Positions 1 through 64,000 of a DNA stretch of 64,000 bases are shown in pieces. Origin of the DNA: Streptomyces sp. I6 (GTDB lineage: Bacteria; Actinomycetota; Actinomycetes; Streptomycetales; Streptomycetaceae); assembly GCA_003725745.1 (NCBI GenBank), contig RHDP01000001.1, forward strand, positions 1,581,501 to 1,645,500. Reading direction: 5' to 3'. The notes under the pieces were generated by a model, which worked only from the letters and a program-made list of their open reading frames with translations, was not told the DNA's origin and made no database searches. The position numbers and the translations under genes are program-made. The first letter of the stretch is position 1; each line of letters begins with the position of its first letter.

Positions 1-72
1 CAGGCCATGGACCAGCGGCGGTCGGCCGCCGGGCAGCTGGGCGGGGAGCCCGCGGCCGCCCAGGCCGGGTGA
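1..72 (+). CDS. lipA: C-terminal tail of probable lipoyl synthase (partial)
   Basis: Only the last 23 codons are inside the window, read in frame 1 and ending at TGA 70-72. The tail begins with QAMDQRRSA, which resembles the end of Streptomyces LipA, where a RLYxQAM-like segment precedes a variable tail. In Streptomyces genomes lipA lies just upstream of the small gene, DUF4191 gene, RDD gene and glnA found here in the same order. The name therefore rests on gene order and a short motif; no catalytic part of the radical-SAM enzyme is visible. Confidence 0.5.
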   Translation, partial: QAMDQRRSAAGQLGGEPAAAQAG

Positions 73-437
73 ATCCGCGGTCGCGAGCCCCCGCGACCGT
101 GCGAGTCCGCGACCGTGCGAGCCCACGGCCTGTGAACCCGCGACCCTGCGAATCCGCGGCCCGGCGGACCTCCGCGGCCGCGGGCTTCCCCAAGGGCCGC
201 GTGAATTCACGCACAAGGACTTACCGAGGAGTAGTGGCCGGTTCCGCGCGGCCCGCACCGCCCCCGCAGGTCGGAGGCACGTGCGGGCCGCGCCCCGCTC
301 CCCGCGGCGCGCGGAAAGGTTTCATCAGCGTTTGACCAGCGAGTCATGCCCTGGTAACACCAATCAGTGACTCTGTATTCACACAGAGCACGCACACTCC
401 CGTCGATCACCACCCGCCCCAGAGGGAGACCTCCGCC
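73..437. other. intergenic region with short direct repeats
   Basis: No gene is supported here. The first part (about 75-165) holds degenerate direct repeats built on the word GCGACCGTGCGAG and variants, probably slippage products downstream of the lipA-like gene. The right-hand part should carry the promoter of the small gene starting at 438; no convincing -35/-10 pair was identified. Confidence 0.5.
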
Positions 438-641
438 ATGCAGGCCGCGACCTCCGTACGCGCCAACGCCTTCCCGACGCTCACCCAGGCCCTCCTCGCC
501 GTCGAGTCCGTACTCCTGGGCGGCGGCCAGCGCACCGCCCGCCGCAACGCCTGGACCGCGGTCCTCGAGGACCGGCGCCGCGCCAGGGACCGGGTCGCGG
601 CTCAGCACGTCCTGGAGGCCGTGGCGACTCGCTCTTCCTGA
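438..641 (+). CDS. small conserved actinobacterial protein, function unknown
   Basis: A 67-residue basic protein with no signal peptide or membrane segment. It has an arginine-rich centre (GGGQRTARRNAWTAV, then EDRRRARDR) and ends VATRSS. It is recognisable as the small hypothetical protein that sits between lipA and the DUF4191 gene in Streptomyces. The ATG is preceded by a purine-rich GAGGGAGA stretch at an acceptable distance. The next gene starts 19 nt downstream, so the two are probably co-transcribed. No function can be assigned; the length and charge would suit a small nucleic-acid or protein-binding factor, but that is only a guess. Confidence 0.75.
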   Translation: MQAATSVRANAFPTLTQALLAVESVLLGGGQRTARRNAWTAVLEDRRRARDRVAAQHVLEAVATRSS

Positions 642-660
642 GGCACGTAAACTTCAGGAC

Positions 661-1359
661 ATGGCGAGGAAGGACAAGGCAGAGAACTCTGCGAACCCCG
701 GGCGACTGAAGCAGATCGCCCTTACCTACAAAATGACCCGGCGGGTCGACCCCAAGGTCGGCCTCGTCGTCGCGGGTGTGGGAATCGTCACCTTCGGTGT
801 CTTCCTCGCGATCGGCTTCCTGATCGGCCACCCGATCTATCTGGGCATCCTGGGCTTCCTGCTGGCCTTCCTCGCGATGGCGATCGTCTTCGGACGCCGT
901 GCCGAGCGCGCCGCCTTCGGGCAGATGGAGGGACAGCCGGGAGCGGCGGCCGCCGTACTGCAGAACGTGGGCCGGGGCTGGACCACGGCCCCCGCGATCG
1001 CGATGAACCGCAACCAGGACGTCGTCCACCGGGCCGTCGGCCGCGCCGGCATCGTGCTGGTGGCCGAGGGAAACCCGAACCGGGTCAAGACCCTGCTGGC
1101 GGCCGAGAAGAAGAAGATGGCCCGGGTGGCCGTGGACGCGCCGGTGCACGACATCATCGTCGGCAACGACGAGGGCCAGGTGCCGCTGAAGAAGCTCCGC
1201 GCCACCATGACGAAGCTGCCCCGGGTACTGACCGGCTCGCAGGTGACGCAGGCGAACGACCGTCTGCGCGCCATGGGCGACCTGATGAGCAACATGCCGC
1301 TGCCGAAGGGCCCGATGCCGAAGGGCATGCGGATGCCGCGAGGCGGAAAGATGCGCTGA
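661..1359 (+). CDS. DUF4191 family membrane protein
   Basis: A 232-residue DUF4191 protein. After a lysine-rich start (MARKDKAENSAN) and a cytosolic stretch there are two closely spaced membrane segments at about residues 38-60 and 63-82, then a soluble C-terminal domain with a conserved run of GRGWTTAPAIA and VLVAEGNPNRVK. The C-terminus is rich in Met, Pro, Gly and Lys. The family is restricted to Actinobacteria and its function is unknown. The ATG at 661 was chosen because it begins the conserved lysine-rich start; the reading frame is open further upstream but there overlaps the small gene. A strong hairpin follows the stop. Confidence 0.9.
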   Translation: MARKDKAENSANPGRLKQIALTYKMTRRVDPKVGLVVAGVGIVTFGVFLAIGFLIGHPIYLGILGFLLAFLAMAIVFGRRAERAAFGQMEGQPGAAAAVLQNVGRGWTTAPAIAMNRNQDVVHRAVGRAGIVLVAEGNPNRVKTLLAAEKKKMARVAVDAPVHDIIVGNDEGQVPLKKLRATMTKLPRVLTGSQVTQANDRLRAMGDLMSNMPLPKGPMPKGMRMPRGGKMR

Positions 1360-1393
1360 CCCCGTCCCGTGCCCGCGAACGGCGCGGGCGGAA

Positions 1394-1451
1394 GGCACAA
1401 CAGGGAGGAGGGTGCCCCGGCCGGCCGGGGCGCCCTCCTCCCTGTTGTGCC
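1394..1451. terminator. very long perfect-arm hairpin terminator
   Basis: The arm GGCACAACAGGGAGGAGGG (1394 onward) is the reverse complement of the sequence ending at 1451. The total stem is about 25 bp closing on a short CGGCCGGCC-type loop. It lies about 35 nt past the DUF4191 stop and there is no U-tract, as is usual for Streptomyces terminators. It could serve either strand, since the next gene is convergent. Confidence 0.85.
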
Positions 1452-1840
1452 GTGCGGCTTGCGGAGTCGTGCGTGCGCGGGACGGTCGGACCGTGCCCCG
1501 TCCGGCGGCTGAGGGACCCGAAGCGCGGTCGTCGCCGGCGCGGGGGTACGCCCCGGCGACGACAAGGACGGACACAGGCCTCACGGGCGGGCGCGACGGG
1601 GCTCAGGCCCCGCCGGCACGGCTCAGGCCCCGGCGTACCCACCCGTACGACTCCCGCGTACCCCCTACACCCACGCGCCCGGGTGCCCGTTTCTCTATGC
1701 GGACCCGGGTGCCCGTTTCTCGATGCGGAGAAGTCTTCCCTCGAACACCCCGCTACACCCGTGCGTCCGGGGTGCCCGGGTGCCCGCCTCGGGCTCTCGC
1801 CCGGCGGTCACCGGGGCGGTTGCCGTCCGCGGCAGGAGCC
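1452..1840. other. convergent intergenic region with a 26-bp tandem duplication
   Basis: No gene is supported between the terminator and the stop of the RDD gene. It contains two adjacent 26-bp copies (1678-1703 and 1704-1729) that differ at one position, each starting CCCGGGTGCCCGTTTCTC. This is a recent local duplication in non-coding DNA. Confidence 0.6.
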
Positions 1841-2308
1841 TCAGGCGCGTACCTGGACCGCGCGGGCGAGCCGGTCGTGCAGCCCCCGGCCGTCGCGGTC
1901 CCAGACCAGTGCCGGAATGGCCAGGCAGAGCAGCACGCTGCGGACGAGGACCCGGCCCAGGCCGAGCCGCCCGCCGTTCTCGCCGACGACCCGCAGTCCG
2001 AGGAGCCGCTTGCCGGGGGTGCTGCCGACGGTGCCGACGGTCAGCACGCTGAGCACGAGGAAGACCAGCAGCGCCGGATTGCCCGCCGCGGACCAGTCGC
2101 GTCCGGTGATGAGGCCGTATGCGACGAGCACGCACAGGCCCCAGTCGATGAAGAGCGCGCCGAAGCGCCGCCCGAGCGGGGCGACGGAACCCGGCCCCTC
2201 CTGCGGCAGCCCGAGCCGCTCGCCCCGGTAGCCGAAGTCGGCGCCCATGTCCTCGGCCGCCGCGCGGGGCCCGGAGAGCCACGATCCGATCGCTTGCCTG
2301 TTGTCCAC
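1841..2308 (-). CDS. RDD family integral membrane protein
   Basis: A 155-residue membrane protein of the RDD family. The N-terminus ([19 protein letters not shown]) is the form seen in the Streptomyces gene next to glnA. Around residue 50 is the motif [13 protein letters not shown], where the RR and D are the usual conserved Arg and Asp of the first RDD helix. Two membrane segments follow (about residues 55-75 and 83-100), and the conserved [14 protein letters not shown] lies at about 103-116. The C-terminus keeps the [15 protein letters not shown] signature. The GTG at 2308 was preferred over upstream Met codons because it begins the conserved N-terminus. Transport or membrane-organisation roles have been proposed for the family; none is shown here. 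Confidence 0.85.
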
Positions 2309-2526
2309 CCGTCCACGGTACTGTGCACGCTCTCGATCACCCCCTCCCGGGTGCACGGGTGCCCGGAAGCCCGGAACGGTCCGGGCCTGCGGGCCTGCCG
2401 GCCACCGGCCCGGAGGGGGCCGCAAAAGGGGGCCCGGGAGGGGTCCGGGAGGGCGGCGGGAGGGGTCCGGAGAGGGCGGCGGGAGGCCCTGCGAGGCGTG
2501 TCACGGCGCGGAGCACCGACCGTCCG

Positions 2527-2565
2527 GTTAACTTCCGCGAAACAAATGAGTCATGCTGGAGAAAT
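2527..2565 (+). promoter_or_regulatory. GlnR-type operator and promoter of glnA
   Basis: Four half-sites are spaced exactly 6 nt apart: TTAAC (2528-2532), GAAAC (2539-2543), GTCAT (2550-2554) and GAAAT (2561-2565). This matches the actinobacterial GlnR box architecture of alternating gTnAC and GAAAC blocks. A -10-like TAGGGT follows at 2576-2581. The site is about 100 nt upstream of the glnA ATG, consistent with nitrogen control by GlnR. The rest of 2309-2664 holds an imperfect GAGGGGTCCGG repeat at about 2437-2486. Confidence 0.75.
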
Positions 2566-2664
2566 CCCGGCTGCCTAGGGTCGTGCCGTGTGTGTGCCAC
2601 CGCACTGGCCGCACGACCGAGTCACAACCCCGCCCCTCCCCGGGACGGGAGGAGGAGGAGTTGG

Positions 2665-4074
2665 ATGTTCCAGAACGCCGACGACGCCAAGAAGTTCATC
2701 GCGGACAACGACGTGAAGATGATCGACGTCCGGTTCTGCGACCTTCCGGGCGTGATGCAGCACTTCACCATCCCGGCCACGGCGTTCGACCCGTCCGATG
2801 AGCTTGCCTTCGACGGCTCGTCGATCCGCGGCTTCCAGGCGATCCACGAGTCCGACATGGCGCTGCGGGCGGACCTGTCCACAGCGCGGCTGGACCCGTT
2901 CCGCCGTGACAAGACCCTCAACATCAACTTCTTCATCCACGACCCGATCACGGGCGAGCAGTACAGCCGCGACCCGCGGAACATCGCCAAGAAGGCCGAG
3001 GCCTACCTCGCCTCCACCGGCATCGCGGACACCGCGTACTTCGGCCCCGAGGCCGAGTTCTACGTCTTCGACTCGGTGCGCTTCGCCACCTCGGCGAACG
3101 AGGGCTTCTACCACATCGACTCCGAGGCCGGCGCCTGGAACACCGGGGCCATCGAGGACAACCGGGGCTACAAGGTCCGCTACAAGGGCGGCTACTTCCC
3201 GGCCCCGCCGGTCGACCACTTCGCCGACCTGCGAGCGGAGATCTCCCTGGAGCTGGAGAAGGCCGGCCTGCAGGTCGAGCGCCAGCACCACGAGGTCGGC
3301 ACCGCCGGCCAGGCCGAGATCAACTACAAGTTCAACACGCTGCTCGCCGCGGCCGACGACCTGATGCTCTTCAAGTACATCGTGAAGAACGTCGCCTGGC
3401 GCAACGGCAAGACCGCGACCTTCATGCCCAAGCCGATCTTCGGTGACAACGGCTCCGGCATGCACGTCCACCAGTCGCTGTGGCAGGGCGGCTCCCCGCT
3501 GTTCTACGACGAGCAGGGCTACGCGGGCCTCTCCGACACCGCCCGCTACTACATCGGCGGCATCCTGAAGCACGCCCCGTCGCTGCTGGCCTTCACCAAC
3601 CCGACGGTCAACTCCTACCACCGCCTGGTGCCGGGCTTCGAGGCACCCGTGAACCTCGTGTACTCGCAGCGCAACCGCTCGGCCGCGATGCGTATCCCGA
3701 TCACGGGCTCCAACCCGAAGGCCAAGCGCGTCGAGTTCCGTGCGCCGGACCCGTCCTCCAACCCGTACCTGGCCTTCTCGGCGCTGCTGCTCGCCGGCCT
3801 CGACGGCGTCAAGAACAAGATCGAGCCGGCCGAGCCGATCGACAAGGACCTGTACGAGCTCGCCCCCGAGGAGCACGCGGGCGTCCCGCAGGTCCCGACC
3901 TCCCTCCCGGCGGTCCTCGACGCCCTCGAGGCGGACAACGAGTACCTCCAGGCCGGCGGTGTCTTCACGGCCGACCTGATCGAGACCTGGATCGACTACA
4001 AGCGGACGAACGAGATCGCCCCGATCCAGCTGCGCCCGCACCCGCACGAGTTCGAGCTGTACTTCGACATCTAG
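2665..4074 (+). CDS. glnA: glutamine synthetase type I (GlnA1)
   Basis: Makes glutamine from glutamate, ammonia and ATP as a cytosolic dodecamer. The 469-residue product has the standard GSI length. Features in order: the N-terminal beta-grasp segment with [10 protein letters not shown], the metal and substrate residues in [11 protein letters not shown], the [13 protein letters not shown]-site motif, the [10 protein letters not shown] loop, the RNRSAA segment and the KRVEFRAPD motif. Tyr397 lies in DLYEL, the canonical adenylylation loop, so the enzyme should be a target of the GlnE encoded at 47.4-50.4 kb. The start follows a GGAGGAGGAG ribosome binding site. A GlnR-type operator lies upstream and a hairpin follows the stop, so it is a single-gene unit. 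Confidence 0.98.
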
Positions 4075-4633
4075 AAAGCCCGCAGGTCAGAGCCCCATAA
4101 CACTGACCTGGGCCGTACATGGGCCGTGGGCCGTGTCCTCCTCCATCGGACGACACGGCCCACGGTCGTCGTGTGCGGGTCGCCGGGCGGAAGGCGGGGA
4201 CCTGCCGTGGAAGGCGGGACCTCCCGTCGGAGCCGGACGAAGCGCCGACCGCGCGGCGCGCACCCTCCTGGCCGTCGGGCGCCAGATGCGGGCGGGGGTC
4301 CACAGGGTGCAGCCCGGGCCGACGCACGAGGCGGTCCGCCCGGGCTGTGCGGTACGAGGCGGCCCGCCCGGGCTGTGCGGTACGAGGCGGTCCGCCCGGG
4401 CCCTGTGCCGCTCTCCCGCCGGCCCGGGAGCGCGGAGGCGCGGCGGTGCTCCCGTACGCGCATGCCGTGATCATCGCCGGTCGCCCGCCGTTCGGCGGCC
4501 CGGGCCCCTCCGCGTGTGCCTGCCGTCCTCCCGCGGCCCCCGGAACCGCTCCCCCGGCGCCCGCTCGGGAGGCGTCGCCGCCGCGGGAGCGCCGCGGCCT
4601 GCTCGGAGTCCGGCGCGGCGTCCTGATCGCGAC
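4075..4633. other. intergenic region downstream of glnA with 28-bp tandem repeats
   Basis: No gene is supported. Beyond the glnA terminator there are 2.6 copies of a 28-bp unit at 4328-4401 that starts GAGGCGGTCCGCCCGGGC. At 4599-4633 there is an imperfect copy of the 3' end of the neighbouring lipoprotein gene (see 4634-4669). Confidence 0.55.
4124..4165 (+). terminator. hairpin terminator of glnA
   Basis: A 14-bp perfect stem, CCGTGGGCCGTGTC (4124-4137) paired with 4152-4165, with a 14-nt loop. It lies 50 nt past the glnA stop. Confidence 0.85.
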
Positions 4634-4899
4634 CTACTCGGGGTCCGACGCGGCGTCCTGATCGGCGACTCCCGCGGCCGACTCGGCGCCGTTCACCAGT
4701 TCCTCCATCCTGGCCAGCTCCTCGTCGCCGTCCGTGGACCCCGGCTCGGAGCCCGTCCCCGGCGAGGCGGGGCCGGTCCCGGCGGGCGCGGGGCCGTCCT
4801 CGCCCGCCCCCTGCGTGCCGGGGCCGCATCCGGCCAGCAGGGCGGCCGTGGCGGCCACCGCCGCGAGCACCAGGGCGCCGGGCAGGGCGGCGGTGCGCA

Positions 4900-4900
<1 letters not shown>
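4634..4900 (-). CDS. small lipoprotein, function unknown
   Basis: An 88-residue predicted lipoprotein. A hydrophobic signal (about residues 4-22) ends in the lipobox LLAGC, and the mature part is a Gly/Pro/Glu-rich, acidic linker that ends in a short helix (EELARMEELVNGAESAAG). It is translationally coupled to the gene before it: the stop and start share one base (TGATG). The coding end (4634-4669) is imperfectly duplicated just downstream at about 4599-4633. Its position after a two-component pair and a secreted helical protein suggests an envelope role, but nothing more specific can be said. Confidence 0.65.
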
Positions 4901-5322
<422 letters not shown>

Positions 5323-5375
5323 GACGGTCTCTCCACGTTCGTTTCCGCGGGCGGTTGCCCGTTCGGGCCGGAACG

Positions 5376-6917
5376 CTAGGAGCGCTCTCTGTGGAATCTC
5401 TGTGGGGGATGGAATCCCCGTGCGGGCCGTTCGCCGCCCGGCGGCGACTCGGGCTCCCGCGGGTGCGCGGCGGTCTCGATCATCCAGTCGCGGCGCAGCG
5501 GCAGTGTCTCCCCCGCGTCTGCGCGCACCGGGAGGCGGACCTCGAAACGTGTCCCGCCCCCCGGCCCGTCCAGCGCGCGCACCCGGCCCCGGTGCAGCGC
5601 GACCTGCTGGGCGACGAGAGTGAGCCCGAGTCCGGAACCCGGGCTTCCGGGGCGCCGGCGGAACCGCTCGAAGACGCTCTCGCGCTCGTCGGGTGGGATT
5701 CCCGGCCCTTCGTCGTCGACGGTCAGGACGGCGAGATGGCCTTCCGGGCCGGACTCGGTGCCCAGGGCCAGCCCGACACGCGGGGGCGCCCCCGGACACC
5801 GGCCGTGCAGGACCGCGTTGGTGAGCAGGTTGCCGACGACGGTCCGCAGCCCGGGCTCCCAGCCGTGGACGTGCACACCGGACCTCAGGGACACCGCGAT
5901 CTCCGCGCCGGGATGCCTGCGCCGCAGGTCGGCCGCCGACGCGTCGGCGATCTCCGACAGGTCCACGGGCCCGAAGGAGTCGGTCTCCACCAGGTCCCCG
6001 CGGCCGAGTTCGCGGAGCATCACCAGCAGGCCCAGTAGCCGCGCGTGCTCCCGCCGGAGATCGGACACCACCTCCTCCCGCTCGGCCCCGGCCAGTTCCG
6101 GGTGCTCGGCGAGGATCTCCAGATTGGTCTGCATGCTCATCAGCGGGGTGCGCAGTTCGTGGGACGCCGCGGCCGAGAAGGACCGCGCGGTGGCGAGCGT
6201 CTCCGCGGTCCGGGCGGCCTGTTCGTCATAGCGGGCCAGCACCGTCTGCAGGGTGCGCGCCAGGTCGTCGACCTCGGCGACCCGGGTGGGGTGGTGGACC
6301 AGACGGGTCGCCGTGGAGCGCGGGTCCAGCCCGCTGGTGCGCTGCTGGAGCCGCCGCAGCGGCCGGGTGGCTCGGGTGGCCACCGCCCCGGCGGCGAACC
6401 CGGCCAGTGGCGCGGTGGTCCCGGCGACCAGGAGTACGCGGGTACGGACCAGGTCGAGCTGGGCCTCGCTCCTGGTACCGGGTGAGAACAGCCACAGGGT
6501 GCCGTCGACGCGCTTCCCCGGCCCGGTGAGGTCGACCGACAGGGCCCGCCAACTCGCCTCCCCGGCACGGACGGTGACCGGTTCCGGCGCCTGGGCGGGC
6601 AGCGGTACGGACGCGTCCGGCTGAGGTCCGCCGAAGGAGGTGCCCTGCGGCCCTATCAGGCGTATCCCCACGTCCAGCGCGGAATCGTAGAGACGCCGCT
6701 CCCGCGCCTGCTCCACCGCGGGCGGCCGGTCGGCGGCGGAGGCCCTGAGGAGACCGCGCGCGTCCTTGGCGACGGCCCTGGCCCGGTCGCGCAGGAGAGC
6801 GTCCTGCTGGGTGTGGAGTTCGGCGGCCACCAGCCGGACCAGCAGCCACCCGGCGGCCAGGACGAGCAGCGGGACGGTGACGCCGACGGCGAGCGCGATC
6901 CGGGTGGACAGCTTCAC
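5376..6917 (-). CDS. two-component sensor histidine kinase
   Basis: A 513-residue membrane histidine kinase. Domains in order: membrane segment at about 8-34, an extracytoplasmic domain of about 125 residues, a second membrane segment at about 163-182, a HAMP-like linker, then HisKA with the H-box ASHELRTPL (phospho-acceptor His253). The HATPase_c domain follows, with N-box LLTNAVLHG, G1-box VDDEGPGIPPDE and G2-box GSGLGL. The GTG start at 6917 overlaps the stop of the regulator gene in a GTGA, so translation is coupled. The signal it senses is unknown. The two exported proteins encoded just downstream are candidates for accessory sensors or targets. Confidence 0.92.
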   Translation of the reverse strand: MKLSTRIALAVGVTVPLLVLAAGWLLVRLVAAELHTQQDALLRDRARAVAKDARGLLRASAADRPPAVEQARERRLYDSALDVGIRLIGPQGTSFGGPQPDASVPLPAQAPEPVTVRAGEASWRALSVDLTGPGKRVDGTLWLFSPGTRSEAQLDLVRTRVLLVAGTTAPLAGFAAGAVATRATRPLRRLQQRTSGLDPRSTATRLVHHPTRVAEVDDLARTLQTVLARYDEQAARTAETLATARSFSAAASHELRTPLMSMQTNLEILAEHPELAGAEREEVVSDLRREHARLLGLLVMLRELGRGDLVETDSFGPVDLSEIADASAADLRRRHPGAEIAVSLRSGVHVHGWEPGLRTVVGNLLTNAVLHGRCPGAPPRVGLALGTESGPEGHLAVLTVDDEGPGIPPDERESVFERFRRRPGSPGSGLGLTLVAQQVALHRGRVRALDGPGGGTRFEVRLPVRADAGETLPLRRDWMIETAAHPREPESPPGGERPARGFHPPQRFHRERS

Positions 6918-7636
6918 CGCGCCGCCCCGCCGCCGCGGGTTACGGCTTCCACCCGCAGGACGAAGCCGACGCCGCGGACCGTGTGGATCAGCCTCGGACG
7001 CCCGCCCGCTTCGAGCTTGCGCCGCAGATAGCTGACGAACGTGTCGACGACACCCGTACGCACCTCGAAGTCGTAGCCCCACACGCGGTCCAGCAACTGG
7101 TCGCGGGTGAGGACCAGCCCGGGGTTGCGGGCGAGCACGGCGAGCAGTTCGAACTCCCGGCGGGTGAGCGGTACCTGCTCCCCGTCCAGCCGCGCCTCAC
7201 GGGAGGCCGGGTCCATCACGAGCGGGCCGGCCCGCAGCAGATCGCCGCCGGCGGGCGGGCGCCTGCGGAGCAGCGCCTCGAGCCTGAGCACCAGTTCCTG
7301 CAGGGCGAAGGGTTTGACCAGGTAGTCGTCGGCGCCGGCCTGGAGGCCGGCTATCCGGTCCGTGGTCTCGTCCAGGGCCGACAGCATCAGCACCGGTACG
7401 TCGTCGCCGTCCGTGCGCAGCGTCCGGCACACGTCGATGCCGCTGATCCCGGGCATCGATATGTCCAGCACGATCACGTCGGGGCGACGGTCGCCGACGC
7501 GGAGCAGCGCCGAGCGCCCGTCCTCGGCGAGATCCACCGAGAAACCGCCCAGTCGCAGTGCCCGCGCCAGCGACCGGCGGATCGCCGCGTCGTCGTCGAC
7601 CACCAGAACGCGCCCCCGCTCCACCGCCCCGGCCAT
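6914..7636 (-). CDS. OmpR/PhoB-type response regulator
   Basis: A 240-residue regulator with a receiver domain (acidic pair D14-D15, phospho-acceptor D58 in VIVLDISMPG, conserved Lys in YLVKPF) and a C-terminal winged helix of the Trans_reg_C type (PLTRREFELLAVLARNPG ... RVWGYDFEVRTGVVDTFVSYLRRKLE). The ATG at 7636 was chosen because AGGAGG lies 6 nt upstream; a GTG two codons earlier would have no spacing. The stop overlaps the kinase start. The promoter should lie in the 172-nt gap shared with the divergent serine hydrolase gene, so autoregulation and control of that gene are both possible. Confidence 0.93.
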   Translation of the reverse strand: MAGAVERGRVLVVDDDAAIRRSLARALRLGGFSVDLAEDGRSALLRVGDRRPDVIVLDISMPGISGIDVCRTLRTDGDDVPVLMLSALDETTDRIAGLQAGADDYLVKPFALQELVLRLEALLRRRPPAGGDLLRAGPLVMDPASREARLDGEQVPLTRREFELLAVLARNPGLVLTRDQLLDRVWGYDFEVRTGVVDTFVSYLRRKLEAGGRPRLIHTVRGVGFVLRVEAVTRGGGAAR

Positions 7637-7808
7637 GTGCACCCTCCTGCCCCCGAACCCCCGGGGCCCGGCTCCTCTGCGGGCGACCATGGTGCCCCAT
7701 GCACGGCACGGACCGGACCGTATCCCTGCCCTTCGCGGGCCGCCGTGCCGAGGGCGCGGAACCCCGCTCACAGGGAATCCCCAGGCCCGCCCGCTACCTT
7801 CCGCGGCC

Positions 7809-8744
7809 ATGAGTCGGCATCGATCCCCCACGCGTCCCGGCGGCCGCGTATCCGCCGCCGCGGCCCTGACCGCACTGCTCCTCGTCCCGGTCGGAGCGGT
7901 CGTACTCGCCTGCCTGGCATGGCCGGAGGACGGGTCCGTGAACGGCGCCCGCGCCGAGCCGGCCGGCGCGGTGCGGACCCCCGGCCCGTCCGCCTCCTCC
8001 GGGCCGTCCGCCTCCTCCGGGCCGTCCCTGGACGAGGGACTCGCCGCCGCGACCGGGGCGGCGCGGACGGAAGGCACCGGGCACGTGTCGGTGGCCCTGA
8101 TGGACGTGGACACCGGCCAGAGCGCCACCGCGGGTGACAGCCACACCTATGTCACGGCGAGCATCGTCAAGGCCGATGTCCTCGCCGCGCTGCTCCTTCA
8201 GGCGCAGGACGCCCGGCGCCGGCTGACGGAGCAGGAGCGGCAGTGGGCGACGGCGATGATCCGGGACAGCGACAACGACGCGGCGACCGCGCTGTGGGAC
8301 GCGATAGGCGGAGCCGACGGCCTGGCGGAGGCCAACCGCCGACTCGGGCTGCGGGAGACCGAACCGGGGCAGGAGGGCCTGTGGGGCCTCACCGAGACCA
8401 CCCCTGCCGACCAGCTGCGCCTGCTCAGGGCGGTGTTCACCACGGACTCCGCCCTGTCCGACACCTCGCGGGCCTACGTCCAGGAGCTGATGGGCACGGT
8501 GTCCGCCGGCCAGGACTGGGGGGTGTCCGCCGCAGGCGACGCCGGGTCCGCGCAGCTGAAGAACGGCTGGCTCCCCCGGACCGGCACGGGCCTGTGGGTG
8601 ATCAACAGCATCGGCCTCGTGGAGAGGGACGGCCACCGCCTGCTCATCGCCGTGCTCAGCGACGGCCAGCCCACCCAGGCGGCGGGCATCGCCCTCGTCG
8701 AAAGCGTCGCCGACGGTGCGGCCGCCTACTTCGCCGGGCTGTGA
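7809..8744 (+). CDS. secreted serine hydrolase of the class A beta-lactamase fold
   Basis: A 311-residue exported protein. An N-terminal membrane/signal segment (about residues 14-37) is followed by a Ser/Pro-rich linker with the repeat SASSGP and then a beta-lactamase-like domain. Catalytic motifs are S118-I-V-K121 (SxxK) and S154-D-N156 (SDN). The third motif reads KNG instead of the usual KTG, and no clear Glu166-type omega loop is visible. True beta-lactamase activity is therefore doubtful; a DD-peptidase-like, esterase-like or beta-lactam-binding role is as likely. It is divergent from the two-component operon, which suggests the regulator may control it. Confidence 0.8.
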   Translation: MSRHRSPTRPGGRVSAAAALTALLLVPVGAVVLACLAWPEDGSVNGARAEPAGAVRTPGPSASSGPSASSGPSLDEGLAAATGAARTEGTGHVSVALMDVDTGQSATAGDSHTYVTASIVKADVLAALLLQAQDARRRLTEQERQWATAMIRDSDNDAATALWDAIGGADGLAEANRRLGLRETEPGQEGLWGLTETTPADQLRLLRAVFTTDSALSDTSRAYVQELMGTVSAGQDWGVSAAGDAGSAQLKNGWLPRTGTGLWVINSIGLVERDGHRLLIAVLSDGQPTQAAGIALVESVADGAAAYFAGL

Positions 8745-8962
8745 GACGTCCGCGTCGACGTCCCCTGCCCGTCCACGCGCCGCTCTCGGACGCGCGCCGC
8801 TTCCGGACGCGCGCCGTGCCCGTCCACGCGCCCTGCCTGTCCACGCGCCGAGGCCCGGGCCCGTGAGGCCCCGGCCCGCCCGCTCCCCCGTTCTCCGGGT
8901 GTCCGTCCGCCCGGTGCCGTCCCCCGGGGTGCCCGTCCCCCGGGTGTCCGTTCACAGGTTGT

Positions 8963-10822
8963 CTATCCCACGGTCTCCCGGCCCCCGGTCTCCAGCAGGT
9001 CCCGCAGCTCCGCGACCGCCTCGCGCAGGCGGTCGGCGAAGGCGCGCATCCGGTCCGCGACCGGCATGGGAGTGCTCAGGTAGAGGTTGAAACGCTCGGG
9101 GAGCAGGACGTAGGCCACACCGATGCAGCGGCTGCTGGTGGAGCCGAAGCCGAAGAACTGGATGTTGCGGGAGGGCGCGGAACTGGTGCTGAGGTAGTCG
9201 TCGCGCATCTTCAGCCAGCCGGGGGTGCGGTAGAGGGCGGGCTGCTCGGTGACACCCAGTTCCGGGCCGCGGCGGCGCTGGATGAGTTCCAGTTCCCACA
9301 GGTGCTGTTCGGGTACCTGTCCGGCCTGGGCGGCCTTCGCCCGGGCCACATGGGCTTCGGCAGCGGCCCGGAAGGCGGCGACCCGGCCCGCCGGCGAGGC
9401 GGCGGGATCCTCCATCGCCGCGACGAACGCCCGCATCTCCGGGGTGACGACGCGCATGGCCTCGGTGCGGCCGTTGCGGTACTGGCGGGTGGCGATCGAT
9501 TCGTAGGTGGCACCCAGGAGTCCCTTGGCGCGCTGGTGGGCGAGTTGGTAGGCGCACTGGACGAAGGCGTCCGGGGACATTCCCAGGGACTTGGCCGTGG
9601 TGCTGCCGAAGTCCGGGAAGGTCACCGTGGTGGTCGCGGTCGCGTCACCGTACGCGGCGAACGACTCGGCCGCGGCGCGTACCCGCCCCCTGAGCGGCGC
9701 GTCCAGTGCGAAGACGACCGGCTCCGGGGCGGGCAGGCCCTGGGAACGGGCGCCCGAGCGGCGGGAGTGCTCCTCGGCCGGGGTGCCCAGGAGGAAGTCG
9801 GTGAAGCCGAGGATGGTGGTGCCGTCGAGTTCGCAGTGCTCCACGTTGATGCCCGCCCGGCCGTCCGCGAAGACGACGAAGGACACCGCCTTGTCGAACC
9901 AGCGGTTCCCGCGATCGCCGTAGAGCAGTTCGTCGCACGCCTCCTGCACTCCGGCGGGCGCGAAGTCCTCGAGGCAGACGCAGAACAGCGCCGTCTCGAC
10001 CACGTCCAGGGACTCCGCGTTGCGAGGGTCCGCCCGCAGCAGGTCCTCGCGGGCGGCCGCCCACTCCGCACGCGCCATGGTGGTGAGGTGGCCCACCGAG
10101 GTGCCCGGCGCGGCGGGTTCGGCACCGGCCTTCATGACCGCGTGCAGCCCGGCCTCCAGGTCCCGCAGGCCGTACGGGACGCCGTCCGCGCCGAGCACGT
10201 CCAGCCGGAACATCCCGCCGCGGAAGAACACCACGATGTGCCGGGCGCCCGACGGCCCGGGCCGGTCCTCGCCGTAGGGGGCGCGCACCGTGTCCTGCCG
10301 CACGCCCGGAATCCGGGTGGTGGAGTAGAGGAACGTGTTCTGCGCCATCGACTGGGGCACTCCGCGCTGCGTCACCGGCGGGAGCTGCTCCCGGTCGAGC
10401 AGGCCCTTGTGGTGCAGCGCCCCCGCGATCAACCCGGCCGCGCGCGGCACCTGCCCCCCGCCGCCGTCCTGGAACAGGAAGAAGAAGTTGGCGTTGAGCG
10501 CGATCCGGTCCCGCCGGCCGAGGTAGCGGTACGGCCAGAACGTGTCCAGCCAGCTCTGCACGCCCTCGGTGGCCTCGTACTCCTCCAGTGCGGCGTGCAG
10601 CACCCGGCCGGCGCCGCCGGGACGGAGGAAGGCGGCGGTCTCCGCCTCGGTCGCCGCGAGCTCGTCCGCGGTCAGCAGCGGCGCGCACCAGGAGAGGAAC
10701 CTCTCGCAGCTGGCCTCCGGCGTGGGGAGCGGTACGCGCGGCAGGCTCTCCTCGTACGCGAAGGTGGAGGGTGCCGCGCCGGGCTGCGATGCCTCCGGCG
10801 TGGAGCTCTGACGGTTGTTCAC
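8963..10822 (-). CDS. choline/carnitine O-acyltransferase family protein
   Basis: A 619-residue protein of the choline/carnitine acyltransferase family, which moves acyl groups between CoA and a quaternary-amine alcohol. Family blocks in order: WLDTFWPYRYLGRRD near residue 100, NRWFDKAVSFVV, then the catalytic histidine block INVEHCELDG with His329. After that come STTAKSLGMSPDAFVQ and the TYESIATRQYRNGRTEAMR block. Together these cover the catalytic His, the CoA-contact Lys/Ser region and the substrate Thr/Arg region. The GTG start overlaps the stop of the methyltransferase gene in a GTGA, so the two are coupled. Bacterial members are uncommon and mostly uncharacterised; the acceptor here may be the product of the neighbouring enzymes. 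Confidence 0.85.
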   Translation of the reverse strand: MNNRQSSTPEASQPGAAPSTFAYEESLPRVPLPTPEASCERFLSWCAPLLTADELAATEAETAAFLRPGGAGRVLHAALEEYEATEGVQSWLDTFWPYRYLGRRDRIALNANFFFLFQDGGGGQVPRAAGLIAGALHHKGLLDREQLPPVTQRGVPQSMAQNTFLYSTTRIPGVRQDTVRAPYGEDRPGPSGARHIVVFFRGGMFRLDVLGADGVPYGLRDLEAGLHAVMKAGAEPAAPGTSVGHLTTMARAEWAAAREDLLRADPRNAESLDVVETALFCVCLEDFAPAGVQEACDELLYGDRGNRWFDKAVSFVVFADGRAGINVEHCELDGTTILGFTDFLLGTPAEEHSRRSGARSQGLPAPEPVVFALDAPLRGRVRAAAESFAAYGDATATTTVTFPDFGSTTAKSLGMSPDAFVQCAYQLAHQRAKGLLGATYESIATRQYRNGRTEAMRVVTPEMRAFVAAMEDPAASPAGRVAAFRAAAEAHVARAKAAQAGQVPEQHLWELELIQRRRGPELGVTEQPALYRTPGWLKMRDDYLSTSSAPSRNIQFFGFGSTSSRCIGVAYVLLPERFNLYLSTPMPVADRMRAFADRLREAVAELRDLLETGGRETVG

Positions 10823-11664
10823 TGCTGCTCTCGATTCGGGTCGTCGGTGCCTGCGGTGTCGTACGGCCGGGAAATGTAGAGCTGTGCGTGGAGCCAGCCT
10901 TCCGCCTCGAAGCCCCGCGCATCCACCCCCGCGGCAGCCATGCCGTCGAGGACGAGCGCCTGCTCCTCCGGGGAGGCGAACCTGCGCTGTTTGAACACCT
11001 CGCCGACGCGGGTGGTGCGGTACCCCAGCCCGGCCAGGGCGTGTTCCACGGGGTCGAAGGGGAACATCCGCAGCACGAAGTGCGCCATCCACGGCAGGCG
11101 TCCGCCCTGGACCCGCACCACGCGGGTCAGCGTCCGCTCGGTGACGTAGCCGAGGCAGCCGGTCGAGATCACCAGGTCCGTGCCGGCGAGCCGGGCACGC
11201 TGGCGGGGGGTGGGGTCGTGGTTCTCCAGGTCGGCGTGGACGGCGTCGTCGAGGAAGCCCGCTTCGAGGGCGTAGGCCAGCGCGCTGCCTGCGGCGTCCA
11301 GGCCGACGAAGCGGAGAGGCCGCGCCGGGCGGCGGGAGCGGGCCAGTTCCCGGTCGCGGGCCAGCAGGGCCGCTCGGCTGTCGTCCCCGTCCCCGGTGTC
11401 ACCGTAGCGGTCGTACAGCTCGTCCAGGGTGGCGTCGTACTTCACCAGGGCGGCGTTGATGCCGTAGGAGCAGCCGATGTCCAGCACCTGCGGCACGGTG
11501 ACCCGCCGGGACTCGCGGTACTCCTGGATCAGCTTGGCGAACCACGGTTTGGCCTGCTGGGGCACGCAGTAGCCGAGGGGGCGGAGCACGGAGAAGTACG
11601 TACGGGGATCGGGCTGGGCGTAGATGTGGTCGAGGGACACTTTTCCGGTGGCGTCGAATCGCAC
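10819..11664 (-). CDS. class I SAM-dependent methyltransferase
   Basis: A 281-residue Rossmann-fold methyltransferase. The SAM-binding motif I is VLDIGCSYGINAAL (about residues 61-74), an acidic motif II follows in RFVGLDAAGSALAYA, and a motif IV-like TDLVISTGCLGYV lies further on. A 60-residue N-terminal lid (LDHIYAQPDPRTYFSVLRPLGY) precedes the fold. The GTG at 11664 has GGAGG 11 nt upstream and starts the conserved region. It is coupled to the acyltransferase gene. The substrate is unknown; N-methylation that yields a betaine-like acceptor for that enzyme is a testable inference. Confidence 0.85.
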   Translation of the reverse strand: MRFDATGKVSLDHIYAQPDPRTYFSVLRPLGYCVPQQAKPWFAKLIQEYRESRRVTVPQVLDIGCSYGINAALVKYDATLDELYDRYGDTGDGDDSRAALLARDRELARSRRPARPLRFVGLDAAGSALAYALEAGFLDDAVHADLENHDPTPRQRARLAGTDLVISTGCLGYVTERTLTRVVRVQGGRLPWMAHFVLRMFPFDPVEHALAGLGYRTTRVGEVFKQRRFASPEEQALVLDGMAAAGVDARGFEAEGWLHAQLYISRPYDTAGTDDPNREQQ

Positions 11665-12065
11665 GGGGTGCTGTTCCTCCGTGGGGTCGCTGAGTGGCTG
11701 GGGCGCTGAGCGCCGGTACGGGCCGCTGGGCGGCCCGGTCACCGGCTCTCCGGGGGGTGGGTGGCCAGGGGCTGAGTGGCCGGGGGTCGAGTGGCCGGGG
11801 TGAGTGGCCGGGACGCAGGTGGCGGGGCGAGTGGCCGGGACGCAGGTGGCTGCGGCGCAGGGATGCCCGGTGGGGCACGCCTGCGGGCGGGACGGATGAG
11901 CGGCCGTCCGCTGCGCTCCAGCGGTGGTGGCGGGTGCGGGACCGGCGCCGGCGAGCCGGCTCGGCGACCCGCTTCCGGTGGCGCTCCATGCGACGGCCGG
12001 GGCAACCCCCGGGTGACCGGGACCGTCGGTCCGGCAGCCGCACACCACGCACCGCCTCGGGACCG
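11665..12065. repeat. intergenic region with GAGTGGCCGGG-type tandem repeats
   Basis: The 400-nt gap between the HalD-like and methyltransferase genes has no supported gene. From about 11769 to 11860 it contains repeats of GAGTGGCCGGGACGCAGGTG and shortened forms. The flanking genes point the same way, so this may be an untranslated spacer inside one transcript or may hold a second promoter. Confidence 0.5.
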
Positions 12066-12935
12066 CTAGTCCAGGAGCCGGTCTCCACGGACGGCCCGGC
12101 CTTCGGCCCGCAGATGCTCAGGCAACACCCGCCCGAACAACTGCCGGGTGCGGGCGACGCTCCCGATCACACCGGGGCGCTCGCTGTAGGCGAAGATCGC
12201 GGAGTGGCGGGCGGTCCCTCCCCTGACGGGGCTCACCCGGTGCAGCGAGTAGCGGCCCTTGAAGAGCTGCAGGTCGCCCGGGCGCAGGGGCAGGCGGCGG
12301 ATGAACCGGTCGCCGCGGCCGTCGAGGACGTCCCGTACGGCGGTGAAGTTCTCCTCCTGCGCGGACCGGATGTTGGGGCAGTACTCGAAGGCGCCGCCGT
12401 CCTCCGCCTCCCGGGTGAGCATGCTGACGGTGAACTCGTTGGTGTCGAAGTGCCAGGGGTGCTCCATGCCGGGCGGGACCACGTTGAGGACCAGTCCGGA
12501 CAGCGGGTCGGCCAGCTCGTACAGTCGCGGCAGCCCGAAGCAGCGGGCGACGAAGTCCCGGAAGAGGTCGTTCGAGTAGAGCCGGCCTATCAGGCAGTCC
12601 TCGGGGATGCGGTCCCTGGCGACGAACGCGTTGCCGCGCTGGAAGGTCCGCCGGCCGGGGTGGTCCTCGGGCAGGTCCGAGTCGACGGCGATGTTGTAGA
12701 CGTTCACCGTCTCCATGTCGTGGTACGCGCGAGGGGCGAGCGTCGAGCCCTCCTCACGGAGGACGTCCTGGAGGGACCGCCGGATGAAGTCCGGCAGCAC
12801 GGTGCAGCCGAGGTCCGACAGTTCGCGCCGGGCCCCGGCCACCACCGCCTGCCCCTGGGGGCCGTCGAGATCCGACAGCGGATACCGGTTCGTATCGACC
12901 ACCTGGTCAAGCGTGATGGCTTCCAGCGTGCTCAT
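12066..12935 (-). CDS. HalD/BesD-like Fe(II)/2-oxoglutarate oxygenase (probable hydroxylase)
   Basis: A 289-residue protein of the Fe(II)/2-oxoglutarate family that includes the free amino-acid halogenases BesD and HalD. Visible blocks are TVNVYNIAVDSD, ADPLSGLVLNVVPPG, EHPWHFDTNEFTVSML, FEYCPNIRS, LRPGDLQLFKGRYSLHRV, then ARHSAIFAYSERPG. The iron ligands would be His162, Asp164 (HxD) and His232, with Arg243 as the likely 2-oxoglutarate contact. In the halogenases the Asp is replaced by Gly to admit chloride; here the carboxylate is present, so hydroxylation is predicted. The ATG has GAGAGG upstream. It is the first gene of the apparent three-gene unit with the methyltransferase and acyltransferase. 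The substrate is unknown. Confidence 0.8.
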   Translation of the reverse strand: MSTLEAITLDQVVDTNRYPLSDLDGPQGQAVVAGARRELSDLGCTVLPDFIRRSLQDVLREEGSTLAPRAYHDMETVNVYNIAVDSDLPEDHPGRRTFQRGNAFVARDRIPEDCLIGRLYSNDLFRDFVARCFGLPRLYELADPLSGLVLNVVPPGMEHPWHFDTNEFTVSMLTREAEDGGAFEYCPNIRSAQEENFTAVRDVLDGRGDRFIRRLPLRPGDLQLFKGRYSLHRVSPVRGGTARHSAIFAYSERPGVIGSVARTRQLFGRVLPEHLRAEGRAVRGDRLLD

Positions 12936-13432
12936 TCGATCCTCTCGGCAGACGGGCCGGTGGAATGCCTCAACTCGATTGAGGGAAAGCAGAGTTGAAC
13001 TTCCCACAGCCACGGCCCACTTGTCTGTGACACGCCACACGAGCGCCGCGTGCGACACCCCCGGCCTGCTCTCGCCGCCTGCCGGAGCAGGCGGGGACTC
13101 GACGATCCCCCGCGCCCCACGGCGGGGGCTGAGAACTGCCTTGCGGCCGGGCGGGCACGGCCGGGCAACGGGCACCGCGCGGCCCCGGGCGGAGACGCCC
13201 GGGGCCGCCGAGCCGGTGGGCTACCGACCGCCCGGCACGGTGAGCCGCACGCAGGTCTGCCATACGTGCGGTTCACTCCGCGTCAGCCGTCAGCCGTCTG
13301 CCATCAGCCGCCGACTGTCGGCTGTCGGCTGTCGGCTGTCGGCTGACAGTTGTCGGCCGCCGACTGCCCACTTTCGGCTGACAGTTACCGACTGACAGTT
13401 GTGGATATCTGTCAGCCGTCAGTCGTCAGCTG
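12936..13432. repeat. intergenic region with a dense TGTCGGCTG/CAGCCGTCAG repeat array
   Basis: The first 300 nt should hold the promoter of the HalD-like gene (reading leftward). From about 13283 to 13441 the sequence is an array of short direct and inverted words: TGTCGGC occurs about four times in tandem near 13317-13345, and CAGCCGTCAG and CTGACAGTT recur on either side, giving many possible hairpins. It abuts the stop of the small gene ending at 13433. No protein is supported here. Confidence 0.6.
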
Positions 13433-13825
13433 TCAGTCGTCGTAGTGGATCAGCGAACGCACCATGCGGCACGTCGTGTCGGACGGCGGGCGTATCCCGA
13501 TGCGCTCGGCCGTGGTGCGTATCCTCCGGTTGCTCGCGTTCGCCGGGTGGTACACGCCGGTGTCGAGCAGCGCGATGGCCAGGCGCATCGCCTTGAGCCG
13601 GCGGTTGTGGGATTCGTACCACTCGCGCGGGAGGCCCGCGGGCAGTGGCCTCTTCGCCGACCCGGGCAGCGCGGACCGGCGCTCCGGCAGGCTCGCCCTC
13701 GCCCCTGCCCCTGCCCCTCGCCGGGCACTCCTGCCCACCCCTGCCACTCCCGTCCCCGTTCCCGTTCCTCTCGCCGTGCCCGTTCCTGCCCCTGTCCCCG
13801 TCGTCGTGATTGCGGCAACGCCCAT
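13433..13825 (-). CDS. small conserved Streptomyces protein with Gly/Thr-rich N-terminus
   Basis: A 130-residue protein of unknown function. The first 30 residues are a low-complexity Gly/Thr/Ala/Arg run encoded by GT-rich microsatellite-like DNA. The C-terminal 75 residues look conserved and structured (REWYESHNRRLKAMRLAIA, then LLDTGVYHPANASNRRIR, then CRMVRSLIHYDD). A very good ribosome binding site, AGGAGG 6 nt before the ATG, fixes the start. A perfect 12-bp palindrome lies about 34 nt upstream. The ArsC-type gene is divergent. Confidence 0.75.
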   Translation of the reverse strand: MGVAAITTTGTGAGTGTARGTGTGTGVAGVGRSARRGAGAGARASLPERRSALPGSAKRPLPAGLPREWYESHNRRLKAMRLAIALLDTGVYHPANASNRRIRTTAERIGIRPPSDTTCRMVRSLIHYDD

Positions 13826-13858
13826 CGGCGACCTCCTGGCGCGGTGGTTGATCCCTCA

Positions 13859-13870
13859 CGAACTAGTTCG
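13859..13870. promoter_or_regulatory. perfect palindrome, candidate operator
   Basis: CGAACTAGTTCG is a perfect 12-bp palindrome in the 129-nt gap between two divergent genes. It lies in an AT-rich patch that is unusual for this DNA. A dimeric repressor site controlling the small gene, the ArsC-like gene or both would fit; no regulator is identified. Confidence 0.4.
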
Positions 13871-13954
13871 ATTTTAGCGCTCACCACTGACAATTACCCC
13901 TGGCCAAAGGGTGTTCAGGGTGTTCGAGTGGCAGACGGGGAGTACGGTGGCGCA

Positions 13955-14314
13955 ATGGAGATCTGGATCAATCCCGCCTGCTCGAAGTGCCGTGGTGCGC
14001 TGCGCCTGCTGGACGAGGAGGGCGCGTCGTACACGGTGCGCCGGTACCTCGAGGACGTCCCGTCCGAGAACGAGATCCGCGACGTACTCGAACGACTCGG
14101 ACTGGAACCGTGGGACATCACCCGCACCCAGGAGGCTGCCGCCCGGGACCTCGGCCTGAAGGACTGGCCGCGGGACGCGGCCTCGCGCGCCCGGTGGGTC
14201 ACGGCGCTCGCGGAGCACCCGAAGCTGATCCAGCGCCCGATCATCACGGCGGACGACGGCACGGCGGTGGTCGCGCGTACCGACGAGGCGGTACGGGACG
14301 CCCTCGGCCGCTGA
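13955..14314 (+). CDS. ArsC/Spx family reductase-like protein
   Basis: A 119-residue thioredoxin-fold protein of the ArsC family. It starts MEIWINPACSKCRGAL, giving a CSKC active-site motif at residues 9-12, and later has the family segment EHPKLIQRPIITADDG. Length matches arsenate-reductase-like proteins (110-140 residues). No arsenite pump, ArsR or other arsenic gene is nearby, so a general thiol-reductase or Spx-like role is as likely as arsenate reduction. The ATG at 13955 begins the conserved first strand. Confidence 0.85.
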   Translation: MEIWINPACSKCRGALRLLDEEGASYTVRRYLEDVPSENEIRDVLERLGLEPWDITRTQEAAARDLGLKDWPRDAASRARWVTALAEHPKLIQRPIITADDGTAVVARTDEAVRDALGR

Positions 14315-14619
14315 CGCCCCGCATTCACGATGAGTCCGGCCCCTCCCCGACCCATCGGCCGGGGCGACCCGGAGGAGACCAGTGACCGACGCGGAGCTGG
14401 GGTGACAGGGCCAACGGGCCCAGGCGGAGGGGAGAGCGCCCCGGGTCCCGAGCCACCCGTAGGCCGACCCTGCCGACCCAAACGCCGCCCACCTGCGGAA
14501 ACTTAAGTCTCAGTTAAGGAAGTCGCCCCTGAGGCATTGAGCGGGCACCTCGGCCTACTCGTACGTAACGGCAACGGAACCGATCCGGCCGCCGTTCAGG
14601 CCGGGGACAGGAGCCTTAC
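14315..14619. other. intergenic region upstream of the RlpA-like gene
   Basis: No gene is supported. An AT-rich dyad, CTTAA-N7-TTAAG (14502-14518), lies about 100 nt before the GTG start of the RlpA-like gene and may mark its promoter or an operator. Confidence 0.4.
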
Positions 14620-15596
14620 GTGTCGCGCAAGAAGACCCTCAGCGGCAAGAAGAAGATCGCGCTCATGATCGGTGCCGCGGCGCTGGCCGGCGGAACCGCG
14701 GTTGTCATGACCGGGACGAGCAATGCCTCGGCGGCCTGTGACGGATTCGCCCAGGCGGTCCGCAACAACGAGAACTTCATCGCCGCTCAACGGGCCGATC
14801 CCGACGCCCAGTCGGAGGCACGGGTCGCCAACCGCGAGGCGGTCATCAGGCAGATCAACCTCCAGCAGCAGGCGGCGGGCTGTGCCGAGGGCTCCGGAGG
14901 CGGAGACCGGGGCGCGGCTCCGGCCGAGCCGCCGGCCGGCCAGGACGAGGCGGCCGGGGGTGCGGCCCAGGGCGGGGGTGCGGAGGCGGGTGCCACCGGC
15001 GAGGTCGTCTGTGCCGGACAGAACCTCACCTTCTCCGGCGACGGCGGCGCACCGGCCGCCTCCAGCGGCCAGTTCCCGATCGGCACCCGGCTCAAGGTCA
15101 CCAACCTGGCGAACGACAAGACCACCACCGTCGAGGTGACATCGGCTTCCGGCAGCTGCGCCCTGCTGAACGCCGCGGCCTTCGAGCAGGTCCGCGAAGC
15201 CGGCAAGAACGTGATCCGCGAGGTCCGCATCGAACGCCTCGGCGGGGACGCGGGCGCCGGGAACGCGGACGGCGGCGGCGAAGCGGCCGGGCCCCGGACG
15301 CCGGGCAGCCGCCCGCGAGCGACGCGGGTGACCAGGGCGCCGCCGCCGGGGAGGTCGTCTGCGAGGGATCGACCGTGACGCTCTCCGGCGAGGGCGGCGC
15401 ACCGGCCGCCTCCAGCAACGAGTTCCCGGTCGGCACCCAGCTCAGGGTGACGAACCTCGACAACGACAAGTCGACGACCGTCGAGGTCACATCCGTGTCC
15501 GGCAGTTGCGCGCTGCTCAACAACGCCGCGTTCGAGCAGGTCCGGGAGCCCGGAAAGTTCCTGATCCGCAACGCCCGGATCGAGCGCGTCGGCTGA
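14620..15596 (+). CDS. secreted protein with two RlpA-like (double-psi barrel) repeats, frameshifted here
   Basis: An exported protein with signal peptide (KKKIALMIGAAALAGG ... SNASAA), a helical segment with two cysteines and a Gly/Ala/Glu linker. Two homologous domains follow, each starting GEVVCxG and continuing through SGxGGAPAASS, FPxGTxLxVTNLxND, TTVEVTSxSGSCALLN and AAFEQVRE. These resemble the RlpA double-psi beta-barrel core. The frame breaks at 15289-15295 in GGGCCCC: domain 1 is in one frame and domain 2 in another, and one extra base restores AGPDAGQPPASDAG and then domain 2 in full. The GTG at 14620 follows CAGGAG. A peptidoglycan-associated role is likely from the fold; the RlpA catalytic residues were not confirmed. 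Confidence 0.65.
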
Positions 15597-16078
15597 CGTG
15601 CCCCGAGCCCCCCGGTGCCTGCTCCGCCCTGCGGGCACCCGGGGAAGCGGAGGAGCGGACGGCCCCCTCGGTCCGGCCGCTCCTCCGCCGTTCCCATCGA
15701 ACAGGTCCGGCCCGGCCGCGAGCGGCGAGCGGCAAGCTTCCCGGCCGGTCGCCGGTCAGGGCACCTCGGGCGTCGCCGGCCGCGGATGCCCGAGGGGAGA
15801 AGGCGCCGAGGAGCCGGCGCTCGCCGGTGCCGCGCCGCGTCGAGGGCGGCCAGTCGGCGGTCCGACCGCGAACGGCAGCGACCGAGCCCGTCTCCGCACC
15901 CGTCGCCGCGCGCCCGTCGTCACCGCGGACAACACCCGTGCGACAACACCCGTGCGGACAACGCCTATCCGGGGATCACCTGCGCGGACAACGCCTCTCC
16001 AAGGATCACCTGCGCGGGGATCACCTTGGCGGCGGTCCGCCCTCGAACGGAGGCCGCCCCGCCCGCACCGGCCCGGCC
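15597..16078. repeat. convergent intergenic region with 30-bp repeats
   Basis: No gene is supported between the RlpA-like gene and the convergent oxidoreductase gene. At about 15935-16018 there are repeats: two ACAACACCCGTGCG copies followed by two diverged 30-bp copies that share ACAACGCCT and GGATCACCTGCGCGG. Confidence 0.5.
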
Positions 16079-16990
16079 TCAGCCCCCGTCCGCCCCGGTC
16101 CGCGCCTCCCCCAGCCGTTCCTCGGCCTCCGCCAGAATCTCCGTGATCCGCAGACCCAGGCGTACGTCGCAGGCGTGCGGATCGCCGGTACGGGCCGACT
16201 CGGCGAGGGCGTCGACCGCCGAGCGGAACGAGCCGATGGCGTCGCTCCACTCGGGCATGGGTACGCGTCCCCGCTCCCCGTACAGTTCGATACCCGCGCC
16301 CGCTGCCTCGGGAGGAGCGCTCAGGCCCACCGTGGCCGTGCTCGACGCCCCCGACGCGTGCCGGAACACCAGATGGGCCGTGTCGGCGGGACCGCGCAGG
16401 GCCGTCAGCTCCGTGACGTCGCCGAGCACCGGCAGCAGCACGGACAGCACATGGGGGCCGACGTCCCACAGCGCGCCCCTCTCCCGCCTCCAGGCCGAGG
16501 CTGCGTACGGGCTCGCGGAGCCGTGCCCGAAGAGCGAGCCGAGCCAGTGCGCCCGTCCCGTCATCCAGCCGCCGGAAGCGGCCTGTTCGGCGATCCACGG
16601 GGCCGTGTCCGCCGCGAACCGCAGTGTGCAGAAGACGACGGACGCGACGCCCGCCCCCTCGACCGCCGCCACCACCTCACGGGCCCCGGCCACCGTGGTC
16701 GCCACCGGCTTGTCCAGGAGCAGGTGCCGTCCGGCGGCGGCGGCACGGGCCGCCAGCGGTGCCTGGACGTCGGGCGGCACGGCGAACGCGACGGCGTCGC
16801 TCGCCTCGATGAGGTCGTCCACATCCTCGTACGCCTTGACGCCGTGCGCCGAGGCGAGCGCGGCGGCGGCCTCCGGACGCCGGCCCCACACGCCGCTGAG
16901 TACGGCCCCGGGGTGCGCTGCGAGAGCGGGGGCATGCGTGTGCTCCGCCCAGGGGCCCGTTCCGATCAGTCCGATGCGCGGCTTCGTCAT
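16079..16990 (-). CDS. Gfo/Idh/MocA family oxidoreductase
   Basis: A 303-residue NAD(P)-dependent oxidoreductase. The Rossmann nucleotide motif is RIGLIGTGPWAEHTHAPAL at the N-terminus, and the family motif LDKPVATT (the EKP motif with Asp in place of Glu) is at about residue 95. The C-terminal alpha/beta domain begins around SGGWMTGRAHWLG. Length is typical of the family (300-350). The ATG at 16990 gives the canonical short N-terminus. No sugar operon surrounds it, so the substrate cannot be guessed. It is divergent from glnII across a 345-nt gap. Confidence 0.88.
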   Translation of the reverse strand: MTKPRIGLIGTGPWAEHTHAPALAAHPGAVLSGVWGRRPEAAAALASAHGVKAYEDVDDLIEASDAVAFAVPPDVQAPLAARAAAAGRHLLLDKPVATTVAGAREVVAAVEGAGVASVVFCTLRFAADTAPWIAEQAASGGWMTGRAHWLGSLFGHGSASPYAASAWRRERGALWDVGPHVLSVLLPVLGDVTELTALRGPADTAHLVFRHASGASSTATVGLSAPPEAAGAGIELYGERGRVPMPEWSDAIGSFRSAVDALAESARTGDPHACDVRLGLRITEILAEAEERLGEARTGADGG

Positions 16991-17242
16991 GGGGCCAGTC
17001 TGCACCGCCGACACCTGCGACCGAACGGCGGGTCACGGGCCGCCGGGCCCGTGGGCCGGCGGCCCGCTCATGGGCCCGGGGGATCGCTCCACGCAAGGGT
17101 CGCGGCCCCGCGCGATCACCCCGGGCGTCGCGGCCCCGGCGCCGGCACTCGACCCCACCGTCCGCATGTACCTGTCGCGGCCCCGCGCGTCGCGGCTCCG
17201 GGCGATCACCCCGGGCGGGGGCCGCGGCCCCGGGGTCGCCGG

Positions 17243-17280
17243 GTAACACGGGGTTCACAATCGGGCAATGGCCGGGAAAT
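17243..17280 (+). promoter_or_regulatory. GlnR-type operator upstream of glnII
   Basis: Half-sites spaced 6 nt apart: GTAAC (17243-17247), TTCAC (17254-17258), GCAAT (17265-17269) and GAAAT (17276-17280). The first and last fit the GlnR consensus well, the middle two are degenerate. The spacing equals that of the glnA site, and the gene is a known GlnR target in Streptomyces. The preceding part of the gap (about 17099-17225) holds imperfect repeats with the word GCGATCACCCCGGGCG. Confidence 0.6.
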
Positions 17281-17335
17281 CCGGGGTTGCCAAGCTGCGT
17301 CTCATACCCGCTGCACCCGCGAAGGATGAGGGCCC

Positions 17336-18366
17336 GTGACCATCAAGGCTGAGTACATCTGCATAGACGGCACCGAGCCGACCGCGAAGCTTCGCTCGAA
17401 GACGAAGATTCTGACGGGTCCCGCCTCAGCCGTCTCCGAGCTTCCCGTCTGGGGCTTCGACGGGTCCAGCACCAACCAGGCCGAGGGTCACGCCTCCGAC
17501 CGCGTACTGAAGCCGGTCTTCTCGTGTCCCGACCCGATCCGCGGCGACGGCAACGTGCTGGTGCTGTGCGAGGTCCTCAACACGGACATGACCCCGCACC
17601 CCTCCAACACGCGGGCCCCGCTGGCCGAGGTGGCGGAGAGGTTCGCCGCGCAGGAGCCGATCTTCGGCATCGAGCAGGAGTACACCTTCTTCGACGGCGA
17701 CCGTCCGCTCGGCTTCCCCGTCGGCGGCTTCCCGGCCCCCAGGGCGGCTACTACTGCGGTGTCGGCGCCGACGAGATCCACGGCCGGGACGTCGTCGAGG
17801 CGCACCTGGAGCACTGCCTCCAGGCGGGACTCGGCATCTCCGGCATCAACGCCGAGGTCATGCCCGGCCAGTGGGAGTTCCAGGTCGGCCCGCTGGCGCC
17901 GCTGGAGGTGGCGGACCAGCTGTGGGTCGCCCGCTGGCTGCTGTACCGCACCGCCGAGGACTTCGACGTCTCCGCGACGCTCGACCCGAAGCCGGTGAAG
18001 GGTGACTGGAACGGCGCGGGCGCGCACACCAACTTCTCCACGAAGGCGATGCGCGAGGGCTACGACGCCATCATCACCGCGTGCGAGTCGCTGGGCGAGG
18101 GCTCCAAGCCGCTGGACCACGTCAAGAACTACGGCGCCGGCATCGACGACCGGCTGACCGGTCTGCACGAGACGGCCCCGTGGAACGAGTACAGCTACGG
18201 CGTCTCCGACCGCGGCGCCTCGGTGCGCATTCCCTGGCAGGTCGAGAAGGACGGCAAGGGCTACATCGAGGACCGCCGTCCCAACGCCAACGTCGACCCC
18301 TATGTGGTGACCCGCCTGCTGGTGGACACCTGCTGCTCCGCGCTGGAGAAGGCCGGCCAGGTCTGA
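17336..18366 (+). CDS. glnII: glutamine synthetase type II (GlnII), frameshifted here
   Basis: Eukaryotic-type glutamine synthetase, an alternative to GlnA1 that is not controlled by adenylylation. The N-terminal half ([15 protein letters not shown], then [14 protein letters not shown], then [16 protein letters not shown]) is in one frame. The rest ([67 protein letters not shown]) is in another. The break is in the C run 17736-17740: adding one C gives [15 protein letters not shown] and a total of 343 residues, the usual length of Streptomyces GlnII. The rest of the gene shows no decay. GTG start at 17336; GlnR-type operator upstream; strong terminator downstream. Confidence 0.92.
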
Positions 18367-18382
18367 TCCCGCTCGCGCTTCG

Positions 18383-18430
18383 GAAGGGGCGGCCGCCGGC
18401 CGGACACGGTCATCCGGCGGCCGCCCCTTC
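18383..18430 (+). terminator. hairpin terminator of glnII
   Basis: A 17-bp perfect stem, GAAGGGGCGGCCGCCGG (18383-18399) paired with 18414-18430, with a 14-nt loop, starting 17 nt past the glnII stop. Confidence 0.9.
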
Positions 18431-19271
18431 GTCTTGCCGTCGGCGTGCAAGGCGGCGCGGGTGCCCGTGGGCAGGGCGGGCCGGCCGTGCGTCCGGTGGG
18501 AGGACTGCCGGGGGTCTGCGTCCGGGTGACCGGCTCCGGTCGCGGTGCTGCGGCGACTCGGCGCCGAGGCCATCGCCGCGGCCACCGTGGAGCCCTGAAC
18601 GGACCTGCCCGTGTGGGTCCCGCGCGGCGAGCGGTACGAAGCGATGCACGACGCGGGCGTCTCCCCGGCCCTGGCTGCCGGGCCGCACCGCCGGCCCGCC
18701 GCACCGCCGGCCCGCCAAGGAGACGGTCGCCGATCCCCTGGTCGTGGCTCGGCGAGTCGGGCGGAAGGGCTCCGCGGCGACCGGACCGGCCCGAGGTCGG
18801 CCTGTCCCAGGCCCAGGAGCCGGCGCTGCTCGGCGGCTGACGAGCGCCCTCAGCGGTGCGCCGGAGCACACTGCCCGGCCCGCCGCACCGCCCGGCCCGG
18901 CGGCGCACCCCGGCACCGTCAGCCCAGCAGCCGCACCGCCGCGCCGGAGCGGGTGCTCGCCGCCGGCAACCGTCGCTTCCTGCACCAGCGGCCGCACCGG
19001 AGCGCCGGAGCGGGTGCGCCGGAGCGGGTGCGCCGGAGTACCGGCGCGCAGGTATCGCAGCGGGTCGTGCCCTGGCTCATGGCGACGGGCGCCCGCAGCG
19101 GGCCGGGCCTGTGCCGAGGTTTGGGGAACTCCGTTCCGGGGAATGCCCGTTGACCCCCGTGAGGCCCGTTTTGAGAATGGAGTTTTCTACGAAATCCGGT
19201 CCCGTCTGAACGTGGCGCAGCGCGACGCCGTATGGAACGGCGCGTTGCTCCCACCCCGGGATTGGAGTTCC
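18431..19271. other. intergenic region with coding-like remnants and GC repeats
   Basis: No intact gene is supported in these 840 nt. Around 18540-18690 one frame reads [16 protein letters not shown], a stop, then [21 protein letters not shown] with G/C-biased third positions, which looks like a decayed enzyme fragment. Further right, repeats GGAGCGGGTGCGCC (about 18992-19040) and CCGCACCGCC recur. The last 120 nt should hold the promoter of the DUF1996 gene. Confidence 0.4.
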
Positions 19272-20813
19272 ATGGCACGCACAACACGCAAACGCTCAAC
19301 GCTGGCGAACCGGGCGATCGCAGCCTCGGCCGCCCTGATTATGGGCGGGGGTGGGCTGATCGCGGTCAATGTCTACGCATCTGCGGGTGAGGGCCGTCAG
19401 AGCCCCAGCAGAACCCAGGCCGCCGGTCAGTCGGTCTCCACCATCGACTGCCCGGACGTCGGAAACGAACTGAAACAGGTGCCGAAGCAGGAGCGCCGCA
19501 ACGTCGACCGCGAACTCGCCACACTGGACACCCAGATCACCACGGCGTACAAGCGCTTCGCCCAGCTCAGGCAGAGGATCGAGCAGAACCCCCAGTACGG
19601 GCAGCAGCAGATCCTCACCCCGCTGAAGAACGAGCGGACGGTGATCCTCCAGCGGATCGCCGCGCTCATCGAGCGTGGCAAGGCACCCAAGCCGCAGGGC
19701 CTCACGTCCATGGCGCCGTGCACCCTGCGGGCCGACGACGGCGGCCGGAACCAGGGCGGCGGCAATGGCGGGAACGGCGGTGGCCAGGGCGGCGGCAACG
19801 ACCAGGGCCAAGGTCAGGGTCAGAACGGTGGTCAGAACGGTGGTGGCCAGGACGGTGGCGGTCAGGACGATGGCGGTCAGGGCGGTGGCAGCGGCGGTCA
19901 GGCGGGCAATGGCCCGGAGGAGTCGGACTTCGTCGACATCACGTCCGTCCAGCCGAACGCCGGCGACCCGCGCAACCGGCGCGGTGCCTCCCGTGGCGTC
20001 TTCACCACGAGTTGCGGGGTGAACGAGAACGGCAAGTTCAACCCGGACAACGTGATCGTCGCGCCCGGTGTCGCCAACGGCGCCCACCATATGCACGACT
20101 ACGTGGGCAACCAGGCCAACGACGCGTTCGCCAGTGACGACGATCTCGCGGCGGGCGAGACGACCTGTGTGAACCAGGGCGACAGGTCGTCGTACTTCTG
20201 GCCGGTGCTGCGGCTGCAGAACGGGCAGCAGGAGGACGATGCCGACGCCGACGGCGGCGGCAAGGACCAGAACGTCGGCGAGATCCAGACGCCGTCGCAG
20301 GTCACCATGGACTTCGTGGGCAACCCGCGGTCCAAGGTGACGGCGATGCCGCGGCTCCTGCGGATCATCACCGGCGACGCCAAGGCGTTCGTCAACGGCG
20401 ACGCGAACGCGAACGCCTCCTGGAGCTGCACCGGCTTCGAGAACCGCCAGCTGAAGGACAAGTACCCGATCTGCCCCGAAGGCAGCCAGGTGGTGCGCAC
20501 GTTCAAGTTCCAGAGCTGCTGGGACGGCCAGAACACCGACAGCGCCAACCACCGCACCCATGTCGCCTTCGCCCAGGCCAACGGCGCCTGCCCCAGCGGC
20601 TTCCGCGCCATCCCGCAACTCGTGCAGCGCATCGTGTACGACGTGCCGCCGCCGGTCTTCGACGGCGCCAACCCGAGCGTCTTCGCGGTCGACTCCTTCC
20701 CCGAGCAGCTGCACAAGCCCATCACCGACCACGGCGACTTCATCAACGTCTTCGACGAGAACCTGATGAAGAAGATGGTGAGCTGCATCAACAGCGGACG
20801 CACGTGCCGCTGA
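19272..20813 (+). CDS. secreted DUF1996 protein with coiled-coil and Gly/Gln-rich linker
   Basis: A 513-residue exported protein. The signal segment (about residues 12-37) has a basic start. A helical region with [15 protein letters not shown] and [18 protein letters not shown] (about 55-135) is followed by a low-complexity Gly/Gln/Asn/Asp linker (about 155-215), then the DUF1996 domain with [55 protein letters not shown] and the C-terminal [10 protein letters not shown]. The HHMHD and NHRTH histidines suggest a metal or polymer-binding site. DUF1996 occurs in secreted bacterial and fungal proteins; function unknown. The gene has its own terminator. Confidence 0.9.
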
Positions 20814-20827
20814 CCGCTCCCTGAGCC

Positions 20828-20874
20828 GGCGCCGAACCCCCGGGCTTACCGCCTGAGCCCCGGGGTTCGGCGCC
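20828..20874 (+). terminator. hairpin terminator of the DUF1996 gene
   Basis: Outer stem GGCGCCGAACCCC (20828-20840) pairs perfectly with 20862-20874, and an inner GGGCT/AGCCC pairing extends it. It lies 15 nt past the stop. Confidence 0.85.
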
Positions 20875-21039
20875 ATCTTCCGCGCGCCCCGCCTCCCCGG
20901 GCGCCCGAGGCCCGCCTTCCCCGGGCGCCCGAATTGCACCCTCCTCGGAGCCCCGTCCCCCAGCCTGCCTCGGAGCCGCCGGAACACCCAGTGCACCCGA
21001 GTCACCCGGTGCACCCGTCCCCCAGCCTGCGCGGCCCGC

Positions 21040-21510
21040 TCAGTGATGGCCGGAGTGCTCGTCCTCGTTCCCCCCACTGCCGGCGCTGCTTCCCGAGTGC
21101 CCGCCGTGCGAGGCACCGCTCTCCACGGTCCCACCGAGCCGGCCGCGCAGTGCTGTCACCACCTTCTCGTCGCCGACCGCGACCCACTTCCGGCCGACGA
21201 GGTACGTGCCGCCGTAGTCGTTGGCCTCGTTGATCCACTCTCGCTGGCCGCGGTCCGTGGCGAAGGTGGTGAGGATGTACTTGCCGTCCTTCGTCGTGCA
21301 GTTCGCCTGCCGCAGCTCCTCCGCGTCCGTCTGGATGTTCGGCTCGCAGTCGGCCTGCTTGGCGAGCTGCTCCAGACTGCCCGTCGCCGTCTTCGGCACG
21401 TCGGGGGCGTCGTCCGTGTCCCCGGCGCACGCGGTGAGGGCCGTGACGGCCGTCAGTGCCAGTGCGGCCAGGGCCTTCGGACCGGTGCTTCGGGCTCGTT
21501 GCGTACTCAT
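21040..21510 (-). CDS. putative lipoprotein, function unknown
   Basis: A 156-residue lipoprotein with a signal peptide ending in ALTAVTALTAC (lipobox Cys near residue 28) and an acidic linker. A compact domain follows, with two more cysteines (DCEPNIQ and ANCTTKDG) and conserved TFATDRGQREWINEANDYGG and YLVGRKWVAVG. The tail is rich in Gly, Ser and His and ends EDEHSGHH, possibly metal-binding. The ATG at 21510 gives a normal short signal peptide; the frame remains open upstream. Convergent with the DUF1996 gene. The family is not recognised by name. Confidence 0.75.
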   Translation of the reverse strand: MSTQRARSTGPKALAALALTAVTALTACAGDTDDAPDVPKTATGSLEQLAKQADCEPNIQTDAEELRQANCTTKDGKYILTTFATDRGQREWINEANDYGGTYLVGRKWVAVGDEKVVTALRGRLGGTVESGASHGGHSGSSAGSGGNEDEHSGHH

Positions 21511-21744
21511 CGGGCCATCGTGCCCGGTCGGCGCGCCGGTGTGCAGAGGAACGGGCGGTAACGTGCCACACGTCGCAGGCGCACCTCCTGCCCCACGTGC
21601 CCCGTCGTGTGCCCCCTGGAGGGGCTGCCATGCCCTGCCCGTGAACCCCTGCCCGTGAACCGGCGATCGTCCGGGAGTTCGCGCCTCTCGGGGCCGGCCC
21701 ACCGAAAATGGTGACTATCGCAGTATTCGCTCGTTCAGCTGAGG

Positions 21745-23690
21745 GTGAGCACTCAGGAACCCGTCCCCGGCGCCGTCGACGTGGAGCAGGCCGAGGCCGC
21801 GCTCGTGGAGCACTATCCGCGACTGGTGCGGATCGCCTACCTCGTACTGCCGCCCTCCCTCGGCCGCGACCGCCGGGTGCTGACCGCACACTGGATCGTG
21901 CAGCGCTCCCTGCCGCGCGGCCGCACCGCCCGGGTCCCGGGGGCCGGCGGGGCGGGGGTGCCGGTTCCGCGCGGATCGGCCGCTCCGGGATACGCCTACG
22001 TCCGCGGTCGGGTGCTGCGGCAGGCTCTGGTCGCGGGTCTGCCGCTGCGGCGGCGGGCCTGGCCGAGGCGGGTGCAGTTCCCGCCGCTGCTGCCCCAGGT
22101 GTGGGGTCTGCGGCTGGCCCCCCGCTCCGGCGGTGCCGATGAACTCGCCCTGGGGCGGCAGCTGTCCGCGCTGTCCGGGGCCGCCCGTGCCGCCTACGTG
22201 CTGCGCGCCCTGGAAGCCCTTCCGGACGCCGCGGTACGGCAGGTCCTGGCCGGCGCGGGGGTCGCCGACCCGCACGCGGCGCTCGCCGCGGCCGACGGGC
22301 TGGGCGCCCCGCAGCGCGGGACGGCTCTCGCGCTGCTGGAGTCCCCGGAGTTCGACCCCTGCTCCCTGCAGGCCCGGACGACCGATCTGATGCGCCGCCG
22401 CAGGCATGCGAAGGCGGCGGCCGCGGCGGCCGCGGCCGGGCTCATGTCCGGCACGCTGCTGGGCCTGCCCGGAGAGGGCTGGGCGCCGGCGGAGGCGGCA
22501 GCCCCGCCGTACACGCACCACCCGGCGACCGAGGCGGCGCTGGACCCGGCCCGACTGCAGCGGGTCGAGCCTCTGGCCTGGCGGACTTCCAGCCGTACGG
22601 ACTTCTCCGTGTGGCCCGCCCGGGGTGCGCTGAGCGGGGACCTTGCGCTGCTGCGCCGGGCGCTGACGGTATGGGCGCGGCCCGGTGCCGCGGTGCGGGT
22701 GTCGGCGACGCCCGGCACCCCGGCGGGGCCGCCGATGGGAGCCCCGCAGCTGCTGTTCGCGGGCGTGGTGGGCCGGGCCCGCGTGGTGCTGTTCCACGAC
22801 GGGGTGCGTGTCGTGCGGTACGCGGAATCGTACGAGGGCACGGACGGCGGCCCGGCGCTGGACTTCGCGCGGACCGACTCCGCGGACGCGGCCACCGCCG
22901 GGGCGCTGCTGGTCGGCCGGGGCAGCGACGGCATCCGCTATCTGACGGCCCCTGGGTGAGCGGGGCCTCGGCGCGGGACCTGCTCGAACCGGAGGCGGAG
23001 CCCCGGGAGATGCGGCGTGACGCGCACGGGGTGACCGAGGCGCTGCCTAGTCCGGCGGGTGCCGGGGGGTGCCGGTCGTGGCAGGCGATGGAGCTGGCCG
23101 GGGACGGCGCCCGTCGGCTGGTCGCGGATCTCGGCGAGATCGTCCCGGCCCGGCTTACCTGGGGCCCTCCGCCGTCCCGCGGCGACGTTCCCGGCGCACC
23201 GGAAGAGGCGCGTACCGCGTGGGCGCGTACCGCGTGTCTGCTGCCCACGATGCGCTCGAACGGGGTGCGGGAGGTCAGCACCTGGCGGTACACGCACCAG
23301 TGGCTGCCGGAGGGGAACGGCATGGCCGCCTGGCTGTGCACCCGCGCGGAGACCTGGCGCGGCACGGGTGTCCGGGTGCTCGCCCAGTTCCAGCCGCCGT
23401 CGCCGGGCCCGGCGGCCGCGTCGCCCGGTGTGGTGGTGGCCCGTTCCGAGCTGTCGCCCGCGTGCGGTCCGCGGGATCCCCGGGTGCTGGCGGGTGTGCT
23501 GTGGCGATCGCGCACGGGGAGGTGGTACGTACTGGCGGCGGGCAGTGCGGACATCACCTCGGTGCGCGTCTCCGGCGGGGTCACGGGCAGCGCGCCGGGC
23601 AGCCACCTCGCCCTGCCGGCGCACCAGGGGGTGCGGGTGCGGCTCAACGGGCGCCTCGCGGACGGCACTCGGATCCCGGCTCTCCGCTGA
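21745..23690 (+). CDS. sigma-factor-like membrane regulatory protein, frameshifted here
   Basis: After repair the product is 648 residues. The N-terminal 220 residues are helical and look like a diverged sigma-70 family region (AEAALVEHYPRLVRIAYLVLP, GYAYVRGRVLRQALV, GAARAAYVLRALEALPDAAVRQVLAGAGV). A basic stretch (MRRRRHAK) and one membrane segment (about 235-252) come next, then a large extracytoplasmic domain ending RVRLNGRLADGTRIPALR. The frame breaks at the C run 22949-22952: one extra C turns APG-stop into APWVSGASARDLLEPE and the frame stays open to 23690. GTG start with GAGGG just before it. Function unknown; the layout resembles a membrane-tethered sigma-like regulator. Confidence 0.6.
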
Positions 23691-23980
23691 CCGCCGCGGC
23701 CCTGGACCCCGGAGCCCGGCCCCCGGAGCCCGGAGCCGTGCCTGCGGCCGCACCACGGCACGGAAGCCCGGTCCCCGCCGACCGCCGCGAGCCGGGGCGG
23801 AGCCAGGCCCCGGTTCCCGCCGGACGGGGGCCGCTTGCCGCACGGGTCCGCGGTGGCGGCGCGCCCGCCGGTGCACGGGCGGCACGGGCGGCACATCCCG
23901 TACCGCCGGTCGCCCGGCGCGGGAACTCCGGCGCGGTGACCGGCTCGTCGTGGACCCCCGGCGGGGTGCCGCCGGGTGCC

Positions 23981-24597
23981 TCAGGGCAGCAGCAGCCAGT
24001 CCGCCGCCAGGGCCGCTACCAGGCCGGCGCCCAGCAGGTAGGTGCCCAGCCGGGTGCGGCCGTGACGGCTGAGCTCGATGACGACTCCGCACAGGATCAT
24101 GGCCAGTCCGTACACCCCGACCACGAGCACCGACGTGCGGCTGGCCAGCCGCACCGCCAGGACCGCCGCCATCGCCACGAGTACGACGGACGCGGCGGCG
24201 ATCCGCAGCAGCCGCGCCTGGCGGGGGCTCATCCCCTCCGGCGACGCCGCGGGCGTATCGGCGCGCGCAGGCAGCTCCGCGGACGCGGGCGCCGCCCCCG
24301 CGGGTGCCGACGTCTCCACCGTCGCAGCCGGTACCGCGGGTGCCGACGTCTCCACCGTCGCCGACATCCCCACCGTCGCAGCCAGCTCCGCTGGCGCCTC
24401 TGCGTTCACGGATGCCGACGCCGCCGTGCGCGCCCCGTCGGTCACGGACGCTGACGCGGCCGCAGGCGCTCGCCTCTCCGTACCCGCCGGCGCCTCCGGG
24501 GCTACCCGCGCCCCCGTACCCGCCGGCGCGTCCGGGGCTACCCGCGCCGTCGCGCCCACCGGCGCGTCCGGGGTGTGTCCTGGTCAGAAGCCGTCAT
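23981..24597 (-). CDS. small integral membrane protein, N-terminal frameshift
   Basis: The C-terminal 100 residues form a three-helix membrane protein (RIAAASVVLVAMAAVLAVRL, VLVVGVYGLAMILCGVVIEL, YLLGAGLVAALAADWLLLP). The N-terminal half is a Pro/Ala/Thr/Ser repeat region with units like APDAPAGTGARV and PAxTVETSAPA. The natural start is probably the ATG at 24597 (MTASDQDTP). That frame leaves the gene at the G run 24570-24573 (C run on the coding strand), and one extra base there gives PPDAPVGATARV, which matches the repeat unit exactly. Without the repair the gene would start at GTG 24559. Divergent from the TetR gene. Confidence 0.65.
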
Positions 24598-24660
24598 GTC
24601 CCGGGAGCGTACCCGCCGAGCGGCGGACGGCGTTCGAGGCCCGGCCGTTAGGCTGTTCGC

Positions 24661-25389
24661 ATGACGACCGGGGTTCGCCGAAGGATGGGCGTCGCAGAGC
24701 GCAGGCAGCAGTTGATCGGAGTGGCGCTGGAGCTGTTCAGCCACCGCTCTCCCGACGAGGTGTCCATCGACGAGATCGCCGCCGCCGCGGGCATCTCGCG
24801 TCCGCTGGTCTACCACTACTTCCCCGGCAAGCAGAGCCTGTACGAGGCCGCGTTGCGGCGGGCCGCGGAGGACCTCGCGAACCGCTTCACGGAGCGGCAC
24901 GAAGGACCGCTCGGCGCACGGCTGCTGAGGGTGATGCGCCGGTTCTTCGACTTCGTCGACGAGCATGGGCCGGGCTTCGCGGCTCTGATGCGGGGTGGTC
25001 CCGTGGCCGGCGGCGGGACCGCCGGCGTGGTGATCGAGCAGGTCCGCCAGGCGGCCTACGAGCAGATCCTGGGCCATCTCGGCGTCACCGACCCGGCCCC
25101 GCGCCTGCGGCTGGTGGTCCGGTCCTGGGTGTCGCTCGCCGAGTCCACCGCGCTGATCTGGCTCGAGGGGCGGGACGTGCCGCGCGCGGAGCTGGAGCGC
25201 CAGCTGGTCCGCGACTTCGCGGTGCTGGTGGCGGTGCCGGCGGCGTACGACGACGACATGGCCGCCGTACTGGCGCGCATCATGCGGGACGAGCCGGCCG
25301 ACGGGCCCCTCGGGGACCTCGTCGGCCGGCTCGTGGCCCTGGTGCCGCAGGTGTCGTCCGCGGCACGGGTGCCGCAGCAGCGCGCCTGA
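24661..25389 (+). CDS. TetR/AcrR family transcriptional regulator
   Basis: A 242-residue regulator. The N-terminal helix-turn-helix reads MGVAERRQQLIGVALELF, EVSIDEIAAAAGISRPLVYH and FPGKQSLYEAAL, the standard TetR recognition helix. The C-terminal ligand domain is entirely helical and family-specific (FDFVDEHGPGFAALMRGG). The gene is divergent from the small membrane protein with a gap of about 63 nt, so TetR autoregulation and control of that gene are likely. Downstream the region has been invaded by IS110 elements. Confidence 0.92.
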   Translation: MTTGVRRRMGVAERRQQLIGVALELFSHRSPDEVSIDEIAAAAGISRPLVYHYFPGKQSLYEAALRRAAEDLANRFTERHEGPLGARLLRVMRRFFDFVDEHGPGFAALMRGGPVAGGGTAGVVIEQVRQAAYEQILGHLGVTDPAPRLRLVVRSWVSLAESTALIWLEGRDVPRAELERQLVRDFAVLVAVPAAYDDDMAAVLARIMRDEPADGPLGDLVGRLVALVPQVSSAARVPQQRA

Positions 25390-25499
25390 GCCCAAGGGTC
25401 CGGGCCCGCCGCCGCGGATCGGCCGCCGGTCGGCCACCGGTCGGCCGCCGGTCGGCCGTCAGTCAGCCGTGGACCGGCCACCGGATGCTCCTATGGCTG

Positions 25500-26585
25500 T
25501 CAAGCCGCTGGAGCCAGGTCGGTTTGAGTGATTTGTTCGGTTGGTGTGCTGGTCAGGGCGCGGTAGACCTCGCGGGCGACGAATCGCTTGAGGCAGCGCA
25601 TGATGTCCTTCTTGTTCAGCCCTTCCTTGGTGCGGCGTTCGACGTAGGCGCGGGTGCGTTCGTCGAAGCGCATGCGGGTGAGGACGATGGTGTGCAGGGC
25701 GTTGTTCGCCGCCCTGTCGCCACCGCGGTTGAGGCGGTGGCGGTGGGTTCGTCCGGACGAGGCCGGGATCGGTGCGACCCCCGCCAGGTGCGCGAACGCG
25801 CCCTCGGACCGCATCCGCTCCGGGTTGTCCCCAGCCGAGGCCAGCAGCTGGCCGGCGGTCTCGGGGCCGACGCCGAACAGCTCCAGCAGCTGCGGGGCGG
25901 CTTGCTTGACCAGCGGGCCGATCTCGGTATCGAGATCGGCGATCTCGGCGTCAAGTGCCTGGTGACGCCGGGCCAGGCGGCGCAGCGATGCCCGGGTCGC
26001 CGTCAGCGGCCGCGACAGATCGTCTCCGGGCCGCAGCCGGGTGAGTGTGCGTATCAGTGCGGCCCGGTCCAGACCGGTGACCTGTTCACGCAGCATCGCG
26101 GGGGCGGAGACGAGCAGGCCGCGTATCTGGTTCATCGCCTGGGTGCGGGCCTTGACCGCGCTGCGGCGGGCGAGTCGCAGGACACGCACGGCCTCGACCA
26201 CGCCGTCCCGGCTCTTCGGTGTGCCGGTGGCGCGTCCGGAGAGCACGGCCGTCGCGGCGGCGTAGGCGTCGATCGGGTCGGACTTGCCCTTCATCCGCCG
26301 CGTCTTGCGGTCCGGCCGGTCCACGTCGATGACCGTGACGCCCGCGGCGGTCAGCACCCGGGCGAGTTCGGCGCCGTAGGCGCCGGTGCCCTCCACCCCG
26401 ACCGCGAGCAGCGTGCCGTGTGAGCGCATCCAGTCCAGCAGGTCGCGGTAGCCGCGGATGGTGGCGGGGAACTCCCGGTCGGCCAGGTGCCGGCCGACCG
26501 TGTCGATCACGGCCGCGTGGTGGGTCAGGCCGTGGGTGTCGACTCCGCCGGTGATCTGCGGGTCGTCGTGCGTCATGCTGGTCAT
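25500..26585 (-). CDS. IS110 family transposase (element 1)
   Basis: A 361-residue DEDD transposase/recombinase. The N-terminal RuvC-like domain has GGVDTHGLTHHAAVID (first Asp), VEGTGAYGAELARVL (Glu), and DRKTRRMKGKSDPIDAYAAA (Asp pair). The C-terminal transposase_20 domain has GVGPETAGQLLASAGD, GAFAHLAGVAPIPASSGRT, the catalytic-Ser region and HRLNRGGDRAANNALH. The ATG at 26585 is preceded by AAGGACGG. The frame appears fully intact, so it could be active. The protein differs strongly from the second transposase, so these are two different elements rather than copies. Confidence 0.93.
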   Translation of the reverse strand: MTSMTHDDPQITGGVDTHGLTHHAAVIDTVGRHLADREFPATIRGYRDLLDWMRSHGTLLAVGVEGTGAYGAELARVLTAAGVTVIDVDRPDRKTRRMKGKSDPIDAYAAATAVLSGRATGTPKSRDGVVEAVRVLRLARRSAVKARTQAMNQIRGLLVSAPAMLREQVTGLDRAALIRTLTRLRPGDDLSRPLTATRASLRRLARRHQALDAEIADLDTEIGPLVKQAAPQLLELFGVGPETAGQLLASAGDNPERMRSEGAFAHLAGVAPIPASSGRTHRHRLNRGGDRAANNALHTIVLTRMRFDERTRAYVERRTKEGLNKKDIMRCLKRFVAREVYRALTSTPTEQITQTDLAPAA

Positions 26586-26909
26586 GTCCGTCCTTGTGGC
26601 GTGTCCGTTCCGAGGGCGGCACGCGCCGGTCGGGCGGGTGGACAAGACAGTGACGGGGCTTCTGGACCAAGCTCCTGACTTGTTGAATCGACCCCAGACG
26701 CTCGGTCTGCAGCCGTAGCGTCCAGGGTGTCGGTCGGCACGGGCCCGCAGTGCTCCTTGCCGCCCACGGGCTGGCTCTCTCATAGCGTGCCGCCGCCGGC
26801 CGACACCCGCGCGGTGTGGCTCGACAGAGGCATGAGGACGGCACGGTGACTTCAAGTCAGGATGCCCACCGCACTCCCTCCCCGCTCCCGTCGAGTGCAA
26901 GGCCAGCCT
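26586..26909. ncRNA. shared non-coding region; possible IS110 bridge-RNA template
   Basis: About 320 nt between the divergent transposase starts. In IS110-group elements the non-coding end next to the transposase start is known to encode a structured bridge RNA that guides target and donor choice. The part belonging to element 1 (about 26586-26780) has a suitable length of about 195 nt. I see no specific loop guides, so this is inference from family biology and position. Confidence 0.3.
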
Positions 26910-27944
26910 GTGATCCTGATCGGTATCGACCCGCACAAGTCCTCCCACACCGCCGTCGCCGTCGACGCCTCGGGGCACCAACTGGCCAAGCGCCGGTTCG
27001 TCGTCAACGCCGGTACGCTCCGCCAGCTCATGGCCTGGTGCGAGCAGTGGCCCGAGCGTCGCTTCGCCGTCGAGGGCGCCGGCGGGCTTGGCCGCTCGCT
27101 CGCCCAGCAGCTGGCCGCCGCCGGCGAGGACGTGGTCGACGTGCCGGCCACGCTCTCCGCCAGGGCCCGGCTGCTGGCCACCGGCGGCAACCGCAAGACC
27201 GACGAGGCAGACGCCCGCCACGTTGCCCAGGTCGCCCTGTTCCGCCCCGACCTGCGGCAGGTGACCGCCGAGGACCAGACGACGATCCTGCGGCTGCTGA
27301 CCGAGCGGCGCGACGACCTGGTCCACGAGCGCACCCGCGTCCTGAACCGGCTGCACGCCGTCCTGCGTGACCTGTTGCCCGGCGGCGTGGCCACCGGTCT
27401 GTCCGCCGACAAGGCCGCCGCCGCGATGAAGGGCATCCGCCCCGTCACCGCCACCGACAACTGCCGCCGCGACATAGCCCGCGACCTGCTGGCCGACCTG
27501 CGACGCCTGGACCGACTGGTCAAGGACAACGAGATCCAGATGCGCGAGGCACTGGCCGCCACCCGCACCACGCTCACCCGCCTGCCGGGCCTGGGAACCG
27601 TGCTGGCTGCCAAGGTCCTCGGGCACGTCGGCGACGTCACCCGCTTCCCCACCGAGCACCACTTCGCCAGCTACACAGGCACCGCGCCCCTGGACGCCTC
27701 CAGCGGCAACAACGTCCGCCACCGACTCAACACCGGCGGCAACCGCGCGCTGAACTCGGTCCTGCACACGATCGCCGTCTGCCAGATCCGCGACGGCGGA
27801 CGCGGGCAGGACTACTACCTCCGCAAGATCGCCGAGGGGAAGACCCCGCCCGAGGCCCGCCGAGCTCTCAAGCGACGGCTGTCCAACGTGGTTTACCGGA
27901 TCATGCAACGCGACCATCGGACCCAACTCGCTGCAGTCGCTTGA
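26910..27944 (+). CDS. IS110 family transposase (element 2)
   Basis: A 344-residue DEDD transposase. The N-terminus is MILIGIDPHKSSHTAVAVD with the first catalytic Asp; then FAVEGAGGLGRSLAQQL (Glu) and GNRKTDEADARHVA (Asp pair). The C-terminal domain has LPGLGTVLAAKVLGHVGD, HHFASYTGTAPLDASSGNN and HRLNTGGNRALNSVLH. The GTG at 26910 gives the usual IS110 N-terminus; an ATG at 26862 in the same frame would add 16 residues. No frame damage is visible. Confidence 0.92.
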   Translation: MILIGIDPHKSSHTAVAVDASGHQLAKRRFVVNAGTLRQLMAWCEQWPERRFAVEGAGGLGRSLAQQLAAAGEDVVDVPATLSARARLLATGGNRKTDEADARHVAQVALFRPDLRQVTAEDQTTILRLLTERRDDLVHERTRVLNRLHAVLRDLLPGGVATGLSADKAAAAMKGIRPVTATDNCRRDIARDLLADLRRLDRLVKDNEIQMREALAATRTTLTRLPGLGTVLAAKVLGHVGDVTRFPTEHHFASYTGTAPLDASSGNNVRHRLNTGGNRALNSVLHTIAVCQIRDGGRGQDYYLRKIAEGKTPPEARRALKRRLSNVVYRIMQRDHRTQLAAVA

Positions 27945-28145
27945 CACACAGAGGCGCTATGAAGTCACAAACGCCCGTCCGGCCGCGTGCGTGGTGACGC
28001 CCGGCGGGCCGACAAATCCCAAACAGGACAGTCGAGACGTCAGTCAGCCGAGGGGTCAGACCCACCAGCAGCGTCACCACGTCACATCCTCACTGTCAGC
28101 CGTGGACCGGCCGCCGGTCAGGCCACGGACGAAGACGGCCACCGG

Positions 28146-31100
28146 TCAGCGGCGGACGAAGACGGCTGCCGTGCGGCCCGGCACCGTGAAGGTGCCGGTG
28201 GCGCCGTCGTACGACGCCGACTTGGCCACCGCGTCGGCGCCCCCGGCCTGGACGGGGTGCAGTCCGTACGGGGTGCCCGCGAGGGCGCCAATCCGCTGGG
28301 TCCGCCGGTCCGGGGCGGCGTTGAACACCACGACCAGGTCGCCGAGGCGCATGGTGATCACGCCGGGTGTCTCGTCCGTCCCGGAGAGGGGGAAGGAGAG
28401 CGCCGACTGCACCTTGCCCGCCGTGCCGAGGGAGAACGCCTTCTCGGTCGTACGGATCTTCAGCAGGTCGCGGTAGGCGGCCGAGGTGCCGGTGATCTCC
28501 GCGCAGCCGGGCTTCAGCGTGGGCGCGGTCAGCAGCGGCTTGGCGAAGGGCCACTTGGCCTTGTTGTCGGCGGCCGGCGGCAGGCCGCGGCCGAAGCCGT
28601 TGCCGTCGCGGCAGTCCCAGTGGACGGGGTTGAACCAGTCGCCGCTGTCGTAGGAGTTGCGGTCCAGCGACTTCGACCGCAGCAGGTCGGTACCGGCCTG
28701 GGACAGCGCGGGCCCCTGGGAGAGCGCGGCCGTCGCCATCGCCAGCACCTGCATCCGGGCCCGGTCGGCGGCGGACACGGACGGCGGCAGCTTGAACGCG
28801 AGGGCGTCGTAGAGCGTCTCGTTGTCGTGGGCGTCCGCGTAGGCCAGGGCGTCGCCGGGCGCGGCCGCGTAGCCCGCCGGTGAGCCGTTGTAGTCCACCT
28901 CGGAGCCCTTGACCGTGCGGCCCCGGGTGTCGGTGAAGGTGTACGACGCCAGGTTCCCCGACAGTCCGACCTTGATCAGGTCCTGGTAGTGCAGCAGCCG
29001 GGCCCGCTGCTCGGCGGGGGTGCCGTTGGCCTCGGAGGCGTTGGGCTCGGTGAACAGACCGGAGGCGAAGCCCTGCACGCCCGGGTCCTCGTCGAACGGC
29101 CCGCCGCCGCGGACGGCGTCCCGTGCCCGGTCGGAGAACGTGGCGATGCCGGTACCGGCCATGTTCTTCTGGGTGGCCTGGACGAAGCGGGCGTCGTCGG
29201 CGATCTCGCCGAAGTTCCAGCCCTCCCCGTACAGGACGATCTTCTTACCGTCGACGCCGTCCTTCTCGGCGGTGAGCGCGTCGAGGGCCTCGCGGACGGC
29301 GAGCATGTTCGCCTTCGGGTGGTGTCCCATCAGGTCGAAGCGGAAGCCGTCGACCTTGTACTCCTTCGCCCAGGTGACGACGGAGTCCACGACGAGCTTG
29401 CCCATCATGGCGTTCTCGGGCGCGGTGTTGGCGCAGCAGGTGGACGTGGCCACCGAGCCGTCGTCGAGGAGCCGCTGGTAGTAGCCGGGGACGATCCGGT
29501 CCAGTACGGACTTCTCCGACTGGCCGCTCGCGACGGTGTGGTTGTAGACGACGTCCATGACGGTGCGCAGCCCGGCGCCGTTCAGGGCCTGCACCATCCG
29601 CCGGAACTCGGCCGTGCGTCGGGTGCCCTCGGGGTCGGAGGCGTAGGAGCCCTCGGGGACGGTGTAGTGCAGCGGGTCGTAGCCCCAGTTGTAGGCGTCC
29701 TTCGCCGCCGCCTTCGCCACGCAGGCCTGCTGCTCCTCGGAGTCCGGCGGGTACGCCTTCAGGTCGCAGTCCGGTACGGACTGGTCGGAGCTCCGCTCGG
29801 GGATGGTCCCGATGTCGAAGGCGGGCAGCAGATGGACGTAGGAGGTGCCGCTCCTCGCGAGGGACGTCAGGTGCTTCATCCCGGCCGAGTCGCGGTCGGT
29901 GAAGGCGAGGTAGCCGCCCGGGTGCTTCGCGGTGCGGTCGGCGGCCGAGAAGTCCCGGATGTGCAGCTCCTGGATCTGGGCGTCCTTCAGCGGCACGGCG
30001 GCCGGCTTGCGCAGGGTGGACCAGCCCTCGGGCGCGAGCTTCGGGTCGGCGAGGTCGACGACGAGGCTGCGGGCCGAGTCGGTGGTGAGGGCGGTGGAGT
30101 ACGGGTCGGTGACCATGTTGGTGACGAGCTTCTGCACGCTGGGCGCCCAGACGGTCACGGCGTAGCGGTAGGGCTTGCCCCGCCAGCTCGCCGGGCCGGT
30201 GACCGACCAGACGCCGGAGGCGCCGTCGCGGCGCATCGGGACGGTCTTCCCGTCCAGTTCGAGGGCGACCCCGAGTGCGGTGGGTGCCCAGACGGACAGC
30301 GTCGGGCGGCCCTTGCGGAACACGGGCCCGAGCGCGGCCTTCCGGGCCTGGCCGGCGTAGAGGTCGTCGAGGACGCCCGGGATCTGCACTCCGGTGGCGG
30401 CGAGCAGCGCCCCGTTCGCCGCCCGCTGGGTGGCGATCAGCTGGCCGCGCAGGGCCTTCTCGACGCGGTCGCGGTCGCGCGGGTCGACGGTGAAGGCGGG
30501 GAAGTCCTTCAGGTGGGGGAACCTCGCCTTCTGGGCGTCGGTCAGTGCGGACGGGTTGAGGCGCAGCCACCGCCCCTCGTCGCTGAGTGCGCCGTCGACC
30601 ACCTCGATGCCGCCGCCGGGCGCGTACACCAGTTGCCGGCTGGTGGCGTCGGTGGCCGTCACCTTCCACACGACGGTGTCGCGGTCGATGAACTGCGCCT
30701 CGGCCTTCGTCAGGTCGAGCGAGGGTGCGCTGCCGCTCGTCGGGAGCAGGTACTCCGGCTGCCCGGCGAGCATCCACACCTCGCGGCCGTGGGTGCCGAA
30801 GGACAGCGACTGGTCGTTCGGCAGGTCCTTCTGGTCGCCCTTGTGGAGGATGTAGCTGAGCGAGTCGGCGCCTTCGGCGAGCGGGACCTCGAAGGTGACG
30901 CCGTAGGCGTCCCGGCGGACGGGCATCAGCGGCTTCGACCAGTCGGTGGGTTCGGCGGCGCCGGTCCAGACGTGCAGGCCCCAGCCGTCGTAGTCGCCTC
31001 CCAGGAGTCTTCGTCCGGGGATGTGCCCGAGGATGTGCCCGAGGTGCCCTCCGGCCGGTGGTAGTGCAGCACGGCCTTCTTCGGGTCCTGCGGCGGGTAG

Positions 31101-33521
31101 GCGCCGTCGGGTGCGGTGCCGGACTGGCCGTCCTGGCCCTGGGTGATCCAGACCTGGCCGGTACGGCCGAGGTCGACGGTGCGCTGCGGTCCGTCGGCGG
31201 CGCCGTCCTTCTCGACGGTGTACGGGAGGGTCGAGGCGCCCTGGGGGACCTTGACCCAGGCGAAGGCGCCCCAGGCGTCGCGGCCGGTGAACGCGGCCGT
31301 GGTCCCGGCGGCCTTCAGCTGCGCGCCGTCGTAGTCTCCGTCGGCGCGCTTGTAGTGGACGACCGCGTGGGTGCGTTCCACGGCCGTGGGCTTCTCGGGC
31401 GGCGGGGCCTGCCCGGCGGTGGTGCCGGCGAGGGCGCTCGCGGTGCGGCCGAGGCTGTCGACGGCGACCGCCTTGTAGCGCAGCGGTGTGCCGGCGGGGC
31501 CGTGATGTGCTGGGTGACCTTGTACGGCGCGTGGTCGGCGGTGCCGAGGGTGCGCCATGTGCCGTTGCCCACCTGTGCGGCGAAGACGACCCGGTTGAGT
31601 TGTCCGCCGCGGACGTCGGCGGAGATCTCCACGGTGCCGGTCGCCCCGGCGGCGGGGGCCTTCAGGGTGAGGGCGGGCCGGGTGGCGGGCGGCGCGAGGG
31701 GCCCGGTGGCGCGCAGCACCAGCGACGACAGCGCGGGGACGGTGACGGTGAGCTTGCCGGCGTCGGCTCGGACGGTGCCGGAACCGCCGTACAGGGCCCG
31801 GAACTCCGCCGAGTCCACGGGCACGGTCACGGTCCTGCCGGTCGTCGCGTTGTTGGCGGCCACCACGTACTCGACGGCGCGGCCGCGCTTCTCGGTGCCG
31901 GTGCGGGAGAAGGCGTAGACGGAGTCCCCGGCGTGGCGCTCCCGCTGGACGCCGTCGCGCAGCGCCGGGTGCTCGCGGGTGAGCTTCGACAGGGCGGCGA
32001 TCGAGCGGTAGAGGGGGTGGCCGGTGTCGTAGGCGTCGTCGGCGTGGGTGCGGTCGGTGCCGAGCTGGTCGTCGTCGAGGTAGTCGGCGGTCCTCGAGGC
32101 GAAGAGCGTCTGGCGGGCGTCCTTGTCTCCGCCGGCGCCGGTGAAGCCCTGCTCGTCGCCGTAGTAGACGACCGGGTTGCCGCGGCTGAGGAACATCAGC
32201 TCGTTGGCGAGGCGGGCCCGCTTCAGCAGCTCCGTTTCGCCGGCGCCGGGGTTGTCCTGCTTCAGGAAGGTGCCGATGCGGCCCATGTCGTGGTTGCCGA
32301 GGAAGGTCACCTGCTCGTAGGCGTTGGCCTTGTCGGTGGTGTACCGGTAGTCGTCGGCGAAGACCTCCCCGAGCCGGCCGGAGTCGGCGCCCTGCGAGGC
32401 GTAGGCGCGGGCCGCGGCCTGGAAGGGGAAGTCGAGGGTCGAGTCGAGCCGGCCCCGGGTGACGTACGGCGAGGTCACGGCCGGGTCGGCGGAGTAGACC
32501 TCGCCGAACATGAAGAAGTCCTCACGGCCCCGCTTGGCGGCGTAGGCGTCCAGCGCGGTGGCCCACTGGGTCCAGAAGTCCAGGTCGACGTGTTTGACCG
32601 TGTCGATCCGGAAGCCGTCTATCCGGAAGTCGCGGACCCACTTCTCGTAGATCCGCTTCATGCCCTCGACGACCTCGGGCCGCTCGGTCCACAGGTCGTC
32701 CAGGCCGACGAAGTCGCCGTACTCGGCGCTCTCCCCGGCCCAGGTGGAGTCGCCCCGGTTGTGGTACATCGTCGGGTCGTTGAGCCACGCGGGGACCTTG
32801 CGGACGGCTCCCTCGCGCTGGACCGGCGTGTACGGGAAGGAGTCGGCGTCCACCGCGCCGCGGGGATGCCCTTGCGGTCGTCGAAGGGGCGGCCGTCCCT
32901 GGCGAGGTACGGGTAGGCGCCCTTGGGGCGGTAGCCGTAGGTCTTCTCGGCGTAGTCGACGGTGTCGGCGGTGTGGTTGGTGATGACGTCGAAGAAGACC
33001 TTCATGCCCTTGGCGTGGGCCTTGTCGATCAGCGTCTCCAGGTCCCGGTCGGTGCCGAAGTGGGGGTCCACCTGGGTGAAGTCGGTGATCCAGTAGCCGT
33101 GGTAGCCCGCCGAGGCGTCCTTCCCGGTGCCCTGGACCGGCCGGTTCTTGAAGATCGGCGCGAGCCAGATGGCGGTCGTGCCGAGGCCCTTGATGTAGTC
33201 CAGGCGCTTGGTGATCCCCTTGAGGTCGCCGCCCTGGTAGAAGCCCTTGTCCGTGGGGTCGTAGCCGGTCCGCAGGCGCGAGCCGGTCAGTCCGCCGCGG
33301 TCGTTGCGGCGGTCGCCGTTGGCGAAGCGGTCCGGGAGCACGAAGTAGAACTGCTCACGGGTCAGATCGTGCCGGGTGGGCTCGGCGGCGAGCCGGGCGT
33401 CGGACGGTGGGGAGGGAGGCTTCGCCGCCGCGGCGGGAACGGCGGGCGCGAGTGCGGCGCACACGGCGACGGCCAGGCCGGCCGCCACCGTTCTGCGCCT
33501 GCCGCGCGAGAGGGGTGTCAC
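28146..33521 (-). CDS. pulA: giant secreted amylopullulanase (GH13 amylase + pullulanase), three frameshifts here
   Basis: About 1,790 residues after repair. Order: signal peptide ([24 protein letters not shown]); GH13 amylase domain ([56 protein letters not shown]); two pullulanase-associated starch-binding modules ([14 protein letters not shown] and [11 protein letters not shown]). Then comes the pullulanase half ([65 protein letters not shown]). It would cleave alpha-1,4 and alpha-1,6 bonds of starch outside the cell. The frame breaks at 32862-32865, 31496-31499 and 31000-31002, each repaired by one base in a G/C run with correct flanking protein. The GTG at 33521 has GAGGAG 7 nt upstream; a GTG at 33536 is also in frame. 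Confidence 0.88.
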
Positions 33522-33839
33522 GAGGGTGCTCCTCACTGGTCGGGACTCGTCGGGCTGGTTCGGGGCTCTTCAGGGCTCATCGCGACTCACCGGCTTCCAC
33601 CGGCATCCACCGGGACGCGCCGGAAGGCAACGGAACGCATCGGAAGACACAGGGAGGCGTCGGAAGGCATCGGAAGGCACGGAACGCATCGCGCTCACTC
33701 GCACTCGTCAGAACTCATGGGTGATCAGGCCGACTCGACGGACGGCAGGGGGAACTCGCCGCGGTCGGCGGGCCGGGCACCGGGTTCCGCCGGTCTCACC
33801 CGCGCCGCCCGGCGGCCGTGGCCGGGCGCCGGGCCGGAC
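33522..33839. repeat. intergenic region upstream of pulA with CGGAAGGCA-type repeats
   Basis: The promoter of pulA should lie here. Between about 33600 and 33690 the words CGGAAGGCA, CGGAACGCATCGG and GGAAGGCATCGG recur as imperfect direct repeats. No MalR-like dyad was clear and no gene is supported. Confidence 0.45.
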
Positions 33840-33876
33840 GGGCACGGCCGCGGGGTGTGCTCCCCGGGCCGTGCCC
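33840..33876 (-). terminator. hairpin terminator of the alpha-amylase gene
   Basis: GGGCACGGCC (33840-33849) pairs with 33867-33876, and an inner CGGGG/CCCCG pair extends it with a single-base bulge. It lies about 65-100 nt beyond the amylase stop on the minus strand. A second smaller hairpin is at 33874-33895. Confidence 0.75.
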
Positions 33877-33941
33877 GCCCGCGGGGCCGGGCGGGGGTGG
33901 TGGCGCGGGCCTCCACCGGCCGCCCCGCCCGGCCCTCGCCC

Positions 33942-35639
33942 TCAGGACCGCCAGGTGTCGCTCAGGCTCACCCTGCCGGTCGACGGGACCGTCGCCGTCC
34001 GGTTCGCCCCGGACTCCCAGGTCACGTTGCCCGCGGCGTCCTTGCGTACGTACTTGTACTCGAAGGCGGTACCGGCGGGCAGGTCGACGTCGAGCTTCCA
34101 CACCGGGTAGGTCGCCGGGTCCAGCTTGAGGGCGCTGCCGGTGTTCCAGTTGCCGAGGGCGGCCTGGTTGCCGGTGACGTAGATGTTCTGCCCGAACACC
34201 GTCGTGGCGTTGACGGCGAACGAGGCGCCGGAAGCGGGCGAACCGCCGCCACCGCCGCCGCAGTTCCTCGCGCCCGTGTGGAGCGCGACGGCGGTGTTGG
34301 GGCCGAGGGTGCGGGTGAACCGGCCCGAACCGTCCACGGTGACCGCCGTGCCCGACTGGACGTCGCAGTAGCCGCCGGCCGGGAGGGAGGTCTGGAAGGT
34401 GCGGGTCAGCGCCGACGTCTCGTGGTTGATGGCCACATACGCCTTGTCGCCCCGGCCGAACGCGATCGCGTCGGCGCCGTTGTCCCACCAGTTGGTGACG
34501 CCCTGACCGCGGGCCGTGTTCCGGAAGGCGACCATGGAGGAGATCTCGCGCCAGGCGTGCTGGCACTTCCAGCCGTCGCTGTAGCAGGCGTTCACCGTGC
34601 CGCCGTTGGGCGGGCCCGCGTCCTTGTCGGACCACTCGTAGCCGGAGTGGACGTCCGGCGAACCGTACGGCCAGGCCAGCATGAACACGTTCGCCAGCGT
34701 GTAGTCGGCGCCGTTCTTGTAGCTGAGGGTGTCGCCGCCGCGCTCGGTGTCGTGGTTGTCGACGAAGACGGCGGACTTCCCGCTCGTCATGTGGCCCCAG
34801 CCCTCGCCGAAGTTCCTGAGGTAGGCCAGGTTCTCGTTGAGGAAGACCCGCTTGAGGTCGCGGGCGTAGCGGAACTCCTGCACATCGCCGTTGCCCAGGT
34901 ACTCGCTGGGCTGGACGGCCTCACCGGAGCCGTGGATGGCCTCCTGCTTCCAGTACGCGCCCGGGTTGGTGAGCTTGCCCTTGATCGCGGCCAGGTCCCC
35001 GGCCGGCATGTGCTTGGCCGCGTCGATCCGGAAGCCGTCGGCTCCGAGGGACAGCAGGTCGTTCATATAGCCCGCGATCCTGTTGCGGACGTACTCCTCG
35101 CCGGTGTCGAGGTCCGCGAGCCCGACGAGTTCGCAGTGCTGGACGTTGAAGCGGTCCTGGTAGTTGGTGATCTGCGCGGTGCAGTCGTCCATGTCCCAGG
35201 AGGAGTACAGGCCGGGGTAGCCGTACTTGGTGTAGGACGAGCCGCCGGTGCCCGTGCCGTTCCCGGCCGCCATGTGGTTGATGACCGTGTCGACGACGAC
35301 CTTGACACCCGCCGCGTGGCAGGTGTTGACCATGTTCGTGAACGCGGTGCGGTCGCCCAGCCGTCCCGCGATCTTGTAGCTGACGGGCTGGTACGACGTC
35401 CACCACTGCGCGCCCTGTATGTGCTCCTGGGGCGGGGAGACCTGGACGTATCCGTACCCGGCCGGGCCCAGGGTGCCGGTGCACGCCTGCGCGACCGAGT
35501 CGAAGCGCCATTCGAAGAGGACGGCAGTGACGTCCTTGGTGCCGGGCGGGGCCGCCTGCGCGGCGTCCGGCGGTGCGATCACCGCGGCGGCCGTGCCCGC
35601 CACGACGGCGAGTACGGCAGCCAGAGATCTGCTGGCCAT
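33942..35639 (-). CDS. secreted alpha-amylase with C-terminal CBM20 starch-binding domain
   Basis: A 565-residue enzyme of the Streptomyces aml type. After the signal peptide ([25 protein letters not shown]) the GH13 domain shows [42 protein letters not shown] (nucleophile Asp), [10 protein letters not shown] (acid/base Glu) and [10 protein letters not shown] (third Asp). A Gly linker leads to CBM20 ([58 protein letters not shown]). Hydrolyses starch outside the cell into maltodextrins. The start is fixed by AGGAGG 6 nt upstream. A TTGC-N-GCAA site upstream suggests MalR/Reg1 control. Confidence 0.96.
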
Positions 35640-36204
35640 GTGGTTCCTCCTGCGGCTCAGGAAGGGGTGAGGTGGGGGCGAGGGCTCCGGGGTGGAGGTT
35701 GAATGTTCTTGCTGCAAAACTGAAAGAGCCCTCTGCGCAGGTGACGGTAGGCCCGAACGATTGCCCGGTCAACAGTTCGGACACATCCGGGAAACATGAA
35801 CGCCATGCGCCTGCAAGGCTTTTCACTCTGTGGGCGGATGGAGTGCCCGCCCCGGCGGGGGCATTCGGCACCGCGCGGACTCCGGTGGAGGGCCGCGACG
35901 CGCCGTGGGCGGAGGACACGGGGACGGCGGCCGAGCGTGCCCGAGCGGTACGCGGGTGCGCTCGTGGCACCGGCCCGTTTCCCGAGGGTTCGCCGCCGGG
36001 CACGGCACGGTGACGCCGCACGGCACGGCAGCGTGACGCCGCACGGCACGGTGACGCCGCAGGGCGGGGTCGCGGCGATGGCGTCGGGACGGATCGCGGA
36101 ACCCGGCCTTCGGAGGGCCCGTCACAGAAGTGGGCCCTCCGGCTCCGGCCGCCCCGGTCCGGGTGCTCCCCTCGTTGTCAGCGCCCCGGCCTAGGGTGAA
36201 GGGC
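35640..36204. other. divergent intergenic region between aml and a VOC gene
   Basis: Contains the amylase promoter with candidate MalR sites, and near 36010-36065 three imperfect copies of GTGACGCCGCACGGCACGG. No gene is supported. Confidence 0.45.
35708..35718 (-). promoter_or_regulatory. candidate MalR/Reg1 operator of the amylase gene
   Basis: CTTGCTGCAAA contains the dyad TTGC-T-GCAA about 70 nt upstream of the amylase ATG. A further CTGCAAG (35811-35817), the complement of the CTTGCAG word reported for Streptomyces Reg1/MalR sites, lies about 100 nt farther away. Assigned from motif and context only. Confidence 0.4.
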
Positions 36205-36630
36205 ATGACTGCCGACTCTGACACCAGCCTGTTCTCGGGGCTTGGCCGCCTGGTCGTCCTCGTCGAGGATCCCGACGCGGCCCTGGCCTTCTACCGCGAC
36301 GTACTCGGCTTCCGCGTCGTGCACGACCGGACGACGGACGGATATCGCTCTCTGCACGTCGGGGTGCCCGGCCAGGAGGCGGTCGGCCTCTGGCTCATGA
36401 CCGCCACCGGCGGCCGGGAGCAGGAACTGATCGGCCGGCAGTGCGGCGGTCAGCCTCTGCTCGTGCTGTACACCACCGACCTGGATGCGGTTCGCGCGCA
36501 TCTGCGCGGGCACGGCGTGCGGGTGTGGGGCGAACGGGAGGACACCGACAGCCGGTCGCTGCACCTGGCGGACCTGTACGGGAACGTGATCGTCGTGGCG
36601 CAGGTGCGCCGGGCGGCGCCTTCGGTGTGA
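36205..36630 (+). CDS. VOC (glyoxalase/bleomycin-resistance) family protein
   Basis: A 141-residue single VOC-fold protein: GLGRLVVLVEDPDAALAFYRDVLGFRVVHD, then a central sheet, TTDLDAVRAHLRGHGVRV, and a final LADLYGNVIVVAQV. The metal-ligand positions are only partly conserved (Asp/Asn at the C-terminal strand), so it may be a binding protein or an enzyme. The ATG follows GAAGGG. It stands alone between the starch genes and the LacI gene and is probably unrelated to sugar use. Confidence 0.85.
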   Translation: MTADSDTSLFSGLGRLVVLVEDPDAALAFYRDVLGFRVVHDRTTDGYRSLHVGVPGQEAVGLWLMTATGGREQELIGRQCGGQPLLVLYTTDLDAVRAHLRGHGVRVWGEREDTDSRSLHLADLYGNVIVVAQVRRAAPSV

Positions 36631-36878
36631 TGCCCGCGGACGCGGACGTGGACGCTCACCGGCGCCGGGCCGCTGCCGCCCGGCCGAGGCTCCGGAGCCG
36701 GTCCAGTGCCTGAGCCGGCCCGGCCAGGCCAGGCGGGCTCGGCGCCGGTGGCCGCGGCGGGTGAAGCGCACGCCGGCCGGAGCCCGGTGCCGGGCGCACC
36801 GGGCTCCGGCCGGATCGGCTCGGCGGGGGTACCGGGGCCGAGGGCGCACTGCCGGAAGCACCGCCTCGCCCGGCGCCG

Positions 36879-37919
36879 TCAGCCCCGCGCCCGTGCCGTC
36901 GAGCCGCGTACCACCAGTTCCGGCTGGAAGACGTACTCGGTGCTCGGCACCGGGTTCCCGCGGATCTCCTCCAGCAGCGCGCCGACGGCCGCCGACGCCA
37001 TCGCCTGGACCGGCTGGCGCACGGTCGTCAGCGGCGGGTCGGTGAAGGGGATCAGCGGCGAGTCGTCGTACCCGACCACCGACACGTCCCCCGGCACGTC
37101 CAGCCCGCGCTCCCGCACCGCCCGGATCGCCCCGAGCGCCATCATGTCGCTGCCGCAGACGATTCCGGTGCAGCCCGACTCGATCAGTTCGGCGGCGGCC
37201 GCGTGACCGCCCTCGACGCTGAACAGGGTGTGCCGTACGTACCGTTCGGCGTCCGGGCCGGCGGCCGCCAGGAAGCCTTCCGTCTTCCGCCGCGACGGCA
37301 CGTAGCGCACCGGTCCGACCGCGAGCCCGATGCGCACGTGGCCGAGTTCGGCGAGATGGCGCACCGCCATGCCCGCGGCCATATGGTCGTCGGGTGACAC
37401 GAACGGGGCGGAGACCTGCTCGTTGAAGCCGTTGACGAGCACGAAAGGGACGCGGCGCGCGGCCAGTTCGGCGTACCGCCCCTGGTCGGCCGCCGTGTCG
37501 GCGTGGAGTCCCGAGAGGAAGACGACGCCGTCGACACCGCTCTCCTCCAGCTGCTCCACGAGTTCGTCCTCGCTGGCGCCGCCGGGCTGCTGGCAGCACA
37601 GCACCGGGGTGTAGCCGTGCCCGGCCAGCACCTGTTCGATGACCTGCGCGAACGCGGGGAAGATCGGGTTGGTGAGTTCGGGCACCACCAGCCCGACCAG
37701 TCCCGCGCTGCGCCGCCGCAGCCGCACCGGGCGCTCGTAGCCGAGGATGTCGAGCGCCGCGAGGACCCGGGTGCGGGTCGCAGCCGACACGCCGGGCTTG
37801 CCGTTGAGGACGCGGCTGACCGTGGCCTCGCTGACGTCGGCCTGCGCGGCGATGTCGGTGAGCCGGGGGGCGGCCGCTCCCGAGGCCCTCGGCCTGGGGA
37901 GCGTCACACCGTCCACCAC
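36879..37919 (-). CDS. LacI family repressor, MalR paralogue A
   Basis: A 346-residue LacI regulator. The helix-turn-helix is RLTDIAAQADVSEATVSRVLNG with the hinge KPGVSAATRTRVLAALDILGYE, followed by a periplasmic-binding-like core (GLVVPELTNPIFPAFAQVI, FVSPDDHMAAGMAVRHLAELGH, GSDMMALGAIRAVRERGLDVP, SVVGYDDSPLIPFTDPPLTTVRQP). It is very similar in layout and wording to the second LacI gene at 44.9 kb. The GTG start overlaps the end of the preceding glucosidase gene by 16 nt, so it is the last gene of a malE-F-G-glucosidase-LacI transcript and probably gives feedback on it. Confidence 0.92.
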   Translation of the reverse strand: MVDGVTLPRPRASGAAAPRLTDIAAQADVSEATVSRVLNGKPGVSAATRTRVLAALDILGYERPVRLRRRSAGLVGLVVPELTNPIFPAFAQVIEQVLAGHGYTPVLCCQQPGGASEDELVEQLEESGVDGVVFLSGLHADTAADQGRYAELAARRVPFVLVNGFNEQVSAPFVSPDDHMAAGMAVRHLAELGHVRIGLAVGPVRYVPSRRKTEGFLAAAGPDAERYVRHTLFSVEGGHAAAAELIESGCTGIVCGSDMMALGAIRAVRERGLDVPGDVSVVGYDDSPLIPFTDPPLTTVRQPVQAMASAAVGALLEEIRGNPVPSTEYVFQPELVVRGSTARARG

Positions 37920-39580
37920 GCGGTGGCGTCCGCGGGCAGGACGGCGAAGCCGCCCTCGGACCCGACCGGCGCGCTGGCCAGCAGCAGTGCGCCGGGGGCG
38001 GGGAGGCGTACCGGCGCTCCCGTGGTGTTGGTGGTGCAGACGAACTTCTCGCGGGCCAGGGCGAGGACGCCGTCGGGTGCGTCCAGCCAGGTCACCGCGT
38101 CACCGGCGCCCAGCCCCGGGTGCTCGCGCCGGGCGGCCAGGGCCGCGCGGTAGAGCTCCAGGGTGGAACCGGGCACCCCGGTCTGCGCCTCCACGCTCAG
38201 CTCGGCCCACTCCGCGGGCTGCGGGAGCCAGCTGCCCCCGCCGCCGAAGCCGTACGACGGGCCCGAACGGGTCCAGGGGATCGGGACCCGGCAGCCGTCG
38301 CGGAAGCCGTCCTGGCCCTCCGCGCGGAAGAACGACGGGTCCTGGCGCACCTCGTCCGGCAGGTCCGTGACGTCCGGGAGGCCAAGCTCCTCGCCCTGGT
38401 AGACGTACGCCGACCCGGGCAGGGCCAGCATCAGCAGCGTGGCCGCGCGGGCGCGGCGCAGACCCAGCTCGCGGTCGCCCTGCTCACGGAGCTGGGTACC
38501 GAGGCCGGGCGGGTTGCCGAAGCGGGTGGCGTGCCGGGTGACGTCGTGGTTGGACAGCACCCAGGTGGTGGGCGCGCCGACCGGGCGCATCGCGGCGAGC
38601 GAGCCGTCGATGACCTCGCGCAGCTCCTTCGCGTCCCAGTTGGTGCCGAGGTACTGGAAGTTGAAGGCCTGGTGCATCTCGTCGGGCCGGACGTACAGCG
38701 CGGTCCGCTCGACGGTGGGCGTCCACGCCTCGGCGACGAGGATGCGCTCGCCCTCGTACTCGTCGAGGACGCGCCGCCAGGAGCGGTAGATCTCGTGGAC
38801 GCCGTCCTGGTCGAAGAACGGCATGACGTCGTTCCCGAGCAGCTTCACCTGGTCGCCGGAGCCGATGTCGGGCAGCCCGGGGGCCTTGACCAGGCCGTGG
38901 GCGACGTCCACGCGGAAGCCGTCGGCGCCCAGGTCGAGCCAGAAGCGGAGGATCGAGCGGAACTCGTCCCTCACGGCGGGGTGCTCCCAGTTGAAGTCCG
39001 GCTGCTCGGGGGCGAAGAGGTGCAGGTACCACTCGCCCGGCGAGCCGTCCGGGTTCACCGTGCGGGTCCACGCCGGTCCGCCGAAGATCGACTCCCAGTC
39101 GTTGGGCGGTAGTTCGCCGTCCTCGCCCCGGCCGGGCCGGAAGTGGAAGCGTTCGCGCAGCCGGGAGCCGGGGCCCTCGCGCAGTGCCTGGCGGAACCAG
39201 TCGTGCTGGTCGGAGCAGTGGTTGGGTACGAGGTCGACGATGACGCGCAGGTCCAGGGCGTGGGCGCTGCGGATCAGCGCGTCGGCGTCGTGGAGTGTGC
39301 CGAACACCGGGTCGATGGCGCGGTAGTCGGCGACGTCGTAGCCCGCGTCGGCCTGTGGGGAGGCGTAGAAGGGACTGAGCCAGACCGCGTCGACGCCGAG
39401 TTCCCTGAGGTAAGGGAGCCGGCTGCGTATCCCGGCGAGATCGCCCATGCCGTCGCCGTTGCCGTCGGCGAAGCTGCGCGGATAGACCTGGTAGATCACC
39501 GCGTCCCGCCACCAGGGCGCTGGCTCGGCGCGGTGGCCGGACGTCGTCGCGGTGGCGGGGGCAGCGAGGTGCTGGGTCAT
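37904..39580 (-). CDS. intracellular alpha-glucosidase, GH13 (copy A)
   Basis: A 558-residue GH13 enzyme of the oligo-1,6/alpha-1,4-glucosidase type without signal peptide, so it acts on imported maltodextrins. Motifs: WWRDAVIYQVYPRSFADGNG at the start, VIVDLVPNHCSDQHDWF, DGFRVDVAHGLVKA (nucleophile Asp), LVAEAWTP (acid/base Glu), VLSNHDVTRH (third Asp) and YVYQGEELGLP. The ATG at 39580 begins MTQHLAAP and lies 50 nt after malG. Its 3' part (38148-38366) is about 99% identical, in inverted orientation, to the second glucosidase gene, although flanking parts are more diverged. The overlap with the LacI gene indicates a shared transcript. Confidence 0.93.
   Translation of the reverse strand: MTQHLAAPATATTSGHRAEPAPWWRDAVIYQVYPRSFADGNGDGMGDLAGIRSRLPYLRELGVDAVWLSPFYASPQADAGYDVADYRAIDPVFGTLHDADALIRSAHALDLRVIVDLVPNHCSDQHDWFRQALREGPGSRLRERFHFRPGRGEDGELPPNDWESIFGGPAWTRTVNPDGSPGEWYLHLFAPEQPDFNWEHPAVRDEFRSILRFWLDLGADGFRVDVAHGLVKAPGLPDIGSGDQVKLLGNDVMPFFDQDGVHEIYRSWRRVLDEYEGERILVAEAWTPTVERTALYVRPDEMHQAFNFQYLGTNWDAKELREVIDGSLAAMRPVGAPTTWVLSNHDVTRHATRFGNPPGLGTQLREQGDRELGLRRARAATLLMLALPGSAYVYQGEELGLPDVTDLPDEVRQDPSFFRAEGQDGFRDGCRVPIPWTRSGPSYGFGGGGSWLPQPAEWAELSVEAQTGVPGSTLELYRAALAARREHPGLGAGDAVTWLDAPDGVLALAREKFVCTTNTTGAPVRLPAPGALLLASAPVGSEGGFAVLPADATAWWTV
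38148..38366. repeat. 219-bp inverted repeat, left arm (inside glucosidase A)
   Basis: Inverted copy of 44447-44665 with only two differences seen over 219 bp. Both arms encode the segment from DLPDEVRQDPSFF through STLELYR in the two glucosidases. Identity stops sharply at both edges, which suggests gene conversion. The arms bracket malEFG and the divergent promoters. Confidence 0.85.
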
Positions 39581-39630
39581 TTCATCCCTGGGATGGTGGT
39601 GGTTGGGGGGAAGGTGGGGCATGTGCGGGG

Positions 39631-40503
39631 TCAGCCCTTGACGGCGCCCGCCGACACGCCCGTGACCAGGTGGCGCTGCGCGAAGAGGAAGACGACCGCG
39701 GCCGGGATGGCGATGAGCACGGAGGCCGCGGTCATCGGCCCCCACTGGGCGCCGTACTGGTTGACGAACTTCTGCAGGCCCCCGGCGAGGGTCAGGTTGT
39801 CGTCGCCGACCATGAACGCGGACGCGTAGGCGACCTCGCCCCAGGCGGTGATGAACGAGTAGAACGCCGTCACCGCGATGCCCGGGCGGGCGAGGGGCAG
39901 GATCAGCCGCCAGAAGGTGCCGAACGGGGTGAGCCCGTCGACCTGGCCCGACTCGTCGATCTCGCGCGGGACGGTGTCGAAGAAGCCCTTCATCATCCAG
40001 GCGCAGAACGGCACCGCGATGGTGAGGTAGGTGATGACGAGTCCGGCCGGCTCGTTGAGCAGGCCCAGGTTCGACATGATGTTGTAGATCGGCACGATCA
40101 GGACGGCGACCGGGAACATCTGGGTGATCAGCAGCGTCCACATCAGGCCCCGCTTGCCGGGGAAGCGGAAGCGGCTGACGGCGTAGCCGGTGGTGGCGGC
40201 CACGAAGACGCCGAGGACCGTGGTCAGGCCGGCGACGAGCAGCGAGTTGCCGAACCAGGTGAGGAACTCGGTGTCCTGAAGCAGCTTGGTGTAGTTCCGG
40301 AGCGTCGTCTCCCGCACGAAGTCCGTGGTGGTGGCGTAGCTGGCCGGCTTCAGCGAGGTCAGCAGCACCCAGAGGACCGGGAAGACGGCGATCACGGAGG
40401 CGGCGAGCAGCGTGAGGTGCAGCCCGGCCGAGGCGATCGGCGAACGGCGTCCGCGCACCGGGGTGCCGGCCGGGGTGTTCGCCGGGGCGTTGGTCGTGGT
40501 CAC
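39631..40503 (-). CDS. malG: maltose/maltodextrin ABC transporter permease MalG
   Basis: A 290-residue binding-protein-dependent permease with six membrane segments, the first near residues 27-48 (LHLTLLAASVIAVFPVLWVLL). The EAA loop reads EIDESGQVDGLTPFGTFWRLILPL, the contact to the ATPase. The C-terminus RHLVTGVSAGAVKG is typical for MalG. The GTG start overlaps the malF stop in GTGA. The cluster has no ATPase gene; in Streptomyces the shared MsiK normally supplies this function. Confidence 0.95.
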   Translation of the reverse strand: MTTTNAPANTPAGTPVRGRRSPIASAGLHLTLLAASVIAVFPVLWVLLTSLKPASYATTTDFVRETTLRNYTKLLQDTEFLTWFGNSLLVAGLTTVLGVFVAATTGYAVSRFRFPGKRGLMWTLLITQMFPVAVLIVPIYNIMSNLGLLNEPAGLVITYLTIAVPFCAWMMKGFFDTVPREIDESGQVDGLTPFGTFWRLILPLARPGIAVTAFYSFITAWGEVAYASAFMVGDDNLTLAGGLQKFVNQYGAQWGPMTAASVLIAIPAAVVFLFAQRHLVTGVSAGAVKG

Positions 40504-41513
40504 CAGGTTTCTCCCTGCTTGCGGAGGACGCGCTGGTAGACAGCGGCGAAGACCATCAGGAGGACGAGGATCAGCACGCCCCAGGTGGAGGACTGGGCGA
40601 AGTCGCGCGGACTGATCTCGAACGAGAACTTGTACGCCTGGGTGACCAGGATCTGGGTGGCCTCGCCGGGGCCGCCCCGGGTGAGCAGGAAGATCACCGG
40701 GAACATGTTGAAGGTCCAGATGGTGCTCAGCAGCACGACGGTGGTGGACACCGACCGCAGCCCGGGCATGGTGATGTTGCGGAACCGCTGCCAGGCGTTG
40801 GCGCCGTCCATCTCGGCGGCCTCGTACAGTTCGCCGGGGATGGACTGCAGTCCGCCGAGCAGGGCGACCATCATGAACGGGACGCCGAGCCAGACGTTGA
40901 CGGCGATCACCGAGAACTTGGCCCAGGTCGGGTCGTTGAGCCACGGCACGGCGTCGATGCCGCCGCCCGCGAGGAGCTTGTTGAGCAGGCCGTTGTCCTC
41001 GTTGTAGAGGAAGCGCCAGGCGAACACGGAGACGAAGCCGGGCACGGCCCACGGCAGGATCAGCATCATCCGGTAGAACGACCGGCCGGCGATCCTGCGG
41101 TTGAGGATGTTGGCGAGGGCGAGGCCCAGCCCGAAGGTGACGGCCACGCAGGAGACCGTCCACACCAGCGTCCATCCGAGGGTGCCCAGGAACTGGCTGC
41201 CGGTGAGCGCGTCGGCGTAGTTGTCGAGTCCGACGAACTCGTATGTCGCGGGGAGGTGGTTCACCCCGATCGACCGCTCGACGTTGCGCTCGTTGGCGTC
41301 GGTCAGCGACAGGTAGACGCCGCGGACGAGCGGATAGCCGATGATCACGCCGATCACGATCACCACGGGGGCGACCATGGTCCAGGCGTACCAGTGCGTG
41401 GAGAGGCCGCGGCGGAACGTGCCGGGCGCGCCTGCGGAGTCGCGGCGACGGCCGCGGGCCCTCCCGGGCTCCGCGGCCTCCGCCACCGACTGGCCGCTGG
41501 TGTGGACAGCCAT
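40500..41513 (-). CDS. malF: maltose/maltodextrin ABC transporter permease MalF
   Basis: A 337-residue permease with a basic cytosolic N-terminus and six membrane segments, first near residues 45-68 (AWTMVAPVVIVIGVIIGYPL). An extracellular loop contains PATYEFVGLDNYADAL, and the EAA loop reads LYEAAEMDGANAWQRFRNITMP. It pairs with MalG to form the membrane channel. It starts 60 nt after malE and overlaps malG by 4 bp. Confidence 0.95.
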   Translation of the reverse strand: MAVHTSGQSVAEAAEPGRARGRRRDSAGAPGTFRRGLSTHWYAWTMVAPVVIVIGVIIGYPLVRGVYLSLTDANERNVERSIGVNHLPATYEFVGLDNYADALTGSQFLGTLGWTLVWTVSCVAVTFGLGLALANILNRRIAGRSFYRMMLILPWAVPGFVSVFAWRFLYNEDNGLLNKLLAGGGIDAVPWLNDPTWAKFSVIAVNVWLGVPFMMVALLGGLQSIPGELYEAAEMDGANAWQRFRNITMPGLRSVSTTVVLLSTIWTFNMFPVIFLLTRGGPGEATQILVTQAYKFSFEISPRDFAQSSTWGVLILVLLMVFAAVYQRVLRKQGETW

Positions 41514-41573
41514 CGGTCGGTCTTCCTCTTCTCTCGCCGTCTCGTGCCGTGTCCCGTTCTTTCCTGCCGTGCC

Positions 41574-42845
41574 CTACTTCCAGTCCTTCAGGAGCTTGCG
41601 GTAGGCGTCGCCGACGGCCTTGGCTCCCTTCTCCGGGGTGGTCTGGCCGGTGAGGACCTTGGTGTACTCGGTCAGGAGCGGGGCGAAGAGGCTGCCGCCT
41701 TCGGGGATCCAGGGGCGCTCGACGGCCTTGTCGACGACCGGCTTGAAGAAGGCGACCATCTCGTTGCCGGAGACGGTGGGCTTGTCGTAGACGGAGGAGC
41801 GGGTCGGCAGCAGGCTGAGGTCCTTGGCCACCGTGGTCTGGGACTCGGCCGAGGTCATGTACTCGACGAAGGCGTAGGAGGCGTCGAGGTTCTTGGAACC
41901 GGCGTAGACGGCGAGGTTGTGGCCGCCCTGCGGGGCACCCTGGCCGTCGGAGCCCGCCGGGACCGGGACGATGCCGAGGTTGGACTTGTCCTGGAACTCC
42001 TTGCCGGAGTAGGTGTCCGTGACCGCCCACGGGCCGTTGATCATCATGGCGGCCTTGCCGTCCTTGAAGGCGGTCTGCATGTTGTTCCAGCCGTCGGTGG
42101 CGTCGGTCTTCGCGGTGCCGGAGTCGACGAGGTCCTTGACGACCTTCATGGCCTTGACGCCGGCCGGGTTGTCGACGGTGATCTGCTTCTTCTCGGCGTC
42201 GACCAGGTTGCCGCCCTCGCCGTAGAGGAAGGAGAGGAACCAGTACGCGTCGTCGCCGCGCAGGTAGAGACCGGTCTTGCCGGTCTTGTCCTTGATCTTC
42301 TTGGCGACGGTCTTCAGCTCGGCGATGGAGGACGGCGGCTGGACGCCGGCCTCCTGGAAGATCTTCTTGTTGTAGAAGATGCCCATGGAGTCGATGACCT
42401 GCGGGACGGCGTAGGTCTTGTCCTTGTACTTCGTGGAGGCGGCGGCCTGCGGCAGGAAGTCCTCGTCCTCCTCGAGGGCCGGGGTGCCGTCCAGCGGGGC
42501 GAGGTAGCCGAGGTCGGCGAACTCGGGGGTCCAGGCCACCTCGGAGCGGATCACGTCGGGGGCGCCGGAGCCGGACTGGGCGGCGTTCTTGAACTTGTTC
42601 TGCGCCTCGCCGAAGGGCACGTTCACGTAGTTGATCTTGACGTCGGGGTGCAGCTTGGTGAAGCCCTCGGCGAGCTTCTTGAAGACCTTGTCCTCGCTGC
42701 CGACGGTCGACGTGTCCCACCAGGTGACCGTGCCCGACAGCTTGCCCGAGGCGCTCTTGCCGCCTTCGGCGTCGTCCCCGCCGCACGCGGTCGCCGTGAG
42801 CGCCAGGCTCGCGACCAGAGCGGTGGCCGCTATGCCACGTCGCAT
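41574..42845 (-). CDS. malE: maltose/maltodextrin-binding lipoprotein MalE
   Basis: A 423-residue solute-binding lipoprotein. The signal (MRRGIAATALVASLALTATAC) ends in a lipobox-like TATAC. The mature part is an SBP_bac_1 domain with SGTVTWWDTSTVGSEDKVFK, KINYVNVPFGEAQNKF, DVIRSEVAWTPEFADLGYL, AAMMINGPWAVTDTY and YAFVEYMTSAES. It captures maltose and maltodextrins for MalFG. GAAGGAG 5 nt before the ATG sets the start. First gene of the malE-F-G-glucosidase-LacI unit, with dyad operators in the divergent promoter. Confidence 0.96.
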   Translation of the reverse strand: MRRGIAATALVASLALTATACGGDDAEGGKSASGKLSGTVTWWDTSTVGSEDKVFKKLAEGFTKLHPDVKINYVNVPFGEAQNKFKNAAQSGSGAPDVIRSEVAWTPEFADLGYLAPLDGTPALEEDEDFLPQAAASTKYKDKTYAVPQVIDSMGIFYNKKIFQEAGVQPPSSIAELKTVAKKIKDKTGKTGLYLRGDDAYWFLSFLYGEGGNLVDAEKKQITVDNPAGVKAMKVVKDLVDSGTAKTDATDGWNNMQTAFKDGKAAMMINGPWAVTDTYSGKEFQDKSNLGIVPVPAGSDGQGAPQGGHNLAVYAGSKNLDASYAFVEYMTSAESQTTVAKDLSLLPTRSSVYDKPTVSGNEMVAFFKPVVDKAVERPWIPEGGSLFAPLLTEYTKVLTGQTTPEKGAKAVGDAYRKLLKDWK

Positions 42846-42928
42846 GTGAACTCCTTCAACCCGGGCCCGCTCCATCACGGCGCCGATTCGTGCAGGAACG
42901 TAACAAGGCTGAAAGCAGACCGAAAGAC

Positions 42929-42949
42929 CTTGCGACAATTTTCCGCAAG
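42929..42949. promoter_or_regulatory. candidate MalR operator, malE side
   Basis: Perfect dyad CTTGCG (42929-42934), 9-nt spacer, CGCAAG (42944-42949), 84-104 nt upstream of the malE ATG, in an AT-rich patch of the 302-nt divergent promoter region. LacI-type regulators bind such inverted repeats. Confidence 0.55.
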
Positions 42950-43055
42950 GGACCGCGATCGTTACCTGCGCGTGTCCTCACGGTTGCCGTTGTGCGCCTT
43001 GCCAGCCACCACTGAACCCGCTCCAGCGCCCCGGATGCGCCCCCGCAACCGCTTC

Positions 43056-43067
43056 GCAAGAGATTGC
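43056..43067. promoter_or_regulatory. candidate MalR operator, glucosidase B side
   Basis: Dyad GCAA-GAGA-TTGC, extended by partly matching GCT/AGC on the outside, about 80-90 nt before the glucosidase B start. TTGCAG within it matches part of the CTTGCAG word reported for Streptomyces MalR/Reg1 sites. Confidence 0.5.
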
Positions 43068-43147
43068 AGCGCTGTTACCGTCGGAGACAGGTCGCCGTCG
43101 GCCGGAAGTTCCGGAACGTCCCGAAACAGGCATCCGAAGGAGCGCCC

Positions 43148-44908
<1,761 letters not shown>

Positions 44909-44933
44909 CATGCGGCCGGTACAGTCCAATCCC

Positions 44934-45965
44934 ATGACCGCACGGCTCGCCGACATCGCAGCCCAGGCGGGGGTCAGCGAGGCGACGGTCAGCCGCGTGC
45001 TGAACGGCAAGCCGGGTGTCGCCTCGACCACCCGCGAATCAGTGCTCGCCGCACTCGACGTCCTCGGCTACGAGCGCCCCGTGAAACTGCGGCGCCGCAG
45101 CGCCGGGCTCGTCGGGCTGATCACGCCCGAGCTGGAGAACCCGATATTCCCGGCCCTGGCCCAGGTCATCGGACAGGCACTGACCCGCCAGGGCTACACG
45201 CCCGTGCTGGCCACCCAGACCCCCGGCGGCTCCACCGAGGACGAACTCACCGAAATGCTGGTGGACCGGGGTGTATCGGGCATCATCTTCGTCTCCGGGC
45301 TGCACGCCGACACCACCGCCGACATGCAGCGCTACGAGAAGCTGCGCGCCCAGGGCGTCCCCTTCGTCCTCGTCGACGGCTTCTCCCCGCAGGTGCAGGC
45401 GCCCTTCATCTCGCCCGACGACCGGGCCGCGATGCAGCTGGCCGTGACTCATCTCGTCTCCCTCGGCCACACCCGTATCGGGCTGGCCCTCGGTCCGCGC
45501 CGCTTCGTGCCGGTGCTGCGGAAGATAGAGGGCTTCGTCAGGGCGGTGCGCGACCAGCTCGGCGTGGCCGAGCAGCAGATCGAGTCCGAGCTGATCCAGC
45601 ACTCCCTCTACACCCTCGAGGGCGGCCAGGCCGCGGCGTCCGCGCTGATGGACCGGGGCTGCACGGCGGTGGTGTGCGCCAGCGACATGATGGCGCTGGG
45701 CGCGATCCGGGCCGCACGGCAGCGGGGGCTGGAGGTGCCCGACGACATCTCGGTCGTCGGCTTCGACGACTCCCCTCTCATCGCCTTCACCGATCCGCCG
45801 CTGACCACGGTCCGCAAGCCCGTTCCCGCCATGGGGCAGGCTGCGGTCCGGACCCTGCTGGAGGAGATCGGCGGGACTCCGGCCCCGCACAGCGAGTTCG
45901 TGTTCATGCCGGAGCTGGTCGTCCGCGGCTCGACCGCGGCGGGACCTTTGCACGGTTCGTCCTGA
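44934..45965 (+). CDS. malR: LacI family maltose repressor MalR
   Basis: A 343-residue LacI regulator. DNA-binding domain RLADIAAQAGVSEATVSRVLNG, hinge KPGVASTTRESVLAALDVLGYE, then the ligand core (GLITPELENPIFPALAQVIGQ, FISPDDRAAMQLAVTHLVSLGH, ASDMMALGAIRAARQRGLEVP, SVVGFDDSPLIAFTDPPLTTVRKP). It matches the Streptomyces MalR that represses malEFG, aglA and extracellular amylases, in wording and in position. The ATG at 44934 begins MTARLADIAAQ. It follows glucosidase B closely and is probably co-transcribed with it. Confidence 0.95.
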   Translation: MTARLADIAAQAGVSEATVSRVLNGKPGVASTTRESVLAALDVLGYERPVKLRRRSAGLVGLITPELENPIFPALAQVIGQALTRQGYTPVLATQTPGGSTEDELTEMLVDRGVSGIIFVSGLHADTTADMQRYEKLRAQGVPFVLVDGFSPQVQAPFISPDDRAAMQLAVTHLVSLGHTRIGLALGPRRFVPVLRKIEGFVRAVRDQLGVAEQQIESELIQHSLYTLEGGQAAASALMDRGCTAVVCASDMMALGAIRAARQRGLEVPDDISVVGFDDSPLIAFTDPPLTTVRKPVPAMGQAAVRTLLEEIGGTPAPHSEFVFMPELVVRGSTAAGPLHGSS

Positions 45966-46129
45966 TCCGTTCCGCCCGGCCGCGCACCCTTCCGCCGGAC
46001 TCCCGAATTCCGCGCCATGCCCGGGAGATACGGGGGCCCCGGCTCGTCCTCAGGAGGGACCGGGACCCCTTTCGAACCAGCCCGAGGGATGATCGGATCG
46101 CTTGCACCCGTCTGGCAGACTCTCCTCCC

Positions 46130-46993
46130 ATGGGTGAAGCGACCGTGAAGTCCTCGGAAGACCGGACCGCGTCCCCGTCACCCATGGTGACCGTGGACGG
46201 CCCGGCCCCGGAGCGGAGCAGACTGCGCGAGTGGCGGTCGGTCCGCCGGCCGCGCATCTGGTTCGAGATCCTCCTCATCGCGGTCAGCTACTGGACGTAC
46301 TCCCTGGTCCGGAACGCCGTCCCCGAGCAGAAGGCCCAGGCCCTGCGGAACGCCGACTGGATCTGGGAGGCCGAGCAGACCCTCGGCATCGCCGTGGAAC
46401 AGACGGTCAACCACGCCGCCAACTCGGTGACATGGCTGATCGTGACGATGAACTACTACTACGCCACGCTGCACTTCCTGGTGACCATCGGCGTCCTGGT
46501 GTGGCTCTACCGCAGGCACCCCGGCCGCTACGCCCCCGCCCGGCTGGTCCTCTTCGCCACCACCGGCGTCGCCCTCGTCGGCTACTACCTCTACCCGCTG
46601 GCGCCGCCGCGGCTGATGAACGGCCAGAACTTCATCGACACGGTGCTGGTGCACCACACCTGGGGCTCCATGGCCTCGGGCAACCTGAAGAACATGTCCA
46701 ACCAGTACGCGGCCATGCCGTCGATGCACATCGGCTGGTCCCTCTGGTGCGGGCTGACCGTCTTCGCGCTGGCGACGGCCCCCTGGGGAAGGATCCTGGG
46801 GCTGCTGTACCCGACGCTCACCCTCGTGGTGATCGTGGCGACCGCCAACCACTTCTGGCTGGACGCTGTCGGCGGACTGCTCTGCCTGTGCTTCGGCTAC
46901 GGCCTGTCCTACGTCTGGTACGGAGCCCTGCCGCACCGGCTGCCGCGGCATGTGCCGGACCCGCTGCGCGGCGGCCCCGTGCTCACGGCGTAG
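46130..46993 (+). CDS. PAP2 superfamily membrane phosphatase/transferase
   Basis: A 287-residue multi-pass protein. A cytosolic N-terminus of about 40 residues precedes a membrane segment (FEILLIAVSYWTYSLV). The motif YPLAPPRLM, the central QYAAMPSMHIGWSLW (catalytic His region) and ANHFWLDAVGG (second His) place it in the PAP2 superfamily, close to the actinobacterial AUR1/inositol-phosphotransferase-like branch. A lipid phosphate substrate in the cell membrane is likely. The ATG at 46130 is short of upstream conservation, so the exact start is less certain. Convergent with glnE. Confidence 0.88.
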   Translation: MGEATVKSSEDRTASPSPMVTVDGPAPERSRLREWRSVRRPRIWFEILLIAVSYWTYSLVRNAVPEQKAQALRNADWIWEAEQTLGIAVEQTVNHAANSVTWLIVTMNYYYATLHFLVTIGVLVWLYRRHPGRYAPARLVLFATTGVALVGYYLYPLAPPRLMNGQNFIDTVLVHHTWGSMASGNLKNMSNQYAAMPSMHIGWSLWCGLTVFALATAPWGRILGLLYPTLTLVVIVATANHFWLDAVGGLLCLCFGYGLSYVWYGALPHRLPRHVPDPLRGGPVLTA

Positions 46994-47375
46994 GCGAGCA
47001 TCCCCCGTCGCCCGGCCGACTCCCGGCGGCCGGCAGCTGTCCGCGCCCACGGACCGTGCCGGGGACGCCGCCGCCGGCCCTGCCCACCCGGCCCCGTCGG
47101 CGGGAACGCCCACCGGCGGCGACGGAGCGGCGGCTGCGGGCCTGCGGCCGCGCCCGGTGGAACGTCCAGGCGAGCACCGGCCCCGCGCCCGCCGGCCGAG
47201 AAGGCCGCCCGCTCGGAAGGCCGTCCGCTCAGGAGCCCGTCCGCTCAGAAGCCCTTCCGCCCGCTCAGAAGCCCGTCCGCCCGCCCCGGGGCGCCGTCCG
47301 CTCAGAAGCCCGTCCGCCACCCCAGGGTGCCGTCCGCCGGGGCCCCCTCCCCCACCGAACCGAGGACCCCTTCGG
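46994..47375. other. convergent intergenic region with CCGTCCGCTCAGAAGCC repeats
   Basis: No gene is supported between the PAP2 gene and the glnE stop. From about 47215 to 47330 the word CCGTCCGCTCAGAAGCC and shorter or diverged forms occur five or six times, possibly forming a transcription barrier between the converging genes. Confidence 0.5.
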
Positions 47376-50369
47376 CTACGCCCCGTAGAACAGCCGCTCC
47401 ACCACCGCGCGGGCCCGCCGCGTCGCCCGGCGGTACCCGTCGACCATCTCGCCCACATGCCCCTGCCCGTGCCCGAGATAGCGGCCCACCGCGGCCAGTT
47501 CCTTCGCGTCGGACGGGAAGGTGTCGCCCGCGCGGCCCCGCACCAGCATGACGCCGTTGCGGACCCGCGTCGCCAGCACCCAGGCGTCGTCCAGGATCTC
47601 GGCGTCCTCCGGCGACAGCAGGCCCGCGTCCCGGGCGGCGGCGAGCGCCGTACGGGTGCGCGTGGTGCGCAGAGCCGGCTCGGCCCGGCCGTGGCGCATC
47701 TGCAGCAACTGCACCGTCCACTCCACGTCGCTGAGACCGCCGCGCCCCAGCTTGGCGTGCAGGGTCGGGTCGGCGCCGCGCGGCAGCCGCTCCGTCTCCA
47801 TCCGCGCCTTGAGACGCCGGATCTCCCGGACCTCGTCCTCGCCCAGGCCGTCGGCGGGGTAGCGCAGCGGGTCGACCAGTTCGATGAAGCGGGCGCCCAG
47901 TTCCGCGTCGCCCGCCATCGGCTCGGCGCGCAGCAGGGCCTGGCTCTCCCAGACCAGTGACCAGCGGCGGTAGTAGGCCGCGTAGGAGGCGAGCGTGCGC
48001 ACCAGCGGCCCGTTGCGGCCCTCGGGGCGCAGATCGGCGTCGATCAGCAGCGGCGGGTCGGAACTCGGGAGCTGGAGCAGCCGCCGCATCTCCGCCACGA
48101 CCGTGCCGGCTGCCCGGGCGGCCTCGTGCTCGTCGACGCCCTCGCGGGGTTCGTGGACGAACAGCACATCGGCGTCCGAACCGTACGACAGCTCGTGTCC
48201 GCCGAAGCGGCCCATGCCGATGACCGCGAACCGGGTGGGGAGCGCGTCACCCCACCGCTCGCGGACGACGGCGCGCAGGGCACCGGCGATCGTGGCCGCG
48301 CTGAGGTCGGTGACGGCGTCGCCCACCCGGTCGACGAGTGTGCCCGGGTCGTGCGCGGCCGGGTTCTCCTCGGTGCCGTAGGAGCCGATCAGGTCCGCCG
48401 CCGCGGTACGGAACAGCTCGCGCCGCCGCACGGCGCGGGCCGAGGCGACCCCCGCCTCCGCGCCGTCCGCGCGCCCGGCCGCCGCGAGCACCTCCTGCTC
48501 CAGATGGTCGCGCCCCCGCGGCTTCAGCCCTTCGGGATCGCCGAGCAGCGCCACCGCCTCGGGGGCCCGCAGCAGCAGGTCGGGGGCGAGCCGGCCGGCG
48601 GACAGCACCCGGGCGAGGTTCTCCGCGGCCGCGCCCTCGTCCCGCAGCAGCCGCAGATACCAGGGTGTCTTGCCCAGCGCGTCCGACACCTGGCGGAAGC
48701 CCAGCAGGCCCGCGTCCGGGTCGGCGGAGTCCGCGAACCAGCCCAGCAGCACCGGCAGCAGCGTCCGCTGGATCGCCGCCTTGCGCGACACCCCGGACGA
48801 CAGTGCCTCCAGATGCCGCAGGGCGGCGGCCGGGTCGGCGTAGCCGAGCGCCTCCAGGCGCTGCCGGGCGGCCTGGGTGCTGAGCCTGGTCTCCCCCGGC
48901 GCGAGCTGGGCGACCGCGTCCAGCAGGGGCCGGTAGAAGATCTTCTCGTGCAGCCTGCGCACCACGGAGCCGTGCCGCCGCCACTCCTTGTCGAGTTCGG
49001 CCACCGGGTCGGCGCGCAGCCCCAGGGAACGCCCGAGGCGCCGCAGATCCTCCTCGCCCTCCGGGACCAGGTGCGTACGGCGCAGCCGGTACAGCTGGAT
49101 CCGGTGCTCCATCGCGCGCAGGAAGCGGTACGCCTCGCCGAGCTGCGCCGCGTCCGCCCGGCCCACGTAGCCGCCCGCGGCGAGCCGGCCGAGCGCCTCC
49201 AGGGTGGAACCGCTGCGCAGTGCCGGGTCGCTGCGGCCGTGCACCAACTGCAGCAGCTGTACGGCGAACTCGACGTCCCGCAGCCCGCCCGGCCCGAGCT
49301 TCAGCTCGCGGTCTATGTGCGCGGCGGGGATGTTGTCGACGACGCGGCGGCGCATCTTCTGCACGTCCGGCACGAAGTTCTCCCGCTCGGCCGCCTGCCA
49401 GACCAGCGGCGACACCGCGTCGATGTAGTCGGCGCCGAGTTCCGGGTCGCCGGCCACCGGCGCCGCCTTGAGCAGCGCCTGGAACTCCCATGTCTTCGCC
49501 CAGCGCTGGTAGTAGGCGAGATGGCTGGAGAGGGTGCGTACCAGCGGCCCGTTGCGGCCCTCCGGCCGCAGATTGGCGTCGACGGGCCAGATGGCGCCCT
49601 CGACGGTGGTCTCCGAGCAGATCCGCATCAGGTGCGAGGCGAGCCGGGTCGCGGCCTTCAGTGCCGTGGCCTCGTCCACGGCCTCGGACGCGGGCTCCCC
49701 GACGAATATCACGTCGACGTCGGAGACGTAGTTCAGCTCATGGCCGCCGCACTTGCCCATGGCGATCACCGCGAGCCGGCAGGCGGCGGCGTCCTCGGGG
49801 GCGTCGGTACGGGCGATGGCGAGGGCCGCGCGCAGCGTCGCCGTCGCCAGGTCGGCCAGCTCGGCGGCGGTCTGCGCCACGTCGGTCGTGCCGCACACGT
49901 CGCGGGCGGCGATCGACAGCAGGCAGCGGCGGTAGGCGACGCGCAGCGACACCGGGTCGGCCGCCTCGGCGAGTCCCCGTTCGAAGTCGTCCACCCCGGG
50001 GTGCAGATCGGACGCCTCGTACATCACCAGCGCCTGCCAGTCGTGCGGGTGCCGGGCCAGATGGTCGCCGAGCGCGTCGGACGCGCCGAGCACCCCGAGC
50101 AGCCGGTCGCGCAGCGGCTTCGCGGAGATCAGCGTGTCGAGCAGTACCTGCCGCTCGTCCGGCTGCTGCGCCTCGACCAGGCGTACGAGTCCGCGCAGGG
50201 CCAGGTCGGGGTCGGCGGTGGCGCCGAGGGCGTCGAGGAGGACGGAGTCGGTGCGCACGGGCGCCATCTCGGGCAGGTCCAGGAGCCGCTCGGCCGCGGC
50301 GGGGTGGGTGAAACCGTGCCGCAGCAGACGGGTGAAGGTACTGCTTCTGCGCCCCGGCACCGATGTCAT
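47376..50369 (-). CDS. glnE: bifunctional glutamine synthetase adenylyltransferase/deadenylase
   Basis: Adds AMP to, and removes it from, the regulatory Tyr of GlnA1 (Tyr397 here), so it tunes glutamine synthesis. The 997-residue protein has two nucleotidyltransferase halves: the N-terminal one with GKCGGHELNYVSDVDVIFV and DANLRPEGRNGPLVRT, and the C-terminal one with GMGRFGGHELSYGSDADVLFV and DADLRPEGRNGPLVRT. Each is followed by a helical GlnD-type bundle (GPGGLRDVEFAVQLLQLVHG and GRGGLSDVEWTVQLLQMRHG). Length and layout match Streptomyces GlnE (about 1,000). ATG at 50369. No overlap with neighbours. Confidence 0.97.
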   Translation of the reverse strand: MTSVPGRRSSTFTRLLRHGFTHPAAAERLLDLPEMAPVRTDSVLLDALGATADPDLALRGLVRLVEAQQPDERQVLLDTLISAKPLRDRLLGVLGASDALGDHLARHPHDWQALVMYEASDLHPGVDDFERGLAEAADPVSLRVAYRRCLLSIAARDVCGTTDVAQTAAELADLATATLRAALAIARTDAPEDAAACRLAVIAMGKCGGHELNYVSDVDVIFVGEPASEAVDEATALKAATRLASHLMRICSETTVEGAIWPVDANLRPEGRNGPLVRTLSSHLAYYQRWAKTWEFQALLKAAPVAGDPELGADYIDAVSPLVWQAAERENFVPDVQKMRRRVVDNIPAAHIDRELKLGPGGLRDVEFAVQLLQLVHGRSDPALRSGSTLEALGRLAAGGYVGRADAAQLGEAYRFLRAMEHRIQLYRLRRTHLVPEGEEDLRRLGRSLGLRADPVAELDKEWRRHGSVVRRLHEKIFYRPLLDAVAQLAPGETRLSTQAARQRLEALGYADPAAALRHLEALSSGVSRKAAIQRTLLPVLLGWFADSADPDAGLLGFRQVSDALGKTPWYLRLLRDEGAAAENLARVLSAGRLAPDLLLRAPEAVALLGDPEGLKPRGRDHLEQEVLAAAGRADGAEAGVASARAVRRRELFRTAAADLIGSYGTEENPAAHDPGTLVDRVGDAVTDLSAATIAGALRAVVRERWGDALPTRFAVIGMGRFGGHELSYGSDADVLFVHEPREGVDEHEAARAAGTVVAEMRRLLQLPSSDPPLLIDADLRPEGRNGPLVRTLASYAAYYRRWSLVWESQALLRAEPMAGDAELGARFIELVDPLRYPADGLGEDEVREIRRLKARMETERLPRGADPTLHAKLGRGGLSDVEWTVQLLQMRHGRAEPALRTTRTRTALAAARDAGLLSPEDAEILDDAWVLATRVRNGVMLVRGRAGDTFPSDAKELAAVGRYLGHGQGHVGEMVDGYRRATRRARAVVERLFYGA

Positions 50370-51253
50370 CCCGCCGCCTCCGATCAAGGTCCGGATCCGG
50401 GTCCGAGCGTAGTCGCAGGGGTACGGGGGCCGCCCCCCGGAGGGCGTCCGGGCGAGGCGGCGCCATGATGCTCGCCGAGTTCCGCGCGGACGGGGCGGGA
50501 CCGACCGTATCCCCGGGATCCCCGTCCGCCTCCGTCTCCCTCCGTCTCCCTCCGTCTCCGCCCGTCTCCTCCGTCTCCTCCGTCTCCTCCGTCTCCTCCG
50601 TCTCCTCCGTCTCCCTCCGTGTCCCTCCGTGTCCCTCCGTCCGCGTCGGTGTCCGTGTCGTGTCCGGGTGCCGCGCCATGCCCGGACGGCACGCTCGCGA
50701 CTCCTCCCGGCGGCGGGCCACGGACCCGGGCTCCGCGCGGTGCCCGGACGGCACGGACAGGTCGGGTCGCGGGCAGGGGCAGAGGCGGGGGCTACCGGGG
50801 ACGGGTCCCGGCCCGCGGGCACGGACGGGTTTACCGGGACGGCCGCGGGCACCCGCAGGCACCCGCAGGCACAGGGTTACCGGGCAGGGCTACCGGGACG
50901 GACACGGACACGGCCGCGGCGGGGACGCGCATCCCGGCCGCCCTGCTGGCCCGGGCACGGCGGGAGAAGTACGGTCCGGAGTGGTACGTCGAGGTCCGGA
51001 CCCGGGGCAGGCCTTCGGGCACGAGGGCGGAAGCCGCGCCCTCTGTCTCCGAGGCGGCGCCGGCCGCGGTCTACGAGGTGGCGCCGAGCCGCGGTCCCCG
51101 CCTTCGGCCGGGGCCGTCGGACGCACGGCCGGACCCGGTGGCATCTCACCGGCCCGGACACCGGGCCGATCCCGGACGCCGGGGGCCGCGCCGTCACCGG
51201 CCGGACCGGCCGGCAGGCGACGAAGACGAGAGCGAGAGGAGAGAGACCACACC
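50370..51253. repeat. 884-nt intergenic region with a (CCTCCGTCT)n microsatellite
   Basis: Divergent gap between glnE and the VOC gene. From about 50524 to 50645 there is a pyrimidine-strand repeat of CGTCTCCTC/CGTCTCCCTC units, then CACCCGCAGG repeats near 50848-50876. One frame at about 50935-51060 reads LLARARREKYGPEWYVEVRTRG and may be a decayed fragment. No intact gene is supported; the glnE promoter should lie at the left end. Confidence 0.5.
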
Positions 51254-51688
51254 ATGGAATGGACCCTCGAGGTGGTCGCCATCCCGGTCACCGACGTCGA
51301 CCGGGCCAAGGACTTCTACGTCAACCGGTGCGGGTTCACCGCCGATCTGGACATGTCGCCGTTCGAGGGCGCCCGCCTCGTCCAGATCACCCCGCCCGGT
51401 TCACGCTGCTCGATCGTCCTGGAGTCCGGGATGCCGGAGTCCCCGGGACAGCCCCGGATGGCGCCCGGCTCACTGCAGGGGCTGCAGATCTGCGTCACCG
51501 ACATCGAGGCGGCCCGCGAGGAACTCGTGGCACGCGGTGTCGTGGTGGGCCCGGTACGGCACGTGGGACCGTCGGGGTGGGCGGACGGCAGGGGCGCGGA
51601 GCCCTGGAACTCCTTCATTTTCTTCCAGGACCCGGACGGCAACGGCTGGGCGGTGCAGGAGGCCCCGGCCCCACTGGCCGAACGCTGA
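51254..51688 (+). CDS. VOC (glyoxalase-like) family protein
   Basis: A 144-residue single VOC domain: MEWTLEVVAIPVTDVDRAKDFYV, then LVQITPPGSRCSIVLESG, LQICVTDIEAAREELVARGVVV and the final FIFFQDPDGNGWAVQE, where the Glu is the usual metal ligand. The ATG has a GAGAGGAGAGAG purine tract upstream. The substrate is unknown; the PDGNGWAVQE end is common in Streptomyces VOC proteins of the lactoylglutathione-lyase-like class. Convergent with glnA2. Confidence 0.9.
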   Translation: MEWTLEVVAIPVTDVDRAKDFYVNRCGFTADLDMSPFEGARLVQITPPGSRCSIVLESGMPESPGQPRMAPGSLQGLQICVTDIEAAREELVARGVVVGPVRHVGPSGWADGRGAEPWNSFIFFQDPDGNGWAVQEAPAPLAER

Positions 51689-51858
51689 TCCGGCCGTTAC
51701 CCCGAGCGCCCCGGCGGCACCGGCAGCCACCGGCGGCACCCGGGCACCGCTGCCGGTGCGCCCCGGTGGCCCGCACCCGGCCAGACGCCTCCGGGCCGAC
51801 GGTCGGTGACCGTCGGCCCGGAGTCCGTTGCAGCAGCGACACCATCGCTGACCCGCGC

Positions 51859-53220
51859 CTACAGCACCGGCAGGTTCTTCCGCAGCTCGAACGCGGTGAC
51901 CTCGGAGCGGTACTCCTCCCACTCGGACTTCTTGTTGCGGAGGAAGAAGTCGAAGACATGCTCACCGAGTGTCTCCGCGACCAGTTCGCTGCGCTCCATC
52001 AGCATGATCGCCTCGCCGAGGTTCTGCGGGAGGGGCTCGATGCCCATCGCGCGGCGCTCGGCGTCCGACAGGGCCCAGACGTCGTCGTCGGCACCGGCAG
52101 GGAGTTCGTAGCCCTCCTCGATGCCCTTGAGGCCCGCGGCGAGCAGGACCGCGTAGGCGAGGTAGGGGTTGGCGCCGGAGTCGAGGGAGCGGACCTCGAT
52201 GCGGGAGGAGCCGGTCTTGCCCGGCTTGTACATCGGGACGCGGATCAGGGCCGAGCGGTTGTTGTGGCCCCAGCAGATGTACGAGGGGGCCTCGCCGCCG
52301 GAACCTGCGGTGCGGGCCGAGCCGCCCCAGATGCGCTTGTAGGAGTTGACCCACTGGTTGGTGACGGCCGAGATCTCGGCGGCGTGCCTGAGCAGGCCGG
52401 CGATGAAGGAGCGACCCACCTTGGAGAGCTGGTACTCGGCGCCCGACTCGTAGAACGCGTTCCGGTCGCCCTCGAAGAGGGAGAGGTGCGTGTGCATGCC
52501 GGAGCCGGGGTGCTCGGAGAAGGGCTTCGGCATGAACGTCGCCTGTACCCCCTGCTCCAGCGCGACCTGCTTCATGACCAGGCGGAACGTCATGATGTTG
52601 TCCGCGGTGGACAGCGCGTCCGCGTACCGCAGGTCGATCTCCTGCTGGCCCGGCGCGCCCTCGTGGTGACTGAACTCCACCGAGATGCCCATGGACTCGA
52701 GCATCGTGATGGCCTGGCGGCGGAAGTCCATCCCCACGTTCTGCGGGGTGTGGTCGAAGTACCCCGAGTTGTCCGCGGGCGTCGGGCGGGAGCCGTCCAG
52801 CGGCCGGTCCTTCAGCAGGAAGAACTCGATCTCGGGGTGGGTGTAGAACGTGAACCCCAGGTCCGAGGTCTTGGCCAGGATCCGCTTGAGGACGAAGCGC
52901 GGGTCGGCGAAGGACGGCGAGCCGTCGGGCATGAGGATGTCGCAGAACATCCGGGCCGTGCCGGGGGCCTCCGCACGCCACGGCAGGATCTGGAAGGTGC
53001 CCGGGTCCGGCTTCGCGATCATGTCCGACTCGTAGACACGCGCGAAGCCCTCGATCGCGGAGCCGTCGAAGCCGATGCCCTCGTCGAAGGCCTGCTCGAG
53101 CTCGGCGGGCGCCACCGCGACCGACTTCAGGAAGCCGAGGACGTCGGTGAACCACAGGCGTACGAACCGGATGTCGCGCTCCTCGAGCGTGCGGAGCACG
53201 AATTCCTGCTGCTTGTCCAT
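51859..53220 (-). CDS. glnA2: glutamine synthetase-like gamma-glutamylpolyamine synthetase GlnA2
   Basis: A 453-residue GSI-fold ligase. It keeps GFDGSAIEGFARVYESDM, THPEIEFFLL, HHEGAPGQQEIDLR, HPGSGMHTHLSLFEG, VNSYKRIWGG and SRIEVRSLDSGANPY. In place of the adenylylation Tyr loop it reads DDDVWALSDAER, so no Tyr is available for GlnE. Gene position, length and motifs match S. coelicolor GlnA2 (SCO2241), which is reported to couple glutamate to polyamines rather than ammonia. Substrate choice is inferred from that homologue. The start is the ATG at 53220 (MDKQQEFVLRTLEE). Monocistronic. Confidence 0.88.
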   Translation of the reverse strand: MDKQQEFVLRTLEERDIRFVRLWFTDVLGFLKSVAVAPAELEQAFDEGIGFDGSAIEGFARVYESDMIAKPDPGTFQILPWRAEAPGTARMFCDILMPDGSPSFADPRFVLKRILAKTSDLGFTFYTHPEIEFFLLKDRPLDGSRPTPADNSGYFDHTPQNVGMDFRRQAITMLESMGISVEFSHHEGAPGQQEIDLRYADALSTADNIMTFRLVMKQVALEQGVQATFMPKPFSEHPGSGMHTHLSLFEGDRNAFYESGAEYQLSKVGRSFIAGLLRHAAEISAVTNQWVNSYKRIWGGSARTAGSGGEAPSYICWGHNNRSALIRVPMYKPGKTGSSRIEVRSLDSGANPYLAYAVLLAAGLKGIEEGYELPAGADDDVWALSDAERRAMGIEPLPQNLGEAIMLMERSELVAETLGEHVFDFFLRNKKSEWEEYRSEVTAFELRKNLPVL

Positions 53221-53361
53221 AGCCACATCCTTGCAGTTCAGACGGCCTGTGCACCACCGCCAGGGCGTAGAGGGGAGCTTCAGTATCACGACCCGGGGTT
53301 TCGCCCAGATTACGCACCCCGTATGACGTGGAGCACGCACCCGCCGTTACCATCTGCCCCC

Positions 53362-53811
53362 ATGGGGGGCATACGGAGCGCCCGCACCGCGCACACGGCG
53401 CGTCCCACGGCTCTGCTGAGTGCCGTGGCGACGCTCCTCGCCGCGCTCTTCTTCTGCCTGGGACAGGCCGGCACGGGCTCAGCAGCGGCACGCGAGCACA
53501 CCGCCCACCGGGCGGAGGGCGGGTTCGCGGCCTCCGCCTCCCCGGCCGTCGGGCACGCCGCCGGGACCACCCGGACGGCCGCGCCGGCCGACCCGGCCAC
53601 CGCGTACGGCTGTCCGTACGACCGGGGCGACTGCGGGATCTACCCGCATCTCGGGCCCGCCGTCCTCACCGCCCAGCCCCAGGACGCGCCACCTGCCGCG
53701 GCCGGGCTCCCGCGCGGTTCCGCCGCGCACCGCGCGGCGGGCGGCCCGCCGCGCACCGGGGCGCTCCCCCGCGCCCCGGACCTGCACGCCCTTCAGGTGC
53801 TGCGGACCTAG
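53362..53811 (+). CDS. small secreted protein, function unknown
   Basis: A 149-residue exported protein. The signal segment is TALLSAVATLLAALFFCLGQAG (split by a Cys in the h-region), with cleavage probably near GSAAA. The mature part is Ala/Pro/His-rich with a small motif YGCPYDRGDCGIYPHLGPAVL holding two cysteines. It ends DLHALQVLRT, an ending seen in other Streptomyces secreted proteins. The first ATG (53362) is followed by GGGGG, so exact start usage is tentative. Divergent from glnA2. Confidence 0.75.
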   Translation: MGGIRSARTAHTARPTALLSAVATLLAALFFCLGQAGTGSAAAREHTAHRAEGGFAASASPAVGHAAGTTRTAAPADPATAYGCPYDRGDCGIYPHLGPAVLTAQPQDAPPAAAGLPRGSAAHRAAGGPPRTGALPRAPDLHALQVLRT

Positions 53812-53973
53812 GCGTGCGCCGAGAGTCCCTCCCGGCCCCGCGGGCCGAGGGAGCCGCTTCCGGATCCCGCTCCCCGGGAGGACCGTTCCGGCGCCGTCCG
53901 TGCCGTCACGGCGCCCGGCGCGGTGAACACGTGCACACCCCGCACCCCCGACGCAGAAGAAGGACGAAGCAGA

Positions 53974-54617
53974 GTGTCGAGCAGGACGAACAAGACGAAC
54001 GACCGCCGCGCCCGGATAGAGGAGATGCGCCGCGCCGAACGGGCCCGCGAACGCCGCAACCGCATCATCACCATCTCGGTCAGCGCTGTGCTGGTGGCAG
54101 GGCTCGTGGGCTTTGGTGCATACGTGCTGAACGAGAAGTCCGAGGAGAAGGCGCAGGCCGAGGCCGCCGCCAAGGCCCCGATCAAGGACGAGAAGTCCTG
54201 GGACGCCAAGGAGCTCGGGCGCAACCACGTCACCACGGCCGTGAAGTACCCCATGAAGCCGCCGGTCGGCGGTGACCACCACCAGGCGTGGATGAACTGC
54301 GACCGCGACGTCTACGACAAGCCGATCCCCGAGGCGAACGCCGTGCACTCACTGGAGCACGGCGCCGTGTGGGTCACGTACAGCGACCAGGCCCCGGCCG
54401 CGGACGTGCAGAAGCTCAAGGACAAGGTCGGCAGCACCTCGTACTCGATGATGAGCCCGGTGAAGGACCAGGCCGGGGCCATCATGCTCAGCGCCTGGGG
54501 CAAGCAGGTCACCGTCGAAAGCGCGGACGACCCGCGGGTGGACCAGTTCTTCACCAAGTACGTGCAGGGTCCGCAGACACCCGAGCCGGGTGCCGCGTGC
54601 ACGGGCGGGCTGAGCGC

Positions 54618-54621
<4 letters not shown>
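53974..54621 (+). CDS. DUF3105 family membrane-anchored protein
   Basis: A 215-residue protein with a charged cytosolic head (DRRARIEEMRRAERARERRNR) and one membrane segment (about 30-50, IITISVSAVLVAGLVGFGAYVL). The extracytoplasmic DUF3105 domain has KYPMKPPVGGDHHQAWMNC, IPEANAVHSLEHGAVWVTY and QFFTKYVQGPQTPEPGAACTGG. The HH, H and C residues suggest a metal or redox site. The GTG at 53974 with AAGGA upstream begins the charged head. Its stop overlaps the DUF305 start in GTGA, so the two proteins probably act together. Confidence 0.9.
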
Positions 54622-55432
<811 letters not shown>

Positions 55433-56179
55433 AGACCGCCACGCGGGCCGGGCAAGCAGGTCGGCCGGGCAGGCCGGCCGGCCGCGCGGGCAGGCCGGGG
55501 GGGGACGGGCCGGCCGGGGGAAGGGCCGGCCGGGGGAACGGGCCGAAAGCCCGTCCCGCGCGGCGGGTCCCTCGCCCGCGCGGAGGCTCACCCCGGGGGC
55601 GGGACGGCCCGGCGGCCGCTCGGGCCTCTCCCGCACCCCCCCGGCCGCCGCCTCCCGGTCCGCGCCGCACCGCCCGTGGCCGGCGGGGCCGCGCGGGGCG
55701 GGAGGCGGCGGCAGCCGGTCGAACCCATGGCGGTCCGGCACTCCCCGGCCCGTCGGCTCCGGCGGTGGTCCGCCGGACGGCAGGGCACCGAGGGCGCGAG
55801 CCGAGTACGAGGACGCGCGAGCGTACCGCCCGCCGTCGGTCCGCCCCGGGCCGGAGGAGTCAGAGGGCTGAGGCGCTGTCCCGCGAGGATGCGGCGCCCT
55901 CCCGGGAGCCGGTCGCCCCGTCAGGCACGGCCACGGCGTCGGCGGTAAGGTCGAAGACGGCTTCCTCGGCGTCCGCCGGGACCACCGGCCGGGCTCGCTG
56001 CCGCGCTGCGCGCCCACGTCGCGCCGAAGAAGTCCCCCGCAGTCCCGGCCGGGGAGATCCCGGCCCGTGGTGCGCGGCGCCGGCGGACCGCCGGACGGTT
56101 CTCCCCCGTCCGCGTGGGACGGCGGGCGTGACATCGGGTTGACAACGGATGTGGGCCACGCCCAGGAGGTACGAACCCC
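55433..56179. other. intergenic region with a coding-like minus-strand stretch
   Basis: Mostly GC-rich sequence with GGGCCGGCC repeats. On the minus strand, a frame ending at 55860 reads PVVPADAEEAVFDLTADAVAV and on to SSRDSASAL with clear G/C third-position bias, so it may be the end of a small or decayed gene; upstream the frame (open to an ATG at 56159) loses that bias and has no ribosome binding site. I do not annotate it as a gene. AGGAGG before 56180 belongs to the CBS gene. Confidence 0.35.
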
Positions 56180-56599
56180 ATGACCACTGCCAAGGACATC
56201 ATGCATCCCGGGGCCCAGTGGATCCCGGCACACGAAACTCTGGACCGTGCCGCGCAGTTGATGCGCGAGCTGAACGTGGGCGCGCTGCCCATCGCCGACA
56301 CCGACGAACGGCTGTGCGGCATTTTGACCGACCGCGACATCGTGGTCGGCTGCGTGGCCATGGGCCACGACCCGTCGAGGGTCACGGCGGGCGACATGGC
56401 CCGCGGCACCCCGCGCTGGATCGACTCCGGCGCTGACGTGGGCGACGTCCTGCACGAGATGCAGGAGCACCAGATCCGCCGGCTTCCCGTCATCGAGAAC
56501 AAGCGCCTCGTGGGCATGATCAGCGAAGCCGATCTGGCGCAGCACCTCTCGGAGGACCGACTCGCCCAGTGGGTCGAGCAGGTGTACGCACGGAGCTGA
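56180..56599 (+). CDS. CBS domain protein
   Basis: A 139-residue protein made of a single tandem CBS pair: TAKDIMHPGAQWIPAHETLDRAAQLMRELNVGALPIAD...ILTDRDIVV and DMARGTPRWIDSGADVGDVLHEMQEHQIRRLPVIE...GMISEADLAQHL. Such stand-alone pairs bind adenine nucleotides and are common in Streptomyces, often under stress control. AGGAGG lies 9 nt upstream of the ATG. No partner gene is evident. Confidence 0.95.
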   Translation: MTTAKDIMHPGAQWIPAHETLDRAAQLMRELNVGALPIADTDERLCGILTDRDIVVGCVAMGHDPSRVTAGDMARGTPRWIDSGADVGDVLHEMQEHQIRRLPVIENKRLVGMISEADLAQHLSEDRLAQWVEQVYARS

Positions 56600-56966
56600 T
56601 GGGACGTCAGCCCACTGGTGCGCCCAGCGGCCGGCACCCGACGTGATCTCACGGCGATTGCCGCCACGTGCCCCCACGCCGTGTGCCACGCCTCCGTGTG
56701 TCCCCGCGCTATGTGCCGCCACGACGTGTATCGCCACAATGTGTGCCGCCGCGGCGTTGGGCGCGGGCCCCGGACCTCGCCGGCCCGAACGCCGGTGGAC
56801 GCCGGTGGAGCGCCGGCGGAGCGCCGGGGTGGACCCGGCGCGCGGCCCCGTGACCGGTGACCACGTGACCGGTGACCGCCTGACCACGTGACCACGTGAA
56901 CCGGCGCCCCGTCCCGGAACCGCCCGTCGGCCGAGCGCGCCCGCGGGTCGGCGGTCGCGCTCCCCG
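56600..56966. repeat. intergenic region with alternating GGTGACC/CACGTG words
   Basis: No gene is supported. At about 56848-56902 the words GACCGGTGACC and GACCACGTGA alternate, giving several overlapping partial palindromes. It lies between the convergent CBS and hydrolase genes and may act as a terminator for both. Confidence 0.45.
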
Positions 56967-57809
56967 TCAGTGCTTCAGGACCGCCCGGGCCACCGCGTCC
57001 GGGCGGTCCAGCATCATCAGGTGCCCCGACGGAGCGACGGCCTCGAAGCGCGCGTCGCCGAGTTCCCCGGCCAGCGCCCGCTGCCGTTCCAGCCAGCGGC
57101 CGGTGGAGCCCCGGCCGCGGCCGTCGGACGCGGCCAGCACCGTCACGGGCACGCCGTGCGGAAGCGGGAACCGTGCGCGCAGCGCGAGCAGTTCGGCGGC
57201 GACCGTACGGTAGTGGGCGTTCTCCAGCAGCGCGCCGCGAAGCACGCGCGAGGTGCCGTAGCAGCGGCGTACGAGCGCGGCGGGTGCGGGATCGCCGCCA
57301 CGCTCGCGGGACAGCCGGACCAGGGCGCGCCGGAGGGCCGGGCCGACCGCGGCGGGTGCCCCGGCGGCCGTGAGGGCCGTGCCGATCCCGTGCGCCACGG
57401 CCGTGCGGACGGCGGGTGCGGCGGGCACCGTGGCGTCCTCCTCGATGCTGGCGTCGACGAGGACGAGACCGGCGGTGCGGGCGGGGTGGAGGCGGGCGAA
57501 CGCCTCCGCGTGGAAGCCGGCGACGGAGTGCCCGACGACGGTGGCGGGCGGTCCGCCGAGTCCGAGGGCCTCGAGGAGCCGGGCGATCCGGTGGGCCTCC
57601 CCCGCGGCGGACGGGCGCACCACGGCGGGGCCGCTGAGCCCGTGCCCGGGCCGGTCGAACCGGACGACGGTGCGGTGCGGGGCCAGCAGGGGCACGACCG
57701 GGTCCCAGTCGAACCAGCTCATGGCGAGGCCCGCGCTGAGGACGCACACGGGCCCGCTGCCCTCGACCACCACGTGGTGCGGCACTCCGCCGATCCGTAC
57801 GAACGTCAC
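56967..57809 (-). CDS. alpha/beta-fold hydrolase
   Basis: A 280-residue alpha/beta hydrolase. The oxyanion-region strand is VCVLSAGLAMSWFDWDPVV, then VVRFDRPGHGLS, the nucleophile elbow VVGHSVAGF (Ser in GHSVAG), the acid in VTVLAASDGRG and the final His in APSGHLMMLDRPDAVARAV. The lid contains an Ala-rich helical insertion. GTG start overlaps the DUF998 stop in GTGA, so the two are co-translated. Substrate not predictable. Confidence 0.92.
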   Translation of the reverse strand: MTFVRIGGVPHHVVVEGSGPVCVLSAGLAMSWFDWDPVVPLLAPHRTVVRFDRPGHGLSGPAVVRPSAAGEAHRIARLLEALGLGGPPATVVGHSVAGFHAEAFARLHPARTAGLVLVDASIEEDATVPAAPAVRTAVAHGIGTALTAAGAPAAVGPALRRALVRLSRERGGDPAPAALVRRCYGTSRVLRGALLENAHYRTVAAELLALRARFPLPHGVPVTVLAASDGRGRGSTGRWLERQRALAGELGDARFEAVAPSGHLMMLDRPDAVARAVLKH

Positions 57810-58522
57810 ACCGTCCCCCTCCTTCCCGGCCGTCCCGCGTCCGGCGGGCCGGCGCTCCCCCGCGCCACGGACAACGCGAGTACCGCGAGCCACCCTGCCA
57901 CGGTCAGCACCTGGAGTCGCTGCCCTGCGCCGAGCCACCAGACGCCGCGGCCGGCCTCGAAGGCGGCGACGGCGGTCAGCGTCCAGGCGGTGGCGGCGAG
58001 TTCGACGGCGAGGAGCGCCGGGCCGGCCCGGCCCAGTGCGGGCCACCGGCGGTAGCGGCGTGCGGCGACCGTGAGCGCGGCCATGCCGGCCACCGCGCCG
58101 GCCATGGCGAGGGTGGAGCTGTAGGCGTGCGCGGTGTGCGTGGCCGGGACGAGGCCCGCGGTCTCCCGGGCGGCGCACTCCGGGTCGCCGGTGGGCGCGC
58201 AGCTGAGCGGCAGTCGCGAGTCGACGGCGGTCGCCAGGCCGAAGACGGCGAGGGCGGCCCAGCCGGCGACGCACCACGGCCGCCGCGGGAGCGTCAGCAG
58301 CGCGGTGGCCGACCCGGCGAGGACGAGCAGTCCGGCGGCGAGGTCCGTGGCCCGGAAGAGGCCGCCGAAGGGCTGGTCCGCTGCCGAGAGTTCGCTCACG
58401 TACGCCTGGACCGGGTCGAGGCCGGTAGCCAGGAGCAGTTCGAGCACCCAGGCGGTGTAGAACAGGGCGCCGAGCGCGATGAGCATCGCGACAGATCTGG
58501 ATGTACCGGATGTTTCGGGCAT
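57806..58522 (-). CDS. DUF998 family integral membrane protein
   Basis: A 238-residue protein with six predicted membrane segments, starting LIALGALFYTAWVLELLLATG. The family motif PVQAYVSELSAADQPFGGLFRATD follows helix one, and a periplasmic loop carries two cysteines (LSCAPTGDPECAARE). DUF998 proteins are of unknown function, often next to hydrolases as here. The ATG at 58522 begins MPETSGTS. Divergent from the multicopper oxidase gene by 92 nt. Confidence 0.88.
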   Translation of the reverse strand: MPETSGTSRSVAMLIALGALFYTAWVLELLLATGLDPVQAYVSELSAADQPFGGLFRATDLAAGLLVLAGSATALLTLPRRPWCVAGWAALAVFGLATAVDSRLPLSCAPTGDPECAARETAGLVPATHTAHAYSSTLAMAGAVAGMAALTVAARRYRRWPALGRAGPALLAVELAATAWTLTAVAAFEAGRGVWWLGAGQRLQVLTVAGWLAVLALSVARGSAGPPDAGRPGRRGTV

Positions 58523-58614
58523 CGTGCCCCATGCTAGGTCGTGCTGCGTTCAGCCCCGCCCGGGGCCCGTCCCCAGCGGGGGCGGTGCGCGCATGTTCGA
58601 CCAACCGGAGGGCC

Positions 58615-60366
58615 ATGTCCAGTCAGGAGCACACCCGTCAGACCTCCCCCACCCGCCGCGCCGTGCTCGGCGCGGGGATCGCCGCCGTCGGGTCGGGGCT
58701 GCTCGCCGCCTGCTCCGGCGGAGGGTCGGACGACCGCGGCCGCGGCGCCGCGGGCGCACCCGCCCAGGCTTCCTCCCCCGCCGACGGCCGGAAGGTCGGC
58801 GGCCCGGCGGCGGAGGGCAGTGTGGGACCGCTCCGCACGAGTACGTTCACGGCCACGCCGGGCACGATCGACATCGGCCGCGGGCGCACGTTCAGAACCT
58901 GGACGTACGACGGCCGGCTACCGGGCAAGGAGGTGCGGATCAACGAGGGCGACACTCTCGCACTCACCCTGTCCAACCATCTGCCGGCGCCCACCACCGT
59001 GCACTGGCACGGCATCGCCATCGAGAACAAGATGGACGGCGTACCGGGCGTGACGCAACCGGCGATCAAGCCGGGCGGGACGTTCGCCTACCGCTTCACC
59101 GTGCCGCACGCCGGCACCCACTGGTTCCACCCCCACTACGGCGTGCAGATCGACCGCGGTATGTACGCGCCGCTGATCGTGGAAGACCCGAAGGAGCCGC
59201 TGGTCTACGACCATGAGTGGATCATCGTCCTGGACGACTGGATCGACGGCGTGGACGGGTCCACTCCCGACGACGTGCTGGCGCAACTCCTCAAGGGCAA
59301 GCCCGCCATGGGGCACGGCAACGCTCACGACCGCGGCCACGGCGGCGGGGACGAGGAGCGGGACCGGAACCCCGGCGACGGGGACGGCGGCGACGGTGGC
59401 GACGGCGAGCGCGACGGACGTCCGCGCCCTCGCCCCTCCGGCGGGGTCGACGCCGGATACGGTCCGGCCGGTCCCCGGGAGCCTGACGCGGGCCATGGAT
59501 CGCCCGGGCCGGCCGGCGGCAGGGGACCGCGCCGGCTGATGAGCGACGCCACGAGCAAGCTGCTCGGCGGCCACGCGGGCGACGTCGCCTACCCGTACTA
59601 CCTGATCAACGGGCGTACGGCGGACCATCCGACGGAGTTCAAGGCCAAGCCGGGCGACCGGATCCGGCTGCGCATCATCAACGCCGGGGCCGAGACGGCG
59701 TTCCGGGTGGCGCTGGGCGGCCACGAGATGACCGTCGTCCACTCGGACGGCTTCCCCGTCCACCCGTACAAGACCGACGCGCTGCTGCTGGGCATGGCCG
59801 AGCGGTACGACGTGCTGGTCACCGCCAAGGACGGGGTGTTCCCGTTCACGGCACTCGCGGAGGGCAAGAGGGGCTCGGCGATGGCCGTGCTGCGCACGGG
59901 CGGCGGGCCGACGCCCAAGCCGTCCACCCGCCCGTCGGAACTGGACCGCAGGGTGCTGCAGTCGTCCGTGCACCTGCGCCCGGCGGAGTCGGTGGCCCTG
60001 GACCGGCGCCGCCCGGACCGTCTCATCCGGTTCACGCTGACCGGCGGCATGAAGCGCTACGACTGGGCGTTCGACCGGCGGCCGTACGACCCGGAGACAC
60101 TCCACCGGGTCGAGTACGGCGAGCGGGTGCGGCTGGTGGTCGTCAACGCCACGGACATGTGGCACCCCATGCACCTGCACGGCCACACCTTCGCGCTGGC
60201 CGGAATCGACTCCCTCGGCGCCCGCAAGGACACGACGATCCTGCTGCCGCACCGCAAACTGGTGGCTGACTTCGACGCGGACAATCCGGGCCTGTGGATG
60301 TTCCACTGCCACAACATCTACCACTCGGAGACCGGGATGATGACGACGCTGGCCTACGAGCGCTGA
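58615..60366 (+). CDS. multicopper oxidase, exported
   Basis: A 583-residue copper oxidase. The N-terminus has twin arginines (TSPTRRAVLGAG) and a lipobox-like LLAAC at about residue 33, so Tat export as a lipoprotein is likely. Copper motifs are HWHGIAI, HWFHPHYG, HPMHLHGH and the type-1/trinuclear motif HCHNIYHSETGMM. Between the first and second cupredoxin domains there is an insertion of about 80 residues, very rich in Gly, Asp, Arg and Pro with scattered His (HGNAHDRGHGGGDEE). Acts on the cell surface; copper or phenol oxidation cannot be told apart. ATG at 58615. Confidence 0.95.
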   Translation: MSSQEHTRQTSPTRRAVLGAGIAAVGSGLLAACSGGGSDDRGRGAAGAPAQASSPADGRKVGGPAAEGSVGPLRTSTFTATPGTIDIGRGRTFRTWTYDGRLPGKEVRINEGDTLALTLSNHLPAPTTVHWHGIAIENKMDGVPGVTQPAIKPGGTFAYRFTVPHAGTHWFHPHYGVQIDRGMYAPLIVEDPKEPLVYDHEWIIVLDDWIDGVDGSTPDDVLAQLLKGKPAMGHGNAHDRGHGGGDEERDRNPGDGDGGDGGDGERDGRPRPRPSGGVDAGYGPAGPREPDAGHGSPGPAGGRGPRRLMSDATSKLLGGHAGDVAYPYYLINGRTADHPTEFKAKPGDRIRLRIINAGAETAFRVALGGHEMTVVHSDGFPVHPYKTDALLLGMAERYDVLVTAKDGVFPFTALAEGKRGSAMAVLRTGGGPTPKPSTRPSELDRRVLQSSVHLRPAESVALDRRRPDRLIRFTLTGGMKRYDWAFDRRPYDPETLHRVEYGERVRLVVVNATDMWHPMHLHGHTFALAGIDSLGARKDTTILLPHRKLVADFDADNPGLWMFHCHNIYHSETGMMTTLAYER

Positions 60367-60392
60367 CCCCTCGGGCCCACCCGGGCGGGACG

Positions 60393-60629
60393 TGCCGGGC
60401 CTCCAGCCGAGGGGACGGGCCGGGCCACGGACCGGGGTATGCCGGGCCTCCAGCCGAGCGGACGGACCGGGCCACGCACGCACCGGGGCGGGCATCCCCG
60501 GCCGAGCGGACGGACCGGGCCACGGACCGGGGTATGCCGGGCCTCCAGCCGAGCGGACGGACCGGGCCACGCACGCACCGGGGCGGGCATCCCCGGCCGA
60601 GCGGACGGACCGGGCCACGGACCGGGCCC
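60393..60629. repeat. 95-bp tandem repeat upstream of nadE
   Basis: Two adjacent 95-bp copies begin TGCCGGGCCTCCAGCCGAG at 60440 and 60535, preceded by a half copy from 60393. Each unit is itself made of two related half units ending CGGACGGACCGGGCCACG. The copies appear essentially identical until the last few bases, so the duplication is recent. It fills most of the gap between the multicopper oxidase and nadE. Confidence 0.9.
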
Positions 60630-60692
60630 GGTGCCGCGGCACCCGGGAGTGGCGCGGGCCACACCGCCGGGACATCGCGTCAGAGAGACGAT

Positions 60693-60698
60693 TACACT
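60693..60698 (+). promoter_or_regulatory. -10 box for a probable leaderless nadE transcript
   Basis: TACACT lies only 6 nt before the GTG at 60705, with no ribosome binding site between. Transcription would start at or next to the GTG, so nadE mRNA is probably leaderless, which is common in Streptomyces. The -35 box is unclear. Confidence 0.5.
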
Positions 60699-60704
60699 GG
60701 GCAC

Positions 60705-62465
60705 GTGCCTCAACTTCGCCTCGCCATGAATCAGATCGACTCGACCGTCGGCGATCTCGCCGGAAACGCCGAGTCGATCCTGCGCTGGACCCGGCACGCC
60801 GCCGCGCAGGGCGCGCACCTCATCGCGTTCCCCGAGATGGCGCTGACCGGTTACCCCGTCGAGGACCTGGCCCTGCGATCGTCCTTCGTGGAGGCGTCAC
60901 GGACCGCCCTGCGCACGCTCGCCGCACGTCTCGCCGACGAGGGCTTCGGTGAGATCCCGGTGGTCGTCGGCTATCTCGACCGCTCCGAGAAGGCCCAGCC
61001 CCGCTACGGCCAGCCGGCCGGCGCCCCGCAGAACGCGGCGGCCGTGCTGCACGGCGGCCGGGTGGCGCTGACGTTCGCCAAGCACCACCTGCCCAACTAC
61101 GGCGTCTTCGACGAGTTCCGGTACTTCGTGCCGGGCGGCACCATGCCCGTGGTCCGCGTGCACGGTGTCGACGTCGCGCTCGCCATCTGCGAGGACCTCT
61201 GGCAGGACGGCGGCCGGGTCCCCGCCGCGCGTTCCGCGGGGGCCGGGCTGCTGCTCTCGATCAACGCCTCGCCGTACGAGCAGGACAAGGACGACACCCG
61301 CCTGGAGCTGGTCCGCAAGCGCGCCCAGGAGGCGGGCTGCACCACCGCGTACCTCGCGATGATCGGCGGCCAGGACGAACTCGTCTTCGACGGCGACTCG
61401 ATCGTCGTCGACCGCGACGGCGAGGTCGTGGCGCGCGCACCGCAGTTCGCCGAGGGCAGCGTGGTCCTGGACCTGGACCTCCCGGCCGCTTCCGCCGACG
61501 CCCCGACGGGCCTGGTGGACGACGGGTTGGCCATCGACCGGGTCGTCCTCTCCGAGGAGCCGCTCCCGGCGTACGAGCGGCAGCTGACGGGCGGCTACGC
61601 ACAGCGGCTCGAGGACGAGGAGGAGGTGTACTCGGCACTGGTCGTGGGCCTGCGCGCGTACGTCGCCAAGAACGGCTTCCGCTCGGTCGTCATCGGCCTC
61701 TCCGGAGGTATCGATTCCGCGCTGGTCGCCGCGATCGCCTGCGACGCCCTGGGGGCGGAGAACGTGTACGGCATCTCCATGCCGTCCAGGTACTCCTCGG
61801 ACCACTCCCGGGAGGACGCGGCCGAACTCGCCCGCCGCACCGGGCTGAACTTCCGCACCGTGCCGATCGAGCCGATGTTCGACGCCTTCATGGGATCGCT
61901 CTCGCTGACCGGCCTGGCGGAGGAGAACCTCCAGTCGCGGCTGCGCGGCACCACCCTGATGGCCGTCTCCAACCAGGAGGGGCACATCGTGCTCGCGCCG
62001 GGAAACAAGAGCGAACTGGCGGTCGGCTACTCGACGCTGTACGGCGATTCCGTCGGGGCCTACGGCCCGATCAAGGACGTCTACAAGTCCGCGGTCTTCC
62101 GGCTGGCGAGGTGGCGCAACCGGGCTGCCGAGGAGCGCGGACGGACCGCGCCGATCCCCGAGAACTCGATCGCCAAGCCTCCGAGCGCCGAGCTGCGGCC
62201 GGGTCAGGTGGACACCGACTCCCTCCCCGACTACGACGTGCTCGACCGGATCCTTGCGCTGTACGTCGACCGCGACCAGGGCAAGGACGCGATCGTGGCG
62301 GCGGGCCACGACGAGGAGCTGGTGGCGAGAGTGCTGCGGCTCGTCGACACCGCGGAGTACAAGCGGCGCCAGTACCCGCCGGGCACGAAGATCTCCGCGA
62401 AGGGCTTCGGCAAGGACCGCCGGCTGCCGATCACGAACCGCTGGCGCGAGACGACGGCCGGCTGA
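60705..62465 (+). CDS. nadE: glutamine-dependent NAD+ synthetase
   Basis: Last step of NAD+ synthesis: amidates nicotinate adenine dinucleotide with glutamine-derived ammonia. The 586-residue protein has an N-terminal CN-hydrolase glutaminase domain (AFPEMALTGYPVEDL with Glu, FAKHHLPNYGVFDEFRYF with Lys, ALAICEDLWQ with the Cys nucleophile). The C-terminal synthetase domain has VIGLSGGIDSALVAA (ATP-pyrophosphatase loop), PGNKSELAVGYSTLYGD and ISAKGFGKDRRLPITNRW. Length is usual for the actinobacterial two-domain short form. GTG at 60705 starts the conserved VPQLRLAMNQID. Confidence 0.96.
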   Translation: MPQLRLAMNQIDSTVGDLAGNAESILRWTRHAAAQGAHLIAFPEMALTGYPVEDLALRSSFVEASRTALRTLAARLADEGFGEIPVVVGYLDRSEKAQPRYGQPAGAPQNAAAVLHGGRVALTFAKHHLPNYGVFDEFRYFVPGGTMPVVRVHGVDVALAICEDLWQDGGRVPAARSAGAGLLLSINASPYEQDKDDTRLELVRKRAQEAGCTTAYLAMIGGQDELVFDGDSIVVDRDGEVVARAPQFAEGSVVLDLDLPAASADAPTGLVDDGLAIDRVVLSEEPLPAYERQLTGGYAQRLEDEEEVYSALVVGLRAYVAKNGFRSVVIGLSGGIDSALVAAIACDALGAENVYGISMPSRYSSDHSREDAAELARRTGLNFRTVPIEPMFDAFMGSLSLTGLAEENLQSRLRGTTLMAVSNQEGHIVLAPGNKSELAVGYSTLYGDSVGAYGPIKDVYKSAVFRLARWRNRAAEERGRTAPIPENSIAKPPSAELRPGQVDTDSLPDYDVLDRILALYVDRDQGKDAIVAAGHDEELVARVLRLVDTAEYKRRQYPPGTKISAKGFGKDRRLPITNRWRETTAG

Positions 62466-62713
62466 CACGCATCCGGACCGCGGCCAGCGGCGGTGCGCCG
62501 GGCGTTCGCCGGGCCCTTCCCCGCCGGGCCTCCCCCGCCGGGCCTCGTGGGGCCTCCGCGGCCGGCCCCCCTCGCCGGGTCTCCTCCTCGCCCGGGAGAC
62601 CCGGGCCCGGCGAGAAGACCCGCGAGGATCCGCGAGAGCCCCGCGAGGGCCGCCGAAGACCACACGAGGACCGGCGAAAGGCCCCGCAAGGGCCCTGCGT
62701 GCGGGAACGCCGG
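62466..62713. other. convergent intergenic region, nadE to EEP gene
   Basis: GC-rich with CCCCGCCGGGCCTC repeats at about 62518-62560 and GCGAGGATCCGCGAGAG near 62620. No gene supported; the repeats could form terminator hairpins for both sides. Confidence 0.4.
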
Positions 62714-63736
62714 TCAGAGCCGGACGCTGGCCGCTATGGGCAGATGGTCGCTGGCGGTGCGCGGCAGCGTCCAGGACGAGATCGGCTCGACCCCCTTCAC
62801 CATGATCTGGTCGATCCTGGCCATCGGGAACGACGCCGGCCAGCTGAAGCCGAAGCCGTCACCCGCGGCGCCCTGCGTGGAGCGCATCTGCGAGGTGACC
62901 GCGTTCAGGGAGCGGTCGTTCATCGTGCCGTTGAGGTCGCCGAGGAGCACGACCTTCCCCACCGGATCGCGGGCGATCGCCTCGCCCAGCGCGTCGGCGC
63001 TGGTGTCCCGCTGGCTCGCGGTGAAGCCCGCGTTCAACTTGACCCGCACCGAGGGCAGGTGCGCCACGTACACCGAGACGTCGCCGGACGGGGTGGCGAC
63101 GGTGGAGCGCATGGCGCGGACCCAGCCGAGCCGGATGTCGACCGGCCGGGTTTCGCTCATCGGGTACTTGCTCCACAGGCCGACGGTGCCCTGGACGGAG
63201 TGGTAGGGGTACTGGGGCTCAAGCGCCTTCTCGTACACCGGGACCGCGTCGCCGGTCAGCTCCTCCAGGGCGACGACGTCGGCGCCCGAGGCCGCGACCA
63301 TGCGGGCGGTGCCCTCCGGGTCGGTGTTCTCGGCGTTCACGTTGTGCGTGGCGACGGTGAGGTTCCCACCACCGCCCGCCTTGTCCGAAAGGAGTCCGCC
63401 GAAGAGGTTCAGCCACACGACCGCCGGGACGACCAGCGCGACGAGCGCCGTCGCGGAGCGCCGAAGGAGCGCGAGGACCAGCAGCACCGGCACCAGAAGC
63501 CCCAGCCAGGGAAGAAACGTCTCGGTGAGGCTGCCCACGTTGCCGATCCGGTTGGGGATCTGCGCGTGCAGGATCATCAGCAGGCCGGTGGCGACCGCGA
63601 CGGCCGCGACGACGACACCGCGCCGCCAGATGCCGGGATCCCCCCGCCAGGTATCGAGCAGGGCCCGGATCCGGGAACCGGAGCGGGGGGCCTCCGCGCT
63701 GCCGTGTTCCGTCTCCGTCTCGTATGCCTGCCGCAT
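62714..63736 (-). CDS. endonuclease/exonuclease/phosphatase family membrane protein
   Basis: A 340-residue protein. A cytosolic start is followed by three membrane segments (about 42-60, 72-92 and 98-116) and an extracytoplasmic EEP-fold domain with THNVNAENTDPEG (Asn/Glu metal site), VVALEEL, YVAHLPSV, LLGDLNGTMNDRS (Asp/Asn pair) and ASDHLPIAASV (catalytic Asp-His). All catalytic positions of the fold are present. Substrate could be nucleic acid, phospholipid head-groups or other phosphodiesters. ATG at 63736 chosen for GAGGAC upstream; a GTG 15 nt earlier is possible. Confidence 0.9.
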   Translation of the reverse strand: MRQAYETETEHGSAEAPRSGSRIRALLDTWRGDPGIWRRGVVVAAVAVATGLLMILHAQIPNRIGNVGSLTETFLPWLGLLVPVLLVLALLRRSATALVALVVPAVVWLNLFGGLLSDKAGGGGNLTVATHNVNAENTDPEGTARMVAASGADVVALEELTGDAVPVYEKALEPQYPYHSVQGTVGLWSKYPMSETRPVDIRLGWVRAMRSTVATPSGDVSVYVAHLPSVRVKLNAGFTASQRDTSADALGEAIARDPVGKVVLLGDLNGTMNDRSLNAVTSQMRSTQGAAGDGFGFSWPASFPMARIDQIMVKGVEPISSWTLPRTASDHLPIAASVRL

Positions 63737-64000
63737 GTGCGTAGTCCTCACTGCCTTGCCGTGCACACCCTGCCCGCCACGAACCCTAGGCGATGCGGGG
63801 GGGTGTTTCCGCCGTACGGGTTCGAGGACGGCCGGCCTCCGCGACAGGTTCCGATCAAGGCCCGTGGCGGCGCGGCTGTGACAGAACGCGCATACTGGCC
63901 GGCGGGGCGGACACCGTGCCGCGGGGCGGCGGAAGCGGGACGGCGCGGAGGCCGGGCGGCCCGGGGCCGGCGTGCGCGGCTGCCGGGCAGCGCGGTAGCC
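63737..64000. other. right-end non-coding sequence
   Basis: Presumed promoter region of the EEP gene. No gene start could be supported before the window ends. Confidence 0.4.

Follow-up and report, generated by a model that had tools for sequence, protein, structure and literature searches.

A conserved actinobacterial oxygenase–methyltransferase–acyltransferase unit that may make an O-acyl ester of a betaine-like compound

In this study, a stretch of 64,000 nucleotides from Streptomyces sp. I6 (the window) was analysed, in which genes for an oxygenase (OXY), a methyltransferase (MT) and an acyltransferase (CAT) lie side by side. The locus raises the question of what these three enzymes could make together. 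A preliminary description had listed three same-strand genes, the last two joined by a GTGA overlap. The open reading frames confirmed the coordinates, strand, order and overlap:

12066..12935, minus strand: OXY, Fe(II)/2-oxoglutarate (2OG) oxygenase with a HalD/BesD-type fold; reading frame of 289 aa, RBS-like GAGAGG, PF23169
11665..12065, minus strand: OXY–MT spacer of 401 bases, with tandem repeats at 11753–11861 in units of about 15 and 27–28 bases
10819..11664, minus strand: MT, a SAM-dependent methyltransferase (class I, unnamed family) of 281 aa that starts with GTG at 11662–11664, after a GGAGG
10819..10822, minus strand: GTGA in which the stop codon of MT and the start codon of CAT overlap
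8963..10822, minus strand: CAT, O-acyltransferase of the carnitine/choline family; 619 aa, PF00755, catalytic H329, Q506

The MT/CAT spacing of −4 was also found in L032, L034, L039, L042, L045, L046, L063 and L066, and the gap was positive in most other fetched stretches compared. OXY and MT are not translationally coupled in the window, given the 401-base gap with its tandem repeats. By called genes, this gap was 29–219 bases in 26 of the 28 other fetched stretches with MT. It was 375 bases in L032, the nearest relative, where the start was called eight codons late, and 539 bases in L037, which has an interrupted MT frame. Rfam at gathering scores gave no match over the window, and a scan of positions 8500–14000 found no promoter or terminator.

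The distribution of the genes was investigated in 391 genomes of the order and 374 genomes of the class, two samples with genomes in common. In the order sample, OXY (at least 70% identity) and CAT were carried by the same 50 genomes. In the class sample, all 39 genomes with an OXY of at least 58% identity also had a PF00755 CAT. Carnitine-type acyltransferases are usually regarded as eukaryotic; nearly all of those in the sampled actinobacteria accompany OXY (39 of the 41 CAT genomes in the class sample, with CAT but no OXY in 2). The order OXY–MT–CAT on one strand was seen in 120 of 144 stretches, or 105 of the 125 distinct by OXY sequence. MT was absent between OXY and CAT in the other 20 distinct stretches, and CAT was present in every stretch. 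The block occurs in several unrelated chromosomal contexts. Co-occurrence and conserved order are far more than chance would give. The preliminary description had named separate locations in related genomes as evidence against a joint function; the unit proved to be conserved there.

A curiosity of the window was ruled out, since the unit was present in Streptomycetaceae, Thermomonosporaceae, Pseudonocardiaceae and Frankiaceae. A larger gene cluster was also rejected: no fourth common gene was seen in the 38 first-fetched trio stretches and the window, or in 80 named loci. The gene caller misses lower-GC genes, so that a small or odd partner gene could escape notice; among the 80 loci, OXY went unrecognised in three and CAT in two, and tblastn recovered them all. 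No common transporter or regulator around the actinobacterial trio hinted at a physiological role. A plasmid-borne unit was rejected as well, because the CAT protein P0003 had no match at E 1e-5 in 72,556 plasmid records. OXY relatives in plasmid records were at most 50% identical to the OXY of the window.

CAT matched PF00755 over its full length with 511.8 bits (cut-off 22.3) and carried EHCELDG at residues 328–334, which bears out its earlier assignment as a choline/carnitine acyltransferase with this motif. The catalytic H329 was kept in all 125 readable CAT rows (126 rows), as were Y440, T453-E454, S545-T546-S547 and F559. In PDB alignments, these residues were aligned with residues of carnitine acetyltransferase (CrAT), carnitine octanoyltransferase (COT) or choline acetyltransferase (ChAT). 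K411, D418 and E441 were invariant in 17/17 sequences and were read from the alignment as CrAT K423, D430 and E453. According to PMC11852590, the latter three are conserved among carnitine acyltransferases, with D430 and E453 at the CoA arm.

The acceptor site of CAT was compared with the same enzymes. Every one of the 125 readable trio CATs has Gln506, which aligns with an Arg of COT and CrAT. This Arg (CrAT 518, COT 505) presumably holds the carboxylate of carnitine; it is kept in two other actinobacterial CATs (G467, G639). CAT had Thr453, Glu454 and Gln506 against Val, Asp and Asn in ChAT, which we take to be the ChAT set at three specificity positions. The segment E-Q-H-L-W-E of CAT corresponded to D-R-H-L-L-G in COT/CrAT and D-N-H-L-L-A in ChAT, and Phe stood at the position of CrAT Met564; both sites presumably have roles in acceptor specificity. 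A plain carnitine or choline acetyltransferase was not accepted, as CAT has neither specificity set. By alignment, the catalytic His of CAT is intact, as is most of its CoA site, and the acceptor pocket is altered. Because the specificity residues differ from those of COT, CrAT and ChAT, the acceptor is probably neither carnitine nor choline, and the ester is probably not an acylcarnitine. The acyl-carnitine-like product proposed earlier therefore stands in part: a betaine-like acceptor fits, but where the carnitine pocket has Arg, all 125 readable rows have Gln.

OXY matched the Pfam HalD model PF23169 with 47.5 bits (cut-off 26). At E ≤ 1, HalD and a weak WelO5 match were the only Pfam profile matches. 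The AF2 model (pLDDT 89.8) gave HalD (E 2.2e-15), HalB, BesD and the hydroxylase homologue 7jsd as best Foldseek matches, with 15–19% identity to these types of enzyme. H159, W161, H162, D164, H232 and R243 were kept in 126/126 rows. H162-x-D164 and H232 presumably form the facial triad, with R243 binding 2OG. In the HalD/BesD halogenases, an HxG facial site leaves room for halide. The alignments had HxG in HalB, HalD and the lysine halogenase 9oew and HxD in lysine hydroxylases. With HxD in 126 of 126 rows, OXY has a hydroxylase-type metal site as judged from the motif, and a halogenase was ruled out. OXY had been likened to free amino-acid halogenases; the fold family was retained and the halogenase activity was not. 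Near the HxG/HxD motif, two acidic residues of HalD and HalB correspond to Leu145 and Thr165 in OXY; these two positions may contact the substrate amine in BesD.

The solved structures nearest to OXY act on lysine or ornithine (the HalD structure contains ornithine, those of HalA/HalB and of the hydroxylase homologue lysine), which counts against an onium substrate. OXY did not fall into the TauD-like 2OG oxygenase family of the gamma-butyrobetaine and trimethyllysine hydroxylases, and no such hydroxylase was named among the best 50 fold matches listed.

MT gave only matches below cut-off to Pfam methyltransferase models. However, 22 of the 24 members of its alignment A2 matched Methyltransf_25 at E ≤ 0.1 (best 1.1e-4). 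The AF2 model (pLDDT 85.5) matched named methyltransferases in nearly all of the 50 Foldseek matches listed, with TM of 0.32–0.43 by query length. Together with the DIGCSYG SAM motif, these matches place MT in class I of the SAM-dependent methyltransferases; the preliminary description had already called it a SAM methyltransferase. The PDB sequence search and NCBIfam gave nothing informative on its family. The MT sequence carries no indication of which atom is methylated, a point that counts against the best explanation.

In the order sample, 13 of the 50 trio genomes lacked a trio-type MT, and all 13 had an MT of 39–46% identity elsewhere. MT homologues were found in 48 of 341 trio-less genomes, and no common partner was seen around them in the 20 stretches fetched. 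The argument that MT is supplied in trans was checked on a 41-genome tree, in which 12 genomes lack the trio-type MT; G386 and eight further genomes, having no fetched OXY–CAT stretch, were left out. The tree gave 4 state changes, with 1 to 4 independent pairs and a sign test without power, and the argument from it is weak. Three of the 125 distinct stretches (L037, L059 and L134) have an interrupted MT frame, and no second MT was seen in G335 and G264, two of the three genomes concerned. These interruptions may mean that MT is dispensable or may be sequencing errors.

The neighbours of OXY relatives outside the trio were investigated in ten plasmid records. In four of them, betaine-type importer or demethylation genes adjoined the OXY relative (32–50% identical). 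Beside the Caballeronia relative (50%) lie a betaine binding protein of the OpuAC/ProX type, a permease-like ORF, a ProV ATPase that scored over its cut-off and a DddP-like M24 enzyme. Two Rhodobacterales relatives (36–37%) had as neighbours an MTTB-family methyltransferase, an FAD oxidoreductase with glycine/sarcosine oxidases among its relatives, and an importer of the Opp type. The Mesorhizobium relative (32%) had an MTTB enzyme, with glycine betaine methyltransferase as second best PDB match, and a Rieske oxygenase, with carnitine monooxygenase as best PDB match.

No betaine gene was found by the OXY relative in the other six records. DUF2817 adjoined it in Pantoea (two records) and Acinetobacter, with a binding protein in two of the three; in Ensifer and Shinella it had an Opp-type importer nearby as well as an MBL hydrolase, and in Pseudomonas only a DddP-like enzyme. 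A DddP-like M24 enzyme also adjoined the OXY relative of the MAG G673. Two distant actinobacterial OXYs were adjoined by an amino-acid-type ABC transporter, named from sequence (L250), and an arginine deiminase/DDAH-type enzyme (L249). Since four of ten plasmid records show betaine-type neighbours, the OXY substrate may be an onium compound, and these contexts hint that it is already methylated. The substrate of the relatives may differ, because identity is only 28–50%.

The results suggested, with a probability of about one half, that MT, OXY and CAT together yield an O-acyl ester whose alcohol part is a small hydroxylated onium (betaine-like) compound. MT would methylate the nitrogen, less likely the sulfur, of a small molecule derived from an amino acid. 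OXY would place a hydroxyl on a carbon close to the charge of the onium compound so formed, and CAT would then reversibly esterify this hydroxyl with a probably short acyl group taken from acyl-CoA. A betaine-like acceptor agrees with the family of CAT and with the genes next to some OXY relatives; we infer the N-methylation by MT, the order MT–OXY–CAT, the onium substrate, the acyl length and the direction. The earlier interpretation as one pathway is upheld in part, by the conserved unit and the hydroxylase-type site, but adjacency of MT is not obligatory (20 of 125 distinct stretches).

The order in the preliminary description was different: OXY would hydroxylate a free basic amino acid of the lysine or ornithine type, MT would N-methylate it and CAT would acylate the hydroxyl. 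Foldseek and profile searches do put OXY nearest to HalD, HalA/HalB, the hydroxylase homologue and BesD, and several distant OXY relatives adjoin amino-acid genes. However, identity to HalD, HalB and BesD is 15–19%, relatives at 31–50% include those in betaine contexts, and the two acidic residues of HalD and HalB, at positions that may contact the substrate amine in BesD, are replaced by Leu145 and Thr165. This order is rather unlikely. A sulfur acceptor, giving an acylated hydroxy-sulfonium like DMSP instead of an ammonium, is very unlikely. MmtN, which we take to be a methionine S-methyltransferase and which was solved with Met, was among the weak fold matches of MT, but the matches to MmtN were no better than those to many other methyltransferases. 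The DddP-like M24 enzymes that adjoin the OXY relatives of Caballeronia, Pseudomonas and the MAG are related to a DMSP lyase, but scored 291–347 bits against a family cut-off of 600.

The unit could also serve degradation or recycling, with CAT deacylating an acylated betaine to give acyl-CoA and OXY starting the breakdown of the freed molecule. Some proteobacterial OXY relatives do lie in catabolic-looking clusters with importers, and in G467 and G639 an Opp-type importer lies next to the carnitine-type CAT that occurs without OXY. Acyltransferases of this family are reversible, as PMC11852590 also has it. However, neither an importer nor a demethylase was seen as a common neighbour of the trio in actinobacteria, and the presence of a methyltransferase points to synthesis, which makes degradation improbable. 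Three unrelated functions that merely stay linked are nearly excluded: the MT missing from the site in 20 distinct stretches and its partnerless homologues in trio-less genomes would fit, but OXY and CAT stay together in two samples and many chromosomal contexts. MT elsewhere in 13/13 trio genomes without trio-type MT, against 48/341 trio-less genomes, also speaks against unrelated functions, although this contrast represents only 1 to 4 independent events.

The preferred reading, in which an onium alcohol is made and acylated, parallels a known route. In the eukaryotic carnitine pathway, trimethyllysine and gamma-butyrobetaine hydroxylases are followed by carnitine acyltransferases. The trio would share its logic of a methylated amine, 2OG hydroxylation and O-acylation by a PF00755 enzyme, with the closest parallel in gamma-butyrobetaine hydroxylase, carnitine and carnitine acetyltransferase. 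It differs in the oxygenase family, an MT within the unit, an altered acceptor pocket (the acceptor would not be carnitine) and the three-gene block. CAT itself resembles carnitine acetyl-/octanoyltransferase and ChAT in PF00755 membership, catalytic His, STS motif, ammonium-site aromatic and most CoA residues. OXY shares fold and Pfam family with the HalD/BesD halogenases and hydroxylases of free amino acids, but unlike HalD and HalB has HxD, as in the solved lysine hydroxylase homologue. The CATs of G467 and G639, from one actinobacterial genus, are bacterial PF00755 enzymes about 30% identical to P0003; unlike the trio CATs, they keep the Arg of DRHL, adjoin the importer and had no OXY in the genome search.

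Among the matches listed (at most 20 per search) from open-access full texts, in searches on the trio, its enzymes and their residues, no paper on the unit appeared, and neither did one in a search for betaine clusters with such an oxygenase. A more speculative possibility, and a doubtful one, is that the unit is a self-contained counterpart of the carnitine system. The three genes would convert an amino acid to an onium alcohol dedicated to this purpose, with a BesD-fold hydroxylase in the place of a gamma-butyrobetaine hydroxylase, and this alcohol, loaded with short acyl groups, would serve as a new acyl carrier or buffer, or as a secreted acetyl-betaine signal. If the proposal is true, many actinobacteria would make their own carnitine-like acyl carrier, and the HalD/BesD fold would have a branch for onium compounds. 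The three genes would then be a ready target in the search for a new class of metabolites and a new biocatalytic hydroxylase.

The unit consists of three consecutive genes, for a HalD-fold Fe(II)/2OG oxygenase (OXY), a class I SAM methyltransferase (MT) and a carnitine/choline-type acyltransferase (CAT). The genes and their neighbors are as follows.

Genes of the unit and its flanks in the window
12066-12935, minus strand: OXY, first gene
10819-11664, minus strand: MT, second gene
8963-10822, minus strand: CAT, third gene
7938-8744, plus strand, opposite to the unit: beta-lactamase-family gene, downstream
13955-14314, plus strand: ArsC-family gene, upstream

GTGA is common to the ends of MT and CAT, and the OXY-MT spacer of 401 bases contains tandem repeats. 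Intergenic 7-base tandem repeats (CTGTCGG, CGTCAGC) also occur upstream of OXY at 13281-13441. GC content is 68-75% across the window in 4-kb steps. The nearest relatives of this unit are units of Streptomyces species. Two glutamine synthetase genes lie nearby, and the frame of the second is interrupted: in this GlnII-like gene (17336-18366, plus strand) a single reading frame meets three stop codons, and the near relative L032 has an open 343-aa frame. A sequencing error is possible in the window's copy, the source genome (7.05 Mb) being rated 87% complete. At 25500-27944, two opposite-strand genes have N-termini resembling IS110-type transposases, an impression from their translations.

OXY matched the Pfam HalD model above cut-off, and CAT was a member of PF00755 over its full length; MT matched generic methyltransferase models below cut-off. 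AlphaFold models built from the relatives' alignments were confident (pLDDT 89.8 for OXY and 85.5 for MT). In Foldseek, the OXY model grouped with HalD, HalB, BesD and the hydroxylase homologue 7jsd. The MT model matched many methyltransferases at low TM-score, FPP methyltransferases, BioC, MmtN and enzymes that methylate histamine or nicotinamide among them, and so points to no one substrate.

The preliminary description had treated the three genes as one functional unit. Co-occurrence and order of the families were investigated across genomes, and the unit was found to hold together in related genomes. Of the 391 genomes sampled from the order, 51 carried OXY: 50 belong to the window's genus, and the other is an outlier whose OXY is 33% identical. 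CAT was present in the same 50 genus members, adjacent to OXY by coordinates in 49 and on a different contig in one (G386). In the class sample, which overlaps the order sample, OXY was found in 44 of 374 genomes, 39 of them with a copy 58-100% identical and five with a distant one at 34-46%; the 41 genomes with PF00755 were the former 39, G467 and G639. In the named collection, 409 stretches matched a pattern and 390 encode OXY relatives. The best 80 of the 390 comprised 52 from Streptomycetaceae, 21 from Thermomonosporaceae, 5 from Pseudonocardiaceae, 1 from Frankiaceae and 1 without family.

Gene order was counted in 144 stretches: 40 came from the order sample, 24 from the class sample, and 80 were named loci. 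Set aside were short loci covering sites already counted, L101 at a contig end, the distant OXYs (L070, L071, L248-L253), and L259-L261, which are second copies or other CATs. The one-strand order OXY-MT-CAT occurred in 120/144, OXY and CAT with no MT between them in 24/144, and no stretch lacked CAT. Counted by distinct OXY sequence, these values were 105/125 for the ordered trio and 20/125 without MT between. The MT frame was interrupted in three of the 105 (L037, L059 and L134), and one of the 20 (L232) retained MT remnants only. The surroundings of the unit vary: besides the glutamine synthetase region there are three or more further recurring sites and many that occur once; no further shared partner gene was seen around it in the stretches compared.

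The MT search covered 61 genomes: all 50 with the trio, G015, and 10 that lack both OXY and CAT. MT was present in 50/50 trio genomes and in 0/11 of the others. In 13 of the 50, the trio-type MT was absent and an MT 39-46% identical was encoded elsewhere; a second MT (33-43% identical) occurred in 4 of the 37 genomes having the trio-type MT. Since all 50 carry an MT, its activity seems to be wanted wherever the OXY-CAT pair occurs; the tree gives 1-4 independent losses, a test without power. The interrupted MT frames of G335 and G264, which have no second copy, speak against a strict need. G407 has the MT remnants beside OXY-CAT (L232) and, on another contig, an intact MT-CAT pair without OXY (L259:7683-10396). 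MT homologues also occurred in 48 of 341 order-sample genomes without the trio, the one in G233 being 67% identical. This lone trio-type MT (L102, G233:C6:502214-503032) lies upstream of a putative pantothenate kinase, named from sequence; genome searches of G233 found neither OXY nor CAT. MTs outside the unit had varied places and no common partner in 17 stretches of trio genomes and 20 stretches of 19 trio-less genomes.

OXY residues H162, D164 and H232 were invariant in 126/126 rows of the alignment; therefore, OXY has the carboxylate ligand of hydroxylases. The position of D164 is Asp in lysine hydroxylase homologues, as in OXY, whereas it is Gly in the halogenases HalD and HalB. By alignment, the metal site is thus of the hydroxylase type.

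CAT H329 was aligned to the catalytic His. Y440, T453, E454, S545-T546-S547 and F559 were kept in all readable rows; one of 126 (L184) was unreadable, its frame cut probably having begun before the true start. Q506 was aligned to an Arg of carnitine octanoyl- and acetyltransferase (COT and CrAT) and to an Asn of choline acetyltransferase (ChAT). This Arg binds the carboxylate of carnitine. The position of CrAT Met564, which limits acyl length, is occupied by F557 in 124/125 readable rows. The CATs of G467 and G639, genomes in which no OXY was found, keep the Arg, so, in a small comparison with these two other CATs, the change from Arg to Gln accompanies the trio. According to PMC11852590, K419, K423, D430 and E453 of CrAT are conserved among carnitine acyltransferases, D430 and E453 being located at the CoA arm. 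As we interpret the alignments, three of these four residues have counterparts in CAT (K411, D418 and E441), and Ser407 stands in place of K419. The two CATs of G467 and G639 (loci L260:8501-10204 and L261:8453-10162) are actinobacterial and of the carnitine type; the Arg that they keep is that of DRHL, and they are convergent with an Opp-type importer. In L260 the importer's binding protein shares 31% identity with the one adjoining OXY in Rhodobacteraceae M382.

The solved relatives of OXY, crystallised with lysine or ornithine, share only 15-19% identity with it, and closer relatives from outside the trio say more about the substrate. Of the 93 plasmid records with a match, ten were examined, hand-picked for variety, and serve as examples, not rates.

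Neighbors of OXY relatives outside the trio (identity to OXY)
Caballeronia SBC2 (50%): LysR-like ORF, OXY, DddP-like M24 enzyme, then importer genes
MAG G673 (46%): DddP-like M24 enzyme adjoining OXY
Pseudomonas MPC6 (41%, two copies): DddP-like M24 enzyme adjoining OXY
Rhodobacteraceae M382 and Alisedimentitalea (36-37%): Opp-type importer, MTTB-family enzyme, FAD oxidoreductase
Mesorhizobium WSM1497 (32%): MTTB-family enzyme and Rieske oxygenase
Pantoea and Acinetobacter (32-34%): DUF2817, with or without binding protein
Ensifer and Shinella (28-29%): only Opp-type importer and MBL hydrolase
L250 (distant): amino-acid-type importer, named from sequence
L249 (distant): arginine deiminase/DDAH-type enzyme

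The Caballeronia importer comprises an OpuAC/ProX-type binding protein, a putative permease-like ORF and a ProV-type ATPase above the curated cut-off. The best PDB relative of the Mesorhizobium Rieske oxygenase is carnitine monooxygenase. The last four entries count against a betaine-type substrate, and the neighbors of the distant OXYs L070, L071 and L251 offered nothing telling. On balance, the evidence speaks for a putative onium substrate, because the nearest OXY relative outside the trio adjoins a betaine importer. On the Pseudomonas sp. MPC6 plasmid, the two OXY relatives lie on opposite strands with a LysR gene between them (L263:5885-6744 and 7956-8840). The Pantoea/Acinetobacter OXY-DUF2817 plasmids are L265, L269 and L271; many more Pantoea and some Klebsiella records are annotated likewise.

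In the proposed pathway, MT would methylate an amine on a small molecule derived from an amino acid, OXY would hydroxylate the resulting onium product, and CAT would use acyl-CoA to form an ester at that hydroxyl. Candidates are a beta-hydroxy-alpha-betaine and an amino acid with trimethylammonium on its side chain and a hydroxyl beside the charged carbon. Either would reproduce carnitine's N-C-C-O spacing but carry the carboxylate at another place, in keeping with Gln506; this step is chemical reasoning, not evidence.

No description of the trio was found among the matches listed in literature searches of mainly open-access papers. Each family is itself known; what appears to be new is their combination, how widely it is conserved and the altered pocket of CAT. 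Although its CAT falls outside the carnitine-specific and choline-specific definitions alike, the unit looks built to work like the carnitine system.
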